From the NCBI RefSeq assembly GCF_037076465.1, contig NZ_AP028908.1:4402001-4466000 (forward strand): a stretch of 64,000 bases of DNA, given 5' to 3'. Of the stretch, positions 1 to 64,000 are shown in pieces. The stretch is from Pectobacterium araliae (GTDB lineage Bacteria > Pseudomonadota > Gammaproteobacteria > Enterobacterales > Enterobacteriaceae). Made by a program: the position numbers and the translations under genes. The notes beneath the pieces are model-generated. The model ran no database searches, was not told the DNA's origin, and worked only from the letters and a program-made list of their open reading frames with translations. Position 1 is the first letter of the stretch. Each line of letters opens with the position of its first letter.

Positions 1-1
1 G

Positions 2-2398
2 CGCAATGTCTTCTCCGCGCTACCGCGCTGGCGGCAACGCTACATGAACGCGCAGCAAAAGCTGTTTACCCGCTTTAGCCACGCCCATACTGACGATCGT
101 GAAGACCATGAGTCAGGCTCCGCCAAGACGAGCCGCGTACAAAGGCTGGTGACGGTAGTGCTGAGCCTGATGTGCGCAGCGTTGGCGCTGCTGTGCATCA
201 CGCAGCCGTTTGATTTGCTATCGCAGTTTATTTTTATGGCGCTGCTGTGGGGCATCGCCATGCTCGTTCGCAACATGCCAGGGCGCATGCCGACGCTCAT
301 GATGATCGCACTCTCTTTCACGGTGTCGTGTCGTTACCTGTGGTGGCGCTATACCGAAACCCTGAACTGGGACGACCCCGTCAGCCTGGTATGCGGCCTG
401 TTGCTGCTCGCCGCAGAAACCTACGCCTGGGTCGTATTGGTTCTGGGTTATTTTCAGACGATCTGGCCGCTGAACCGTCATCCCGTTTCGCTGCCGGAAG
501 ACAGCAATACGTGGCCGACCGTCGACCTGATGATCCCGACCTACAATGAACCCTTGAGCGTGGTGAAACCGACGGTGTATGCCGCACTCGGTATCGACTG
601 GCCTAAAGATAAGCTCAATATTTATATTCTGGATGACGGCGGCCGCGCCGAATTTAACGCCTTCGCAGAAGAAGTCGGCGTTCATTACATCGCCCGCACC
701 ACGCACGAACATGCCAAAGCCGGTAACATCAACAATGCCCTAAAGCAGGCGAAAGGCGAGTTCGTCGCCATTTTCGACTGCGACCACGTCCCTACCCGCT
801 CCTTTTTGCAGTTAACCATGGGGTGGTTTTTCAAAGACAAAAAGCTGGCGATGTTACAAACACCGCACCATTTCTTCTCGCCCGATCCGTTCGAGCGTAA
901 TCTGGGACGCTTCCGCCGCACGCCCAATGAAGGTACGCTGTTCTACGGGCTGGTTCAGGACGGTAACGACATGTGGGACGCCACGTTCTTCTGCGGCTCC
1001 TGCGCCATCCTGCGGCGTAAACCGCTGGATGAGATCGGTGGCATTGCGGTCGAAACGGTAACAGAAGATGCTCACACCTCACTGCGCCTGCATCGCCGTG
1101 GCTACAGCTCGGCCTATATCCGCATTCCACAGGCGGCGGGGCTGGCGACCGAAAGCCTCTCGGCTCACATCGGTCAACGTATTCGCTGGGCGCGCGGGAT
1201 GGTGCAAATCTTCCGGTTGGATAACCCGCTATTCGGCAAAGGGCTGAAGCTCGGACAGCGGCTATGCTATGCCAACGCCATGATGCACTTTCTGTCCGGT
1301 ATTCCCCGACTGATCTTCCTGACCGCGCCGCTGGCGTTTCTGCTGATGCACGCTTACATCATTTTCGCCCCGGCGTTAGCCATCGCACTCTACGTGCTGC
1401 CACACATGGTGCACGCCAGCCTGACCAACTCGCGTATTCAGGGTCGCTATCGCCACTCGTTCTGGAGCGAGATCTATGAAACCGTGCTGGCGTGGTACAT
1501 CGCTCGTCCCACTACCGTAGCCTTGTTTAACCCACACAAGGGGAAATTCAACGTCACGGCCAAGGGTGGGCTGGTTGAAGAGCAGCATGTCGATTGGGTG
1601 ATCACGCGGCCTTATCTGGTACTGGTGCTGTTGAATATTGCTGGCGTGCTGTATGGCATCTGGCGCCTGGTTTATGGATCGTCTGAAGAGATGATGACCG
1701 TGCTCATTAGCCTGCTCTGGGTCATGTATAACATGACCATTTTAGGCGGTGCTGTCGCGGTGGCAGTGGAGGCCAAGCAGGTACGTCAGGCACACCGGGT
1801 GGAGATGTCGATGTCCGCCGCACTCTTGCGCTCTGATGGTCATCTGTTCCCCTGCGTCCTACGTGACTACTCTGATGGCGGTGTCGGCGTTGAAGCCCGT
1901 GAATCAGGCATTCTTCAGGTCGGGGACAACGTCTCGCTGTTGCTAAAACGCGGTCAGCAAGAGTACGCCTTCCCATTCAGCGTCACTCGCGCATTCGACA
2001 ACAAGATTGGCCTGCGCATGACCAACCTGACCATTCGCCAGCATATCGATTTCATTCAATGTACCTTTGCCCGTGCCGATACATGGGCGCTCTGGCAAGA
2101 CAGCTTCCCGCAGGATAAACCGGTCGAAAGTCTGATTGATGTACTGGCTCTTGGCTTTCGCGGTTACTTGCGTCTGGCAGATTACGCGCCGCCAGTGATA
2201 CGCAATATCATCCTGGCCTTCCTCAACATCGTGGCCTGGGTAGTGTCATTTATCCCACGCTATGTAGGAAGGCGCACCGTAACCGACCCGCCGGGCGCTG
2301 CGCTGGCGGAAAAAGTCGTACATCAGGGCAATATGCCGCCTGCCCATGAAATCCGATTTGCACAAGAGAACCTGTTTACAGAAAAGACAGTGGCTTGA
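2..2398 (+). CDS. bcsA: Cellulose synthase catalytic subunit BcsA (5' partial)
   Basis: Inner-membrane processive glycosyltransferase that polymerises UDP-glucose into cellulose and moves the chain into the periplasm. The reading frame is open to the left window edge without a stop, and E. coli BcsA is about 90 residues longer at its N-terminus, so the true start lies outside; the ATG at base 44 is probably internal. Counting from that ATG, the GT2 residues appear in order: DDG near 196, DCD near 245, TED near 340 and QRIRW near 377. Multiple membrane segments flank the GT domain. A PilZ domain follows, with RxxxR near 579 and DYSDGG about 35 residues later, so activation by cyclic di-GMP is expected from the family. 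It is first in bcsA-bcsB-bcsZ-bcsC, all on one strand with short gaps. Confidence 0.97.
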   Translation, partial: RNVFSALPRWRQRYMNAQQKLFTRFSHAHTDDREDHESGSAKTSRVQRLVTVVLSLMCAALALLCITQPFDLLSQFIFMALLWGIAMLVRNMPGRMPTLMMIALSFTVSCRYLWWRYTETLNWDDPVSLVCGLLLLAAETYAWVVLVLGYFQTIWPLNRHPVSLPEDSNTWPTVDLMIPTYNEPLSVVKPTVYAALGIDWPKDKLNIYILDDGGRAEFNAFAEEVGVHYIARTTHEHAKAGNINNALKQAKGEFVAIFDCDHVPTRSFLQLTMGWFFKDKKLAMLQTPHHFFSPDPFERNLGRFRRTPNEGTLFYGLVQDGNDMWDATFFCGSCAILRRKPLDEIGGIAVETVTEDAHTSLRLHRRGYSSAYIRIPQAAGLATESLSAHIGQRIRWARGMVQIFRLDNPLFGKGLKLGQRLCYANAMMHFLSGIPRLIFLTAPLAFLLMHAYIIFAPALAIALYVLPHMVHASLTNSRIQGRYRHSFWSEIYETVLAWYIARPTTVALFNPHKGKFNVTAKGGLVEEQHVDWVITRPYLVLVLLNIAGVLYGIWRLVYGSSEEMMTVLISLLWVMYNMTILGGAVAVAVEAKQVRQAHRVEMSMSAALLRSDGHLFPCVLRDYSDGGVGVEARESGILQVGDNVSLLLKRGQQEYAFPFSVTRAFDNKIGLRMTNLTIRQHIDFIQCTFARADTWALWQDSFPQDKPVESLIDVLALGFRGYLRLADYAPPVIRNIILAFLNIVAWVVSFIPRYVGRRTVTDPPGAALAEKVVHQGNMPPAHEIRFAQENLFTEKTVA

Positions 2399-2472
2399 TT
2401 GCCATTCACAGGCCGTGACCAACGGTCTTTCTCCCGACAACGAGAAAGACCCTTAACATTGATGATGACACG

Positions 2473-4830
2473 ATGACGAAAAAAATAATCTGGTTAACCG
2501 CATTGGCTTTAGGCGTCAGCTCATTATCTCAGGCTGTCACCGCACCGCAGGCACCCCCCCCGGCTGCGGGAGGCTCCGCCCAGCCGCCCGTCAATGCTGC
2601 CACAGCAACGCCAGCGACGGCCAATGCCGCGATGGATATGTCTACAACAAGCACACCGACGACCCCACTGGTGCCGCCGTCGGCCAACGCCGCTGTGCGC
2701 AATATGGTGCTGCCGTTTGCGCAAATCGCGCCTGCACCAGGTACGTTCGCGCTACGCGGTATCAATCCCGACGGACAGATTGAATTCGGCGTTCGCAGCG
2801 ATGAAGTCGTGACACAAGCCTCGCTCGATCTCGAGTTTACGCCGTCGCCCGCGCTGATCCCTACCGAATCTCATATCAAGGTTTACCTGAATAATGAGTT
2901 GATGGGCGTCACCGCAATTAGCAAGGAGCAGATGGGTAAGTCCAACCGCGTGCGTATTCCTCTCGATCCGCGCTACATCACGGACTTCAACCGCCTGCAA
3001 CTGGTGTTCGTCGGCCATTATCAAAACATCTGTGAAAACCCAGCCAGTACCAGCCTGTGGTTAGATATCAGCAAAGCCAGCGCGCTCAATCTGCAATTCC
3101 AGAAGCTGACGCTGAAGGACGACCTGTCGCCGTTCCCCGCACCGTTTTTTGACAGCCGCGATACCCGTCCGCTGACATTGCCCATCGTCTTTGCTGGCCA
3201 ACCAGATCTGGTGCAACAGCGTGCTGCCGCCATGCTCACTTCCTGGTTTGGCAGCAAAGCACAGTGGCGCGGACAGTCCTTCCCTGCTCTTTTCAACCAG
3301 TTGCCCGATCGCCACGGCATTGTTTTCGCTACCAACGACAAGCGCCCTGATTTCCTGCGCGATGCCCCTGCCGTGAACGGCCCAACGGTGTCTATCATCA
3401 GCCACCCTGACGATCCTCACGTTAAGCTGTTGTTGGTGCAGGGTCGTGATGATAATGAATTGATCACTGCCGTGCAGGGCATTGCACAAGGGAACACGCT
3501 GTTCCGTGGGCAAAGCGTTACCATCGATAAGGTCGAACAGCTCGCCCCACGCCAGCCGTATGATGCGCCAAACTGGGTACGCACCGACCGCCCGATGACC
3601 TTCGCCGAACTTCAGCAATATAACGAGCAACTGCAAACCGACGGTATCGTGCCTCGGCCGATTTCGCTGACGATGAACCTGCCGCCTGACCTGTTTCTTA
3701 TCCGCAGTCAGGGCATCGATATGCGCCTGAAATATCGCTACACCGCACCGCAGGTTCAGGACGGTTCACGTCTGAGCATCAATCTAAACAACCAGTTTGT
3801 ACAAGCTTTCTCGCTGGCAGCGGAACACGACCAGAATTCACTGTTGATGCGCTTGCCACTCACACAGGGATTATGGGATTCCAACAAAAGCCTGACTATC
3901 CCTGCGTTGAAACTGGGCACCGTCAACCAGCTGCGCTTTGATTTCAATTACACCACGCTGCTCTCCAGCGGCGCGGCTGACCGCTGTGAAACCTATACAC
4001 CCGTCGTGAATCACGCCGTCATCGATAGCAATTCAACCATTAACTTCTCTGGCTATCGCCACTTTATGGCCATGCCGGATCTGCGTGCCTTTGCCAATGC
4101 GGGCTACCCGTTCAGCCGACTGGCTGACCTGTCACAAACGCTGGTACTGGTGAACAAACAGCCGCAACCCGCTCAGGTCAGCGCGATGCTGAACGCTATC
4201 GGTAACATTGGGGCGCAAACGGGCTACCCGGCGTTGGCGGTGCAGCTCAGCGATGACTGGACACAGGTCGACAAGCAGGACCGCGATATTTTGATGATCG
4301 GCGCGATCCCGCCTGAACTGCATGACGACGGCAAGATCAACTTATTAGTTGAACAAACACAAAGCTGGATTAAGCAACCGATACGCCAGACCGCTATCCC
4401 AGACACCGGCTCGCCCGACTCTGATGCGAAACCAGACAGTAAAACCACCGTCAGCGGCGCTGGCGCTATGTCGGCGATTATTGGCTTTCAATCTCCGTAT
4501 CACGATCAACGCAGCGTTGTCGCGCTACTGGCCGATAGTCCACAAGGCTATACGCTACTTAACAACACGCTGATCGACAGCGAGAAAAGAGCGTCGCTGT
4601 TCGGTTCCGTTTCCGTCATTCGCGAATCAGGCATCAATAATCTGCGTGTCGGAGACGTTTATTACGTCGGCCATCTGCCATGGTGGGAACGTATCTGGAA
4701 CGTATTGGCACAACATCCCATCTGGCTCGCGGTCATCTCGACGCTCACCGTGATTATTGTTGCCTGGCTGCTGTGGCGTGGCCTGAAATTCTTCAGCCGC
4801 CGCCGTCTGTCACCCGATGAAAGGGATTAA
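2473..4830 (+). CDS. bcsB: Cellulose synthase regulatory subunit BcsB
   Basis: Periplasmic partner of BcsA that guides the cellulose chain and is needed for synthase activity. The 785-residue length is normal for the family (E. coli about 779). A signal peptide covers roughly residues 1-22 and is followed by a low-complexity Ala/Pro/Thr-rich stretch to about residue 70. The body has the alternating carbohydrate-binding-like and flavodoxin-like modules expected of BcsB. A single C-terminal membrane anchor near residues 745-770 is followed by a basic tail (RRRL). It starts 74 bases after bcsA and ends 6 bases before bcsZ, indicating one operon. No defect seen. Confidence 0.97.
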   Translation: MTKKIIWLTALALGVSSLSQAVTAPQAPPPAAGGSAQPPVNAATATPATANAAMDMSTTSTPTTPLVPPSANAAVRNMVLPFAQIAPAPGTFALRGINPDGQIEFGVRSDEVVTQASLDLEFTPSPALIPTESHIKVYLNNELMGVTAISKEQMGKSNRVRIPLDPRYITDFNRLQLVFVGHYQNICENPASTSLWLDISKASALNLQFQKLTLKDDLSPFPAPFFDSRDTRPLTLPIVFAGQPDLVQQRAAAMLTSWFGSKAQWRGQSFPALFNQLPDRHGIVFATNDKRPDFLRDAPAVNGPTVSIISHPDDPHVKLLLVQGRDDNELITAVQGIAQGNTLFRGQSVTIDKVEQLAPRQPYDAPNWVRTDRPMTFAELQQYNEQLQTDGIVPRPISLTMNLPPDLFLIRSQGIDMRLKYRYTAPQVQDGSRLSINLNNQFVQAFSLAAEHDQNSLLMRLPLTQGLWDSNKSLTIPALKLGTVNQLRFDFNYTTLLSSGAADRCETYTPVVNHAVIDSNSTINFSGYRHFMAMPDLRAFANAGYPFSRLADLSQTLVLVNKQPQPAQVSAMLNAIGNIGAQTGYPALAVQLSDDWTQVDKQDRDILMIGAIPPELHDDGKINLLVEQTQSWIKQPIRQTAIPDTGSPDSDAKPDSKTTVSGAGAMSAIIGFQSPYHDQRSVVALLADSPQGYTLLNNTLIDSEKRASLFGSVSVIRESGINNLRVGDVYYVGHLPWWERIWNVLAQHPIWLAVISTLTVIIVAWLLWRGLKFFSRRRLSPDERD

Positions 4831-4836
4831 CGCACC

Positions 4837-5949
4837 ATGCTACGCGTGTTGCGCTACCTGATCCCAATGCTGTTGTGGCTATGGGCTTCCCTCGCCACAG
4901 CGGCCGTCTGTGACTGGCCCGCCTGGGAACAGTACAAACAGTATTACATCAGCGAGCAAGGGCGGGTGATTGATACCTCCGCCCCCAATAAAATCACCAC
5001 GTCTGAAGGGCAAAGTTACGCCATGTTCTTTGCCCTGGTCGCCAACGATCGGGACATGTTTGCTCGGCTGCTGCAATGGACGGAAAACAACCTATCCGCA
5101 GGCGATTTAAGTGCCAACCTGCCCGCCTGGCTGTGGGGAGAAAAAGATAAACAGTGGACGGTACTGGATCCTAACTCCGCGTCCGACGCCGATCTGTGGA
5201 TCGCCTATAACCTGCTTGAAGCGGGTCGCCTGTGGCAAGATGCGCGCTACAACGCGCTGGGCACCGCATTACTTAAACGTATTGCCAAGGAAGAGGTCGT
5301 GACGATCCCGGGGCTGGGCATGATGCTATTGCCTGGCAAAGTAGGCTTCGCAGAAAAAGAAAGCTGGCGCGTAAATCCCAGCTATCTGCCGCCGCAGTTG
5401 CTGGCACGTTTTGCCCCGCTGGGTAAAACGTGGAAGAACTTACAGCGCACCACGCAGCGCCTGCTGCTAGAAACCGCGCCGAAAGGGTTCTCACCTGATT
5501 GGGTCATCTGGCAAAAAGGCAAAGGCTGGCAGCCCGATACCACCAAACCCAATATCGGCAGCTATGACGCCATTCGCGTCTATCTGTGGGCGGGGATGAT
5601 GGCCGATAGCAGCAGAGGAAAAGCCGACTTGATCAAACAGTTCCAGCCCATGATTCAACAGACGATCCGACAAGGGCTGCCACCGGAAAAAACGGACACC
5701 CTGACAGGGGCTGTGACTGGGCAGGGATCGGTCGGGTTTTCCGCTTCACTGCTTCCGATGCTGTCCCGCCAGCCGGATGCGCTAACCGCCCAGCGACAGC
5801 GGCTTGCCGCTAATCCACCGGGCGACGATGCCTATTTCTCTGCTTCTCTGACGCTCTTTGGTCAGGGATGGGATGAGAAACGCTACCGCTTCACGTCACA
5901 AGGCCAACTTTTACCGTCCCGAGGCAGCCAATGCACAACAACCCCTTAA
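4837..5949 (+). CDS. bcsZ: Endo-1,4-beta-glucanase BcsZ (GH8)
   Basis: Periplasmic family-8 glycoside hydrolase that trims cellulose during export. It has a signal peptide (residues 1-22, ending ATAA). The segment [11 protein letters not shown] near residue 55 carries the GH8 catalytic acid Glu, and [10 protein letters not shown] near residue 245 carries the second acidic residue; both are family signatures. The length of 370 residues matches E. coli BcsZ (368). The gene begins 6 bases after bcsB and its last 19 bases overlap the start of bcsC, so translation of the two is probably coupled. Confidence 0.97.
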
Positions 5950-8900
5950 ACTGGCTGCGCCTCCTCTGGTTATTGTTGATTATGGCACCGCAGACCTACG
6001 GCGCAGAAACCGTATCACCAGAGCAGTTCCTGATGGAGCAGGTGCGTTTGGGAGAAGCCAGCAATAAAGACGATCTCGTGCGCCAGTCGCTCTATCGACT
6101 GGAACTGATCGACCCGGATAATCCCGCTGTTATCGCCGCCAGATTACGGCTCGTATTGCGTCAAGGCGATCAGGTTCAGGCTCGCCAACAGTTGGAAAAA
6201 TTGAAGGCGGTGGCACCCGACTCCGCACTCTACCGCCAGTCAGCAATAACACTGTCGCTGACGCAAGAAGAGCCGCGTAAACAATTGCAGCAGGCGCGCT
6301 TGTTATCCACCGCCGGGCGCTATGCGGAAGCCAAAGTGCAGTACGACGCACTCTTTCACGGCGATCCACCCACGCTCGATCTTGCCGTGGAGTATTGGCG
6401 GCTGGTTTCACGTTTGCCAAACCAGCAAGCTCTCGCCATTAAGCAACTGGAAACGTTGGATCAGGTCTACCCTAATAATGTGCCGTTACGCATGGCGCTG
6501 GCGCGTTTGTTGTTTAGCCAGAATCGTAACGAACAAGCCTATCCCCTACTGAAGCAGCTTTCTAACGATCCCGTCGGACGTGGACAGGCGGCTTCGCTGT
6601 GGCTGGAAATTATTGGCCGGATGCTGGTCACGCCACAAAGTGTGGCTGAATTTAACCGTTTTCTGACCGTGTTTAATGAAGGTGAGCAGGCAGAAACCGC
6701 ACGTAAAGAGCTCAACCGCCAGCAGGGAATGATGGCCGATCCCACCTATCAGGCGCGTCTTCGCGGTCTGGCACAGGTTGAAAGCGGCGGCGGCAATAGC
6801 GCCACGCTTAACGAGTTAAATAAAGCGCTGGTCGCCACACCAAAGGATCCTGATCTGATCGGGGCAATTGGTTTGGTTTACCTGCGTGCAGGCGATCGGG
6901 TAAAAGCACTGACGCAGTTCCAGAAAGCATTACAGGCGGACGTGAACCGCCTGAACAGCGGCAAATGGGAAGGGCTCATCCAAAGCACACAGTATTGGAT
7001 CACCATCGCGGAAGGCGACAATGCGCTGAAGGCCAACAATCTAGCGCTGGCGCGGCAGAAATATCAGCAGGCCCGCCAGATGGACAGCACCAACGCCTAT
7101 GCGCTGATTGGTCTGGGCGACGTAGCCGTTGCCAGCCAAAACGATACCGCCGCACAACAACTCTATCAGCAGGCTTTACAGCTCGAGCCCAACAACGATA
7201 CTGTCCTACGCGATCTGGTTGGTACTTATCAACGGCAGTCGCCGGAAAAAGCGCTCGCTTACCTCAACAGCCTGCCGCGCAGCCAGCAGAATACCATGCG
7301 GGAAACACTTGCGGCACTGCAACTCGACACCTTGAAACAGCAGGCGGATCAGTTAGTGGAACAGCAGCAATGGGCGCAGGCGGAGGAGAAATACCGTCAG
7401 GCGAACCAGCAAGACCCAAATGACGTCTGGCTGGCCTATCACTATGCTCAGGTACTGCGTCAGCAAGGGAAAACGCAGCAGGCGGACAGCGTGGTACAAC
7501 GTGCGACTGCTGTGCCACCCGCCAGTGCGGAGAAGAACTACGTTTACTCGCTTTACCTGTCGTCGACCAATCGTGATGAGCAAGCACTCGCTCACCTGAA
7601 CACGCTACCTACTGCGCAATGGAGCGATGACATGCGCGATTTATCCCAGCGTCTGACAATGCAGACCCGGCTTGCGAAAGCGGAAGTGATGCGCGATTCA
7701 GGTAACGAACCCGCTGCCATTGCATTCCTGCGTCAGCAACCGACAGACACCCGTATCGATCTGCTGTTGGCAGACTGGGCGCTGGCACGGGGTGAATACG
7801 CGACGGCGCTGACGGAATATCAACGTATCCGCACACGAGAACCACAGAACCCTGACGCACAACTGGGCGAGATCGATGCGTTTATCGCACAGAGTCGGCA
7901 AGATGAGGCGCGCCAACGTCTGAACCAACGCCCAGTGCAGGCGATGGATACCCTCAACGGCCAGCGGCGCGTCGCCAATGCCTGGCAAGCGGTAGGGAAT
8001 CCACAAAAATCGGCCGCGCTTTTCCATCAGCTAAAAATCGACGCCCAGAAAGAACCGATCGGCCAGAGCAAAGCATTGGTCTACCGCGATGCAGCACGGG
8101 TTGAACAACAGCAGTCTCAACCGGAGCAGGCAAAGCAGGACTATAAACAGGCCATGGTCGCCAGTGGCATTACCTCCGCGCTGCCACAAAGCAACGACGA
8201 CTACACTCGACTGACGCGTAATAACCGCAGCGACGACTGGCTGCAACGCAGCATCCGCGCCGATGCCGCAGACCTGTATCGCAAACAGGATATTACCGTC
8301 ACTCTCGATCATGATTACTCACGTTCGAGCGGCACCGGGGGAATTTCCGACCTGAGCGCCCACAACACCCTGTTGCAGCTAGATATGCCACTGTACGACG
8401 GTAGTGCCTTCTTCCGTACCGACACGGTGCAGATGAACGCCGGTTCCTTCTCTACGGACAGCAACGGCGTTTACCGGGAAACCTTCGGCACCTGCGCCAC
8501 GCGGGACTGTTTCGACGGAAAATCACAGAAAGCCACCGGCACCAGCGTCGCCGCAGGCTGGAAAAACGACCGTTGGTCAGCGGATATCGGCACCACGCCG
8601 CTCGGCTTTGACGTGGTCGATGTCGTCGGCGGTGCCAGCTACAGCGGCGACTGGCGGCAAATCGGCTGGACGGCGACCGCCTCACGCCGCCCGATTTCCA
8701 GCTCATTATTGGCATTCGGCGGCACCAAAGATCCGGGCACTGGCATCACCTGGGGCGGCGTGCGCGCCACAGGCGTCAGCCTCGGGCTGAGCTACGATCG
8801 CGGCGAAGCACACGGCGTCTGGAGCGATTTCAGCGTCCATCAGATTTCCGGTAAAAACGTGGCCGATAACGATCGCGCTCGTGCGATGGCGGGCTACTAC

Positions 8901-9410
8901 TACAAACTGATTAACGAAGATAACCAACGCGTCACGGTCGGCCTGAACAGCATGTGGTGGCGCCACCAGAAAGACTTGAGTGGCTACTCGCTCGGTCAGG
9001 GCGGCTACTACAGTCCACAGCAATACTTCTCGCTGGGCGTACCGGTGAACTATCGGCAACGGACGGAAAACTGGTCGTGGGAACTCGGCGGATCGCTGTC
9101 ATGGTCACGTTCCTCCACCAAAAACCAGCGCCGCTACCCGTTGGTCGGCCTGCTTGGCAACGCCGCGCTCACCGACAGAAACACCGTCGAACAAGGCAGC
9201 AGCAGTTCCGGCTTCGGCTATACGGCGCGCGCCCTCATCGAACGCCGCCTCAGCTCACACTGGACGCTGGGTGTCGGTATCGACATTCAGCAAGCAAAGG
9301 ACTACACCCCAAGCCACGGCCTCCTCTACCTGCGCTACTCCGCCTCTGGCTGGCAAGGCGATCTCGACAGCCCACCGCAGCCGCTTACGCCTTACGCGGA
9401 CTTTAAGTAG
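5931..9410 (+). CDS. bcsC: Cellulose export outer-membrane protein BcsC
   Basis: Exports cellulose across the periplasm and outer membrane. The 1159-residue product has a signal peptide (residues 1-25, ending TYGA), a long periplasmic alpha-helical region of TPR repeats (about residues 60-760, rich in Gln, Ala and Leu with repeated W-LGxxY/A-like units) and a C-terminal beta-barrel (about 790-1159) rich in Gly, Tyr, Trp and Ser, ending near YADFK. Size and order match enterobacterial BcsC (about 1157). It overlaps bcsZ by 19 bases and closes the operon; hairpins lie downstream at 9422-9447 and 9504-9528. Confidence 0.97.
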
Positions 9411-9421
9411 CTGACATCTAT

Positions 9422-9447
9422 CCAGTCCCCCATTACGGTGGGGCTGG
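9422..9447 (+). terminator. Hairpin after bcsC
   Basis: Inverted repeat CCAGtCCCC / GGGGCTGG with a short loop, 12 bases after the bcsC stop. There is no clear T-run, so it may be a weak terminator or an RNA-stabilising stem ending the bcs transcript. Confidence 0.5.
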
Positions 9448-9503
9448 ATAAGTAATCTCTTTCTTCCCTGAAGAATAACATCAAAAAAACATATTAATGA
9501 TAA

Positions 9504-9528
9504 AGTGCCTGATTTAAAATCAGGCACT
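9504..9528. terminator. Near-perfect palindrome AGTGCCTGATTT/AAATCAGGCACT
   Basis: Twelve-base arms around one central base, between bcsC and the 109-residue gene. It is the strongest hairpin in the gap; the flanks are A/T-rich but lack a long T-run. Probably the transcription barrier after bcs; a protein-binding palindrome is the alternative. Confidence 0.5.
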
Positions 9529-9554
9529 AAACCAATAGAGCAGCAATCTTATTT

Positions 9555-9884
9555 ATGAAAATAATCAATAAAAACGAAATCTACGTCAAAATGCTTATTC
9601 TCGCTATCCCTTATATTAGAAGCATACAGTCACATAAGAGAAGAACCGATCGTTCATGCTATCATGAGGCGGAACTTGTCCATAACTTAGCTTATACTAT
9701 TTTGACGCCAGATTTTGAAGATCACGATCTCTACTTTCTTAATCATCAAGCAAGATACTACATAGAGAACTGTAGCGACGAAATCTCACCGAATTATAAC
9801 GGGCATAAAACACTTATCATCTCACTTTTTGACATTGTACCAGAAAATATGAAACACAAACTAGCATGGGACATCTCCGAATAA
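9555..9884 (+). CDS. Hypothetical protein, 109 residues
   Basis: I do not recognise a family. The product is a small, charged, presumably cytoplasmic protein with no signal peptide or membrane segment; it is rich in Ile, Tyr and His (motifs such as HEAELVHNLAY and LNHQARYYIENC). The DNA is clearly more AT-rich than the bcs operon upstream, suggesting acquisition by transfer. No convincing Shine-Dalgarno sequence precedes the ATG. Size and composition would fit an immunity-type protein, but no toxin is adjacent, so this is only a thought. The coding call rests on an uninterrupted frame in an otherwise empty stretch. Confidence 0.5.
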   Translation: MKIINKNEIYVKMLILAIPYIRSIQSHKRRTDRSCYHEAELVHNLAYTILTPDFEDHDLYFLNHQARYYIENCSDEISPNYNGHKTLIISLFDIVPENMKHKLAWDISE

Positions 9885-10008
9885 AGCCCATATGCCTTAG
9901 GATAAAATTTAAAAAATAGGTTCGTCATTGGGGAATAACACGAGTATGATTTGCACTCTTGCCAAGTGCTCTCGGCAATAAATACACACATCAATGGAGT
10001 GAAATTCG

Positions 10009-11001
10009 ATGTCTTTTTTCATGCAGTTACGTACATTTTTCCTTTTCATCATCACCCTCCTCGCGTTTCCTGTCTTCGCGCAATCCTCCTCTGGGCTAAC
10101 ATGCGGAATTTATACCAATGACAGTGGTGTTAAAGCTTATGTAATAAGCTCAGAAATATTACAAAAGAAATATAAAAATGAATATATTACATCACATTAC
10201 ACTCTGGACAGTGGCAAAGTTAATATAATCTCAATTGACACCCTAAACCCACCAGAAATATATGAGTTAATCGAAGAAAAGGAAGTTAAAGATTTTAATG
10301 AAGAATACACACTAACAGAAAGCCAGAGTTGTAAAGAGAATATTGGGATACCGAAAAGCGAAATAGGAAAAAAATGTTGGGACGATATGGAAGCTTGTTC
10401 CTGGTTAATCGCGGAAAGTGATGTAAAAACACTGAAGCAATTATGCCAAGACAACTTCTATTTGGCCTGTCAATTTTGGGATAATCGCGTTTTCTTCAAA
10501 AATAGCATAAGTAAAATGTCAGAAAATACAGGGAATAGAGATATACCACAGCCATCAGATCCAGAATGGATCGAGACGCTTACTGAGTCATGTCGGTCGG
10601 GGCTGTCAGAAAAGATGTGTACTGAGGCAGCCAGATCATTGTGGAATAGTGGACAATATCTTGCCGCGCGAGACGCATTACAACTGGCTTGCAATACGCG
10701 TATATGGGATAACTCAGTGTGTCAACAAGCAGATGATTTACGTTCACTCACAGAGAATGATATTTCCTCATCAGTATCCGGTTTACCAGTAGGGCATTAT
10801 GCAACACGCGGTGGTGACGTTGATTTTATTATCACCAAAAATGGCACGGTAATAATAAAAGGAAGCCCATCGGTGAAGGCGCATATCGATAATGGCCTGA
10901 TTCGTATCCCTCGCGATCTGCAAGAAGAAGCTATCGACCGCAGAAGTGATTTCCTTTTCCGTCGTGCGGGGGAAAACAAACTGATCAGCCTTGATATTTG
11001 A
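10009..11001 (+). CDS. Secreted cysteine-rich protein of unknown function
   Basis: The 330-residue product has a clear signal peptide (about residues 1-25, hydrophobic core FFLFIITLLAF, cleavage after FAQ). The mature part contains about ten cysteines, several in pairs 8-15 residues apart (for example in LKQLCQDNFYLACQF and LACNTRIWDNSVCQQ), resembling the disulfide-linked helical hairpins of Sel1-like cysteine-rich proteins. The C-terminal third (from about 245) looks like a separate beta-rich domain. A periplasmic or secreted location with several disulfides is the inference. The gene is AT-rich and sits with the preceding small gene between bcs and ggt. Function unknown. Confidence 0.7.
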   Translation: MSFFMQLRTFFLFIITLLAFPVFAQSSSGLTCGIYTNDSGVKAYVISSEILQKKYKNEYITSHYTLDSGKVNIISIDTLNPPEIYELIEEKEVKDFNEEYTLTESQSCKENIGIPKSEIGKKCWDDMEACSWLIAESDVKTLKQLCQDNFYLACQFWDNRVFFKNSISKMSENTGNRDIPQPSDPEWIETLTESCRSGLSEKMCTEAARSLWNSGQYLAARDALQLACNTRIWDNSVCQQADDLRSLTENDISSSVSGLPVGHYATRGGDVDFIITKNGTVIIKGSPSVKAHIDNGLIRIPRDLQEEAIDRRSDFLFRRAGENKLISLDI

Positions 11002-11086
11002 AATACGTTCAAAGTCTACGAATTGCAGGACTGAGCGGCATCATCGTAGAGCCTTTTTCGACTATCTTAATCATTCAGATCTGAAC

Positions 11087-11114
11087 GTCAGGGCAAGCAA
11101 ATCACTTCCCCTGA
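11087..11114 (-). terminator. Hairpin terminator downstream of ggt
   Basis: Arms GTCAGGG and CCCTGAC separated by 14 bases, just past the ggt stop on the minus strand. Confidence 0.5.
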
Positions 11115-11126
11115 CATTCGTTCAAA

Positions 11127-12920
11127 TCAATACCCTATCGCTGCACCAGCCGGGCGGCGGATATCATTGGCACCGTACAGGTAACCTTCCCGTACTTTGC
11201 CGGATACCGCCGAGTCATTACCCGAATCCGCTGGTGTCACGCCCGCCGCACCCGGTAAGCCGACCAGAATCAGCTCCGCTGCACCCCAAGGCGTTTGTTC
11301 CACCATCTTGTAGCCGCGCTGCTTCAGCAGGTTCAGCGTATCGGCAGATAGCCCGCGCTGTTCGTAATACACCTCATCCGGCAACCACTGGTGATGGAGG
11401 CGCGGTGCGTCCACCGCTTCCTGCGGCGCCATGCCGTGGTCGATGATATTCAGCGCCGTTTGCAGCGTGATGGTGATTATGCGCGAACCACCGGGCGAAC
11501 CGAGCACCATAAAGACTTTGCCGTCTTTCGTCACCAATGACGGGCTCATGGACGAAAGTGGGCGCTTACCGGGGGCGATCGAATTACGTTCCCCTTGCAC
11601 TAATCCGTACAGATTTTTCTCGCCCACTTTAACGGTAAAGTCATCCATTTCGTTATTGAGGAAGAAACCCGTACCCGATGCAATCACCACCGACCCAAAA
11701 CGCCCGTTCACGGTATAGGTCGTGGATACGGCATTGCCCTGGTTATCCACAATCGAATAGTGCGTGGTTTCCGGTCTTTCATGTGGACCGATCCCCGGCT
11801 GAACGTTTTTGGACGGCGTCGCGTTCTCCGGTTCGATTTGTTTACGAATTTCAGCGGCGTAATCCTTACTCAACAGGCGTGCGACAGGGTTACTGACAAA
11901 CGCCGGATCACCAAGGTACGTGTTGCGATCCATGTAAGCGTGGCGCATCGCTTCCGTCAGCACATGAATGGTGGCTGCCGAGTTAAAGCCCGTCGATTTA
12001 ATGTCGTAACCTTCGACAATATTGAGAATTTCACACATCGTGACGCCACCAGAGCTGGGCGGTGGCGAAGAGACAAACTGATAGCCGCGATAATTACAGA
12101 TTACCGGTGCCGTTTCGGTAATGCGGTAATCGGCAAAATCAGCCGCCGTCAGGATGCCACCGCCCTGCTTCGCCGCCTTCTCCACCGCCTGCGGGATCGC
12201 CCCCTTGTAGAAGGCATCCGGCCCGCTAGCGGCAATCGCCGCTAGCGTATTCGCCAGATCGGTTTGCACCAGTTTGTCACCCGGTTGCAACGGGCTGCCG
12301 TCAGGGCGTAGGAAAATGCGGGCTGCCTCAGGGTCGGCCTTGAAACGTTGGATGGTGGTATCCAGAATATCGGTATCCGCACGCGTGAGTTCAAAGCCTG
12401 CACGCGCCAGTTTAATCGCCGGTGCCATTACTTGTTCGCGCGTCAATTTGCCGTATTTTTGCAGCGCAGTATCCAGCCCCAGCACCGTTCCCGGTACGCC
12501 CGCGGCCAGATAACCGTACAGGCTCGCATCCTTTTTCACGCTCCCATCCGCGTTTAAATACATGTTGGCGCTGGCCGCCGCGGGTGCCGTTTCACGGAAA
12601 TTGATAAAGGTATCTTTCCCATCGGCCAGATGCAGCGTCATAAATCCACCACCGCCGATATTGCCACAGCAGGGGTTCACCACCGCCTGCGCATAGCCCA
12701 CGGCCACGGCGGCATCAATCGCATTGCCGCCCATTTTCATGATATCGACGCCAATCTGCGAAGCCAGATACTGCGAGCTGACCACCATGCCGTTTTTCGC
12801 TTCCACCGCAGGAGCCGATGCCGCCTGCACGGTTCCCGTCACCAGCAGCGCCACCGTGCTCATCGACAGCAGCCATTTTCCTGACGCCCTGCATCCCAAT
12901 ACCGTGTTTGTTATTCTCAT
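11127..12920 (-). CDS. ggt: Gamma-glutamyltransferase (periplasmic)
   Basis: Cleaves and transfers the gamma-glutamyl group of glutathione and related peptides in the periplasm. The signal peptide ends near residue 34 (TVQA). The proenzyme is autoprocessed before a conserved Thr; here the motif ETTHYSIVD puts that nucleophile at about residue 386, splitting a large and a small subunit. The glycine pair in PGGSRII and the PSSGGVT segment are family features, and 597 residues is close to E. coli Ggt (580). It is a single-gene unit, convergent with the secreted cysteine-rich gene. No defect seen. Confidence 0.95.
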   Translation of the reverse strand: MRITNTVLGCRASGKWLLSMSTVALLVTGTVQAASAPAVEAKNGMVVSSQYLASQIGVDIMKMGGNAIDAAVAVGYAQAVVNPCCGNIGGGGFMTLHLADGKDTFINFRETAPAAASANMYLNADGSVKKDASLYGYLAAGVPGTVLGLDTALQKYGKLTREQVMAPAIKLARAGFELTRADTDILDTTIQRFKADPEAARIFLRPDGSPLQPGDKLVQTDLANTLAAIAASGPDAFYKGAIPQAVEKAAKQGGGILTAADFADYRITETAPVICNYRGYQFVSSPPPSSGGVTMCEILNIVEGYDIKSTGFNSAATIHVLTEAMRHAYMDRNTYLGDPAFVSNPVARLLSKDYAAEIRKQIEPENATPSKNVQPGIGPHERPETTHYSIVDNQGNAVSTTYTVNGRFGSVVIASGTGFFLNNEMDDFTVKVGEKNLYGLVQGERNSIAPGKRPLSSMSPSLVTKDGKVFMVLGSPGGSRIITITLQTALNIIDHGMAPQEAVDAPRLHHQWLPDEVYYEQRGLSADTLNLLKQRGYKMVEQTPWGAAELILVGLPGAAGVTPADSGNDSAVSGKVREGYLYGANDIRRPAGAAIGY

Positions 12921-13186
12921 GAAGACTCCTTTACCCCGTTGATATTACTCACCGTATTTTATGACTAACCCTTTCGGCAAGGTTTTGCAAAGTCCGCGCC
13001 AACAAACGGCAGCGGCTGAACAGACTCGCTAACGGCAGTAAAAAGCGTAGGAAAGGCATGAGAAATTGCGAGCATGTCGTGCCACCTTTGCGACCCGGCA
13101 CAATCTATACGCACCGTCAGAAGGCAACGTGACAAAAACCGCCCCGCAAAAGAAAGGAACAAATAAGGATGCAGGGCGGCGGAGAA
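12921..13186. other. Gap between ggt and lgoT, no gene called
   Basis: Both flanking genes run leftward, so this stretch holds the ggt promoter. A minus-strand frame of 65 codons (12965-13162) lacks a ribosome site and recognisable features and is not called. Confidence 0.5.
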
Positions 13187-14536
13187 CTAATCCTTACGGG
13201 GATCGCTAATCGGCTGACGAACAAGGAAAACGTAGGCCAGCGCACCCAATACCGTCACACAACCACAGATGATCAGCGCCAGACGGAAGGAATTCGTCGT
13301 GTCGACAATAAAACCCGTCACGATCGGGGCAAATGAGGCACAGATGAAACTGGCAAAGTTTTGGATACTGCCGACCGATGCCGTCATACGCGATGCAACA
13401 GCAACATGGATCAGCCCCCAGCACGATGTTCCCGCAAAGTGGATGCAGAACAGCGCCATACTAATCAGTGACACCGCTTCGATTGAGGTGGTCGCCTGTG
13501 GCACCACAAAAGTAAAAGCCGCAGAACACAACATACCAGCAATGATGCAGATTTTACGGCTCTTGATCGGCTCCATTCCTTTTTTCACTAACCAATCCGT
13601 GACATAGCCGTTCACCAGCATTCCGGCGGCACCAAACAGGAAAGGGATCGCCGCCATCAGACCCGTGCTTTTTAAATCCAGATTATAAGCCGTTTGCAGA
13701 TAGCCGGGCAGCCAGGCCAAATATAACCACGCGGTATAGTTGATGCCGCTAAAACCCAGCATCATGCCCCACATCGTTCGGTTACGAAACAGACTGCGCC
13801 ATTCAATAAAACTCAACGGATCGCGGCGAGCGTTCACACTGCCCGCGTTCAGGTAATTTTGCTCATCCGCGGTGAGTTCAATCTGCTCACGGTTGCGATA
13901 CAACATATACCAGCCGATAGCGAGGAAAATGCCGAATAGGCCGATGGTAATGAACATGCCGCGCCAGCCCATGACTAACATCATCGCCGCCAGAATGGGT
14001 GGACTTATCGCAACACCAATGGTTGAAGCCGCATTAAAGAATCCCATCGGACGGCCACGTTCTTTGATGTTAAACCAGTCGTTGATCACCTTCACGCCGC
14101 ATGGGTTCATCGGTGCTTCGCCAATTCCCATACCAATACGAACCAGTACGAACTGAGTGAAACTGTGTACCATGCCAGACAGCGCCTGAAACAGTGACCA
14201 GAAAAACATCCCAAGGCCCAGCATAATGCGCGGGCCTTTACGATCCAGCAACGGCCCACAAGGGAGCTGTGCAATCCCATAGGCAAGAGAGAAAACGGAA
14301 AGTAATGCCCCGATTTCTGTCGCACTTAGCCCCAATTCCTGACGAATCGTTAAGTTAGCCACCGACAGAGAACTTCGGTCGAGGTAATTAATCACCGCAG
14401 CAAAAAATAACAGAATCATTGCGGTAGTTTGAATACGTTTAATTCGACTACTGCGCTGAATTATTCCCTCTGGCGGTGCTGAAGAACGGGTATCAAACGA
14501 AGAACGCGGGTCTAGCGTTATATTATTCTTTTCCAC
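13187..14536 (-). CDS. lgoT: L-galactonate/sugar-acid MFS transporter LgoT
   Basis: Inner-membrane proton symporter of the anion:cation symporter branch of the major facilitator superfamily. The 449 residues form 12 predicted membrane helices. The segment NYLDRSSLSVANL in the first helix and GIGEAPMNPCG near helix 4 are typical of hexuronate and aldonate carriers, and as I remember E. coli LgoT (YjjL) the identity is high from end to end. Downstream of lgoR on the same strand, but separated from it by 213 bases containing a probable operator, so it may have its own promoter. Together with lgoR and lgoD this reproduces the E. coli lgo locus. Confidence 0.93.
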   Translation of the reverse strand: MEKNNITLDPRSSFDTRSSAPPEGIIQRSSRIKRIQTTAMILLFFAAVINYLDRSSLSVANLTIRQELGLSATEIGALLSVFSLAYGIAQLPCGPLLDRKGPRIMLGLGMFFWSLFQALSGMVHSFTQFVLVRIGMGIGEAPMNPCGVKVINDWFNIKERGRPMGFFNAASTIGVAISPPILAAMMLVMGWRGMFITIGLFGIFLAIGWYMLYRNREQIELTADEQNYLNAGSVNARRDPLSFIEWRSLFRNRTMWGMMLGFSGINYTAWLYLAWLPGYLQTAYNLDLKSTGLMAAIPFLFGAAGMLVNGYVTDWLVKKGMEPIKSRKICIIAGMLCSAAFTFVVPQATTSIEAVSLISMALFCIHFAGTSCWGLIHVAVASRMTASVGSIQNFASFICASFAPIVTGFIVDTTNSFRLALIICGCVTVLGALAYVFLVRQPISDPRKD

Positions 14537-14740
14537 GTCTGGCTCCTGGATATTATAATTTTATCTTTCCTCAACGCAGGGTTAAGGAAAGTGTTTTTAA
14601 ACGGAAAGCAATGAAATATGTCATCACTACTCACGAATTTTTATTAATACAGTCGACTTGTCGTGAGCATAGATAAGAGATATTTCTCAGGCGTTTTTAT
14701 TTTGATAAAACCGTGCTCTTGATAATGATTTATGGTTTTT

Positions 14741-14754
14741 AATCGGTTTTTAAT
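14741..14754. promoter_or_regulatory. Candidate LgoR operator before lgoT
   Basis: AATCGGTTTTTAAT occurs here, overlapping the lgoR stop codon about 205 bases upstream of lgoT, and again on the other strand at 15688-15701 between lgoR and lgoD. A 14-base identity in just these two places suggests a shared regulator site. Confidence 0.5.
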
Positions 14755-15664
14755 CGTCAGCCCGCGCTGTTTGATTAATTGAGCGAATCATCGATTGTTT
14801 AGCTGAATTCAAATGGTTACGCAGCGCCAGCGTGGCATCCAGATCGCTCCGGCAGATCAACGCGCTGAGGATGGTCATGTGTTCGTCAATCGCGATGATA
14901 TTGCGCTGTTTGAGATCGCTTTCATCCCACTGGTAGTGGAAATGGAATATTACAGAGATAATTTCAAGAGACTGATCAAAAAAGACATTTTCAGCAGCAG
15001 AGAGTAAAAGCGCATGAAAGCTTCGGTCGAGCTGTGAGAACATGCGAAAGCTGTTACCAATGCTGTCACGTAACATACGGTGGCGTTCCAGTAAGGTTCT
15101 GGCCTGTAGCCAACGGGGGTCGTCGTCCGGCAAATTGAGGAAATGTTGCAGAGCATGCGTCTCCAGCATTTCCCGCAATTCAAAGAGCTGTTCCGCATAG
15201 GCCTGATCGAACTCTTTCATGCTCCACTGCCCACGTTTTTCGTTCTGAATCAGGTTGTAGCGCCCAAATTTTAACAGATACTCGCGTACTACCACCGGGC
15301 TGACACCCGCGTCGCGCGCGAGTTGTAGCTCGGAGAAGACCTCACCGACACGGAGCTGACGCTGGTTGATCATGGTGAAAAATGCCTGCTCGAAAATGCG
15401 GTTTTGCTCATCCATCGGCGCGGTAATGCAGGTGAATCCATCGTCGTGGTCAGGTTTTCGGGCAATCACATAATCGCTGCCAACCTGCGTAAGCACACCG
15501 CAGTCACGCAGGTGAACCAGAATATGACGCACCGTTGTACGGCTGATGTTATACATCTCCGCCAGCGCATTTTGCGACGGTAGAGGCGACGGAATATGGC
15601 CACGGGCCATATCATCGATAATCTGATTAATGACATTGTGACGTAAATTTTGTGAACGGCTCAT
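14750..15664 (-). CDS. lgoR: GntR-type regulator LgoR with two DNA-binding domains
   Basis: Regulator of the L-galactonate genes. The start is set at 15664 (MSRSQN), where AGGAG lies 7 bases upstream; an upstream in-frame GTG at 15685 lacks a ribosome site. The 304-residue product equals E. coli LgoR in length and in remembered sequence. It carries two winged-helix segments: residues about 1-70 (LPSQNALAEMYNISRTTVR) and about 90-150 (FSELQLARDAGVSPVVVRE), followed by an all-helical FCD-type ligand domain (about 160-300). Divergent from lgoD across 141 bases that contain one copy of the candidate operator. Confidence 0.93.
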   Translation of the reverse strand: MSRSQNLRHNVINQIIDDMARGHIPSPLPSQNALAEMYNISRTTVRHILVHLRDCGVLTQVGSDYVIARKPDHDDGFTCITAPMDEQNRIFEQAFFTMINQRQLRVGEVFSELQLARDAGVSPVVVREYLLKFGRYNLIQNEKRGQWSMKEFDQAYAEQLFELREMLETHALQHFLNLPDDDPRWLQARTLLERHRMLRDSIGNSFRMFSQLDRSFHALLLSAAENVFFDQSLEIISVIFHFHYQWDESDLKQRNIIAIDEHMTILSALICRSDLDATLALRNHLNSAKQSMIRSINQTARADD

Positions 15665-15687
15665 GAGAGATCTCCTTTTTTGCACAC

Positions 15688-15701
15688 ATTAAAAACCGAT
15701 T
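15688..15701. promoter_or_regulatory. Candidate LgoR operator between lgoR and lgoD
   Basis: ATTAAAAACCGATT is the exact reverse complement of the motif at 14741-14754. It lies in the divergent lgoR/lgoD promoter region, 24 bases from the lgoR start, consistent with control of both directions. Confidence 0.5.
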
Positions 15702-15805
15702 TAAAACATTTTTATGAGTCCGTATTCACAATTTACAGATCCTATCTCTCATCAATATTTTTTTTCATCAATATCTGAAAAAACAAAAAACAGGAGAGAA
15801 TAATC

Positions 15806-16828
15806 ATGCCAACAATGAATACATTAATTTGCCAGGAACCAAAAAAACTTGTCTGGAAAAAACGTGAAATACCTATTCCGGGGGAGAGTGAAACATTAAT
15901 TAAAATTAAGTCTGTAGGTATTTGTGGAACAGATATTCATGCCTGGGGTGGGAACCAACCCTTTTTTAGCTACCCACGCGTATTAGGTCACGAAATATGT
16001 GGTGAGGTTGTTGATACAGGCAAAAACGTACATCAATTTAAAAAAGGCCAGCAGGTTGCCGTCATTCCCTACGTCGCCTGTCAGCAATGTCCCGCCTGCA
16101 AGAGCGGCCGAACCAACTGCTGCGAGAAAATTTCCGTCATTGGTGTACATCAGGATGGCGGATTCAGCGAATATCTGGCGGTTCCCGCCACAAACGTACT
16201 GCTTGCAGAAGGGATCGATCCACAAGCGGCGGCATTAATCGAGCCATACGCCATCAGTGCACATGCCGTTCGTCGAGCGAAAGTGCTACCTGGTGAACAG
16301 GTGCTGGTCGTCGGTGCCGGTCCCATTGGCCTCGGCGCAGCGGCCATCGCCAAAGCAGACGGTGCTCAAGTCGTTGTTGCGGATACCAGCGTTGCCCGCC
16401 GCAAACACGTTATTGCTAACCTGAATCTGCCAGTCGTCGATCCCTCTGCCGAGGACTTTGAGGCCCAGCTACGCGCCGAATTTGGTGGTTCATTGGCTGA
16501 AAAAGTGATTGATGCCACGGGAAACCAGCATGCGATGAACAACACCATTAACCTGATCCGCCACGGCGGCAGCATCGTGTTTGTCGGTCTATTTAAAGGT
16601 GATTTGCAGTTCTCCGACCCTGAATTTCATAAGAAAGAAACCACGATGATGGGCAGCCGTAACGCCACACCGGAGGATTTCGCCAAAGTCGGCCGTCTGA
16701 TGTCTGAAGGCAAACTCACCGCAGAAATGATGCTGACACACCGTTACCCGTTTGCCACACTGGCTGACGTCTATGAAAAGGATGTCATTAACAACCGTGA
16801 GCTGATCAAAGGCGTCATCACATTCTGA
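15806..16828 (+). CDS. lgoD: L-galactonate oxidoreductase LgoD (zinc-type dehydrogenase)
   Basis: Oxidises L-galactonate to D-tagaturonate with NAD. It is a medium-chain dehydrogenase of 340 residues. Catalytic zinc ligands are in GICGTD (Cys near 38) and GHE (near 60); the structural zinc cysteines are the cluster [15 protein letters not shown] (about 90-105); the nucleotide-binding GAGPIGLG motif is near 170. Length and sequence match E. coli LgoD (YjjN) as I recall it. A strong AGGAGA ribosome site precedes the ATG. It is followed 13 bases later by uxaB, which consumes its product, so the two form an operon. Confidence 0.94.
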
Positions 16829-16841
16829 TGAGGGAATAATC

Positions 16842-18287
16842 ATGAAGACATTGAATCGGAAAAACTTTCCCGGCGCATGCTATCCAACCAAAGTCATTCA
16901 GTTTGGTGAAGGCAACTTCTTGCGCGCCTTTGTGGACTGGCAGTTGGATGTGCTGAATGAGAAAACCACTCTTCAGGCGGGCGTAACGATTGTGCGCCCC
17001 ATTAATACCGATTTTCCGCCGTCACTCAATACGCAAGATGGACTTTACACTACGGTCATTAGGGGGCTAAACGAACAGGGCGAGGCCGTCAGCGATGCGC
17101 GCCTGATCCGCTCGGTCAATAACGAGATTAACCCCTATCAGCATTTTGCCGATTATCTGGCATTAGCCCATAACGCCGCTATTCGCTTTGTTTTTTCAAA
17201 CACCACGGAAGCGGGCATCAGCTATCACGCTGGAGACAGCCTCAACGATACGCCGCCAGTCAGTTTTCCCGCCAAGCTGACACGCCTGTTGCTGGAACGC
17301 TTTACGTATTTTAACGGTGAGAGCGATAAAGGCTGGGTCATCATCCCCTGCGAACTGATCGACTATAACGGTGAAGCGCTTAAAGCTCTGGTTCTGCGCT
17401 ATGCTCAGGAATGGCAGCTCTCACCCGCGTTTATCGACTGGATTGAGACAGCAAATACCTTCTGTTCCACGCTCGTGGACAGAATCGTAACGGGATACCC
17501 GCGTGAAGAGTCGTCAGCGCTGGAAGAGAAACTGGGCTACCACGATGCCTTTCTGGATACCGCCGAACATTTTTACCTCTTTGTCATTCAAGGCCCCAAC
17601 TGGCTAGCGGATGAACTGAAACTTGCAGAATGCCCGCTTAATATCCGCATTGTTGACGACATCAGACCCTATAAAGAACGTAAAGTGGCGATTCTGAATG
17701 GTGCACACACCGCTCTGGTTCCAGTTGCCTGGCTCTGCGGGCTAGATACGGTAGGTGAAGCCATGCAGGATGCCGATGTGCGTCGCTTTGTAGAAAATAC
17801 GCTACATCAAGAAATCATCCCGGTGCTGGATTTACCGGCGAATGAGTTGCGTGAATTTGCCGATGCCGTCACCGGACGTTTTCAGAATCCCTATATTCGC
17901 CATCAGTTGCTCTCCATCGCACTCAATGGAATGACTAAATTCCGCACACGTATTCTGCCGCAGTTGCTGGCAGGCCACAGCGACGGGCGCTTTCCGGCAC
18001 GGTTGACGTTTGCGCTGGCCGCGCTGATTGCCTTCTACCGCGGAGAACGAGCGGGCGAGACTTATCCTTTACAGGATGATGAGCAGTGGCTCACCCGTTA
18101 CCGCCAGCAGTGGCCACGTGTGGGGACCGATCTCACCGTGCATGAATTGGTCAACGAGGTGCTTGCCGATACCGCGCACTGGGGGGAAGATCTCACCCAA
18201 CGGCTAGGTTTAGTGGATCAGGTGACGGCCGATCTTAGCGACATTCTGGCGCAAGGGATGCGCCAGGCGTTGCAAGCGCGGGAATAA
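16842..18287 (+). CDS. uxaB: Tagaturonate reductase (altronate oxidoreductase) UxaB
   Basis: Reduces D-tagaturonate to D-altronate with NADH in the hexuronate pathway. The 481 residues have the mannitol-dehydrogenase-family layout: an N-terminal nucleotide-binding part with [14 protein letters not shown], the segment [13 protein letters not shown], and the C-terminal helical domain with NGAHTALVP and the catalytic-Lys region ending PYKERK. Very close to E. coli UxaB as remembered. GAGGGA precedes the start. Being directly behind lgoD is informative: the LgoD product is the UxaB substrate. The same enzyme serves pectin-derived galacturonate. Confidence 0.95.
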
Positions 18288-18296
18288 TGATGATCG

Positions 18297-18322
18297 ACAG
18301 CGCCCGCCGGGCGCTGTTTTCT
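18297..18322 (+). terminator. Rho-independent terminator after uxaB
   Basis: ACAGCGCCC/GGGCGCTGT stem with a tiny loop followed by TTTT, 10 bases after the uxaB stop. Confidence 0.85.
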
Positions 18323-18343
18323 CTGGCAAGAGAATACGTTCTG

Positions 18344-19255
18344 CTACGATTGCCGCGCAGCCCGCCATGCGCGTAGCCGCGCGCCAAACACATTCACCAG
18401 CAGACCGACCATGATCAGCAATGCGCCAACGATCTGTAATAGCGAGAGGGATTCACCAAGGAATATGGCGGCACTGACCAGCCCAACCACCGGCACCAAC
18501 AGGGACAAAGGTGCCACACGCCAGGTTTCATAACGCGCCAGCAGACTTCCCCAAATTCCATAACCGATGATTGTTGCCGCAAACGCCAGATACATCAGAG
18601 ATAAAATCGTCGGCAGTTGAATAGTCGTTAAACTGTGAACAATCGCGTCCTTTCCCTCAAACAGCCAGGAACTGATGAAAAACGGCACGACAGGCACTAG
18701 TGCACCCCACACCACCAACGACATGATGCGTACCTCGTTATTTTTGCTCATGATAATTTTATTAGTGATGTTACCCACAGCCCATGACAGCGCCGCCGCT
18801 AGCGTCAGCAACAGCGTAGTGGTGGTCATACCGGATGACATTTGCAGCGCTGTACGCCCTTCTGCCAGCACGACCATCCCAATCGCGGCGACCAGAATGC
18901 CGACAACGTGATTCCAGCGCAGCTTTTCCGACAGCAAGACCGCACCGACCAGCAGCGTAAAAAATGCCTGTGCCTGTAACACCAGCGAGGCAATTCCCGC
19001 AGGCATACCCAGCTTAATTGCGAGAAACAAGAAGCCAAACTGACCAAAGCTAATCGTCATGCCATAGGCAAGCAGCCATTTCAGGGGAATACGCGGGAAA
19101 GGCACAAATAAAATAGCCGGGAGCGCCACCAGCGAAAAACGTAGCCCTGCCAGTAAGAAAGGCGGCATGTCGTTCAGACCAACCTTGATCACCACGAAGT
19201 TCACGCCCCATAGCACGACAACACACAGCGCGAGCAGCGCATCTTTCAACGACAT
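18344..19255 (-). CDS. eamA: Cysteine/O-acetylserine exporter EamA
   Basis: Inner-membrane drug/metabolite transporter with ten predicted helices in two EamA repeats; the E. coli relative (YdeD) exports O-acetylserine and cysteine. I choose the ATG at 19255 over the one at 19261 because AGGGG then sits 6 bases upstream and the N-terminus (MSLKDALLAL) aligns with E. coli EamA. The product is about 303 residues. Family-typical segments are WGVNFVVIKVGL, GMPAGIASLVLQAQAFF and the C-terminal GYGIWGSLLARYETWRVAPLS. A stand-alone gene between uxaB and the DUF4432 gene. Confidence 0.9.
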   Translation of the reverse strand: MSLKDALLALCVVVLWGVNFVVIKVGLNDMPPFLLAGLRFSLVALPAILFVPFPRIPLKWLLAYGMTISFGQFGFLFLAIKLGMPAGIASLVLQAQAFFTLLVGAVLLSEKLRWNHVVGILVAAIGMVVLAEGRTALQMSSGMTTTTLLLTLAAALSWAVGNITNKIIMSKNNEVRIMSLVVWGALVPVVPFFISSWLFEGKDAIVHSLTTIQLPTILSLMYLAFAATIIGYGIWGSLLARYETWRVAPLSLLVPVVGLVSAAIFLGESLSLLQIVGALLIMVGLLVNVFGARLRAWRAARQS

Positions 19256-19381
19256 CCTCATCCCCTGATCAAATACGTAACAAATACCTTCTTCAAGGTA
19301 CGCGTAAAATGAAAAAACGGATAAGAAAAGATAATTATGGCGTTATGTGATGATGACAACGCGTAACCATGACGTGAGATG

Positions 19382-19406
19382 GCCGACCACCACATCAGTG
19401 GTCGGC
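19382..19406 (-). terminator. Terminator hairpin after the DUF4432 gene
   Basis: GCCGACCAC/GTGGTCGGC stem with a seven-base loop, 12 bases past the stop on the minus strand. Confidence 0.65.
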
Positions 19407-19417
19407 ATAGATGGCGG

Positions 19418-20626
19418 TTACTCGACGGCAATCGGTTTTTCCGTCAACGCCGTTTTGTTGTCGCCCTGAATGGCTTTCACTTTCTGTTCCGTTTTTTGTA
19501 CCGCATCCGCGCTACTCAACAAGCTGTACGTCAGCTCAAACGTGGTGCTCTGTCCGGGCTGTAACTTTTTGACTCGCCCTTGCTCACGTTCAATCGTGAC
19601 CGGGTAGGCGTAGTTGGTGCCGGGTTCGATCCCTGTCACGTAGCCTTGTTTTTCCGTATCCGTATTTTTCCACAACGTCAGAAGCGGCAGTTGGTGAGTA
19701 TCAAAAGCAATCGACACCCCTTTATCTCCTGCCTTGTTTACCAATGCCGCCAGCGTTTTACCCTGCGCATCCGTATACGGGGTAATATTGAACACCATTT
19801 CATCAAAGTCTTTGGTTGGCCCCTTGTAGGTTTGCCAGGTTGCCAGACCCGCTTTGGCGTGGTCATTAAACGGAGAAATCTCTTTTACTGGCGCGAGGAA
19901 ACGCGCGCCTTCTTCAAGAATCGGCGTACCGAAATTGCTGTGGTAGATAATCTGATAGTCACGCGGGTAGTCGGCTTTATTGGTCAGTACATCGTGCACG
20001 GTAAACGACTCGCTGCCCGGGACGTAACGCAGCTCGGTCCAGGTTTCCAGATTAGACTTCTTAAAGCTGTTTTCTTTCAGCAGACCTCGTACCGTAATGG
20101 TATACGGCGCGCTATCGCTGACTTCCACCACCACTTTTGAGGCAGGTGTATTACCCGCACGCCCATGCAGGGTGTAGATCATGCCATCGCTGACAACCGG
20201 GTGCCCCGTCCACTCAAAGCCGCAGCGCACCATCATTTCATTAAAACCTTCCAACCAGCCCAGTCCATTACGGCTTTCCAGATTGATGGTATTCGGATTG
20301 ACGACTTCATCAACGGGTGAATACCACCCCAAACGAATGTTTTTACCTGCCGCATGCAGTAAGTTCATCCCTCGTGTCGGGCTGAGGGCAATTTTCAGTC
20401 CATCCTGACTGGTAATCGTAATCACTTTACTACCTTCCTGACGTCCGCCATGCAGGACTTTTTGCTCAATGCTGAAATGCTGATTTCTGATCTTCAAAGC
20501 ATCACTGCTGATTTGCCAATTTCCCTTTTCCACACTGCTTTCAGCATCCGTCAGCACAAACGTCTGTGCCGATAATTGCCATGATGTCAACGCCAGTGTA
20601 ATTCCCATAACCAGTAATTTTTTCAT
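19418..20626 (-). CDS. Periplasmic aldose-epimerase-like protein (DUF4432 type)
   Basis: The 402-residue product has a signal peptide (residues 1-20, cleavage after LSA). The mature part is a beta-sandwich sequence resembling the aldose 1-epimerase-like DUF4432 family: features include GMNLLHA, GWLEGFNEMMVRCG, IYHSNFGTPIL and GIEPGTNYAYP. Such proteins probably bind or epimerise sugars; here the location would be the periplasm. No transporter is adjacent, so the substrate cannot be read from context. Single-gene unit with its own terminator. Confidence 0.75.
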   Translation of the reverse strand: MKKLLVMGITLALTSWQLSAQTFVLTDAESSVEKGNWQISSDALKIRNQHFSIEQKVLHGGRQEGSKVITITSQDGLKIALSPTRGMNLLHAAGKNIRLGWYSPVDEVVNPNTINLESRNGLGWLEGFNEMMVRCGFEWTGHPVVSDGMIYTLHGRAGNTPASKVVVEVSDSAPYTITVRGLLKENSFKKSNLETWTELRYVPGSESFTVHDVLTNKADYPRDYQIIYHSNFGTPILEEGARFLAPVKEISPFNDHAKAGLATWQTYKGPTKDFDEMVFNITPYTDAQGKTLAALVNKAGDKGVSIAFDTHQLPLLTLWKNTDTEKQGYVTGIEPGTNYAYPVTIEREQGRVKKLQPGQSTTFELTYSLLSSADAVQKTEQKVKAIQGDNKTALTEKPIAVE

Positions 20627-21018
20627 GCTATCACTCCTATTTGCTGAATTGTTTTAGCTAATGCGAGCTAAAGACTACAAATCAGCGGATAGCCAGAATG
20701 TGATAACTATCACCAGATGGAAAAATTCAGCATTGATAGGTGATTTATCTGACCTACTTCACCAATAATCTGTAAATAGAAACTATTTTTGCAAAATTAT
20801 TGAGATATTGATCGTAAATAGCTGACATCGTTTCAGCAACATGACGTATGTCGCCTAAAAAACCTCTTCCTGATAACGAGAACGTCAGCAATTAATGCTT
20901 AGATATTTAAGCATTACAGGATAAAAAATTATCAGATTGTTTTTTGACCACATTGCGCCCTATTAGCGCAAGCGCTATGGTTGCCGCTAACCTGTGTACG
21001 ATCACTGATAAATAAATT
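20627..21018. other. Divergent promoter region between the DUF4432 gene and avtA
   Basis: AT-rich non-coding DNA of 392 bases serving both flanking genes. The clearest element is the hairpin at 20893-20916 (TAATGCTTA, six-base loop, TAAGCATTA). No gene seen. Confidence 0.6.
20893..20916. promoter_or_regulatory. Inverted repeat upstream of avtA
   Basis: Nine-base perfect arms TAATGCTTA/TAAGCATTA around GATATT, about 105 bases before the avtA start. Could be an operator or leader-RNA stem. Confidence 0.4.
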
Positions 21019-22269
21019 ATGACCTTTTCTCTTTTCGGCAAGAAATTCACGCGTCACGCTGGCATCACCCAATTAATGGACGATCTGAACGAGGGGCTGC
21101 GTACGCCAGGCGCAATCATGCTAGGGGGCGGAAATCCGGCGCACATTCCAGAGATGGATAGCTACTTCCAGCAGTTGTGTCAGGACATGCTGGAACAAGG
21201 GAAATTAACGGAAGCGCTGTGTAATTACGATGGGCCGCAAGGTAAGGATACGCTGCTGCATGCGTTGGCCGAACTCCTGAGTAATGAATTAGGCTGGCAG
21301 ATTGGACCACAGAACATTGCGCTGACAAATGGCAGCCAGAGCGCGTTTTTCTACTTATTTAACCTGTTTGCTGGTCGCCATAGTGATGGCAGTCTGAAAA
21401 AAGTGCTGTTTCCGCTGGCACCGGAATATATCGGCTATTCGGATTCCGGGCTGGACGAAGACATGTTCGTTTCTGTTCGTCCCCAGATCGAACTGTTGCC
21501 TGAAGGACAATTTAAATATCACGTCGATTTCGATCATCTATCGATTACCGATGATATCGGGCTAGTTTGCGTATCCCGCCCAACCAATCCGACGGGTAAC
21601 GTGCTGACCGACGACGAGCTGATGCGTCTGGATATTCTGGCACAGCAGCACAAGATCCCCCTGCTGATAGATAACGCCTATGGCGTGCCTTTCCCCGGCA
21701 TCATCTTCAGCGATGCCACGCCGCTGTGGAATCCAAATATCATCCTGTGCATGAGCTTGTCCAAACTGGGTCTGCCCGGTTCACGCTGCGGTATCGTGAT
21801 TGCAGATGAAAAGGTGATTTCAGCGATCGGCAACATGAACGGCATTATTAGTCTATCCCCAGGCGCGATCGGCCCAGCGTTGGCACATGAGATGATTCAG
21901 CGTGGCGATCTGCTGCGCTTATCTAATGACGTCATACGTCCGTTCTACCAGCAACGCGTGACGGAAACCATCGCCATTATTCGCCGCTACCTGTCACCAG
22001 AGCAGTGCCTGATTCATAAACCTGAAGGCGCAATCTTCCTGTGGCTGTGGTTTAAAGATCTGCCCATCACGACAGAAATCCTGTATCAGCGCCTGAAGAA
22101 ACGCGGCGTCCTCATGGTGCCGGGTCACTATTTCTTCCCCGGTTTGGAGCAGGAATGGCAACACGCTCATCAGTGCATGCGCATGAACTATGTGCCGGAA
22201 CCGGAAGAAATCGAACGCGGCATTGCAATGCTGGCGGAAGAAGTCGAAAAGGCGATGCAGGAAGGTTAA
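21019..22269 (+). CDS. avtA: Valine-pyruvate aminotransferase AvtA
   Basis: PLP-dependent class I/II aminotransferase exchanging amino groups between valine or alanine and pyruvate. The 416 residues match E. coli AvtA (417) in length and in remembered sequence. Visible are GGGNPAHIPEM at the N-terminus, the PLP-contact segment RPTNPTGN, the DNAYGVPFPG stretch, and the Schiff-base Lys in SLSKLGLPGSR (about residue 250). Free-standing gene with a hairpin-bearing upstream region. Confidence 0.95.
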   Translation: MTFSLFGKKFTRHAGITQLMDDLNEGLRTPGAIMLGGGNPAHIPEMDSYFQQLCQDMLEQGKLTEALCNYDGPQGKDTLLHALAELLSNELGWQIGPQNIALTNGSQSAFFYLFNLFAGRHSDGSLKKVLFPLAPEYIGYSDSGLDEDMFVSVRPQIELLPEGQFKYHVDFDHLSITDDIGLVCVSRPTNPTGNVLTDDELMRLDILAQQHKIPLLIDNAYGVPFPGIIFSDATPLWNPNIILCMSLSKLGLPGSRCGIVIADEKVISAIGNMNGIISLSPGAIGPALAHEMIQRGDLLRLSNDVIRPFYQQRVTETIAIIRRYLSPEQCLIHKPEGAIFLWLWFKDLPITTEILYQRLKKRGVLMVPGHYFFPGLEQEWQHAHQCMRMNYVPEPEEIERGIAMLAEEVEKAMQEG

Positions 22270-22572
22270 TACGTCGTAAAAATAGACTTGTCATTACACA
22301 AAATACGGTTGGGGTAAGGAACACTTGCCCCATTGTTCTATCACCCACTTCCAACCACCGAGTATGACACGGCCAGCGCTAAACATTCTCTCTCTTATTT
22401 CTCTCGATTTTCGCCCATTCTTATTACCCATATCATCAGCCGACTCATGATGAATAATGATAATTACTTTTGTCTTTTTAATCGGTAATAGCATTTGTTT
22501 AGTCTCGATCAATAGCTAATTCATAAAAAAAGACGGCCATCTCACACCCCTAACTCAAATTTTCAGCATAAC

Positions 22573-22658
22573 TGCGCATTCTGCGCAACTTCTTGCTCAC
22601 TTTCTGGTGTAAATCACTTTTTGCGCAATGTTTGCAAACGATTCGCGAAGTCTGCGCA
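22573..22658. promoter_or_regulatory. Four TGCGCA repeats upstream of hcp
   Basis: TGCGCA occurs at 22573, 22582, 22622 and 22653, three of them followed by A, and two are embedded in similar longer units (CTGCGCAACTTyTTGCTCA). They lie about 75-160 bases upstream of the sigma-54 promoter, the normal range for enhancer-binding-protein sites. Confidence 0.5.
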
Positions 22659-22730
22659 ACTTTTTGCTCAAATTTGGCTTAGGAAAAATTTGAGTTAAGT
22701 GAATTTATAGTAAAAACAATTAGATAAAAA

Positions 22731-22748
22731 TTGGCATGGGAATTGCTA
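22731..22748 (+). promoter_or_regulatory. Sigma-54 promoter of hcp
   Basis: TTGGCAT-N5-TTGCT matches the -24/-12 consensus (TGGCAC-N5-TTGCW) with exactly 10 bases between GG (22733-22734) and GC (22745-22746). It is 66 bases upstream of the hcp start. Sigma-54 control of T6SS genes through VasH-type activators is known in several proteobacteria. Confidence 0.8.
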
Positions 22749-22813
22749 TACGGAACGTGAAGTTATTCAATTCGTTTAACAACACAGTCCGTTCAACAAC
22801 AAGGAGCAAGACT

Positions 22814-23332
22814 ATGCCAACTCCATGCTATATCAGCATCGAAGGGAAAACCCAGGGCAACATCACCGCAGGGGCGTTCACCTCTGATTCCGTCGGCAAC
22901 ATCTACGTGCAGGGCCACGAAGACGAAATGCTGGTACAGGAATTCAAACACGTCGTCACCGTACCGACCGACCCGCAGTCCGGTCAGCCGTCCGGCCAGC
23001 GTGTGCATAAACCGTTTAAATTCACCGTGGCGCTGAACAAAGCGGTTCCGCTGCTGTATAACGCGCTGTCTACCGGTGAAATGCTGCCCACTGTGACCCT
23101 GAAGTGGTATCGCACCTCCGTGGAAGGCAAGCAGGAGCACTTCTTCTCTACCGTGCTGACCGACGCCACCATCGTGGACATCAACTGCCAGATGCCACAC
23201 TGTCAGGACCCGTCCAAACTGGACTACACCCAGTTAATCGAAGTGTCGCTGGCTTACCGCAAAATCGACTGGGAACACACCGTTGCCGGCACTTCCGGTT
23301 CTGATGACTGGCGTGCGCCGGTCGAAGCGTAA
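22814..23332 (+). CDS. hcp: Hcp, type VI secretion tube protein
   Basis: Forms the hexameric rings of the T6SS inner tube and can carry small effectors. The start is the ATG at 22814, 8 bases after AAGGAG; the frame continues upstream but without a ribosome site. The 172-residue product has the class typical of Hcp1: PTPCYISIEGKTQG at the start, GNIYVQGHEDEM, the HKPFKFTVALNKA strand, and a C-terminal YRKIDWEH. A strong terminator lies between it and vgrG, allowing more hcp than vgrG message from the sigma-54 promoter. Confidence 0.96.
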   Translation: MPTPCYISIEGKTQGNITAGAFTSDSVGNIYVQGHEDEMLVQEFKHVVTVPTDPQSGQPSGQRVHKPFKFTVALNKAVPLLYNALSTGEMLPTVTLKWYRTSVEGKQEHFFSTVLTDATIVDINCQMPHCQDPSKLDYTQLIEVSLAYRKIDWEHTVAGTSGSDDWRAPVEA

Positions 23333-23345
23333 TCCTGTTGTATTC

Positions 23346-23370
23346 AACCCGGGCTTGTCCCGGGTTTTCT
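23346..23370 (+). terminator. Terminator between hcp and vgrG
   Basis: AACCCGGG/CCCGGGTT stem, five-base loop, TTTT tail. Read-through would deliver vgrG and the effector genes at a lower level. Confidence 0.8.
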
Positions 23371-23450
23371 GCGTGTACTGTCCTGAGGTCTGATTCTCCA
23401 GACCTGAGTGCAGACAACACGGTCTTCATCACGGAAGCGAGGGAATCAAC

Positions 23451-25305
23451 GTGGCAAACAGTACAGGATTACAGTTCACGGTAACGGTCGGCGCCCTGCC
23501 TGCCTCGACCTTTGCCGTGGTGGATTTTCAGCTCAGCGAGGCACTGAACCAGCCGTTTGCCCTGTCGCTGAATCTGGCCAGCCCGTTGCCCGGCATCGAC
23601 TTTGGTGCAGTACTCGACCAGCCGTGTGAGCTGCTGGTGTGGTACGAAGGCGAACTGAAGCGCCGGGTCAGCGGCATGGTCAGCGCCTTTGCCCAGGGCG
23701 ACACCGGCTTTCGTCGCACCCGCTATCAGGCAGAAGTACGTCCCGCGCTGTGGCGGCTGGGGCTGCGTACCAACGCCCGTATTTTTCAGGCGCAAAAGCC
23801 GGAGGCGATTATCGGTACGTTGCTGGAAGAGTCCGGTATCACCGATTACGCCTTTGCACTGCGTCACGACCACGCCCCGCGCGAATACTGCGTGCAGTAT
23901 CGGGAAAGCGATTTGGCGTTTGTCACCCGACTGGCGGCAGAGGAAGGGCTGTATTTCTTCCATGAGTTTGAAGAGAGTAAACACCGCGTCGTTTTTGCGG
24001 ATGATGCAGGCGCACTCAGTAAAGGCCCGGAACTGTTCTTCAACCTTGCTACACAGGGCCTGAGCGAAGGCGACTATGTCCGTCGTTTCCGCTATGCCGA
24101 GCGTGTCAGTACCGCCGAAGTCGCGCTCAAGGATTACAGCTTCAAAACCCCCGCCTATGGTCTGCTGCACAGCAAGATGGGCAGCGAGCTAGAACACCAG
24201 CGCGAAAGTTATCAGCACTTCGACTACCCCGGCCGCTTCAAGCAAGACCCAAGCGGCAAAGCCTTTACCGGCTACCGGCTGGATGCGTTAAGAGCAGGAG
24301 CGATGACCGGCTCTGGCGAATCGAATGCCGCGATGCTGATGCCGGGCAGCAGCTTTACCCTGACGGAGCACCCTAACCCGACGCTGAATAGTGGCTGGCA
24401 ACTGGTGGCGATAACGCACAGCGGGCAACAACCGCAGGCGCTGGAAGAGGAAAGCGGCGGCGAACCCACCACCTACAGCAACAGCTTTGAGGTTATCAGT
24501 GCCAAATCGACCTGGCGTGCCGACCTGCCGTACAAACCGATGGTGGACGGCCCGCAGATTGCCACCGTGGTGGGGCCAGCAGGTGAGGAAATCTACTGTG
24601 ACGAATACGGCCGCATCAAACTGCAATTCCCGTGGGACCGCTACGGCGCCAGTGACGACCAGAGCTCCTGCTGGGTGCGGGTGAGTCAGGGCTGGGCGGG
24701 CGGTCAGTACGGGCTGATAGCCATCCCGCGTATCGGCCACGAGGTGATTGTCAGCTTCCTCGAAGGTGACCCGGACCAGCCGATTGTCACCGGCAGAACC
24801 TTCCACGCCACCAATCCGTCGCCGTACCCGCTGCCCGCCAACAAGACGCGCACCTCACTGCGCACTTCAACGCACAAGGGGGCCGGGTTCAACGAACTGC
24901 GCTTTGAAGACCAGGCCGGGCAGGAAGAAGTGTTCATCCATGCTCAGAAAGACATGAACACAGTAGTGCTGAACAACCGTAAGACCACCGTCACGGCTGA
25001 CCATGAGGAAAGCGTGGGCGGTAATCAAACGGTGTCAGGTGAAAGACCAGTTCACCAGGATTCAGGGGCAGCAAGCCTTCATCATTTCCAGCCATCGTGG
25101 CACCGTCGTCGGTGATGCGGAAGTGCAAGGTGAGGCGCACGACAGCCTACAGGTGAAAAACAACATTGCCGTGACGTCTGTCAATGGCAGCATCACGCTG
25201 ACAGCAGGGGCAAGTTCGCTAACCCTTTTCAACAACGGCGATATCGAACTCAAAGGTGTGAACGTCAATGTCATTGGCAGTTCACGTATTGATTTGAATA
25301 AATAA
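23451..25305 (+). pseudogene. vgrG: VgrG spike protein with a one-base frameshift
   Basis: VgrG trimerises into the T6SS spike tip that carries the PAAR-Rhs effector. The uninterrupted frame (start GTG at 23451) runs to 25115 and encodes 554 residues with the gp27-like domain (to about 380), the gp5 OB fold ([15 protein letters not shown] and [12 protein letters not shown]) and the start of the needle. After VGGNQTVS the frame changes. Removing one G of the GG at 25038-25039 joins it smoothly to the +1 frame ending at 25305, giving about 617 residues with a normal end (ELKGVNVNVIGSS). As read, the protein loses about 70 native C-terminal residues of the beta-helix needle and gains a foreign tail. 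A real mutation or a base-call error are both possible. Confidence 0.9.
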
Positions 25306-25368
25306 TCTGCATATCCGTCCCTCTCTTCAGTAACGGGGCGTTAGATGGGATGAACTGAGGCTTGTATT

Positions 25369-25809
25369 GTGGCGACCAACTCTTCTGCCTGCTGTATCTT
25401 CACCGAAGGGCGCATTACGCTGCCGGACGGTTATCGTGACCGGACAGTGAACGCGCTGGTACCCGAAAAAGAGGGCGAGCCCGCCTTTACGGTAGCGCGT
25501 GACTCGCTGGAAGCAGGTGAATCACGCAGTGATTATATCGAAAGACAGCTGACGCTGATGTCTCAACATCTTAAAGGGTGGAAAACGCTGGCACGCGATG
25601 CCATCTGGCTGGGTTCTCACCTCCTTGAAGGTGAAACCATCAGCGCCAGCTATCTGCGCGAGGGTCGGCGTATGTGGCAACAGCAAGCCGTGTTCGCATT
25701 AGATAACGCGCAGATTCTGGTTTTCACCCTATCGAAAACCGCGCCACTCTCTGCTACCGATGCATCTCAGCTCAACGCCCTGCTGGGGAGCTTTACGTTT
25801 AACTCGTAA
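25369..25809 (+). CDS. EagR-type effector chaperone (DcrB/DUF1795 fold)
   Basis: Small cytoplasmic protein of 146 residues beginning with GTG. The DUF1795/DcrB features are the N-terminal FTEGRITLPDGYRDRTVNAL and the C-terminal LLGSFTF. Members next to PAAR-Rhs genes (EagR) bind and shield the N-terminal membrane segments of the effector until it is loaded on VgrG. Placement directly between vgrG and a PAAR-Rhs gene with long N-terminal hydrophobic segments supports that role. Rhs starts 17 bases after its stop. Confidence 0.87.
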   Translation: MATNSSACCIFTEGRITLPDGYRDRTVNALVPEKEGEPAFTVARDSLEAGESRSDYIERQLTLMSQHLKGWKTLARDAIWLGSHLLEGETISASYLREGRRMWQQQAVFALDNAQILVFTLSKTAPLSATDASQLNALLGSFTFNS

Positions 25810-25826
25810 CAATAAGGAATATTGTT

Positions 25827-28800
25827 ATGTCTGAAGCTGCGCGTGTTGGTGATGGTATTGGGCACTCTAGTGCATTGGCAGGCATGATTGCCGGTACAGT
25901 TGTCGGCGGGTTAATCGCGTTCGCTGGCGGTGTTGCTGCGACAGCCTTATTTGTGGCGGGTCTTGGGAGTTGCCTTTTCGGTGGCATACTTTTGATGGGG
26001 CTCAGCGTTGCGGTGGGAATGGCGACAGCGGTGCTGGCAGAAAAAGCCCGCGATGGCGTTGCCGGGCTTATCGGTAGCAGCATGTCAAAAGCCGGCGCCA
26101 TTAATACAGGTTCACACAATGTGTTCATCAACGGTATGAGAGCCGTTCGCGCCATCCTGAGTGTCGTAAAATGTGATAAAGACGGCCCCTCCATGCAGGT
26201 GGCAGAAGGGTCCGCGACGGTATACATCAACAACCAGCCAGCTTCCCGCCTAGGCGATAAAATCAACTGTGGTGCCACCATCACGGAAGGGTCGTCCAAT
26301 GTTTTCATCGGTGGCGAAACCAAACCCATGCTGCCGGTTAAACCGGAAGTTCCCGCCTGGCTCTATAAAGCCTCGGATTTGACGCTGCTGTTCGCCGGGT
26401 TGCTTGGTGGGGTCGGCGGTGTGCCAGGCAAGCTCGGAAAGTTGGGACAGCTTTTACAAAAACTTCCCGGCCTCAATAAACTCCAGCGTATTGCCTGCCG
26501 TTTTGGTGTACTGATGACCGGCATCGCCGCCGGAGGGATTATTGCCCGCCCCATTGATATCGTCAGTGGCCAGAAATTTCTGGCCGATGAGGATGAACTG
26601 GATTTTATCCTGCCCTCCCGTCTGCCCGTGTACTGGCAGCGTTACTGGCGCAGCGGTAATCCCAGCGACAGCGTGCTGGGAACAGGCTGGAGCCTGTTCT
26701 GGGAAACGACGCTGACACGCTATCAAGACAATCTGGTCTGGCGTGCGCCATCGGGCGACCTGATTTCCTTCCCTTTCGTTCCCGTCGGCCATCGAACCTA
26801 CTGCCCGGCGGAGAAATGCTGGCTGGAGCACCATCAGGATGAAAGCTGGTCGGTTTATGGGCTAGACGGCGAAATCTGGCATTACACTCCGCTGCCTTCG
26901 CAGGGAAAAGCGGTGCTTGCACGCATTGCCGAGCCCTGTGGCAATGACATGCTTTTTTTCTGGAACGACGACGACACGCTTAACATACTGAAGGACAGTG
27001 CCGGGCGACACCTCACCTGCCGATATCAGGATGGCCGACTGGACAGCGTCTGGCTGGATGAATCGACCTGTCTCGTGCACTATACCTACAATAAGCAAAA
27101 GCAACTTGTCACCGTCACCGGGCGGGGCGGTAGCGTGCGCCGTCGTTTTACCTGGCAAGATGACGGGCTGATGACAAGCCATGAAGATGCTAACGGCCTA
27201 CTCAACGAATATCAGTGGCAGGAGATTGCGGATTTACCCCGCGTAGTGGCCTACCGAAATAGTGCGGGTGAACAGCTCACGCTGGAGTACGACTTTGCAG
27301 GACTGCGCAGAACCGCACGCCGGGAAGACGGCCTCGTTTCACTGTGGGAGCTTGACGGTAATGACCACGTCGTTCGCTTTACCGATTACGACGGTCGCGA
27401 AACTGAACTGCACTATGCCGATGATGAACTGTGTGAAGTCATTCTACCCGGTGGAGCAAGCCGCAAGACCACCTGGGACAGCTATGGTCGCTTACTCAGT
27501 GAAAGCGATCCGCTGAGTCGGGAGACACAATACCAGTGGTATCGGCTGACGGGTAACGTTGCGCTGGTAACGTATGCCGACGGCAGCCAGGAGCAGAGGC
27601 AGTATGACGACCTTGACCGGCTAATTGAAGAAATTGACGCGCGGGGAAACCCAACACGTTATCACTACCCTCATGCGCAGGAGAATTTGCCAGACAGCGT
27701 GACCGATGCGCTGGGCGGCAGCGTGACACTGGAGTGGAACGAACAAGGGCTCCTGACGGCGCGGACGGACTGCTCGGGGCAGTGCAGCACGTTTGCCTAT
27801 GATCGCTTCGGGCAACTGCTGAGCACGACCGATGCGGAAGGTCACGCTACCCGACGAGAGTGGGATGCCTGCGGGAAATTGGCGGCAATTATCTACCCGG
27901 ATGATCGTCGGGAAACACTACTCTGGAATGCCCGCGGCCAGTTGCAGACATGGCGTGATACCCAGCGCAGTGAGATACGCTGGCAGTATAACGACCTGGG
28001 TCAGCCCGTCTGTGTCACTGACCGGTTACACCGGACAACCCGCTGGCACTACGATGCACGTGGGCAAGTATTACGGCTGGAGAACGGCAACGGCGCAGCC
28101 TACCAGTTTGGTTATGATGCCGTCGGTCGCTTGGTTAACGAGCGGCGTGTGGACGGTGTTGAACTGACCTTCCATTACGACGCCGCCGGTCACCTATGCC
28201 AGCGGCTACAGCGCGGGAATGCAGCGAATGAGGACGCCATCCCGCACGTTTATCAGCATGATGCCGCCGGACAACTGGTGCGTCGGGCACATGCCCACGC
28301 CGTGTTTCACTACCAGCACTGTGACAGAGGGCAACTGGTTTCGCTAAAACGCGAGCCTACCGAAGAAGGCCTTGCACAGGGGCTCACCGCCGATGAGGTC
28401 AGGTTGAGCTATGATGCCGCAGGCTATTTGTCGGGTGAGCATGGCAGTGAGGGGAGCATCACCTATACGCGGGATGCATTGGGGAATGTTAGCACGCTGT
28501 CGCTGCCGGAGGGAGACACGCTACGCTGGCTGCATTACGGCTCCGGCCACGTCAGCGCGGTAAAATTCAATCATCAGGTGGTCAGCGAGTTTACCCGTGA
28601 CCGCCTGCATCGGGAAATCACCCGCACTCAGGGACGACGTGAACAGCGGCGGACATATGATCGTTCAGGCCGTCTGGCCTCACAGTGCAGCGGGCTGTGG
28701 GAAGTCGCCGCACCAGAGCAGCAGATATTATCCCGGGCACTGAGCTACACCGCCACCGGGGAACTGGCTTCGGTCAGCGACAGCCTGCGGGGAGACGTTC

Positions 28801-29969
28801 AGTACGATTACGATGCGGAAGGCCGCCTGCTGAAACGTATTGACGTCCACTGGCAGGTGCATCACCGCGCATACGGCTATGATGCCGCTGACAATATACA
28901 GGATAACAACCCTTCCGCCTTTCCGTTATTCGATAATCGCCTGCTGAACTGGCGCAATCTGTGGAATCAGTATGACGGTCAGGGCAATCTGATACGGCGA
29001 CGTGAAGGCGAAACGGAGCAGTTTTACAGCTATGACGCCGACAATCGCCTGCTGGAAGCCAGAGGTCGGGGACCGCTGGGCGAATTTGTCGCCCGCTATG
29101 GTTATGACGCGCTGGGCAGACGCACCCGCAAAACGGTTATCTGGGGCGAAGACGGAAAGCAGAACGACACGCATTTCCTGTGGGAAGGCTTCCGGCTGTT
29201 GCAGGCCAGACACGCTGACCGGACAGAAAGTTATGTTTATGACCCGAATGTCTGGTGGTCGCCGTTAGCCCGTATCACCCGGCAAGCGGGAGCACACGAC
29301 GGCGATATCCGCTGGTTCAACACGGACCTGAACGGCGCTCCGCTGGAGATGACCGATGCAGACGGCGCCGTCCGCTGGAGCGGCGATTACGGCACCTTCG
29401 GGGCGCTAAAAGGGCAGACGCAGGACAGCGAAGCACTCCGCCACAGCAAACCGGTCGAACCTCAGCCGTTACGCTACGCCGGACAATACGCGGATGACGA
29501 AACGGGTTTGCACTACAACCTGTTCCGCTACTATGATCCCACCGTAGGTCGGTTTACGACGCAGGACCCGATAGGTTTACTTGGGGGAATCCGGCCTCAA
29601 GGTTATGTTCATAACCCATTAGAATGGGTTGACCCGTTGGGGTTGACGCCGAAAGAAGGCGGGAAAGATAAAACTGACGAGTCTTATAAAAATAGATCCT
29701 TACCCAGAGACAAACATGGGAATCCTGTCCCTGATGTTGATGCTCCTCATACTCAGTTGGGAATGAAGAAGGGTAGGAAAGGTGATTATCTTCAAGGTAG
29801 GGAATGGGGATACGATGACAATGGAAAACTTGTACCTAAGAGAGATATAGATTTTACAGATCATGGTCGCCCAGGTAATCACCCTAATCCTCACCAGCAT
29901 GATTTTATCCCTAACCCGACTGGAGGAACACTTCAACATGGGCCAGCTAAGCCACTGGAGTATCCATGA
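25827..29969 (+). CDS. rhs: PAAR-Rhs polymorphic toxin (T6SS effector)
   Basis: A 1380-residue effector. Order of parts: prePAAR-like AARVGDGIGHS (residues 5-15), a long hydrophobic helical region (about 17-65), a PAAR domain (about 88-165, PASRLGDKINCG), a second hydrophobic segment (about 183-205), many YD/Rhs repeats forming the cage (about 240-1245), the cleavage-type core end DPIGLLGG...VDPLGL (to 1273), then a 107-residue toxin tip. The tip is AT-richer than the core, so it has a separate origin. It contains DIDFTDHGRP, HPNPHQH and PNPTGGT; I associate these with the polymorphic-toxin type 24 group, a presumed nuclease, but this is recalled, not searched. The stop overlaps the immunity start (ATGA). 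Confidence 0.93.
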   Translation: MSEAARVGDGIGHSSALAGMIAGTVVGGLIAFAGGVAATALFVAGLGSCLFGGILLMGLSVAVGMATAVLAEKARDGVAGLIGSSMSKAGAINTGSHNVFINGMRAVRAILSVVKCDKDGPSMQVAEGSATVYINNQPASRLGDKINCGATITEGSSNVFIGGETKPMLPVKPEVPAWLYKASDLTLLFAGLLGGVGGVPGKLGKLGQLLQKLPGLNKLQRIACRFGVLMTGIAAGGIIARPIDIVSGQKFLADEDELDFILPSRLPVYWQRYWRSGNPSDSVLGTGWSLFWETTLTRYQDNLVWRAPSGDLISFPFVPVGHRTYCPAEKCWLEHHQDESWSVYGLDGEIWHYTPLPSQGKAVLARIAEPCGNDMLFFWNDDDTLNILKDSAGRHLTCRYQDGRLDSVWLDESTCLVHYTYNKQKQLVTVTGRGGSVRRRFTWQDDGLMTSHEDANGLLNEYQWQEIADLPRVVAYRNSAGEQLTLEYDFAGLRRTARREDGLVSLWELDGNDHVVRFTDYDGRETELHYADDELCEVILPGGASRKTTWDSYGRLLSESDPLSRETQYQWYRLTGNVALVTYADGSQEQRQYDDLDRLIEEIDARGNPTRYHYPHAQENLPDSVTDALGGSVTLEWNEQGLLTARTDCSGQCSTFAYDRFGQLLSTTDAEGHATRREWDACGKLAAIIYPDDRRETLLWNARGQLQTWRDTQRSEIRWQYNDLGQPVCVTDRLHRTTRWHYDARGQVLRLENGNGAAYQFGYDAVGRLVNERRVDGVELTFHYDAAGHLCQRLQRGNAANEDAIPHVYQHDAAGQLVRRAHAHAVFHYQHCDRGQLVSLKREPTEEGLAQGLTADEVRLSYDAAGYLSGEHGSEGSITYTRDALGNVSTLSLPEGDTLRWLHYGSGHVSAVKFNHQVVSEFTRDRLHREITRTQGRREQRRTYDRSGRLASQCSGLWEVAAPEQQILSRALSYTATGELASVSDSLRGDVQYDYDAEGRLLKRIDVHWQVHHRAYGYDAADNIQDNNPSAFPLFDNRLLNWRNLWNQYDGQGNLIRRREGETEQFYSYDADNRLLEARGRGPLGEFVARYGYDALGRRTRKTVIWGEDGKQNDTHFLWEGFRLLQARHADRTESYVYDPNVWWSPLARITRQAGAHDGDIRWFNTDLNGAPLEMTDADGAVRWSGDYGTFGALKGQTQDSEALRHSKPVEPQPLRYAGQYADDETGLHYNLFRYYDPTVGRFTTQDPIGLLGGIRPQGYVHNPLEWVDPLGLTPKEGGKDKTDESYKNRSLPRDKHGNPVPDVDAPHTQLGMKKGRKGDYLQGREWGYDDNGKLVPKRDIDFTDHGRPGNHPNPHQHDFIPNPTGGTLQHGPAKPLEYP

Positions 29970-30337
29970 TGAGAGTTGAAATGGGTAAAATGTTTTCTCA
30001 CGAAAATATTAAGTTGCAGCTAAATGATCTAATAAAAAAAATCCCTGATAACAATTGGAATTGGTATCTGTATGAAATCGATGCGATAGGTTGTGCATTC
30101 TATGGCTTGTCTATGCCTGACTTTGAAGAGTTGGTTTTATCGAAAGAATACGGACTAGAAATGACGTGGGATGAAGTGAAACTATTAGCTAATCATCTAG
30201 ATGATATAAAGACATTTTTTATAGTGGCTAGTCCTGATCTATTATCATATGTTGATGTTGATGTTGATAATTTAACTAATTGTTTTGCGATAATTAATGT
30301 CTTCGATAGTTCATCTTGGGAAGTTAAAATAAAATAA
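29966..30337 (+). CDS. Immunity protein for the Rhs toxin
   Basis: A 123-residue acidic protein overlapping the rhs stop by four bases (ATGA), the typical arrangement for a toxin and its immunity protein. I do not recognise a named family. It is cytoplasmic, AT-rich like the toxin tip, and rich in Asp and aromatic residues (NNWNWYLYEIDAIG, YVDVDVDNL). ATG at 29966 or a later in-frame Met may be the start. Its cognate-immunity role is inferred from position only. A terminator follows directly. Confidence 0.8.
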   Translation: MMRVEMGKMFSHENIKLQLNDLIKKIPDNNWNWYLYEIDAIGCAFYGLSMPDFEELVLSKEYGLEMTWDEVKLLANHLDDIKTFFIVASPDLLSYVDVDVDNLTNCFAIINVFDSSSWEVKIK

Positions 30338-30340
30338 ATA

Positions 30341-30378
30341 AAAGCCGGAGGCGATCTCACGATCCTTCCGGCTTTTTA
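30341..30378 (+). terminator. Terminator after the Rhs immunity gene
   Basis: AAAGCCGGA(g)G / CCTTCCGGCTTTTT stem with a T-tail; a closely related sequence follows the second immunity gene at 36939. Confidence 0.85.
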
Positions 30379-30397
30379 TTTTATTAGCGGTCAGCCG

Positions 30398-30622
30398 CTA
30401 TAAATTAATCTGCGTCTCAATAATAATCCTGCCTCTTTCCACCGTGACGGTAACGGGCATCCCGGTGATAAAGCCGGACTCTTCCAGCCAGCGGCCTTTC
30501 AGGTTGATGGCGGAGGGCGGGTTGGGCTTGCCGTTGTGCGATGCGTATCCCACGGTGTAGTAACGCTCTGTTCTGGCGGGTTTATTAAGTGTGACGTCTG
30601 ACTTAGAATGTGCCTTAGCCAT
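30398..30622 (-). CDS. symE: SymE-family toxin-like protein
   Basis: Start chosen at 30622 (MAKAHSK), with AGGAG 8 bases upstream; an upstream in-frame start at 30679 lacks this. The 74-residue product has the SymE/AbrB-like pattern: RYYTVGYASHNGKPNPPSAINLKGRWLEE split as a basic YTVGY strand, the proline-rich loop and the GRWLEESGF helix, then VTVTVERGRIIIE. E. coli SymE is an SOS-induced toxin, later described as binding nucleic acid. SymE-like genes often sit beside rhs immunity genes, convergent as here. No antisense symR-like RNA could be identified by eye. Confidence 0.85.
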   Translation of the reverse strand: MAKAHSKSDVTLNKPARTERYYTVGYASHNGKPNPPSAINLKGRWLEESGFITGMPVTVTVERGRIIIETQINL

Positions 30623-30700
30623 AGTAACTACTCCTGTTAGTTGCTTGTGGTGAGCGGCGTGGGTGAGGTGCGAACTCATCTTCGCCGCGTTATTTATCCG

Positions 30701-31111
30701 TCAGTTACGCGCCTGAGCAATCAGGGCGCTTAACATCTCCGAAATCATCTTCTGTTTTGCCTTGGGCAAACTGTCTATCTCTTCAATAAGCTGTTGCCAT
30801 TTTGGCATCGGGCCACGTTTACGGGCGGCCTTCTCCGCTTCCTCGCCGAGTAAATCCTCAAGAGAAACTGATAACACTCTCGCCACGGCTGGGAGTATGG
30901 AAATCTGTATGCGTCGCCTTCCTGCTTCCCATGCCTGTACGGCCTGCTGGGAGACGTTCAGCGCCTGTGCAACCTGCGTCTGTGTCATCCCTGCGTCTTT
31001 CCTTAGCGAGGTTATCCGCTTACCCAGCTCAGTGATAAATACCTGTTCTTCATTGCTTATCGGTGCGGCCATAGTCGTTTTACCTGAAATCCTTTGTGAC
31101 CTGATGACCAT
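30701..31111 (-). CDS. XRE-family helix-turn-helix regulator
   Basis: A 136-residue DNA-binding protein. The HTH spans about residues 30-85: LGKRITSLRKDAGMTQTQVAQALNVSQQAVQAWEAG in three contiguous pieces, matching the Cro/C1 type fold. The C-terminus is helical and basic. GGAG lies 6 bases before the ATG at 31111. It is divergent from the primase gene across 113 bases containing the inverted repeat TTTACA-N9-TGTAAA, a likely operator, so it probably represses both itself and the primase-recombinase genes. Confidence 0.85.
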   Translation of the reverse strand: MVIRSQRISGKTTMAAPISNEEQVFITELGKRITSLRKDAGMTQTQVAQALNVSQQAVQAWEAGRRRIQISILPAVARVLSVSLEDLLGEEAEKAARKRGPMPKWQQLIEEIDSLPKAKQKMISEMLSALIAQARN

Positions 31112-31125
31112 AATCTACTCCATGT

Positions 31126-31146
31126 TTTACATTATACTGTTGTAAA
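31126..31146. promoter_or_regulatory. Inverted repeat between the XRE and primase genes
   Basis: TTTACA and TGTAAA arms 9 bases apart, 15 bases from the regulator start codon and about 80 from the primase start. A candidate operator for the XRE protein. Confidence 0.45.
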
Positions 31147-31224
31147 TACTACTAGCTGATGTATATACTTGTCGAGTTATTTTTACCCAGACCCTATTGA
31201 CAGGTATTTACAGGAGTTCCCGAT

Positions 31225-34119
31225 ATGGCACGCATCCCCGAATCTGAGTTGCAGCACCTGAAAGCCGCCGTGTCACTGGTTGAGGTGGTGCGTGGTCAGG
31301 GAAGAAAGGTGGTGAAGCGCGGTAAGGACTATGCGGTGCTGTGTCCGTTCCATCAGGAAAACACGCCATCGTGTGTTATCTCACCGGAGAAGAACCTGTA
31401 TCACTGCTTCGGCTGTGATGCAGGCGGCTCGGTGCTGGACTGGGTGATGAAGACGGAAGGACTGAGCCTGCCTCATGCGGTCGATAGGCTGCGGGGGGAA
31501 CTGGGTAGCGTGCCAGTCGCCGCCCCGTTGCCGCCTGTGTCGGATATCGCTAATGAACAGGAAAGGCAGGAGCTGCTTAGCCGCGTGGTTGAGTTCTATC
31601 ACCATACGTTGCTCAATGCGCCGGAGGCCATCGCCTATCTGGAAAAGCGTCGCCTGAATCATCCTGAGTTAGTCGCTGCCTTTAAACTGGGGTTCGCTAA
31701 CCGGACGTTGGGCTATCGTCTGCCGTCGAGCAAACTGAAAGACGGGGCCACCGTTCGCAGCCAGTTGCAGGTCATCGGGGTGCTGCGCTCATCCGGGCAT
31801 GAACATCTGGCGGGGTCGTTAGTCGTTCCGGTTATCGATATGCACGGTCAGGTGCGGGAACTGTACGGGCGCAAAGTGGGTGACCGTCTGCGTGCCGGAA
31901 CGCCGAATCATCTGTATCTGCCGGGCGCTCATGGCGGGGTGTGGAACGAGCAGGCGTTAGTGGCGAGTAAAACGGTCATCCTGTGTGAATCATTTATCGA
32001 TGCGATGTCGTTCTGGGTGTCAGGCTACCGCAACGTGACGGCGGCGTATGGGGTGAACGGGTTCACGGAGGAGATGCGCCAAGCGGTTATCCGCCACGGT
32101 GTGAAACAGGTGCTTATCGCGTTCGATAACGACGCGGCAGGGGATGAAGGGGCGGTAAAGCTGGCTGCGTCCTTGGTCGCTGAGGGCATCGCGCCGTTCC
32201 GCGTGGTGTTCCCGTCGGGGATGGATGCGAACGGCTATCTGTGCAGTGTGGCTGAACCGGAAGCGGCGTTCGGGTTACTGGTTGACGGGGCGTTACCGAT
32301 GGGGGAAACAGTCAGTGCAGAGCCTGAAAAAGACGCTGAGCCACAGCCTGAAAACCCGTCTCAACCCGCCACCTCTTTAGCCGCCGGGGTTGTGGTTGAA
32401 GCGTTGCCGAATAGTGAGGTTGAGATAGCGCTGTCCGGTCAGCAATGGCGCATCCGGGGCATGACGTCAGTGAAAGCGGGCAGCGGCGTGATGAAGGTGA
32501 ACGCGCAGGTGCTGGACACGGAAAGCGGCGTGGTGTTCGCGGACAGCGTGGATATGATGAGCGCCCGTTCACGGGCGGGGTATGCGCGGCTGGCTGCGTC
32601 AGAGCTGGGGCTGGCTGAAAGTGACATCAAACAGCGCTTAGGCCGTGTGCTGCTGGCACTGGAAACGCATCTGAGCCAGCCGGAAACGAGCGGTGAAATC
32701 ACACAGGATATTACCGATGAACAGCGGGATGCGGCGCTGGCGTTGCTGCGTGACCCGAATCTTATCGGCAGGCTGACGGATGACCTTGCGGCGTGTGGCG
32801 TGGTCGGCGAATCAACCAACTTGGTGGCGGGTTATCTGGCGGCGGTGTCGCGCAAGCTGGACAGGCCGTTAGCGGTGTTAATCCAGAGCAGTTCGGCGGC
32901 GGGCAAATCCTCGTTGATGGATGCAGTGCTGAACCTTATCCCGCCGGAAGAGCGCTTACAGTACAGCGCGATGACAGGCCAGAGCCTGTTCTATCTGGGT
33001 GAAACCAATCTCCAGCATAAAATCCTCGCCATCGCGGAAGAGGAGGGGGTACGGCAGGCGGCGTATGCGCTGAAGCTGTTGCAGAGCGACGGCGAACTGA
33101 CCATCGCCAGTACGGGTAAGGATGATGCTACAGGCAATCTGGTGACCAAGCAGTACACGGTAAAAGGCCCGGTGATGCTGATGTTAACGACCACGGCCAT
33201 CGATGTGGATGAAGAGCTGTTAAACCGTTGCCTTGTGCTTACCGTGAACGAATCCCGCGAACAGACGGAAGCAATCCATGCGTTGCAGCGGCACAAGCAG
33301 ACGCTGGAAGGGCTGCTGATGGAGAACGAGAAAGGCTATCTGACGGAACTGCACCAGAACGCGCAGCGGCTGTTACGTCCGCTTAAAGTGGTCAATCCGT
33401 TCGCCAGCCAGTTGACGTTCCTGAGTGATAAAACCCGTACTCGCCGTGACCATATGAAATACCTGACGTTAATCCAGTCTATCGCGCTGTTGCACCAGTA
33501 CCAGCGGGAAGTGAAGACGGTAGAGCATCGTGGACAGGTTATCGAGTATATCGAGGTTGAGCGGTCAGATATCGTGCTGGCCAATAAACTGGCGCATGAA
33601 ATCCTTGGTCGCACACTGGACGAGATGCCGCCACAGACGCGGAAGCTGTTGCTGCTGATACAGCAATGGGTAAAAGACAGTTGTCAGCCGAAAGCGGAAT
33701 ACCACTTCACCCGCAAACAGCTACGGGACGCCGTGCAGTGGGGCGATACGCAACTGAAAATCCATCTTGCCCGACTGGTTGAACTGGAATACCTGATGCT
33801 GTACAAGCGGGGGCTGACGTTCTGTTATGAACTGCTGTTTGACGGTGATGCACAGGCGGATAACGCGCACCTGTGCGGGCTTATCGACGTGCCGGAAACG
33901 CCAGCGAAAACAGTAAAAACGTCAGAGAAAGGTAACTACGACGCCGTCCGGTCGGGGGTAAGTGAAAAACGGTCGGCCTCTGGTCGGGGTGCAGTCGGTG
34001 GTCGGTCGGACAAGGCAATCGCTGTTAAAGCCAGTGCTGGCAAGGGGTCTGCGCCATCCGGTCGGGTTAACGGCAAAAGCCCTGTTCCGGCGACACAGGA
34101 TAAACCCATCGTACCGTAG
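31225..34119 (+). CDS. CHC2-zinc/TOPRIM primase with P-loop domain, mobile-element type
   Basis: A 964-residue replication-type protein. N-terminal CHC2 zinc finger with ligands Cys40, His43, Cys61 and Cys64 (CPFH and HCFGC). A TOPRIM domain follows, with ILCESFIDAM near 252 and AFDNDAAGDEG near 298, as in DnaG-like primases. After a low-complexity linker (about 365-400) comes a P-loop part with Walker A SSAAGKSS near 556. The C-terminus is basic and Ser/Gly-rich. AGGAG precedes the ATG by 8 bases. The tyrosine recombinase gene follows 44 bases later, suggesting joint replication and integration functions of one mobile element. It is not a copy of the chromosomal dnaG. Confidence 0.85.
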   Translation: MARIPESELQHLKAAVSLVEVVRGQGRKVVKRGKDYAVLCPFHQENTPSCVISPEKNLYHCFGCDAGGSVLDWVMKTEGLSLPHAVDRLRGELGSVPVAAPLPPVSDIANEQERQELLSRVVEFYHHTLLNAPEAIAYLEKRRLNHPELVAAFKLGFANRTLGYRLPSSKLKDGATVRSQLQVIGVLRSSGHEHLAGSLVVPVIDMHGQVRELYGRKVGDRLRAGTPNHLYLPGAHGGVWNEQALVASKTVILCESFIDAMSFWVSGYRNVTAAYGVNGFTEEMRQAVIRHGVKQVLIAFDNDAAGDEGAVKLAASLVAEGIAPFRVVFPSGMDANGYLCSVAEPEAAFGLLVDGALPMGETVSAEPEKDAEPQPENPSQPATSLAAGVVVEALPNSEVEIALSGQQWRIRGMTSVKAGSGVMKVNAQVLDTESGVVFADSVDMMSARSRAGYARLAASELGLAESDIKQRLGRVLLALETHLSQPETSGEITQDITDEQRDAALALLRDPNLIGRLTDDLAACGVVGESTNLVAGYLAAVSRKLDRPLAVLIQSSSAAGKSSLMDAVLNLIPPEERLQYSAMTGQSLFYLGETNLQHKILAIAEEEGVRQAAYALKLLQSDGELTIASTGKDDATGNLVTKQYTVKGPVMLMLTTTAIDVDEELLNRCLVLTVNESREQTEAIHALQRHKQTLEGLLMENEKGYLTELHQNAQRLLRPLKVVNPFASQLTFLSDKTRTRRDHMKYLTLIQSIALLHQYQREVKTVEHRGQVIEYIEVERSDIVLANKLAHEILGRTLDEMPPQTRKLLLLIQQWVKDSCQPKAEYHFTRKQLRDAVQWGDTQLKIHLARLVELEYLMLYKRGLTFCYELLFDGDAQADNAHLCGLIDVPETPAKTVKTSEKGNYDAVRSGVSEKRSASGRGAVGGRSDKAIAVKASAGKGSAPSGRVNGKSPVPATQDKPIVP

Positions 34120-34163
34120 TTCCCTTATCTGCTTCTTCCCCTCACTCCGCAGGACGCGCCGCC

Positions 34164-35207
34164 ATGACCCGACCCAAACCACCCAGCCCAGAAGCCCTTT
34201 ATCTTAGCGGCCTGTCACAGACGTTACGCCAGTACACCACGGCGTATCTTGAACACCTGACCGCGACGAACCACAGCCTGCGCACAATCGAATCCTACAG
34301 TGAACGGCTGCGCCCGTTCGTGACGTGGTGCGAAGAGCGGGGACTGACGCAGGCGGCACAGGTGAGCCTGTCGGTGCTGGAAGGCTATCAGCGGCATCTT
34401 CATGGCTACCGCAAGACGGACGGTAAACCGCTGGCACAGGGTGGGCAGCTTAACCGCCTGACGGCTATCCGTATGCTGTTCCGCTGGCTGCTGCAACGGC
34501 ATCACATCCTGTACAACCCCGCAGAACAGATGACGCTGCCGAAAGCGGAGAAACGGCTGCCGGCGCAGATACTGAGCGAGGAAGAAACCGAGGCGGTGAT
34601 GGATGCGCAGGACACCGAGACATTAACCGGACTGCGTAACCGTGCGGTGCTGGAAATGCTGTGGAGCACGGGGCTAAGACGTTCAGAGCTGTCCGGGCTG
34701 ATGCTGGCCGATGTGGACGTGGGGCGCGGGGTGCTTGTCGTCAGACAAGGCAAGGGGAATAAAGACAGAGTGGTGCCGGTTGGCCTGCGGGCGCTGGTCT
34801 GGGTACAGCGCTATCTGGATGCGGTAAGGCCGCGGCTGACGACCAAACACGACAGCGGCTACCTGTTCGTGACGATATGGGGCAAGCGGCTGGCACGGTC
34901 AACGCTGACAATACTGGCAGGCCGTGCGATACGGGATGACGCGCACCTGAAAAAAGCCGGGGCGTGTCATGTGTTCCGGCACAGTATGGCAACACAGATG
35001 CTGGAGCGGGGCGCGGACACACGACACATCCAGGCGATACTCGGCCATGAGAAACTGGAAACCACGCAGATATACACCCGCGTGGCTATCGGTCATCTGA
35101 AACAGGTGCATGAGAAGACGCATCCGGCAGAGCGGAAACCGAAAGCCCGACGCCGGAAGAAAGCTAAAACCGATACCACACCATCGCCGGACAGCCCGAA
35201 AAAGTAG
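34164..35207 (+). CDS. Tyrosine recombinase (XerC/D-like integrase)
   Basis: A 347-residue site-specific recombinase. It has an N-terminal SAM-like core-binding domain (about 20-115) and a catalytic domain with all active residues visible: Arg in TGLRRSE (about 170), Lys in GKGNKDR (about 196), HVFRH (about 270), His in LGHEKLE (about 294) and nucleophile Tyr in TQIYTRV (about 303). The tail after 320 is unusually basic (KPKARRRKKAK). It is more Xer-like than phage-integrase-like. It lies directly downstream of the primase gene and upstream of a GC-rich non-coding region with a dif-like palindrome, its probable target. Confidence 0.92.
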   Translation: MTRPKPPSPEALYLSGLSQTLRQYTTAYLEHLTATNHSLRTIESYSERLRPFVTWCEERGLTQAAQVSLSVLEGYQRHLHGYRKTDGKPLAQGGQLNRLTAIRMLFRWLLQRHHILYNPAEQMTLPKAEKRLPAQILSEEETEAVMDAQDTETLTGLRNRAVLEMLWSTGLRRSELSGLMLADVDVGRGVLVVRQGKGNKDRVVPVGLRALVWVQRYLDAVRPRLTTKHDSGYLFVTIWGKRLARSTLTILAGRAIRDDAHLKKAGACHVFRHSMATQMLERGADTRHIQAILGHEKLETTQIYTRVAIGHLKQVHEKTHPAERKPKARRRKKAKTDTTPSPDSPKK

Positions 35208-36125
35208 CTCACTCTCTTCAAGGCCGTGGTACGGTGCCGGGCAAAAGGCGCGCCGTCCGTGGCGCACCTCTTGCCTTGGTCAGCTAAGGTGCTCCGGCGG
35301 TAAATGTCGCCCGGCCAGCGCCAACCTTCATCACTCTCTTCCTGTTACGTTGCTGGCCGAACGTCATTCAACATAATGTGGCATTACGCGCAAGATGCTG
35401 GACGCATCCCACGCGTAACACACATTATGTCGGCGCCGGGCAGCCAATGGGCGCGCTGCGGGCTGCTTCGGCAAAGGCGTGCGGCTGGCCGCCGGGGTTC
35501 GGCGCTTGGGTAAGGTGTGGCGCACAGGGCTTCGCCCTCTGCTGCGAACATCAGCGTGCTTCCCTGGCTCCGACGGTGTGGCCGCCTTCCCTGGCGGCGC
35601 AGGCTCCGGCGTCAATCCTCGGCCAACGTCAACATCAACCCCAAAGCAGAAGCCGCTCCTTCGTCACGGCGCTTAACGGCTTTATGCCCGCCCGGCTGCG
35701 TCTGGCTGCGCGGGGTCGCAGTCGGCAGGCTCCTTGCTCCTTCCCCGCTCGCCAGCTTCCGCTACCCGCCCCGGTGTGGCGTGGTCATGCAAACCCGCCG
35801 TTCCCTCCGGCACCGTGCAACAGAGCGTCGCAGGCCGACGCTTGCGGACTCTTTGCCGCCCGCACCCGCAGAACCCGCCCGGCTTCCCCAAACGAGTTGC
35901 GGAAGCCGTGCGGGTTGCCGTGGTAAACCCCGAAAGACAAAACGACTAATGGCAGCGGCTGCCGCCGCTGCTATGATGTGGCTTATGCAGACAGGGAAGT
36001 CACAGCGTGGCGGTAGCGTGTCCGGGGCTAAAAGTGCGCGTCGGGGTGTTCGGGTTAATGTGGTGTTAAACAGGCTGAAAACGCCGTCTGAAAAGGCCGT
36101 TGCTTCAATAGGTTAAGTGCGCTAA
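35208..36125. other. GC-rich non-coding tail of the primase-recombinase element
   Basis: About 900 bases of very GC-rich DNA without a convincing gene. Several long frames exist on both strands (for example 35517-36116) but their products are Arg/Pro/Ala-rich and lack domain features, as expected from GC-rich non-coding DNA. Many inverted repeats are visible: about 35239-35275 (GGGCAAaAGG / CCTcTTGCC), the recombination-site-like palindrome 35371-35430, AGGGCTTCGCCCT at 35526-35537, and CAGCGGC/GCCGCTG at 35953-35970. A structured RNA or an att/origin region is plausible. Confidence 0.6.
35366..35435. repeat. Paired inverted dif-like sites
   Basis: Arms 35371-35390 and 35411-35430 are inverted copies (ACATAATGTG...TTACGCG) separated by 20 bases. 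The left copy, ATTCAACATAA then 7 bases then TTACGCGCAAG, matches the reverse complement of the E. coli dif arms at 10 of 11 (XerD side) and 8 of 11 (XerC side) positions as I remember dif. It lies 160 bases after the recombinase gene. Confidence 0.55.
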
Positions 36126-36599
36126 AAAGTACGACCGTGTCGGGATCGTCCCTATGACCCGATAGGGCTTGCGGGCGGGGATAACCTCTATGCGTATGCG
36201 CCGAATCCACTAAGCTGGATCGATCCGTTAGGGCTGAAATGTACTCATTTTGCCAAGAATCCAAAGCAACTCCATGCATCAATTAAAGATAAATGGGGTC
36301 ACAGCATGACGAAAAGAGACATGCGTGAACTTCAAAATACCGTAGATAGGATTAAATTGAATAAGCCTCATTATTCAAATGACGGGACAACATTTAATAA
36401 TACTCATTCTATCGGTAATCCTAATAGTCAGCGTCTTGATACTGGCAGTGGACCATATAAAGAATGGACTGTTAAGACACCGGATGCAGGTGGAAATGGG
36501 GCAAGGCGTGTAGTAGTCGATACGAAGACGGGGAAGGCTTATTACAGTCATGATCATTATGATTCCTTTATAGAGATCAATCTTGGAGGGTGGAAGTAA
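36126..36599 (+). pseudogene. Orphan Rhs C-terminal toxin tip, barnase-like
   Basis: A displaced Rhs end without its core. The recognisable Rhs sequence begins at 36156 (DPIGLAGG...SWIDPLGL); the bases just before look like decayed core. The following tip of about 120 residues contains an ATG at 36306 that could give a 97-residue product. The end, YYSHDHYDSFIEI, resembles the barnase end around its catalytic His (DHY), and KEWTVKTP and GARRVVVD could supply the catalytic Glu and Arg, suggesting a guanyl-specific RNase. The barstar-like gene next to it supports this. It is probably silent unless recombined onto the rhs core upstream. Confidence 0.8.
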
Positions 36600-36928
36600 T
36601 GAAAATAGGAAAGAAAGTAAAAATAGACTTTGCGAAGATAAAAACATTAGATGATTTCTATAATGAGCTGTCTGATTTGTTCGGATTTCCTGATTTTTTT
36701 GGTAGAAATATCAATGCACTAATAGATTGTTTGTTCAGCTTGCGCTATCCAGAAGATGAGATGACAAAAATTACTGTGTCAACGTCAGAATATCTGTTAA
36801 TAGAATTGTATAATTTTTCTTTAACAACAGAAGAAATAAAAGAAACATTAATAATTACTATTGAAAACGTAAGCTTAAAATGTAAGGAAAAAGGTCAGGA
36901 ACCTTCAATTGTTTTATTATTGAAGTAG
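36599..36928 (+). CDS. Barstar-family immunity protein
   Basis: A 109-residue inhibitor. The ATG at 36599 overlaps the toxin stop by one base and has GGAGG about 10 bases upstream. Barstar features are visible: IDFAKIKTLDDFYNEL, then FGFPDFFGRNINALIDCL, which corresponds to the barnase-binding helix and loop, and the C-terminal SIVLLLK strand. Barstar proteins bind barnase-type RNases tightly, so the pairing with the preceding tip is coherent. Strongly AT-rich compared with the surroundings. Confidence 0.87.
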   Translation: MKIGKKVKIDFAKIKTLDDFYNELSDLFGFPDFFGRNINALIDCLFSLRYPEDEMTKITVSTSEYLLIELYNFSLTTEEIKETLIITIENVSLKCKEKGQEPSIVLLLK

Positions 36929-36938
36929 TTTGAAATAG

Positions 36939-36966
36939 CCGGAAGTGATCCCCAAGATCCTTCCGG
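36939..36966 (+). terminator. Terminator after the barstar-like gene
   Basis: CCGGAAG/CTTCCGG stem followed by AT-rich DNA. It resembles the terminator at 30341 (shared CCGGAxG, GATC and CCTTCCGG), indicating that both toxin-immunity units descend from the same rhs cassette layout. Confidence 0.7.
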
Positions 36967-37001
36967 ATTTATTATTTAGCCGCTTGCCTGTTACGCCAGC
37001 A

Positions 37002-37304
37002 TCACCCGTGCGCTGCCCGGATCACTATCTTACCGGGCAGCCCCTCGATCTCCAGCGATGAACCGAGCAACCCGCTCTGCGTCAGTCAGTCCCCTGCCAG
37101 CGTCAGTTCGCCGTTATCGCCAACCCAGTCCGCCCCTTCGGTGTCGCTGCCGTCCAGTTCGCTCATCAATGTGGCCACATCGGTCTCGTCGTCCAGTCGG
37201 GTGAGTATCAACCCGTTGCGATACAGACTGATACGGAACATCGCCCCGGCAGTAAAGCCTGCCTGTGCCAGCCCGTCACCTGTAAGGGTCAGTTCGGGCA
37301 ACAT
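37002..37304 (-). pseudogene. Broken two-domain SymE-like gene
   Basis: Two SymE-like halves in one frame. The first runs from the ATG at 37304 (LPELTLTGDGLAQAGF...ISLYRNGLILTRL), the second from about 37107 (ELTLAGD, stop, LTQSGLLGSSLEIEGLPGKIVIRA) to a stop at 37002-37004. The TGA at 37086-37088 stands where SymE proteins have Trp (TGG in GxWL), so a single nonsense change split the gene. The 5' end is cut by the IS3 element, whose last base pairs supply part of the apparent ATG. It stands convergent to the barstar-like gene, as symE does to the first immunity gene. Confidence 0.7.
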
Positions 37305-37308
37305 GATC

Positions 37309-38169
37309 CTACCCACGTAAAGTGGACACAGTTCTAAGCGAGATTCTGGTGAGACCACCACAGGCACTGTGACGACGCCAGCGATTGTAATCGCACTCGA
37401 TATAATCGAACACCGTTGCTCTCATTATTTCCCGGTCACTAAACCGTTCTCCGTGGATGCATTCCATTTTCAGTGAGTGGAAAAAGCTTTCCACACACGC
37501 GTTATCGTAGCAGCACCCTTTTGCACTCATGCTGCCACGCAACTTATGCCGCTTCAGTAATGCCTGATAATCCCCTGAGCAATACTGGCTCCCTCTGTCT
37601 GTATGCACGATAACCTGCCTGGGGTGTTTTCTCCGCCACAGCGCCATCTGAAGTGCATCGCAGGCCAGTTGCGCCGTCATCCTCGATGACATCGACCAGC
37701 CGATAACCGCCCGTGACCATAAATCGATAACCACCGCCAGATACAGCCAGCCTTCATCGGTTCGTAAGTAGGTGATATCGCCTGCCCACTTCTGATTCGG
37801 ACCACTGGCACTAAAGTCCTGCTGTAACTCATTTTCTGATACCGGAAGGTGATGCTCACGGTAATTCACCGGACGATATTTTCGCGACGCTTTTGCCCGT
37901 AACCCCTGGCGCCGCAGACTGGACGCGATGGTTTTTACGTTGTACATCGGTAACTCATCAGCCAGACGTGGTGCGCCATCATACTGTTTTTCCTTAAAAA
38001 AAGCCTCACGAACCGCGTCATCACAGCACACCCGGAACTGTTGTCGTGACGAGCTCAGACGCCGCCGGGTAAGCCAGACATACCAGCCACTGCGAGCGAC
38101 CCTCAGCACGCGGCACATCGCCTTGATGCTGAACTCGGCCTGATGTTTTTCGATAAAGACATACTTCAT
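37309..38169 (-). CDS. IS3-family transposase OrfB
   Basis: Catalytic half of the transposase, 286 residues. It has an N-terminal HTH_21-type segment and an rve integrase core with the DDE residues in [15 protein letters not shown] and [12 protein letters not shown]. The start overlaps the orfA stop by four bases; production of the OrfAB fusion by programmed frameshifting is usual in the family. After HSACGGL the expected SPE-type ending is absent: the sequence reads [13 protein letters not shown] up to the element end, while an alternate frame reads SPES, so a small indel has altered the extreme C-terminus. Confidence 0.92.
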
Positions 38170-38465
38170 TTCAGGCTCTTCGCGAAGTATGTCGCGGCCT
38201 TTTGGAGAATGGCCAGCGCTTCTGCCTGTTCAGCCAGTTGCCGTTTGAGGCGGGCGTTTTCGGTGGCGAGTTCATTTTCACATTCGGATGATGTGAGTTG
38301 TTGTTGCAGTTTGGTTCGCCAGTTATAGAGCTGGGATTCATATACACAGCGTTGACGGGCGGCCGCAGGAACACCGATACGTTCGGCAAGTTTCAGGGCT
38401 TCCTGACGAAATTCAGAAGTGTATTGTTTACGTGGTTTTTTGCTGGTTGATGCTGATTTTGTCAT
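38166..38465 (-). CDS. IS3-family transposase OrfA
   Basis: DNA-binding half of the transposase, 99 residues. HTH_8-like N-terminal region ([20 protein letters not shown]) and a leucine-zipper-like coil ([21 protein letters not shown]) ending in ATYFAKSLK, the place where OrfA and OrfB frames meet. Intact. Confidence 0.9.
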
Positions 38466-38530
38466 GTGAGTCTCCTCTGTTACTGAGTTTACTCACTTAG
38501 TCACGTGTCCACTATTGTTGGGTAGGATCA

Positions 38531-38694
38531 GTTGCAGACCAGACACGCTGACCGGACAGAAAGTTATGTTTATGACCCGAATGTCTGGTGGTCGCCGTTA
38601 GCCCGTATCATCCGGCAAGCGGGAGCACACGACGGCGATATCCGCTGGTTCAACACGGACCTGAACGGTGCACCGCTGGAGATGACCGATGCAG
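38531..38694 (+). repeat. Duplicated rhs core fragment
   Basis: A 164-base direct copy of 29198-29361 in the rhs gene, with four mismatches, starting exactly at the right end of the IS3 element. It encodes HADRTESYVYDPNVWWS... in frame and decays after DAG. It marks the former presence of a second rhs core and offers homology for recombination over about 9.3 kb. Confidence 0.92.
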
Positions 38695-39020
38695 GCGTTG
38701 CATCCGGAACGTTGGTCAGGTGAAACAAGAAACTGGCAACCAATAAGTACCGTGATATTGAATCCAGAGCGGGAAAAACAGGCCGCCTAAATCAGCAGGG
38801 GGTGACAACAACCTTGACACTGACCGTGACGACCTCAGCGCCTATTTCAACACCTGCGCACATTTGATTCCGGCATTGCTGGTAATCAGTGAACAAGCCA
38901 CATCAGCTCACACGGCAAACTGTCCTTATTGGCTGGCGTTTTGTCCTTATTCCTCCTAAATATAGAGACACTTACCGCTATTCTGTCCTTATAAATACAC
39001 GCCAATAAAACCGGCCAGCC
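38695..39020. other. Non-coding gap with three TGTCCTTAT repeats
   Basis: Decayed sequence following the rhs fragment, downstream of hipA. TGTCCTTAT occurs three times in about 60 bases near 38922, 38941 and 38978. No gene or clear terminator is recognised. Confidence 0.5.
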
Positions 39021-40271
39021 CTACACATTAAACGCCTCTTGTTTGGCAAGTTGCTCGCTGCGGTTGATACCTAGCTGGTTGGCGACAGTTTGCCAACCTT
39101 TCACTGCGCCAAGTACCTCGTCATAGATACGAGTTGCGTCCTCGCGGCTTAAGCGGAAGAAATCGATCACCTCGAAGGCCAGTGCATAGTCGAGTTCATT
39201 AGCGGTGTCGGTAATATTGAGATGCAAGCCATGCTTACCCACTATCGGGTTCAAATCGTATGCCGGAGATAACTTCCAGCCTTTATCAGTGAGCAAAAAA
39301 CCATGATTTCTGAGGTGATCATCCGTGTTGGACACCGCAATATTAAACATGATTCTTCGCCATAGCTGGGCAAGGTCGGCTTTGGTTTGCGCACCGCTAT
39401 TACTTAAAAATTCTGCGATTTCCAGATAGCTGGCACCGTCGGGTTGCTCGCCGTCATAATATTGTAGTTCCGTCATGGCCGATGAGAAATGAATCCGTTT
39501 ATCACCCACGCGGTCAAAACGTTTAGTCAGGAAAGTGTGATATTCAGAAGAAAATTTGCGTATTTCACTCGGAAACATATCGATACCCGCAGCCAGCGCA
39601 AGCTGGTAACACACCATTTCCCAGGCTCCCACATCAAATGTATCGTTCTGATTGGGGAATTTGGCAATCCACAGATGACCGTCTGAATCGGTCACACACG
39701 CTTTGGGTCTGGCACCACCCAGTGATGATCCCGGAGAAATCAGCATATTGAGCCAGCGGTAATAATCATCGCTGTCGATGTTGTCATCCCGCTCAATATT
39801 CATGGCTGCATGTTCCAACTCACGTAGCGACGCCATCGGTGGAGCGGAAAATTCGGTGTTATTGTCTAAAAAATCTTGCGATTCCGCCATCTTAAAGCGA
39901 ATACCGCCCATTCGATAGGAATCGTGAACACCCAGAAGATAATCCAACTCCGTCAGTTTCGTGGTCGCTCGCAGGCCTTTTCGATATTCAATTGCAGCAC
40001 AGCGCTGCATCAAAATGCGTCCCCAGCGATCGGGAGAGGAATCCAGAAAGGCACGGAAATTTTTATCTGCCAAATCGTTATAAAGCTCCCCACTGTGCAA
40101 CGCCAACAAGGGATCGATCTGCAAACGATAGCTGGATGTCAAAAAGTGTTTATCATAGGTAAAGCTGAACACACCGCCACGGCTGGTTTCTGCAAACGTC
40201 AAATGACCCATCAATAAAGGTGTATCAATCGGCATCCAGGACGCATACACCTCAACGATGGATCGGCTCAT
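39021..40271 (-). CDS. hipA: HipA-type kinase toxin
   Basis: Serine/threonine kinase toxin of a type II toxin-antitoxin system; E. coli HipA phosphorylates glutamyl-tRNA synthetase and promotes dormancy. The 416 residues show the N-terminal HipA domain, the flexible Gly-rich loop SPGSSLGGARPKA that carries the autophosphorylated Ser, catalytic Asp in SNTDDHLRNHGF, and the metal-binding Asp in LSPAYDLNP. It overlaps the antitoxin gene by four bases (ATGA). Complete, with all key residues. Confidence 0.93.
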   Translation of the reverse strand: MSRSIVEVYASWMPIDTPLLMGHLTFAETSRGGVFSFTYDKHFLTSSYRLQIDPLLALHSGELYNDLADKNFRAFLDSSPDRWGRILMQRCAAIEYRKGLRATTKLTELDYLLGVHDSYRMGGIRFKMAESQDFLDNNTEFSAPPMASLRELEHAAMNIERDDNIDSDDYYRWLNMLISPGSSLGGARPKACVTDSDGHLWIAKFPNQNDTFDVGAWEMVCYQLALAAGIDMFPSEIRKFSSEYHTFLTKRFDRVGDKRIHFSSAMTELQYYDGEQPDGASYLEIAEFLSNSGAQTKADLAQLWRRIMFNIAVSNTDDHLRNHGFLLTDKGWKLSPAYDLNPIVGKHGLHLNITDTANELDYALAFEVIDFFRLSREDATRIYDEVLGAVKGWQTVANQLGINRSEQLAKQEAFNV

Positions 40272-40576
40272 TTCGTGCCCTCCAACAGCTTGATATCCTG
40301 TAACTTCATGCCAACTTCATCGTAAGCCGCAAGTTTGGCAAAGTTATCTTCCATGCCCAGTACGGCCATGACCTTTAAGTAAGCCCCTATCGCCACGCCC
40401 GGATCGCCAGCGAAGATTTTATTAACAGTTTTGTGATCAAATCCCGTACGGTCGCAGATTATTTTTTTGGTAAATCCACGACGTTTGACGGCAAGCAGTA
40501 AATCCTCACCAAACGCGGTCAGTGTCCTACGTTGCTTTGGAAAAAGCACCCTGTACATGTCTCGCTTGGCCATCAT
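40268..40576 (-). CDS. hipB: HipB-type antitoxin/repressor
   Basis: A 102-residue XRE-like DNA-binding protein preceding hipA on the same strand. The HTH region is VKRRGFTKKIICDRTGFDHKTVNKIFAG in about residues 30-57. It differs from E. coli HipB in sequence, and the symbol is given for role. It should bind HipA and repress the operon; four copies of a 13-base motif lie immediately upstream. The start is either ATG of the MMAK pair. Confidence 0.82.
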   Translation of the reverse strand: MMAKRDMYRVLFPKQRRTLTAFGEDLLLAVKRRGFTKKIICDRTGFDHKTVNKIFAGDPGVAIGAYLKVMAVLGMEDNFAKLAAYDEVGMKLQDIKLLEGTK

Positions 40577-40594
40577 CTACCTCACATAAAAATA

Positions 40595-40729
40595 GGACTA
40601 TATTCCCAGTATTGATTTATTAATGGGAATATAGTCCCACATTGTCAGGTAATCAATGTAGCGAAGAGCAAAAATCAAACAACATAGGACTGTATTCCCA
40701 TTTTTGGCGACATTATGGGAATATAGTCC
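40595..40729. promoter_or_regulatory. Four-copy operator upstream of hipBA
   Basis: GGGAATATAGTCC at 40625-40637 and 40717-40729 and its reverse complement at 40595-40607 and 40687-40699 (the latter with one change). This makes two inverted pairs, each with 30 bases from start to start, 92 bases apart. The first pair begins 19 bases before the hipB start. The rest of the gap to 40891 is featureless. Confidence 0.85.
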
Positions 40730-40891
40730 TATTACCTGTTCTATCTCATGTAAATGACGACAAGATCATCCCACGTTTTCATCCGTCAGATGATTGATCA
40801 ATTTTTTCACCATCAGTAGGCTCGGTCATATAAACCGCCATTGAGCACCATCTTGAGAAATCCACATCAGTGAAAACAGGGAAAAACCGCC

Positions 40892-41449
40892 ATGCGTTAT
40901 CTCGTCCTCCCGGTCATTCTTCTTGCCTTAACTGGCTGTCAGGCAATCACTACCTTCGATAAATACGCCACGATGCGCCTTTACGAAGTGTATGAAGCTG
41001 AGAATCTTTCCGCCTGCGATTACAAGCCTAAATTTCGCGACTGTACCGTGGGTAAGCGCTCTTTTGATGTCAAAATATCCGACGATAAGAGCAAAATTGC
41101 GTTAGTAGTCAGACAGCGCTATGCCTATTTCGGCTTCACGCGTGATGATTTTGCACGGCAGACGCAGCCGCTGCGTGATTTCCTGGTTTGGGCACAGGAT
41201 CCGACCGCGAAAGATAAACAGATTAAACAGTTACGCAAAGCCGGAAACGTTGGCGGCAGCCTGTATGACAACAGAGAAGTGGAATATCAGTACGATTATC
41301 TGCACACGCGTGCCAATGTTCAGCTACTCGTCGTTAAACCCCATGAAAACGCCGATTCCTACGGTCTGACCGTCGACGAAGTGAAAAACCTGCTATCGGT
41401 CATGGATGACTGGTATGCCGACACGTTTTCTGGGAAACAGCTAACGTAG
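40892..41449 (+). CDS. Putative lipoprotein
   Basis: A 185-residue protein with a lipoprotein signal (lipobox LTGC, lipidated Cys at residue 16). The residue after Cys is Gln, so sorting to the outer membrane is expected. No family recognised; it contains a Cys pair (CDYKPKFRDC) and a mixed alpha/beta body with many Tyr residues. Convergent with another lipoprotein gene, sharing the terminator at 41462-41486. Confidence 0.75.
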   Translation: MRYLVLPVILLALTGCQAITTFDKYATMRLYEVYEAENLSACDYKPKFRDCTVGKRSFDVKISDDKSKIALVVRQRYAYFGFTRDDFARQTQPLRDFLVWAQDPTAKDKQIKQLRKAGNVGGSLYDNREVEYQYDYLHTRANVQLLVVKPHENADSYGLTVDEVKNLLSVMDDWYADTFSGKQLT

Positions 41450-41461
41450 GTTCGGTGAGAC

Positions 41462-41486
41462 GGCCAGACAGCGTCACTGTCTGGCC
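41462..41486. terminator. Bidirectional terminator
   Basis: Perfect ten-base stem GGCCAGACAG/CTGTCTGGCC with a five-base loop between two convergent lipoprotein genes. Confidence 0.85.
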
Positions 41487-41491
41487 AAGCA

Positions 41492-42043
41492 TTAAAAATG
41501 CTGCATTCTGGAAGAAAATTGTCCACAGTTCTTCAACATTAAATCTTTGACTGGCCTGCGGTCGTAGTAGCCTTTTTCAGTTTTGAACACTTCGTAGATT
41601 TCGAGGCGGCGTGGCGAATAAGCACCAGCAAACTCGCCGGTGACGTAATAGTAATTCCCGACCACAGGTTTAAACGTGATGGTACTAAATCCACCATTCG
41701 TAGCAATCATTCTGACCGCAATATTGTGTTGCGCGCTGACCCAAAATTCACGAATCATCGTTGGCGTTTCTGGGATTTCAGGGAAGCCGAGTTCTTTATT
41801 ATTGAGTTTAGTTTGGAACCCAAACGCATTATTGGTATAGCCATTTTCTGGTGCATCAATATTAATACATCTGTCAGTCGTCGGATAAACGCGAACATAG
41901 TCGAGGTTGCGATTATCGAACGTCATACCCACACGTTCAGCGCCCTGATAATCCTCCAGTTTATGACTATAGGTCGCAACCGAACACCCGCTGAGTAATG
42001 CTGCACTCACCCCGATTAGAATAATTTTCCCAAACATAACCAT
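41492..42043 (-). CDS. Putative lipoprotein
   Basis: A 183-residue protein with lipobox LLSGC (Cys at about residue 20) followed by Ser, suggesting the outer membrane. The mature part contains YYYVTGEFAGAYSPRRLEIYEV and a C-terminal Cys. I do not recognise the family. GG-containing purine-rich sequence precedes the ATG; an alternative start is two codons in. Single-gene unit. Confidence 0.75.
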   Translation of the reverse strand: MVMFGKIILIGVSAALLSGCSVATYSHKLEDYQGAERVGMTFDNRNLDYVRVYPTTDRCINIDAPENGYTNNAFGFQTKLNNKELGFPEIPETPTMIREFWVSAQHNIAVRMIATNGGFSTITFKPVVGNYYYVTGEFAGAYSPRRLEIYEVFKTEKGYYDRRPVKDLMLKNCGQFSSRMQHF

Positions 42044-42139
42044 CCATTACCTTTATAAAATCAGAACGTCCTGATTATTTTTCGCCGTTTTTCTTCGGAA
42101 ATTTATGTTGTATGACCTCACCTTAAGCACTATCGATAA

Positions 42140-42262
42140 ACCTGGCAATGCTTATCCGAAATACGTGCCGGGCTGAAAGACGAATTTGGCCTCTGGCTCT
42201 TTGCCAAAGCCCCCGCAGGCGTCGTGTGGATCACGCCCGAGGGGCAAGAGAGTTGGACTTAA
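42140..42262 (+). pseudogene. Possible gene remnant
   Basis: A 40-codon open stretch without a start codon reads like real protein (IRAGLKDEFGLWLFAKAP, then AGVVWITPEGQESWT and a stop). It lies between the lipoprotein gene and the permease gene. Probably the 3' end of a deleted gene; family not recognised. Confidence 0.3.
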
Positions 42263-42272
42263 CGCAAGCGAC

Positions 42273-43487
42273 TCATTCTACCTTCTTATTCTCCGCGCCT
42301 TGGCTTTCCACCGTTTGCTCAGTTGCCGTCTTGCTGTCCAAAGGTCGACCCGCCGTCGCATTGGTTTCTTCCGGGTTCACAGTGCTCGCGTACAGGCGGC
42401 CTTCTTCGATAAAATCTTCGTCGATGCCTTCAATATTTTCCTGATTATCACGTCCGGACAGGATGTTCCAACAGGCGATGAACAACGCAGCAATCAGCGG
42501 GCCAATCACAAAACCATTAATGCCGTAGATTTCCATGCCACCCAGCGTGGCGATCAGAATCAGATAATCCGGCATTTTGGTGTCTTTCCCCACCAGCAGC
42601 GGACGCAGAATGTTGTCCACCAGCCCAATCACCAGCACGAAGAAAGCAACAATGAAGATGGCTTGCCAGAGCATATCCGTCGCGAACAGGAAGATAGCAG
42701 CAGGCACCCAGATAATCGCCGAGCCCACGGCGGGGATTAGCGACAGGAACGCCATCAGCGAGCCCCATAGCAGGCTGCCTTCGATCCCTGCAATGGAGAA
42801 CGCAATACCGCCCAATGTCCCCTGCACAATCGCCACAACCACGGTGCCTTTCACTGTCGCCCGAGATACGGCGGCAAACTTCACCAGCAGGTGATGCTTA
42901 ACATGGGTAGAAAGCGGTAGCGATTCCAGAATCAGGTTGACCAGATAGGCACCGTCTTTCAGGAGGAAGAAAAGCAGGTAGAGCATCACCCCAAAACCGA
43001 TGAAAAAGGTGAATGTCCCTTTGCCGATCAGCAGCACGCTTCCCGCCAGATATTGCCCACCTTTCAGCACAACCTGCGAAAGCTCTTGCTGTATTTTGGC
43101 GGCGTTATCCAGATTGTGTTCCGCGAGGAAATGTCGCGCCCACTTCGGCAGATGCTGAATTAGCTCCGCCAGCACCACCGGGAATTGCGTATTACTGTCC
43201 TGCAATCGGGTGTAAACCCCGTTAATTTCAACCACCAGCGAGGAAACAATGATCCCCAATGGAATGAAGACGATCAGGAAGATGATCAGGACGGTCAGCA
43301 ACGAGGCTATGCCGTTGCGATCGTTTAATTTTTGCCGAATTTTGCTTTTCAGCGGATGGAAGATAATGGCCAGCACCGCCGCCCATAAGATGGCGGAATA
43401 ATACGGCGCCAGTATGTCAAAAAACGCCAGCGTGACGATAAATAAGATAAGGATGAAGAATCCCTTCGTAAGCCCTTTAATATTCAC
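42273..43487 (-). CDS. AI-2E-type membrane permease
   Basis: Inner-membrane protein of the AI-2E (PerM/TqsA/YdiK-like) family; members move small solutes or sodium. The start is taken as GTG at 43487 with AGGGG 8 bases upstream, giving about 404 residues; the frame is open further to 43547. About eight membrane helices are seen, with a periplasmic helical region at about 85-150. Family motifs include PAVGSAIIWVPAAIFLF, DNILRPLLVGKDTKMP and NGFVIGPLIAALFIA. A hydrophilic C-terminal tail of about 60 residues is longer than usual. No neighbour suggests the solute. Confidence 0.87.
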   Translation of the reverse strand: MNIKGLTKGFFILILFIVTLAFFDILAPYYSAILWAAVLAIIFHPLKSKIRQKLNDRNGIASLLTVLIIFLIVFIPLGIIVSSLVVEINGVYTRLQDSNTQFPVVLAELIQHLPKWARHFLAEHNLDNAAKIQQELSQVVLKGGQYLAGSVLLIGKGTFTFFIGFGVMLYLLFFLLKDGAYLVNLILESLPLSTHVKHHLLVKFAAVSRATVKGTVVVAIVQGTLGGIAFSIAGIEGSLLWGSLMAFLSLIPAVGSAIIWVPAAIFLFATDMLWQAIFIVAFFVLVIGLVDNILRPLLVGKDTKMPDYLILIATLGGMEIYGINGFVIGPLIAALFIACWNILSGRDNQENIEGIDEDFIEEGRLYASTVNPEETNATAGRPLDSKTATEQTVESQGAENKKVE

Positions 43488-43580
43488 AACGATTTCCCCT
43501 TCGTTCAATCTACTCACGAAATATAGAACGAAGTGGGGCGTTTGCAATACAGGAAAAAGCGCATAATGCTGAGGGAATGG

Positions 43581-44081
43581 CTATACACGATCCTCATGCG
43601 TTGCGATAAAGTCATTTTTTAACCGACTATACTCGGCGGCATCGTTGTCACATGCCAGCGCAGCAGCACGCTTTATTGCCGCGTATTCCGCACATACAGA
43701 AGGATTTGCCCGCAGATAATCACGAAAAGCCAGATGCCGCTGAATATGCGCGTCACCCACCACAAAAGCGTGAAGATGGTGAGTACGCACATCACCGCCT
43801 TTAGTGTAATAACGCCGCCCCGCGATCCCATTTTCACCGCGCGGATGATAGCCCAAATCGATCATGACGCAATCTAGCCTGTCCAAATCGGACAGCAAAA
43901 CCACCTCCAGCAGCATATCAATCACCGGTTTAGCGGGTAACCCCAGCACGGCCGTGCTACCAATATGGTGGATTCTCACCGCAACGTCACCGAGCGCCTG
44001 CGCTATCGCACCCGCCTCCGTTGCGTAATTCGTCACCCATTGTGGATCGTAATCCACCACGGCAATCGTGCGCTTGCCCAT
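43581..44081 (-). CDS. GrpB/UPF0157 family protein
   Basis: A 166-residue cytoplasmic protein with the nucleotidyltransferase-like GrpB fold: VVDYDPQWVTNYATEA at the start, HHIGSTAVLGLPAKPVIDMLL in the middle, and HHLHAF and HLAFRDYLRANP toward the end. Function in the family is poorly known; some relatives are fused to CoaE. Single gene, no functional partner nearby. Confidence 0.88.
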   Translation of the reverse strand: MGKRTIAVVDYDPQWVTNYATEAGAIAQALGDVAVRIHHIGSTAVLGLPAKPVIDMLLEVVLLSDLDRLDCVMIDLGYHPRGENGIAGRRYYTKGGDVRTHHLHAFVVGDAHIQRHLAFRDYLRANPSVCAEYAAIKRAAALACDNDAAEYSRLKNDFIATHEDRV

Positions 44082-44187
44082 TCACTTATCTTCCCCAACG
44101 TTGTGCTATCCCGTAAAGGTTATCAACGTTCAGAGGAAGGTTCAAAAGCCATCACGCGACGAGTGACTCTCACCGCGTCATCCGTGC

Positions 44188-45348
44188 TTACAGGCTATCC
44201 AATCGCCGCTGGGTCGCCTGTACCAGTGAATCCGTGGTGATGTCGGCAATGGATTTGGCACCCGTGAGCGTCATCGCCACTCGCATCTCTTTTTCGATCA
44301 GGTTCAGCAGGTTAACCACGCCCGTTTCACCCGCTGCCGCGAGTGCGTAGACAAACGCGCGTCCGAGCATCACGCCGTCCGCGCCCAGTGCAATCATGCG
44401 CACCACATCTAACCCGGTACGAATACCCGAATCCGCCAGAATGGTGATATCGCCTTTTACCGCATCGGCAATAGCGGGCAGCGCATGTGCCGTCGACAGC
44501 ACGCCGTCCAGTTGACGACCACCATGATTGGAGACCACGATGCCGTCTGCGCCGAACCTCACCGCTTCTTTGGCATCTTCTGGGTCGAGGATGCCTTTAA
44601 TGATCATCGGCCCTTTCCACATCTCGCGAATCCATGCCAAATCCTGCCACGAAATAGAGGGATCGAAATTCTCCGCCAGCCAGCCAATATAGTTTTCCAA
44701 CGTCGTCGGCGTGCCGCGATAGGCAGAAACATTCCCCAAATCGTGCGGCTTACCGTTCAGGCCGACATCCCACGCCCATTGTGGATGAGTAACCGCCTGC
44801 AAAACACGCCGTATCGCCGCATTCGGCCCACTCATGCCAGAATGCGCATCACGATAGCGTGCGCCCGGCGTCGGCATATCTACGGTAAATACCAGCGTCT
44901 TCACCCCCGCCGCTTGTGCACGCTCCAACGCATTGCGCATAAAACCACGATCTTTTAACACGTAGAGTTGGAACCACATCGGGCGATCGATGGCAGGAGC
45001 CACTTCCTCAATCGGGCAGACTGAAACGGTGGATAAGGTAAACGGAATCCCTTTCTGTGCTGCCGCACGGGCAGCCTGTACTTCTCCGCGTCGGGCGTAC
45101 ATTCCGGTCAGGCCAACGGGTGCCAGTACTACTGGCATCGCCAGTTTTTCGCCGAACAGTTGGGTTTCCAGGCTCAGGTCGGACATATTTTTCAGGATAC
45201 GCTGACGCAGTGCGATATCTGCCAGATCGGCGGTATTGCGCCTGAGCGTGTGCTCGTTGTACGCACCGCCGTCAATATAGTGAAAAAGAAACGGCGGCAG
45301 CTTACGCTGCGCCGCCGCCCGGTAGTCCGTTGAAGCAGAGATGATCAT
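44188..45348 (-). CDS. lldD: L-lactate dehydrogenase (FMN, quinone-linked) LldD
   Basis: Membrane-associated flavoprotein that oxidises L-lactate to pyruvate. The 386 residues have the alpha-hydroxyacid oxidase TIM barrel: [22 protein letters not shown] at the start, [26 protein letters not shown] (Lys), the [10 protein letters not shown] motif with catalytic His and Arg (about residue 275), and [10 protein letters not shown] plus [11 protein letters not shown] for FMN phosphate. It stands alone, without the lldP permease and lldR regulator found beside it in E. coli. Confidence 0.95.
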
Positions 45349-45417
45349 CGTCCTTTCCCATCCTTCTTCTGTTTTGTGCCACTGTTATGGTAAGTGGCAT
45401 GACCGTGAGTGAGGCTG

Positions 45418-45582
45418 CCTTTAGTGAAATTCATGCTGTTCACTTAAGCCTGCTTTTAGGGGAAACACAGGGGGGTTCCCGCAGGGATGCCTTACCCCTG
45501 TGGTCGCCCCGTGTATCTCGATACTTAAGCGATCGGCATGACTTTAGTGAGATTGCCTTTAGTGAAACTGCTTTTAGTGAAA
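45418..45582. repeat. Tandem 15-base repeats between aldA and lldD
   Basis: The unit GCcTTTAGTGAaAyT occurs three times in tandem (about 45539-45583) and once more at about 45418. Between them lies a hairpin with CACAGGGG/CCCCTGTG arms (about 45464-45501). The stretch overlaps the 3' end of aldA and lies in the lldD upstream region. Confidence 0.6.
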
Positions 45583-47013
45583 TTGAAGGTACGCGACATG
45601 CGTTTGCAGATATTCCTGCAAACCGTGCTTACCGTCCGCCCCACCCACACCGGATTTACGCCAACCCGCATGGAAGCCCTGCATCGCCTCAAAGTTTTCA
45701 CGGTTGATGTAAGTTTCGCCGAATTTCAACCCTTTCAGCGCCTTCATCGCGGTGTTGATGTTTTGAGTATAGATCGACGACGTCAGGCCATATTCGCTGT
45801 CGTTCGCCATCGTAATCGCTTCTTCCAACGTGTCGAAGGTCGCGACGGGCAGCACCGGACCAAACACCTCTTCGTGCATGATCGGCATATCCTGTTTCAC
45901 GTCCACCAGCAGCGTTGGCGGGTAGAAATAGCCCGTACCACTTTCGCGCTGGCCGCCGAGCAGCACTTTCGCGCCCTGTGATACCGCTTTCGCCACTTTG
46001 TCTTCTACACGCTGTCGCGCCGCCGCGCTGATCAACGGCCCCATATCCAGCGCTTTTTTCTCCGCCGTATTGCCGAAAGTCACCTGCTCCATCGCAGTTT
46101 TAATACGGGAGATAAACTCGTCGTAAATGCCTTTCTGCACGTAAACGCGCTCGGCGCAGTTACACACCTGCCCGCTGTTGATCACGCGGGAGCTGACAAT
46201 CGCTTTCACTGCCAGATCGAGATCGGCATCGTCCATCACGATGGCGGGCGCTTTGCCGCCCAGCTCCAGCGACACCTTCGTGACGTTCTGCGCCGCCGCC
46301 GTCATGGTGGCAATCCCCGCCGCCACGCTGCCGGTCAGGCTGACCATGCCAACTTTCGGGTTTGCGGCCAACTCTTGCCCTACCGTTGGGCCATAGCCGG
46401 TAACGAAATTGATGACGCCTTTCGGCAGGCCAATCTTGTGAATGATTTCGGCAAAAATCACTGCATTATTCGGTGTAATCTCGCTCGGTTTGATGACGAT
46501 GGTATTGCCGGTGATCAGCGCCGGAGCCGCTTTACGCGCGATCAGGAAGAAGGGGAAGTTCCACGGCAGAATGCCGGTCGTGACGCCAATCGCTTTGCGG
46601 AAGACGAAGATATTTTCATTCGGGCGGTCGCTCTGAATGATTTCGCCTTCATAACGGCGCGCCCACTCCGCCATGTAGTCGAGGTAGTCAGCGGTGAACA
46701 GCACTTCCGTCTGCGCCAGACCGTGCGTTTTGCCGCCTTCTGCGATGATAGTGTCGGTCAGTTCGGCTTCGCGTTCGCGGATACCGTCAGCAATCTTGTG
46801 CAGCCAGACGCCACGCTCAACCGCAGGCAGCGCTTCCCAGCCCGGCTGTGCGGCTTCAGCCGCCTCTATCGCTCTTTTTGCATCGTCAGCAGAGCCTTCT
46901 GGGATCTGCGAAATGACCTGTTCTGTGGCCGGGTTCACTACGTCAATCCACTTCCCGCTTCTGTTTTCAACAAACTCACCGTTGATGTACATGCTTTTCT
47001 GGGTGGTGCTCAT
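45574..47013 (-). CDS. aldA: Aldehyde (lactaldehyde) dehydrogenase AldA
   Basis: NAD-dependent oxidation of L-lactaldehyde to L-lactate, and of glycolaldehyde. The start is set at 47013 (MSTTQKSMYI), with GGAG 8 bases upstream, giving 479 residues, exactly the E. coli length; the frame is open farther upstream but lacks a ribosome site. Motifs: PWNFPFF, the general base Glu in LELGGKAP (about residue 252), and catalytic Cys in NSGQVCNCAERV (about 286). Lies upstream of lldD on the same strand; AldA makes lactate and LldD consumes it, a plausible functional pairing. Confidence 0.95.
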   Translation of the reverse strand: MSTTQKSMYINGEFVENRSGKWIDVVNPATEQVISQIPEGSADDAKRAIEAAEAAQPGWEALPAVERGVWLHKIADGIREREAELTDTIIAEGGKTHGLAQTEVLFTADYLDYMAEWARRYEGEIIQSDRPNENIFVFRKAIGVTTGILPWNFPFFLIARKAAPALITGNTIVIKPSEITPNNAVIFAEIIHKIGLPKGVINFVTGYGPTVGQELAANPKVGMVSLTGSVAAGIATMTAAAQNVTKVSLELGGKAPAIVMDDADLDLAVKAIVSSRVINSGQVCNCAERVYVQKGIYDEFISRIKTAMEQVTFGNTAEKKALDMGPLISAAARQRVEDKVAKAVSQGAKVLLGGQRESGTGYFYPPTLLVDVKQDMPIMHEEVFGPVLPVATFDTLEEAITMANDSEYGLTSSIYTQNINTAMKALKGLKFGETYINRENFEAMQGFHAGWRKSGVGGADGKHGLQEYLQTHVAYLQFH

Positions 47014-47302
47014 GTCAGGCGTCTCCAAAGTAGGATAAGGGAATACCACGCATAAACGAGTTGTTAATAAAACACGTCTTTTTTGTGAAGTTTTGCCATG
47101 CTGCGCGATCTGCACTGCATTTACCTTTTCATGGCTGCCATCTCAGTATGGCAAGTGGCAAAAAAGTCATACAGAGAACGTCTGACGTAACACTTTTGCA
47201 AAGTATCGGAGAATGCAGGGGAATAACGGCAGAGTGGGAATGAACGGGGCGGTGACAGACGCCGCATTCAGCTACGGCATCTGTCTGTGAAGCAGGGAAA
47301 TT

Positions 47303-48232
47303 TTACTGTTCGTCGATTTTTACTATCTCTTCCTTCACCTTCCACTTGCCGCCCACCAGCTCGCGGGTTGTAGCGACCATCGCCTTCTTCTCTTCGGAGT
47401 AGGCTTCCGTGGTTTCGACAATCAGGACAGGCTTATTATTGGCTATCTGATAGGTAGACCATTGGTGCCAGCAGCAGCCGCTTTTGGTAAACGTCGTGAT
47501 GGTCTTACTTTTCTCATCAATCTCGAACAGGCCGAGGTTGGAGCTGGCTAACTCGGTCAGCGGCGCATTCTGGGTAAACTGCTGCTTTTCCACATCAAAC
47601 AGGTACACATCGTAAGACGGCCCGCCGTAAGCGCCGTTGTTGCCATTACGCAGCATGATATCCGCGTGGTGATCGAAGTTAGCGTCATCAATCACCAGCC
47701 CGCTGTTGTTCTCACCGTAGACCTCGACCAGATTCGCGGTGACTTCGCCCTTACTGTTCAGCTCGATGAACATATTTTCCATGTTGATACGCTGGAACAG
47801 GTCACCGCGCCCTTTCTTAAAGATATCCAGCGTGCCGGGGCCTTCGCAGGTTGAGTAAGAAGCGTCGAGGTTGCACGTCGCCACGCTGAGAACGAAGTCC
47901 CACTGGCCTGATGCCTGCGTAATCAGGGAAATATTCTCACTGCCGGAAAGCGCCTGAATACGGGAAACCATCTCATTCCCCAGACAAACGTCATCCTTAC
48001 AGCGGTCACGCTCGGCTAGCCACGTGCGCTGTTCCTGACGCGCTTGCGCTTTGTCTTCCTTTTTCACATAACCCTGATAGGCCTTGTTTAATACCGCATC
48101 GAGCTGCTGCAAACGGCTGCTGGCACAAATCATTTTCTCGGTGTCTGTGCTGGCCTTGCTGCAATCCATCGCCCAGACGGACGAGGTGAAGAAAAACAGC
48201 AGGGATGAAACGGCCAGAGATAAATAACGCAT
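47303..48232 (-). CDS. Periplasmic LprI/DUF1311-domain protein
   Basis: The 309-residue product has a signal peptide (about residues 1-21, ending VWA). An N-terminal LprI/DUF1311 domain follows (MDCSKASTDTEKMICAS, then LDAVLNKAYQGY and RTWLAERDRC), a family that includes lysozyme inhibitors. The C-terminal part (about 120-309) resembles XAC2610-type beta repeats (NFDHHADIMLRNGNNGAYGGPSY split around DHHAD). A periplasmic envelope-protection role is possible but not shown. It follows the lipid cluster on the same strand after 60 bases but is unrelated to it in content. Confidence 0.8.
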   Translation of the reverse strand: MRYLSLAVSSLLFFFTSSVWAMDCSKASTDTEKMICASSRLQQLDAVLNKAYQGYVKKEDKAQARQEQRTWLAERDRCKDDVCLGNEMVSRIQALSGSENISLITQASGQWDFVLSVATCNLDASYSTCEGPGTLDIFKKGRGDLFQRINMENMFIELNSKGEVTANLVEVYGENNSGLVIDDANFDHHADIMLRNGNNGAYGGPSYDVYLFDVEKQQFTQNAPLTELASSNLGLFEIDEKSKTITTFTKSGCCWHQWSTYQIANNKPVLIVETTEAYSEEKKAMVATTRELVGGKWKVKEEIVKIDEQ

Positions 48233-48292
48233 GAAGTCTCGCTCCTTGAATACAGATGAAAACCTAACTGATTAATAAATATAGATAACGGG

Positions 48293-49393
48293 CTATTTCT
48301 TGCTGCCCTTTCCCATCTTTTTAAGAAAGCGCTGTTGTTCAACTAAAATCGCTTTCAACGTAATGCATTGATAATCAATGCCGTAACGCGGGGCAACCTC
48401 CGCAATAATTTTCGACAGCGCAGGGTAGTGCCGATGATTCCAGTTGGGGAAAATATGGTGGGTCAGGTGCATATTGAGCTGCCCCAACCAGTAGCCAAGC
48501 CAGGCGGGCCGAGTCGTCCAGTCCACCGTGGTGGAAAAGACGTGCTGATAGCGGCCATGCCTGAATAAGCCATCTTCCGGTGCCTGATAGAACGTCCCCT
48601 TTGCCCAGTGCGACCCCAGAATCAGGACGACAAAAATCAGCGATGACAGCATTTGGCTCAGCAGATAAACCAGCAACAGCGCACCGGCGCTGACGGGTGT
48701 CGGCGACAGCAGACAATAGGGGATCGCCAATGCCAGCAGAGCATGCAGCGCTTTTGATAACAGGAAAATACCCCAGCCCTTACCGCCTTGAAGCGTCATA
48801 TTACGCGTCACTTGCGTTTTCCCCGCACGATCGAGCCAGTCAAAAAACCAGATGATGCAGGGGAAGGTCAGCGACGCCACCATCGGCCAGTAGTAGCGCT
48901 GGGCGCGCATAAAAAAGCGAAACCGGTGGTAGGGTGATTGCCGCAAGACGCCGTTCTCTTCGATATCCAGATCGTAGTGCTGCACGTTGACGTGCGCATG
49001 ATGAAAAATCACATGCCGCACTCGCCAGCAGTCGGAATCCATGCCGAGCGGAATACTCACCACAATATTGAGCAGGCGATTCGCCCACGGCCGTCGGAAA
49101 AAGACGTTATGCGAGGCGTCATGCACCACGTTCACCGCCAGAAACATGGCGGTAAAAATAAAGCCAAAGTAACAACCAGCAAACCCCCACAGCGTCGTCT
49201 GCCAGAGGCTGAAACCATAAAACGTCAGACACAGCGCCACCAGAAACAGCATCTTGCCGATAAACCCAGCGTTGGCAAAACGGTGATCGCCCGCTGCTGC
49301 CAGATAGTCATTCGCGGCCTTCATCAGCGCCCGATGCAATGCCAGATCGCGACCTTGTTCATAGCGTAGCGGCTTCAGCGGTGCGAGCATCAT
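48293..49393 (-). CDS. Membrane fatty-acid desaturase (second copy)
   Basis: A 366-residue di-iron membrane enzyme with the three His boxes: HDASHN (about residue 91), HHAHVNVQH (about 130) and HLTHH...HRHYP (about 305). Four or more membrane helices. Resembles the neighbouring desaturase throughout and probably arose by duplication. Last gene of an eight-gene minus-strand unit; it starts 17 bases after the first desaturase ends. The substrate is probably an acyl chain built or carried by the cluster's own enzymes. Confidence 0.87.
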   Translation of the reverse strand: MMLAPLKPLRYEQGRDLALHRALMKAANDYLAAAGDHRFANAGFIGKMLFLVALCLTFYGFSLWQTTLWGFAGCYFGFIFTAMFLAVNVVHDASHNVFFRRPWANRLLNIVVSIPLGMDSDCWRVRHVIFHHAHVNVQHYDLDIEENGVLRQSPYHRFRFFMRAQRYYWPMVASLTFPCIIWFFDWLDRAGKTQVTRNMTLQGGKGWGIFLLSKALHALLALAIPYCLLSPTPVSAGALLLVYLLSQMLSSLIFVVLILGSHWAKGTFYQAPEDGLFRHGRYQHVFSTTVDWTTRPAWLGYWLGQLNMHLTHHIFPNWNHRHYPALSKIIAEVAPRYGIDYQCITLKAILVEQQRFLKKMGKGSKK

Positions 49394-49410
49394 TCTTCCT
49401 CTGAGCCATG

Positions 49411-50523
49411 TTACACGGTACGCCGATCGTTCCCCTCACCCATCGATTTTAAAAACCGACGCTGGCTAGCCAGTAGCTCACGATAGGTAATGCAGCGATA
49501 GTTCATGCCATGCTCGGCGGCCACGCGCCGTAAAATACTGGCTAGCGCAGGGTAATGGCGATGATGCCAGCCAGGGAAAAGATGGTGTGTCAGGTGCAGG
49601 TTTAACCCTCCCGTCCAGTGCTCAACCCAGCGCGGCGTCGGCAGCCAGTCACAGGCGGTCGCAAAGTTGTGCTGATACCAGCCTTGAGGCATCGCCTCTG
49701 TATCGGTAACAGCATAGAACTCAGCTTCAGCCCAGTGCGTACCCAGCAGTAAAAACACCACCAGCAACGAGGCCAGCATCTGACCCAGCAAATAGCTTAA
49801 CAGCACGATTCCCGGGCTAATGCCGTGTGCCGCCCCTACCATGATGGGAATAACCAATAACAACAGGATATGGCCGATTTTACTGGCGATAAAAATCATC
49901 CATCCACGGTAGCCTAACTGTACTGAACGAGCATTGACGGGAGTTTTACCCAAGCGATCGGCCCAATCAAAAATCCAGGCGATATAAGGGAGTGAGAACG
50001 CGGCCACCAGCGGCCAGTAAAGATGCTGATAACGCATGTAGGAACGGTGGCGCTGAAAAGGCGTTTGGCGGAAAACCCCATTCTCTTCCGTATCCAGATC
50101 GTAATGTTCCACATTCGGATAAAGATGGTGGAAGTCCACATGGCGCAAACGCCAGTAATCGGGATCGATGCCTAATGGCAACGTGACGATGCGCCCGACC
50201 ACGCGGTTCAGTGTCTGGTTGCGGAAAAAGGTATTATGGGAGGCGTCATGATTCACGATGATATTCAATAACATCGACAGCATGATGAAAGAGAAATAGC
50301 TCAGGAAGAACGCCCATGCCGCCTGCTGCACTAAACAAAGGGCATAACAGGCGATGCAGCATAAAAAGAGTAATCCGGCCTTAATAAACTGCCCGCTATC
50401 GGCAAAGCGATGGTTGTGATTAGCGCGGAGATAAGCCGACGTTTCCCGCTGTAATGCCCGATGGAAAGCCTGTTCACCCTTCGCAGGATACAGTTTGGCG
50501 GGAAGCACACTAGACATTTTCAT
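49411..50523 (-). CDS. Membrane fatty-acid desaturase (first copy)
   Basis: A 370-residue di-iron desaturase. His boxes: NHDASHN (about residue 92), RHVDFHHLYPNVEHYD (about 128) and LHLTHH...HHRHYP (about 310). Its start overlaps the preceding hydroxylase gene by 14 bases, so co-translation is likely. Two paralogous desaturases in series suggest two double bonds, or two positions, in the final product. Confidence 0.88.
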   Translation of the reverse strand: MKMSSVLPAKLYPAKGEQAFHRALQRETSAYLRANHNHRFADSGQFIKAGLLFLCCIACYALCLVQQAAWAFFLSYFSFIMLSMLLNIIVNHDASHNTFFRNQTLNRVVGRIVTLPLGIDPDYWRLRHVDFHHLYPNVEHYDLDTEENGVFRQTPFQRHRSYMRYQHLYWPLVAAFSLPYIAWIFDWADRLGKTPVNARSVQLGYRGWMIFIASKIGHILLLLVIPIMVGAAHGISPGIVLLSYLLGQMLASLLVVFLLLGTHWAEAEFYAVTDTEAMPQGWYQHNFATACDWLPTPRWVEHWTGGLNLHLTHHLFPGWHHRHYPALASILRRVAAEHGMNYRCITYRELLASQRRFLKSMGEGNDRRTV

Positions 50524-51637
50524 GCTCCTCAGTCAGGGGACGCCGACCCCAGCCGACCGCCATCGCCAGCCCGTGCAGCGCCAGCATCAGCATCGCCATC
50601 TTCCAGTAGAGCGCTTCCCAGCCCAGATAGACAAGAAACACGGCAGGGAATAGCAGCCCCACCAGCAGCCAGATGTAAACACCCCAGCGTCGTCCTTCGG
50701 AAATGCCGCCCAGCGCAACCGCACCCGCCACCAGCAATAGGAAGAGCGCCGCCTGCGACAGATCGGCGGAATCATAGCCGTAGCCATACAGGTAGACGTA
50801 ACCCACCACCAGCGCAAACAGCAGCATCGCCCCAGCGATCAACGCTATCGGCGTACAGTGAAATGTCGCCTGCCGTCGTGTACGGCGCACCGACAGTTTC
50901 AGGTACTGCATAAAAGGGAGGTTACTGGCCCAAAACGGATTGTTTGATGGCGTGTCTTTGCCTGCGCCGTAGCGGAAAGGCGTATCGGGCAGTTGTGGGC
51001 AAAAGCTGCCAAACAGTTTGTCCCAAAAAATGAAAGTGCCACCGAAGTTCTTATCAGCGTACGCACGGTCATTCACGTGGTGTACGCGATGGTGTGCTGG
51101 CGTCACCAGCACCTTTTCCAGCCAGCCCAGTTTAGGCGTCATGGCATTATGGTTAAACAGTTGGACACTGTAATGCAGGATGGACACGGTGACGAACACA
51201 TACAGCGGAACGCCGAGCAGCGCCAGAATCAGGAAGAACGGAATCGAGGTCAGCGAGGAGTACCACGAGTTACGCACGCCCAGCGACAGATTGAAATGTT
51301 CACCCTGATGATGCACCACGTGCACCGCCCAGAGCACACCAAAGGTATGGTGCAGGCGATGTAGCCAATAAAAGCCGAAATCCCAGGCAAGTATCGCGAA
51401 CAGCCACATTAGCACCGGCGGCCACGTTTCCACCCAGCCAAAACTGAAATGTGCCGCGACATAGCCGTAGCAAAAAATTTCCACGCTGCGAAAAAGCCAC
51501 AGCATGATATGCCCTGAATTCAGGTTGAACACCACGTCATGCCAGTTCACTTTCTCGCGCTGCATCCACTGCAAAATTAGCGCTTCGCCAATCACCACAA
51601 CCAGCATGAGAACTATCGGTAATGCCAAATCGATCAT
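50510..51637 (-). CDS. Sterol-desaturase/fatty-acid-hydroxylase family enzyme
   Basis: Start chosen at 51637 (MIDLALPIV), with AGGA 8 bases upstream, giving 375 residues; the frame extends to 51679. Membrane di-iron oxygenase with HRLHH, HVVHH and HHRVHH boxes in the first half and the family signature NFGG. A second block of membrane helices (about 260-370) follows. Likely introduces a hydroxyl or double bond into a long-chain lipid. Fifth to sixth in the operon, overlapping the following desaturase gene. Confidence 0.85.
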   Translation of the reverse strand: MIDLALPIVLMLVVVIGEALILQWMQREKVNWHDVVFNLNSGHIMLWLFRSVEIFCYGYVAAHFSFGWVETWPPVLMWLFAILAWDFGFYWLHRLHHTFGVLWAVHVVHHQGEHFNLSLGVRNSWYSSLTSIPFFLILALLGVPLYVFVTVSILHYSVQLFNHNAMTPKLGWLEKVLVTPAHHRVHHVNDRAYADKNFGGTFIFWDKLFGSFCPQLPDTPFRYGAGKDTPSNNPFWASNLPFMQYLKLSVRRTRRQATFHCTPIALIAGAMLLFALVVGYVYLYGYGYDSADLSQAALFLLLVAGAVALGGISEGRRWGVYIWLLVGLLFPAVFLVYLGWEALYWKMAMLMLALHGLAMAVGWGRRPLTEEHENV

Positions 51638-51647
51638 GATGTCATTC

Positions 51648-52298
51648 CTAATAGCGCTTATCGTTAGGCAACGGAGCACGAGGGGAAATGGCTTTCACCA
51701 CCTCTCGGCTGTGTAGAAAAATCCATCCGGTGATGCCCGCCAGCATCGCGCCAGTCACCAGATCGATGAACAGGTGACGGCGCAGTTGCAGGATGGAAAA
51801 GGCTATCGCAACGCCCCAGAGAAGATACAAGCCGGTTTTCACCTTGTGCTGGCCGTCACTCATCACCCATACCGCCAGCACCGTTAACGCAATATGCAAC
51901 GACGGCAGGCAATTCTGTGGCGAGTCGATAAGCAGCAAAAGCTGTAGCACACGCGTGGAAAAATCGTCCCCAATGACCTGCGGATACACCATCGTGGTCG
52001 GAAAAGTCAGGTACACCGCGCCTGCGATCAACGCGGTGAGTTGCGTTGCCCGCCGCAGCCCTGCAAGACGCGACATTGGGCAGGATAAATAGGACAGCGG
52101 CACGATGATGAAAAAGGAGAGATACAGCCAGATAGCCGAAGCGCTAAAGGGAATCCACTCATCAACAAGCGACGTCGGCAGCACCGCTCCCTGCCCCTGA
52201 AACTGTGCACTCAGTTGATACACCACCCCGACCGATCCCCAGCCGAAGAGCAGTGCTTTCAGCCGCAATAGCAGCGTGCGTTGAGGAAATCGCATCAT
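51648..52298 (-). CDS. PAP2-family membrane phosphatase
   Basis: A 216-residue membrane protein with about six helices. Phosphatase motifs: CLPSLH (catalytic-type SxxH equivalent, about residue 130) and RRHLFID with His and Asp (about 178). The overall form is like inositol-phosphoceramide-synthase/PAP2 proteins that hydrolyse or transfer lipid phosphates. The start overlaps the ligase stop by four bases. In this operon it may dephosphorylate or exchange a head group on the product lipid. Confidence 0.82.
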   Translation of the reverse strand: MMRFPQRTLLLRLKALLFGWGSVGVVYQLSAQFQGQGAVLPTSLVDEWIPFSASAIWLYLSFFIIVPLSYLSCPMSRLAGLRRATQLTALIAGAVYLTFPTTMVYPQVIGDDFSTRVLQLLLLIDSPQNCLPSLHIALTVLAVWVMSDGQHKVKTGLYLLWGVAIAFSILQLRRHLFIDLVTGAMLAGITGWIFLHSREVVKAISPRAPLPNDKRY

Positions 52299-53581
52299 GT
52301 TTCCTCCTTCAAGCGGGTAATCCGTCTGCGTTTTTGCGTAAATTCCGGTGCGATCTCACCCGCGCTTAACTGCCACCGTAGCCGCGGTGCATCAATGCCC
52401 TGCAACGCAAATTGCTGCACCAGACTGTCCCGACAGACTTCCAGCTCCGGCAGACTACACGCGGCGGATAAATGCAGCGTCGTTTCTCCCTGTTGTACCA
52501 GCCGATAATCTGCATTCAGCGGCAATGCATTGGCAATCACCCGGCTACAGAGATCGGCAAACACAGTCTGAGTTTCACCGCAGTTGTCCGGCAGTCGCAG
52601 GCTGTCATCACTGCGCCCTTCAATGCGGGCTATCGCCATCGTCACGCGGCCACACGAACAGGGTTCCCGCTGTTTGACCAGCACATCATCCAGCCGATAG
52701 CGCACAATTGGCTGCGTGCTGCGAGTGAAATCGGTAATAACGGGCGTAAAGCGTTCGTCATCCAGCCACTGCGGCTCAATGTGAATAAATTCTTCGTTGA
52801 GGTGTAGCGTACCGTGTTCACAGGTCGATGCCAGAAAGCCTTCCGTTGCCTGATACACTTCCCCTACTTGTCCGAAGACCTGCTGCAACAGCTGCTTATC
52901 CTGCGGCTCCAACACCTCTGCCACGGAAATCACCTTTTTGGCCGACAGCCGCAATTCACCACGCTGTACCGCCAGCGCCAGCTCGCGCAGCACCTGTGCA
53001 GGGGCAACGATAATCGACGGTGACCACCCTTCCAGTCGCGCAAAATGGCCGGAAAATGGCGCAAAGAGATCGTAAAACGACAGGCTGAGCCAGCGGTTAT
53101 CGACGCTGTGATACAGGTTGTTATCCGCCCGCAGAAACAGCGCTACCCGTTCACCGGCACGTAAACCGTCCGGTAGCATTTTCGCCAGCATGCCTCCAGC
53201 CCAAATCTGCTGTTCGCGCGGGCTGACGACAAACAGACCGCGCTGACCAGACGTACCGGACGACAGCCCGACGCTAAACCCGTTCACATTCGGCGTGAAG
53301 TCGCGATCCGCTTCGCTGCGGCGCGCGCAGGCAAGCAGGTCATCCTTCTTAAGCCCGGCGGTGTTCATCCGATCGAATTCGGCCATCATTACGGCTTTAT
53401 CCATCGTCGGCCACGACGTTATAGGAAGCTGGCAGTAAGGGCGAAAATAGGGACTACGCGCCAGCACCCGTCGCGCGAAGCGGGCGAGCTGATTCTGCTG
53501 ATGGCGTTCAAGCGCCTGACGAGTGGTAAAACTCAGGCGTCTGGCGCGGAAATAGTGCCAGATCGTCATCAGCGGAATCAT
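52295..53581 (-). CDS. Adenylate-forming enzyme (PaaK/F390-synthetase-like)
   Basis: A 428-residue member of the ANL group related to phenylacetate-CoA ligase and coenzyme F390 synthetase-like proteins. The nucleotide-binding loop is GLSSGTSGQRG (about residue 108); EVYQATEGFLA and the RYRLDDVL segment are further family features. Presumably activates an acid as AMP ester for transfer to a CoA, carrier or alcohol. The start overlaps the metallo-hydrolase stop by four bases. There is no carrier-protein gene in the cluster. Confidence 0.83.
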   Translation of the reverse strand: MIPLMTIWHYFRARRLSFTTRQALERHQQNQLARFARRVLARSPYFRPYCQLPITSWPTMDKAVMMAEFDRMNTAGLKKDDLLACARRSEADRDFTPNVNGFSVGLSSGTSGQRGLFVVSPREQQIWAGGMLAKMLPDGLRAGERVALFLRADNNLYHSVDNRWLSLSFYDLFAPFSGHFARLEGWSPSIIVAPAQVLRELALAVQRGELRLSAKKVISVAEVLEPQDKQLLQQVFGQVGEVYQATEGFLASTCEHGTLHLNEEFIHIEPQWLDDERFTPVITDFTRSTQPIVRYRLDDVLVKQREPCSCGRVTMAIARIEGRSDDSLRLPDNCGETQTVFADLCSRVIANALPLNADYRLVQQGETTLHLSAACSLPELEVCRDSLVQQFALQGIDAPRLRWQLSAGEIAPEFTQKRRRITRLKEET

Positions 53582-54384
53582 AGGTCACCCTCGTGGCACA
53601 GACGAATCTCGACCTGTCCGTTCAGGTGCAACTGGTGCAGCTGATCCAGCGTGTGGTAATAGGCTTGTGGATCGTCCATCACCAGATTCGCCAACCGCGA
53701 CGGTCCGCGACCTTCCCGATAGCTGTGCGGCGACCAGGCGGCATCACTTGCCAGCAGCACCCAGCCATTTTCGGTCAGCACAAACGCGCCGAGGTGTCCG
53801 ACTGCGTGGCCGGGCAACGGCACCAGCACGATCTCTTTATCGCTACCGGGCAGCGCATAGCCTTGCGTAAACGGTGCCAGCTCGGCAGGCAGATCGGTAA
53901 GCGGGAAGTTTTCGACAAACTGAAGCGCCTGCTCAAAATGCTCAGGGATCAGCGCGGGCACAAACGCCCGCTTCAACGCGGCAAAACCGCGCAGACTCCG
54001 CGTCTGCTGCCAGCCCAGCGCAGAACAGATAAACGGCACGGAGGGGAAATCCCGCAGCCCCGCGATATGGTCGCCGTGGAAATGGGAGATGATCAGGCCG
54101 TCGATATCAGCAGGCTGAATGCCCTGCGCGTATAGCTGGTGAATCAGCGCGTCTTTCGTTTCGAAATGCACCGGTGTCATTCTGCGGTATAGCTGAAACA
54201 GGCCGGAACGCGTGGCATCGGTAAAATGCTGGGCATAGCCGGTATCCCACAGCCAGCGCTTGCCCTGACTTTCCAGCATCCAGACTCGCGCCGGGAAACG
54301 GCACACTTTCCATCCCGCACCACGCAGCGCCATACAACCCGGATGCAGGCAGTATCCTACTTCAAACGTCGAAATATTAGCCAT
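53578..54384 (-). CDS. Metallo-beta-lactamase-fold hydrolase
   Basis: The ATG at 54384 (MANISTFEVG) is preferred over TTG at 54408; the product is about 268 residues. HFHGDH gives the metal-binding HxHxDH motif (about residue 103), with a further His in PGHAVGH and Asp in LLASDAAW. This layout is shared with N-acyl-homoserine-lactone hydrolases (AiiA type) and with thioesterase-like members. Its place inside the lipid operon argues for a thioester, lactone or ester substrate of that pathway; an effect on AHLs is possible but unproven. Overlaps the reductase gene by 8 bases. Confidence 0.82.
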   Translation of the reverse strand: MANISTFEVGYCLHPGCMALRGAGWKVCRFPARVWMLESQGKRWLWDTGYAQHFTDATRSGLFQLYRRMTPVHFETKDALIHQLYAQGIQPADIDGLIISHFHGDHIAGLRDFPSVPFICSALGWQQTRSLRGFAALKRAFVPALIPEHFEQALQFVENFPLTDLPAELAPFTQGYALPGSDKEIVLVPLPGHAVGHLGAFVLTENGWVLLASDAAWSPHSYREGRGPSRLANLVMDDPQAYYHTLDQLHQLHLNGQVEIRLCHEGDL

Positions 54385-55405
54385 GTCCGTCAGTACTCCG
54401 CTGCGCAAGGTGTGTTTTGAACCAGCTACCGGTTAATTCGATGCCCTGCTGGAGGGAGAAACGCGGCTGATAGCCCAGCTCGTGCTGCGCTTTTTCGGCG
54501 CTGAGCGTCATATCAAAATTCACCGCTCCCGCGCTGTAGCGCGTCAGCAGCGGCTCTTTGCGGCTAAACCACGAGAACAATTCCATACCACCGGCCACCG
54601 TATGCAGCAACGGATACGGCACTGCCTTAACGCGATAATTCATGCCCAACTGACCAACCAGCAGTTGCTGGAGCATGTCTGCAAGGCGTGCGGGTTCATG
54701 ATTAGTGATGTTATAGGCCGAGCCAGAAACCAACCCCGGGCGCTGGCTGGAAAGCGCCATCGCCTCCACCACGTTGCCGACAAACGTCAGATCCAGTAGC
54801 ACCTCGCCACCACGCGGGAGCCGCAGCACGCCGCCACCCACCGCGATCTGCTCCAGAACACGCGGCAGAATCACGCGGTCATGTGGGCCGAACAAACCAC
54901 GCGGACGCAGGATCACATAAGTGGTTTGCGGGTAGCGTGACGCCAGCGCCTGAAGCCGCTCTTCCGCCAGAAATTTGGTCTGCGCATAGTGATTGGCAAA
55001 GCGCGCCGCGCGGTAGCTTTCATCAATATTTAGGTGGTGTTGATAATCAAAGTAAATCGCGGGCGTGGAGATGTGCACAAAACGCGGGATCCCCAACTGA
55101 CCCGCGGCTTCAGCCAGTCGCGCCGTTACCTTGGTATTATTCTGGTAAAAATCATCATATTGACCCCACGGTGAGGATTTTGCGGCACAGTGCCAGACCA
55201 CGTCACAACCTGCCATCAGCGTTCGAAACTGCTCTACCGAGGCTGCGACCAAATCAATACAGGCGAACTGCGCCCCCAGCGCTTCCAGCTGTTGTCCCGC
55301 CGTGCGATCGCGCCCGCAGGCCAGTACCTGATGCCCAGCGTGAAACAGCCATTCCACCGCGTTACGCCCCAGCCCACTGGTTGCGCCCGTGACAAAGACC
55401 CTCAT
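54377..55405 (-). CDS. NAD(P)-dependent epimerase/3-beta-HSD-type reductase
   Basis: A 342-residue extended short-chain dehydrogenase. Rossmann motif GATSGLG at residues 7-13, catalytic Tyr and Lys in YAQTK (about residue 143-147), and the RPRGLFGPHD segment typical of 3-beta-hydroxysteroid dehydrogenase-like proteins. OleD of bacterial olefin pathways, which reduces a beta-keto acid, belongs to the same group and is likewise partnered with a KAS III-like enzyme. Overlaps the KAS gene by four bases. Confidence 0.85.
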   Translation of the reverse strand: MRVFVTGATSGLGRNAVEWLFHAGHQVLACGRDRTAGQQLEALGAQFACIDLVAASVEQFRTLMAGCDVVWHCAAKSSPWGQYDDFYQNNTKVTARLAEAAGQLGIPRFVHISTPAIYFDYQHHLNIDESYRAARFANHYAQTKFLAEERLQALASRYPQTTYVILRPRGLFGPHDRVILPRVLEQIAVGGGVLRLPRGGEVLLDLTFVGNVVEAMALSSQRPGLVSGSAYNITNHEPARLADMLQQLLVGQLGMNYRVKAVPYPLLHTVAGGMELFSWFSRKEPLLTRYSAGAVNFDMTLSAEKAQHELGYQPRFSLQQGIELTGSWFKTHLAQRSTDGHG

Positions 55406-56415
55406 GGAATCAGTACCATCCCGCCCAGCGTCAACCCGGCAGCCGTACCGACTAGCATCGCGGGTTCGCCTTCAGGCAGGCGCTGCGTCACGATGGCATG
55501 GTGCAACGCCGTCGGAATCGAGGCCGCGACCTGATTACCGTGATAGCGGTAAATATCAATCAGTCTTTCTGTCGGGATCGCCAGCCGCTTGCGCATATGC
55601 TCCAGCGACAGGTGACTGGCCTGATGCGGAACCACTGCCGCCATCTGCTCTAGAGAATAGCCGCTGGCATCCAGCAACCGTTGCAGATAGCCCTCAATCA
55701 AGGCAGAAGCCTGCCTGAACAGCCGTTTTCCCTGCATATGGAACAGAAAATCATGCAGTTCCATCCCCGCACGCGGGTTACGCAAGGTGCCGCCTGCGCG
55801 GATCTGGCACAACTCATTACCCTTCGGATAGGTTTCCAGCAGACACGCCGCAATCCCACTGCGACCGTCACCACGTTCAACAATGGCGCACGCGGCACCA
55901 TCGCCAAAAATCAGCGACGACTCTTCATCGTCCCAGTCAATACCGCGTGAGGCCAGCTCGGTAGAAACAATGGCAATGCGCCGATAAGCGCTGGTATTCA
56001 GCAAGCCTGCTGCCACCTGAAGCGCGGAAATAAAGCTGACGCAGCTACTATTAATATCAAAACAGGCCGTTCCTTTTGGCAGAGACGACGCTTTTAATAA
56101 ATGGCTGGCACTATAAGGCAGAGCCTGAATCGGGATCGCGGAAGCAAATAGCAGCAGATCGATTGACGCGGGTGGAATAACTCCCCGCACCAGCGCGTCA
56201 TTCAACGCCGCCACACCAAGCTCAGCCTGGCTGGCATGATTATCGGCATGGTGACGATAGATAATGCCTGAACGGCTTTCGACATAACCCGTGGGCTTAT
56301 TGAGCCGCACATCTAATTCGGCCGAGGTCACCCGCTGCGCAGGAAGTGCGCTGCCGGTAGCAATAATCTTGAGAGGAACCAATCCCTTAGTGAATACATG
56401 ACTTTGCGTCTTCAA
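55402..56415 (-). CDS. KAS III (FabH-like) ketoacyl synthase
   Basis: First gene of the operon. I favour the TTG at 56415 because AAGGA lies 6 bases upstream; the frame allows TTG at 56421. About 337 residues. The thiolase-fold catalytic triad is visible: Cys in NSSCVSF (about residue 125), His in VPHQAS, and Asn in YHGNQVAAS. C-terminal GTAAGLTLGG is typical. It should condense an acyl thioester with a malonyl or second acyl unit. It is not the chromosomal fabH by context (no plsX/fabD), so it is pathway-specific. Confidence 0.88.
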   Translation of the reverse strand: MKTQSHVFTKGLVPLKIIATGSALPAQRVTSAELDVRLNKPTGYVESRSGIIYRHHADNHASQAELGVAALNDALVRGVIPPASIDLLLFASAIPIQALPYSASHLLKASSLPKGTACFDINSSCVSFISALQVAAGLLNTSAYRRIAIVSTELASRGIDWDDEESSLIFGDGAACAIVERGDGRSGIAACLLETYPKGNELCQIRAGGTLRNPRAGMELHDFLFHMQGKRLFRQASALIEGYLQRLLDASGYSLEQMAAVVPHQASHLSLEHMRKRLAIPTERLIDIYRYHGNQVAASIPTALHHAIVTQRLPEGEPAMLVGTAAGLTLGGMVLIP

Positions 56416-56616
56416 TATCAATCCTTTCCAGATTTATTATCGTTTTAACTGTACTGATAAGACTATCGTGCACAGTATTTATTCATTCTGCTGTTAAGAA
56501 TAACGAAATCACCACGAATTGAAATCTTAAGCTGTGCGATCGCACTATCCCTTCCCAATACTTTTTCGCTATTCTCTGTTCATTCACGATGCTGAATTAG
56601 GCCAGAAGTTCTACTT

Positions 56617-56958
56617 ATGTCATTGTTTATTAAATCGGTTATCGGCGCACTGATCGTATTGCTCATTAGCGTACTGGCGAAAAGCCGAAACTATTATATT
56701 GCCGGGCTGGTGCCGCTTTTCACCACGTTCGCGCTGATCGCACATTACATTGTTGGCAGTGAACGCGGGCTGGATGCGCTACGCACCACCATCCTGTTTG
56801 GCATCTGGTCTGTTATTCCTTATCTGGTTTATCTCATTTCACTTTATTACTTTACCGCGTGGATGAAATTGCCACAGGCGCTGTTCGCGGCGATCGTGTG
56901 TTGGAGTGTATCGGCGGCACTGTTGGTCAAAATCTGGACGTGGTATCAGGGGAATTAG
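56617..56958 (+). CDS. glpM: GlpM family membrane protein
   Basis: A 113-residue inner-membrane protein with four predicted helices. The N-terminus SLFIKSVIGALIVLLISVLAKS and the segment NYYIAGLVPLFTTFALIAHYIVG, each seen in part, match E. coli GlpM closely as remembered. The family was linked to alginate and glycerol metabolism in Pseudomonas, but the function is unclear. Divergent from the lipid operon across about 200 AT-rich bases; the pectinesterase-like gene follows after 29 bases. Confidence 0.85.
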   Translation: MSLFIKSVIGALIVLLISVLAKSRNYYIAGLVPLFTTFALIAHYIVGSERGLDALRTTILFGIWSVIPYLVYLISLYYFTAWMKLPQALFAAIVCWSVSAALLVKIWTWYQGN

Positions 56959-56987
56959 CTTCTGATTTCTTTTATTAGGGTAGCGCA

Positions 56988-58190
56988 ATGAAAAAAATGA
57001 CGTACCCCGGCACGGTTTATCGTCCCATTCTCTCTGCTCAGGAAGTGGAGCGCTTCACGCTCCCACACTATTTTACGCGGCGTGGGGACGATGAACATTC
57101 TAACGCCGATGCTTGGCAACCTACGCCAATTGAAGTCAATCCGGCTACACCGTGGGTTGTCGGGCCACAGGTCGGGGTGGATGGCGCAACGCACGATACG
57201 GTGCAACAGGCAATCAACGCCGCACTACGAGTACCGCAAGATCAGGAGCGTATTGCTATTAAACTGTTGCCTGGCATCTATACCGGCACGGTCTACATCC
57301 CCGCCGATGCACCACCGCTCACGCTATTTGGAACGGGAGATCAACCGAACGATGTGGTGATTCAACTCGCGCTGGATTCGATGTTTTCACCAGCCACCTA
57401 CCGAGAAACGGTGAACCCACACGGTGAGTATCAACCCGGTGACCCAGCCTGGTACCTGTACGATCTCTGTGCCTCAAAGCAGAACGCGACAATTGATACT
57501 ATCTGTGCCGCCGTGGTCTGGTCGCAGAGTGACAATTTCCAGATGAAGAACCTGACGGTGGTCAATACATTGCTGGATTCAGTCGATGGTCGTGCACATC
57601 AGGCCGTGGCACTGCGCACCGATGGCGACAAAGTACAGCTTGAAAGGGTTCGCCTGATCGGGCGTCAGGATACGTTTTTCGTCAACACCAGTAACCTCCG
57701 TAACGAGTATGTCACAGACCGCTACAGCCGCGCCTACATTAAAGATAGCTACATTGAAGGTGATGTCGATTATGTTTTTGGGCGGGCGACTGCAGTATTT
57801 GACTGTGTCCACTTTCATACGGTCTCAAGCCGTGGGGCGAAAGATATTCATGTCTTCGCACCTGACAGCATGCCGTGGACACAATACGGTTTTCTGGCCG
57901 TGAGTTGCTACTTTACAGGAGATAAAGGCTTCAGCGGGGAAAGAAAGGCCAAACTAGGGCGTGCCTGGGATCAGGGGGCAAGACAGACGGGATACCAGCC
58001 CAACCAGACGGCAAACGGTCAGCTAGTCATTCGCGACAGCACGATTGACGCCAGCTATGACAGAGAACAGCCGTGGGGAGCCGCAGCAACCACCGCGCGA
58101 CCTTTTGCAGGGAACGTAGATGCAGCCCGCAATCTGGACGATGTACATTTCAATCGGCTATGGGAATACAACAATACTGATGGAGCCTGA
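56988..58190 (+). CDS. Pectinesterase-family protein without a signal peptide
   Basis: A 400-residue CE8 right-handed beta-helix protein similar to PemB/YbhC-type enzymes. Active-site residues are all present: Gln205 (QAVALR), Gln227-Asp228 (RQDTFF), Asp261 (DVDYVFG) and Arg325 (LGRAWD). Unlike PemA (secreted) and PemB (lipoprotein), the protein begins MKKMTYPGTVYRP directly with the catalytic-domain lead, and an in-frame TAG lies 12 bases upstream, so no signal is encoded. A cytoplasmic esterase acting on short methylated oligogalacturonates, or a thioesterase as suggested for YbhC, is possible. Confidence 0.88.
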   Translation: MKKMTYPGTVYRPILSAQEVERFTLPHYFTRRGDDEHSNADAWQPTPIEVNPATPWVVGPQVGVDGATHDTVQQAINAALRVPQDQERIAIKLLPGIYTGTVYIPADAPPLTLFGTGDQPNDVVIQLALDSMFSPATYRETVNPHGEYQPGDPAWYLYDLCASKQNATIDTICAAVVWSQSDNFQMKNLTVVNTLLDSVDGRAHQAVALRTDGDKVQLERVRLIGRQDTFFVNTSNLRNEYVTDRYSRAYIKDSYIEGDVDYVFGRATAVFDCVHFHTVSSRGAKDIHVFAPDSMPWTQYGFLAVSCYFTGDKGFSGERKAKLGRAWDQGARQTGYQPNQTANGQLVIRDSTIDASYDREQPWGAAATTARPFAGNVDAARNLDDVHFNRLWEYNNTDGA

Positions 58191-58579
58191 TAGGCAGCGA
58201 AATTGGACATATTATGCAAGACGGTGCTACTTATAAAAGCACGACACAGATATAACTGATGTCATTGCAACCTGATGGGCCTGTAAAATAATACAGGCCA
58301 TAGAAAAAAGAAATTATTTTTTATTATATTACTGATAAATATCGTTTAATTAGCATTCCCTGATGTCAGCCAATCATCACGCTTATCCTGAGCGATGTTT
58401 ATTTCTTTTGCTTTACGCCCTTAACAAGGTTGTAAGATTTTATGTTTTTTCACCCCAAAGAAAAGCTATACTAAAGTATAGTTAAGACTGTCTGTATAGG
58501 TTACTATAGATATACGTATAGGGATGGGTATATACTTTTTCTATTACAGGATGTTGAATTTTCAGGTAGAGGTTATAAG
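58191..58579. other. Upstream region of expR
   Basis: AT-rich non-coding DNA with no gene seen. The clearest element is CTATAC-TAAA-GTATAG at 58466-58481, about 100 bases before expR, followed by further TATAG-containing copies to 58523. This may be a lux-box-like or other regulatory palindrome. Confidence 0.55.
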
Positions 58580-59317
58580 ATGTCGCAATTATTCTACAAC
58601 AATGAAACTATAAGCAGGATAATAAAAAGTCAATTCGACATAGCATTAAGTCGCTATGGCGACATCAAATATGCTTACATGGTGTTAAATAAAAAGAAGC
58701 CAACAGAAATTCTGATCATTTCCAATCACCATGACGAGTGGCGAGAGATATACCGAGCAAATAACTATCAACACATTGATCCTGTGGTCATTGCAGCCCT
58801 TAATAAAATCACCCCTTTCCCTTGGGACGAAGATTTACTGGTCAGTACACAACTGAAGATGTCAAAGATATTTAACTTATCCAGAGAGCATAACATCACC
58901 AACGGTTACACTTTCGTTCTTCATGACCACAGTAACAATCTGGTTATGCTATCAATCATGATTGATGAATCAAATGTGAATAACATAGAGGACGTAATCG
59001 AAAGTAATAAAGATAAGCTACAAATGACGTTGATGAATATTCATGCAGAAACCATCTCTCTTTACAGAGAGATGATTAGAAACAAAGAAGATGAAAGATC
59101 AAATGATAAAGATATTTTTTCTCAACGGGAAAATGAAATTCTTTATTGGGCCAGTATGGGTAAAACCTATCAGGAGATAGCACTGATACTAGATATTAAA
59201 ACAGGCACCGTTAAATTTCACATCGGCAATGTTGTGAAAAAACTTGGTGTATTAAATGCCAAACATGCAATCAGACTTGGCATCGAGCTACAGCTCATTC
59301 GACCGATACAGTCATAG
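58580..59317 (+). CDS. expR: LuxR-family quorum-sensing regulator ExpR
   Basis: A 245-residue AHL-responsive transcription factor. The N-terminal autoinducer domain (about 1-165) has the conserved ligand-pocket residues Trp54, Tyr58, Asp67-Pro68 and Trp82. The C-terminal GerE-type HTH (about 178-240) reads SQRENEIL...GKTYQEIA and KTGTVKFHIGNVVKKLG. In Pectobacterium, ExpR binds DNA without AHL, activates rsmA, and is released by AHL. It is convergent with expI and the 3' ends overlap by 23 bases, the arrangement known for expR/expI. Confidence 0.95.
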   Translation: MSQLFYNNETISRIIKSQFDIALSRYGDIKYAYMVLNKKKPTEILIISNHHDEWREIYRANNYQHIDPVVIAALNKITPFPWDEDLLVSTQLKMSKIFNLSREHNITNGYTFVLHDHSNNLVMLSIMIDESNVNNIEDVIESNKDKLQMTLMNIHAETISLYREMIRNKEDERSNDKDIFSQRENEILYWASMGKTYQEIALILDIKTGTVKFHIGNVVKKLGVLNAKHAIRLGIELQLIRPIQS

Positions 59318-59948
59318 GCTCGAAAGACAGTGGCCACTCTCGTAACTTACTTTCAACAAATTCTTTGTTGTGATTTATACGACGAACGAGTACATCTTGG
59401 CTTTCATTATCGACAGGTAAGAAAAGTAGATAAACCCTTTCCTGTTTTTCTGACATCCCCTGCTCAACAATCGAAATTTTCCAACCTGAACGCTTCAGTA
59501 TTGTGAGCATAGGGTGACTGACAATAGTGTAAACACCATCATATCCTTTACGCCTTGAGTAATTCACTGTTGCCAAAAAGAACATCGTACTAACGGGATA
59601 AGAATTTCCTAAAATAGTTTTTGACCGTGCTTTATCTACAAAAAACCGGCTCGACTCAATATATTTCCCGTCAGGAATATCTACTTTTTCAAAATAGGGA
59701 AAAAATGTTCCGGTAATCATATTAGGGTATTTCGTTTCAATTAACCGAGAGCTGCAAATAACCTGGTCATCCTCTACGCCGAAAAGATAAGTCGCATTAT
59801 CGTCATCATACTGATCGAACTCCATCCCGTTAATACATTTCACCGCCCAATTTAGCCTATCTTTGAACGTTTCTTTCCTAAGCGTAAACAATTCTTCCGA
59901 TTTTTTTTCCGACAGTAGTGTGTAACTTACATCGAATATTTCTAACAT
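59295..59948 (-). CDS. expI: N-acyl-homoserine lactone synthase ExpI
   Basis: LuxI-family enzyme (217 residues) making 3-oxo-acyl-homoserine lactones from SAM and acyl-ACP. Conserved residues: Arg24, Phe28, Trp34, Asp45, Asp48, Arg68, Glu98 and Arg101. Positions 69, 123 and 127, which I recall as chain-length determinants of Pectobacterium ExpI, are Leu, Phe and Thr; which class this indicates should be looked up. GGAGG lies 5 bases before the ATG. Overlaps expR by 23 bases tail to tail. An IS630 element begins 26 bases upstream of its start codon. Confidence 0.96.
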   Translation of the reverse strand: MLEIFDVSYTLLSEKKSEELFTLRKETFKDRLNWAVKCINGMEFDQYDDDNATYLFGVEDDQVICSSRLIETKYPNMITGTFFPYFEKVDIPDGKYIESSRFFVDKARSKTILGNSYPVSTMFFLATVNYSRRKGYDGVYTIVSHPMLTILKRSGWKISIVEQGMSEKQERVYLLFLPVDNESQDVLVRRINHNKEFVESKLREWPLSFEPMTVSVE

Positions 59949-59975
59949 TTTTCCTCCATTAAAAATTTACAGCTA

Positions 59976-61128
59976 AATAGCTTTCCGAAATAATAGATCA
60001 CTTGGGGGGGAACTCAGTCCAAGTTGAGCGATCTGATCAATCGCTGAATATCCCAAATCACCAACCGGACTGAGTCATGCCGATCATAACACCTATCCAA
60101 CCCGACGAGCGTCAATTGATGCAGAAAACCATGCAGACGACACGCGACAAGAACCATTATCGCAGGCTTGCCGCTCTACTAATGCTTGATGATGGCATCT
60201 CCGTTTCCGATGTGGCTAAACACCTTCAGGCTGCTCGTTCCACCGTCGGACGCTGGATAAACTGGTTTACCCAAAGTGGCGCCGAAGGACTGGAAAGCCG
60301 ACCCGCAGGACGACCGCCGAAATGGTCGCCAGAGCCTGTATTGCCGCTGCTATCTCATCTGGTTGATTACTCGCCACAGGATGTCGGATGGCTACGCTCG
60401 CGCTGGAGTCTGGAATTGCTGACCATGGAGATAAATGGTTTTTTCAACATTAATGCCTCACGAAGTACCCTGTATCGCTGGGTTAAGATGGCCGGTCTTG
60501 TCTGGCGTCGGGCTGCCCCCACACTGAAGCTCTCCGACCCAGATTACGATGAAAAAATGACCGCTATTCAGGCCGCGCTGGCTGTCAACAGTTCGGAACA
60601 TCCCGTGTTTTATCAGGATGAGGTTGATATTGCCCTCAACCCGAAAATCGGCGCTGACTGGAGCCAGAAAGGTAACCAAAAACGGATAGTGACGCCGGGC
60701 CAGAATCAGAAACATTATCTGGCTGGCGCACTGCACGCGGACACAGGAAAGGTGACCTATATAGGCGGAATAAAGAAGACATCAAAATTGTTTATAAATC
60801 TGTTGGTTAAACTGAAACGCACATACCGGCACGCCAGCATTATCACACTGATAGTAGATAACTACATCATTCATAAAAGTAAGGAAACCCAGCGCTGGCT
60901 GGCAGAGAATCCGAAGTTCAACCTGCTGTTTTTGCCGACTTACTCGCCCTGGCTGAACAGAATAGAAGGGCTCTGGCATAAGTTGCATGAAACGGTAACA
61001 CGAAATCATCACTGTCATTACATGTGGCAGTTATTGCAGAACGTAGCCCAGTTCATGGAGGCTGCTTCGCCTTTCCCTGGAAATGCACCGGGAAAGGCAA
61101 GGGTGTAGCAGTATTATGAAAAGCTATT
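59976..61128 (+). mobile_element. IS630-family insertion sequence, about 1153 bp
   Basis: Ends are inverted repeats beginning AATAGCTTT on the left and ending AAAGCTATT on the right, each flanked by TA (59974-59975 and 61129-61130), as expected for IS630/Tc1-type insertion at TA. It contains one intact transposase gene. The left end is 26 bases from the expI start. Confidence 0.88.
60077..61108 (+). CDS. IS630-family transposase
   Basis: A 343-residue DDE transposase. Two N-terminal HTH domains (SVSDVAKHLQAARSTVGRWI near 47 and a winged-helix type near 110-155), then the catalytic core: Asp in VFYQDEVDI (about 178), Asp in IVDNYIIHKS (about 262) and Glu in WLNRIEGLW (about 298). All three acidic residues present, so the copy is probably active. 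Points away from expI. Confidence 0.93.
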   Translation: MPIITPIQPDERQLMQKTMQTTRDKNHYRRLAALLMLDDGISVSDVAKHLQAARSTVGRWINWFTQSGAEGLESRPAGRPPKWSPEPVLPLLSHLVDYSPQDVGWLRSRWSLELLTMEINGFFNINASRSTLYRWVKMAGLVWRRAAPTLKLSDPDYDEKMTAIQAALAVNSSEHPVFYQDEVDIALNPKIGADWSQKGNQKRIVTPGQNQKHYLAGALHADTGKVTYIGGIKKTSKLFINLLVKLKRTYRHASIITLIVDNYIIHKSKETQRWLAENPKFNLLFLPTYSPWLNRIEGLWHKLHETVTRNHHCHYMWQLLQNVAQFMEAASPFPGNAPGKARV

Positions 61129-61296
61129 TAGACCATCCAATAGATTGTTTCGCCTTTTAACAAAAACCTAGGCTTATTGTTATTGTATTCTGTCGCTTTC
61201 CACGATAGTTGTACAGATGCAACCTGCATTGTCAGCAAGAGTTCACATACGAAAAAATCGCGAGAGAATCAAACATAAATAGATGATAAACAGATA

Positions 61297-61332
61297 AAAA
61301 AAATCCGGAACGCGAGGCAGTTCCGGATTTTT
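61297..61332 (-). terminator. Terminator of argG
   Basis: AAAAATCCGGAAC/GTTCCGGATTTTT stem with an eight-base loop and A/T-rich sides, usable from either strand, just beyond the argG stop. Confidence 0.9.
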
Positions 61333-61351
61333 ATATCACTTAATCTGTGCG

Positions 61352-62746
<1,395 letters not shown>

Positions 62747-62859
62747 TCAGCGTAGCCGCCACACCATTATGTTACGCCATACATTCCTGAGCGCCCGTAC
62801 CCTGTGTATATCCTACATCAAACGGGCTGGTCGACGACCAAAATCGACACGCTCACAAA

Positions 62860-62873
62860 TGCATATTTATGCA
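62860..62873. promoter_or_regulatory. ARG-box-like palindrome upstream of argG
   Basis: TGCATATTTATGCA, close to the ArgR half-site pattern (TGAATAATTATTCA type), 162 bases upstream of the argG start. The remaining gap 62699-63125 shows no gene. Confidence 0.5.
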
Positions 62874-63125
62874 AAATAAGTGAGTGATAATTTAAACATC
62901 TTTTTGGCGGGACAGGAAGAGAAGAGTCGTGCTTTCGTGCAAAAAAAATTCGGGGCGAATTTATGACCAAGCTATCAAGTATAGCGCCATCTTCTCTTTA
63001 GGCTAAGCAGCAAAAATCGTTTACGCGACCCACCCGACACTAACAAAACATCGTTTCATTTTTACAGTGTTTCTTTGCTATCCTCTTGCAGTTAACACCT
63101 TCCCTTGCATATTGCTGGAGATGCT

Positions 63126-63701
63126 ATGTCTAAGAAAGTCGCCGTTCTGCTGGCTCCTGGGTTTGAAGAAGCAGAAGCGATTATGGTGATTGATGTACTG
63201 CACCGTATGAAGATAGAAGTCACCATGCTGTCATGCTATGACAGACTGGAGTTACAGAGTTATCACAATATTCGCATGTTTGCCGATGCTCTGCTGGAAA
63301 GAAACCAGGATACGCTGTTTGATGCCGTGGTCATTCCTGGCGGCCCACAGGGTACAGTCAACTTGGCCGCAAACCCGATGGTTGTCGAGTTCATCCGTCG
63401 CCATGACGACGCGGGCAAGCTGATCTGCCCACTGTGCTCAGCGGCCGCACGCGTACTGGGTGGCAACAAACTGCTTAAAGGCCGTCGCTACGTCTGTTCT
63501 GGGGATTTATGGCAAGACGTGACCGATGGCGTTTATGTTAACGAGAAAGTCGTTGAAGACGGCAATCTGATCAGCGGCAAGGGGCTGGGCGTGTCATTCG
63601 ATTTTGCCTTTACCATCGCCACCCGTCTGACCGGTGACAAAGAAGACGCCAACTTCCAGGTTGACCACATCGACTACGATTACTGGCGCGTACCTGCGTA
63701 A
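63126..63701 (+). CDS. DJ-1/PfpI family protein
   Basis: A 191-residue flavodoxin-like protein of the DJ-1/ThiJ/PfpI superfamily. Start at 63126 (MSKKVAVLLAP), with GGAG 7 bases upstream. The conserved Glu is in GFEEAEA (about residue 17), the IPGGPQG turn near 75, and the reactive Cys in LICPLCSAA, at the nucleophile elbow (about residue 105). Relatives act as glyoxalase, chaperone or stress proteins; I do not assign a specific one. Confidence 0.85.
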   Translation: MSKKVAVLLAPGFEEAEAIMVIDVLHRMKIEVTMLSCYDRLELQSYHNIRMFADALLERNQDTLFDAVVIPGGPQGTVNLAANPMVVEFIRRHDDAGKLICPLCSAAARVLGGNKLLKGRRYVCSGDLWQDVTDGVYVNEKVVEDGNLISGKGLGVSFDFAFTIATRLTGDKEDANFQVDHIDYDYWRVPA

Positions 63702-63723
63702 CCGTTCACCAGTCTAAGATAAT

Positions 63724-63745
63724 AAGGCGCGCACCACCGCGCCTT
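63724..63745. terminator. Terminator between the DJ-1-like gene and xylR
   Basis: AAGGCGCG/CGCGCCTT stem with a six-base loop, between convergent genes. Confidence 0.75.
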
Positions 63746-63783
63746 CCTGCTTTGACCTGCCTACTTGAATAAACTGAATAGCC

Positions 63784-64000
63784 TTAATAACCTTCCCCAT
63801 AACGCTCACGGTACTCTTTTGGCGTGATGTCATAGCCTTTCTTAAAGACAGCGTAAAAGTAGGGCAATGAAGGATAGCCGCACATCAACGAGATCTCACC
63901 AATCGAGAGCGAAGTCGATATCAGCAAATTGCGCGCCCGATCCAGCTTCTCTGCGTGAATCACACCGTGAATCGTTTGGCCTACCTCATCTTTAAAACGC
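63784..64000 (-). CDS. xylR: AraC-family regulator, XylR-like (3' end only)
   Basis: The last 71 codons of an AraC-type activator; the gene continues past the right window edge. The visible part is the second HTH of the DNA-binding domain: HAEKLDRARNLLISTSLSIG, EISLMCGYPSL, YFYAVFKKGYDITPKEYRERY. The GYPS-PYFYAVFKK-TPKEYR pattern resembles the C-terminus of the xylose activator XylR as I remember it. Confidence 0.75.
   Translation of the reverse strand, partial: RFKDEVGQTIHGVIHAEKLDRARNLLISTSLSIGEISLMCGYPSLPYFYAVFKKGYDITPKEYRERYGEGY

Follow-up and report, generated by a model that had tools for sequence, protein, structure and literature searches.

What do eight densely packed genes of the plant-rot bacterium Pectobacterium araliae make? 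These genes, here called A to H, look like an assembly line for a membrane lipid, and a preliminary description had read them as a single pathway of eight coupled genes. They occupy positions 48293-56415 of the window, by which we mean the whole 64,000-nucleotide stretch of DNA that was analysed. We favour the view, held at a little less than even confidence, that the locus is a portable cassette that makes a membrane lipid of a non-standard kind: A to D would provide an acyl core and E to H would modify it in the membrane. The substrates, the sequence of reactions and the final product named below are those that we infer.

Layout of the cassette

All eight open reading frames (ORFs) were confirmed on the minus strand, and the families previously assigned to them were borne out by the ORF list together with Pfam and NCBIfam scans. 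Their coupling in an operon is supported by overlaps at five of the seven junctions (A/B 4 nt, B/C 8 nt, C/D 4 nt, D/E 4 nt and F/G 14 nt). The earlier statement that nearly all of the genes overlap by 4-14 bases holds for these five, but G and H are separated by a 17-nt gap and the E/F junction also falls outside that range, being a 32-nt overlap if F starts at GTG 51679 or a 10-nt gap if it starts at ATG 51637. From ATG 51637, F is 375 amino acids long, near the 374 annotated for its E. coli counterpart. The best start for A is TTG 56415, which lies 6 nt past an AGGA and is the coordinate given previously, and that for C is ATG 54384, as judged by start-codon analysis and by the invariant M9-A10 of the hydrolase.

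No carrier protein, transporter or regulator is encoded by the ORFs of 48293-56415, in agreement with what had been said of the first two, and an additional gene in the cassette can be excluded because the eight genes leave no space for one. An LprI-family neighbour (47303-48232) was considered as a member and rejected, as it has no match beside the cassette in the three other loci checked. The divergent intergenic stretch from A to glpM (56416-56616, no strand assigned) presumably contains the operon promoter. When 12 Pectobacterium sequences were aligned, the region upstream of A proved to be only partly conserved, with no clear conserved box indicative of a regulatory site.

Enzyme families and their known relatives

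Gene A (55402-56415) encodes a KAS III-type ketosynthase (PF08541/PF08545). Its best NCBIfam match is PRK07204 (NF005541), at 319 bits and below the 402-bit cut-off; among the homologues scored (E. coli 333, Fusobacterium 303, Rhizobium 284 and Paenibacillus 425 bits), that of Paenibacillus alone passes. Residues C127, H266 and N296 (numbered from TTG 56421) are invariant in all 53 aligned rows; here and for the other seven genes, the catalytic roles that we presume for invariant residues are assigned from family motifs. The nearest solved chains are 4v2p, which we take to be MxnB (155 bits), and CorB (141 bits), with FabH enzymes scoring almost as high. MxnB and CorB are stand-alone ketosynthases of alpha-pyrone antibiotics that have pyrone activity and join two carrier-bound acyl chains. 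Alignments reveal that A has the same SCxSF active-site context, although the cassette includes no PKS. Solved chains such as 3row, which we assume to be OleA, align only with residues 252-332 of A (E 2e-7 to 1e-5); no single stretch passes alone, and 4v2p, CorB and FabH match far better. A predicted structure of A was set aside (pLDDT 59.0).

Gene B (54377-55405) encodes an OleD-like extended SDR of the 3-beta-HSD type (PF01370/PF01073), with Y140 and K144 invariant in 54 of 54 aligned rows. Its best curated match, over the full length, is the 2-alkyl-3-oxoalkanoate reductase OleD, at 165 and 164 bits (NF042422 and NF042423) relative to a cut-off of 580, which bears out the partial likeness to Ole enzymes noted earlier. 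In each of the three clusters that were scanned, B matches OleD best (165, 154 and 241 bits), and the OleD family acts on beta-keto acids. The best solved relative of B is a sterol-4-carboxylate 3-dehydrogenase, and F belongs to the FA_hydroxylase family, features shared with sterol C-4 demethylation. That process pairs an FA_hydroxylase-type oxidase with a 3-beta-HSD-type decarboxylase, or, in bacteria, the Rieske protein SdmA with SdmB, and two Rieske proteins found beside other A-D cores have SdmA as their best match (70 and 75 bits of 600). However, the scores are all far below cut-offs, and sterol demethylation has no role for the KAS III, the metallo-hydrolase or the adenylating enzyme of the cassette.

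Gene C (53578-54384) encodes a dinuclear metallo-beta-lactamase-fold (MBL) hydrolase of the AHL-lactonase branch (PF00753). It exhibits the fold of AiiA/GcL-type AHL lactonases and a complete dinuclear metal site, in which H109, H111, D113, H114, H201, D222 and H272 (numbered from TTG 54408) are invariant in 54 of 54 rows. None of the five curated quorum-quenching lactonase cut-offs (360-475 bits) is reached by C, which scores 45 of 375 bits for AiiA, 45 of 360 for AidB, 41 of 390 for AttM, 32 of 475 for AhlS and 19 of 425 for YtnP. No PqsE-type thioesterase is among the matches listed for C, which counts neither way.

Gene D (52295-53581) encodes a PaaK/F390-like adenylate-forming enzyme with K417, E247 and D299 invariant in 57 of 57 aligned rows. 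It scores 577 bits with the NCBIfam model TIGR02304 ('F390 synthetase-related protein', cut-off 251.9) and so belongs to that family, but the family is a name only and a coenzyme F390 function does not follow. In a class sample, 89 of 369 genomes gave a TIGR02304 match at E 0.001, mostly of a weak PaaK type, and two of the 369 exceeded the cut-off. Because no Pfam family matched D at E 0.01, it is not a ligase of the PF00501 class, to which OleC belongs. OleB is an alpha/beta hydrolase, and a scan of the eight genes and two neighbours found none of this type, the MBL protein being the sole hydrolase. The earlier remarks that OleB is absent and that the ligase is of another type are therefore supported.

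The remaining genes encode putative membrane enzymes. Gene E (51648-52298) specifies a PAP2_3-family phosphatase or phosphotransferase (30 bits, cut-off 27) whose PSLH at 132-135, R174, H175 and D179 are invariant in 35 of 35 rows. Gene F (50510-51637, or from GTG 51679) specifies a di-iron hydroxylase of the FA_hydroxylase/sterol-desaturase family (98 bits) with histidine boxes that do not vary across the 25 aligned rows. Genes G (49411-50523) and H (48293-49393) encode fatty acid desaturases that are about 48% identical, match FA_desaturase at 94 and 119 bits, and retain three invariant histidine boxes in all 60 rows of the two types together. In lineages with a single desaturase, Pseudomonas loci retain the G type and E. 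coli retains the H type. The 'polyunsaturated' product proposed earlier is not general, because one desaturase is often missing.

Distribution and modular make-up

A pattern-based scan with the D gene yielded 24 comparison loci, none of which is from Dickeya. The conserved gene order that the preliminary description suggested looking for was indeed found, as 23 of these D-selected loci repeat the arrangement and the gene set, with one desaturase lacking in six. Because of this recurrence, and because dN/dS values are low across Pectobacterium species (0.035-0.25), the cassette is not a chance arrangement. Of 25 Pectobacterium genomes, 23 carry gene A, and judged by D the cassette is patchy in the order (22 of 394 genomes). 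Among 5,426 complete genomes of E. coli, a collection weighted towards sequenced isolates, 672 (about one in eight) have a seven-gene form. Carriers include an ST131 strain, and in the genomes inspected the cassette resides between narI and tRNA-Tyr. Strain K-12 does not have the cassette, and a remnant at its narI-tyrV site was considered and rejected, as the interval from narI to the tRNA-Tyr repeats carries no match to the cassette.

The core genes A-D recur in Gamma-, Beta- and Alphaproteobacteria, Bacillota and Fusobacteriota. They are present in all 20 stretches compared, each picked by its D gene, and E, F and a desaturase are present in nine of the 20. Pairwise distances for A to D correlate among 38 loci (r 0.96-0.975), a pattern consistent with genes that were inherited together. 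Different modifiers accompany A-D elsewhere, namely ATP-grasp proteins of one family (10 loci), GNAT-like proteins of one family (nine loci), DUF3419 proteins (two loci), Rieske proteins (two loci) and a GT21-type glycosyltransferase (one locus). A tail relocated to another part of the genome was considered for two core-only genomes; F had no match in one (G542) and a single weak match (30%, E 1e-11) in the other (G651), and G had no match in either by a search run without a positive control; on these searches, the whole tail is likely absent from both. Judged by gene content, the cassette is made of two modules, a portable core A-D and a tail E-H of one clade that appears to have been lost or replaced elsewhere. 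The enzyme classes and the coupled operon described earlier are supported, but the idea of a single eight-gene pathway unit has to give way to this two-module view.

A possible route and its alternatives

To make a membrane lipid, A would draw acyl groups from the host ACP or CoA pool and join two acyl chains (or an acyl and a malonyl group) by a carbon-carbon bond, giving a beta-keto acyl intermediate. C might release the free acid from its thioester or lactone by hydrolysis, B could, in the manner of OleD, reduce this beta-keto acid to its beta-hydroxy counterpart, and D would convert the carboxylate to an acyl-AMP for transfer to an acceptor. The product of A-D would be a beta-hydroxy acyl core, possibly alpha-branched. 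Within the membrane, F could add a hydroxyl group, G and H one or two double bonds, and E may take off or move a phosphate.

We consider it unlikely that the product is instead a secreted fatty acid (hydroxylated, polyunsaturated or acetylenic, for example) serving, say, as an antimicrobial or in signalling between species. Fatty-acid-derived products are made in Gammaproteobacteria by polyyne and aryl polyene clusters, and polyyne clusters place an FAAL and an acyl carrier protein beside desaturases. The paralogous desaturases and hydroxylase next to an activating enzyme are reminiscent of polyyne-type clusters, and the patchy occurrence in the order and in E. coli would suit this role. However, the cassette lacks an FAAL, an ACP, a KS/CLF pair, an export or resistance gene and a regulator, several lineages are without one desaturase, and the near-constant presence of A in Pectobacterium suits a steadily used lipid.

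Somewhat less probable still is a parallel to the Ole route, in which A and B would yield a 2-alkyl-3-hydroxy acid, D would replace OleC in closing a beta-lactone, and C would replace OleB in hydrolysing or decarboxylating it, to give a beta-lactone or olefin. As in OleABCD, one operon holds a KAS III, an OleD-like SDR, an AMP-forming enzyme and a hydrolase, B is closest to OleD, and C has a lactonase fold. Straightforward OleABCD membership was rejected, given that B falls short of the OleD cut-off and that an OleC-type ligase and OleB-type hydrolase are absent. Even the looser parallel must contend with an A that looks FabH/PRK07204-like rather than OleA-like, a PaaK-like D, an MBL in place of OleB and four additional membrane genes, and a hydrocarbon would offer no handle to E or to the modifiers of other clusters.

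We dismiss as very improbable that C is an AHL lactonase serving expI/expR, with the other genes handling signal acyl chains, since, despite its AiiA/GcL-type fold and the location of expR/expI (58580-59948) about 2 kb away, C is far below the lactonase cut-offs and stays with A, B and D at unrelated sites (the E. coli narI-tRNA-Tyr site, four Serratia-type nar-adjacent stretches and Bacillota), no AHL synthase is annotated in the annotated stretches of these three groups, and the ExpI of the window matched Pectobacterium loci alone among the 24 comparison loci.

A literature search, which is a weak test of novelty, found no paper on this operon; PMC10991766 and PMC6371041 surfaced, seemingly on other subjects, and 'F390 synthetase-related' was not found among the ten top-ranked of 103,809 matches. 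Returning to the membrane-lipid reading, we offer a broader version as a more speculative proposal, which we believe has considerably less than an even chance of being right. A-D might constitute a lipid-core pathway that has so far gone undescribed, occurs in at least three phyla and supplies a shared beta-hydroxy (perhaps alpha-branched) anchor. Swapped genes would then vary the head group or chain by hydroxylation, desaturation and PAP2 action (enterobacteria and Pseudomonas), by an amide (ATP-grasp with GNAT-like proteins), by an aminocarboxypropyl group (DUF3419, presumably, by its likeness to BtaA) or by a sugar (GT21).

If our proposals hold, nearly all Pectobacterium and some one in eight of the complete E. 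coli genomes would carry genes for a lipid that, to our knowledge, does not figure among the lipids catalogued for these well-studied bacteria. The seven-gene cassette is intact in many E. coli strains, a setting in which its product could be tested. Furthermore, the four-gene core would provide a new signature of a cross-phyla lipid pathway for genome mining, and the lipid could account for lineage-specific membrane or surface traits.

Layout and conservation of the cassette

The genome around the window is a single contig of 4.66 Mb, of which the window represents positions 4402001-4466000. Eight genes occupy window positions 48293-56415 on the minus strand, and ORF and family searches bear out the enzyme families assigned in the preliminary description. 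In transcription order these are a KAS III (A), an extended SDR (B), an MBL-fold hydrolase (C), a TIGR02304 adenylate-forming enzyme (D), a PAP2_3 protein (E), an FA_hydroxylase (F) and two FA_desaturases (G and H). The end coordinate of 56415 is also right, because AGGA lies six bases upstream of the TTG start of A at this position. The claim that nearly all junctions overlap by 4-14 nt holds for A/B (4), B/C (8), C/D (4), D/E (4) and F/G (14), but G/H is a 17-nt gap, and E and F overlap by 32 nt or lie 10 nt apart depending on the start chosen. The glpM gene diverges from the operon, and an LprI-family gene that is not a member comes after the operon.

A comparison of gene order across genomes, proposed in the preliminary description, was made with 24 loci from genome contigs that were selected by a D match and checked for gene content by tblastn. 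All eight genes occur in the same order in 17 of the 24 (10 Pectobacterium, 3 Serratia and one each of Rahnella, Enterobacteriaceae B14, a Dechloromonas MAG and Erwinia), six (5 Pseudomonas, 1 Pectobacterium) keep this order minus one desaturase, and Budvicia retains only B-D. Neighbouring genes vary among the genera inspected, and thus the cassette edges are sharp.

The distribution of the cassette is patchy rather than universal. Gene A is carried at E 1e-80 or better by 23 of 25 Pectobacterium genomes, including that of the window, and the closest relatives of the window in the genome scan are Pectobacterium. Gene D is found at E 1e-50 or better in 22/394 genomes of the order, and TIGR02304 scores above its cut-off in 2/369 genomes of the class sample and 7/398 of the phylum sample. 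A protein search with D gave 3,743 matches at E 0.001 among 7,996 candidates, and the best 120 of these 3,743 include Serratia marcescens, the Yersinia pseudotuberculosis complex and a Klebsiella as further candidate holders.

Estimates of dN/dS (NG86) are 0.039-0.129 for the window against the P. aroidearum locus L010, 0.035-0.251 against the P. versatile locus L002, and 0.00-0.31 for E. coli clone D i2 compared with ST131, and the partner genes checked in this comparison have no internal stops. After removal of fragment rows (A 2, B 1, C 2, D 0, E 1, F 1), and with some near copies among the rows counted, we found invariant C127/H266/N296 in A (53/53), Y140/K144 in B (54/54, in an alignment that leaves out locus L088), seven metal ligands in C (54/54), K417 in D (57/57), PSLH and RHxxxD in E (35/35), and the histidine boxes of F (25/25, in an alignment that leaves out most Pectobacterium loci) and of G/H (60/60). 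The catalytic roles of these residues are those we assume from family motifs.

The adjoining expR/expI genes (58580-59948) differ in allele class from their counterparts in the loci whose cassettes are most closely related. ExpI of the window is 92-97% identical to that of loci L006, L011 and L021, and 73-74% identical to that of the seven other Pectobacterium loci showing ExpI, including L002, with which the cassette genes share 90-99% identity. This pattern suggests allele replacement at expI/expR. Directly beyond expI is an ORF (60077-61108) that, going by its sequence, presumably resembles an IS630-type transposase.

Core and tail of the cassette

The preliminary description took the eight genes as a single pathway, but the unit consists of two parts, a core of four genes (A-D) and a tail (E-H) specific to one clade. 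Among 20 further stretches selected by their D gene, all carry A-D (31-75% identity), and only nine carry E, F and a desaturase, two of these being genomes already among the 24 loci. The four core genes agree in their pairwise distances, with correlations of r 0.962-0.975 that carry no control for species history (38 loci retained of the 50 with all four). A concatenated tree, made by a quick method that gave warnings of long branches, requires two label changes for the 23 E-H loci. Two core-only genomes of one genus are nested among these loci at a support of 93 (not starred), as if the tail was lost. Close copies of F and G were not found elsewhere in these two genomes.

A tree of 38 of the 60 desaturase rows separates a G type from an H type with good support. 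Its three Pseudomonas rows are of G type only and E. coli has only the H type, and from this the duplication looks old and either copy looks dispensable. In the distant cluster L088, the B gene is in two pieces and two frames (6182-7188), through either a frameshift or a sequencing error.

Other genes joined to the core, and the chemical reading

Other clusters join different genes to A-D, with modifier assignments that rest on family names. Ten A-D loci have an ATP-grasp protein, all belonging to a single family (23-99% identity): L081, L082, L083, L084, L086, L088, L096, Paenibacillus L103, Pontibacillus L104 and Paraburkholderia L109. One family of GNAT-like proteins, of which most members scanned have no Pfam match on their own, is present in L081, L082, L083, L084, L086, L096, L103, L109 and Rhizobium L108. 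A Rieske oxygenase lies beside A-D in L085 and L088, DUF3419 in L085 and L108, and a divergent sulfotransferase accompanies A-D in Ketogulonicigenium and Paracoccus. In the Fusobacterium vincentii locus L107 (3237-10180) the core runs B-C-D-A, and a GT21-type glycosyltransferase and an SDR are encoded beside it; the record is called a 2.1-Mb ‘plasmid’, a length that suggests a chromosome. Relatives of A, B, C and D keep their order with unrelated genes between them on the Pseudomonas megaplasmid pBASL58 (L111 1-9239), and pMPPla107 (L106 7968-9266) has D alone in the stretch covered, which extends 8 kb to either side.

We have moderate confidence in the chemical reading of the cassette, in which A-D would make a lipid core and E-H would modify it. 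Counting against it, besides the name-based modifier assignments in other clusters, E is without an evident substrate. Also, A could instead be a plain malonyl-extending enzyme, and the lactonase fold of C hints at a lactone intermediate for which this reading does not account. A limited literature search listed no paper that seems to concern this operon, and none of the papers it showed has the family name of D. The cassette is real and conserved and, as far as could be checked, uncharacterised.

The E. coli form and its site

E. coli carries a seven-gene form composed of A-F and an H-type desaturase, matched in 672 of 5,426 complete genomes (671 at a coverage of at least 80%), and 671 of its 673 places are chromosomal. 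Two chromosomes were inspected, those of clone D i2 and of O25b:H4-ST131 strain 4993, and in both the complete form (L112 3001-9882; L113 3001-9882) sits between narI and tRNA-Tyr. K-12 MG1655 has the same flanks with the cassette absent from between them. For strain KE48 the cassette is recorded on a ‘plasmid’ that bears this same chromosomal neighbourhood. Because relatives of NarH and NarI (81-88%) are also encoded directly upstream of the cassette in loci L012, L013, L018 (copy L094) and L095, the nar site is one that several genera share. The cassette is of interest mainly for its distribution in E. coli and across phyla.
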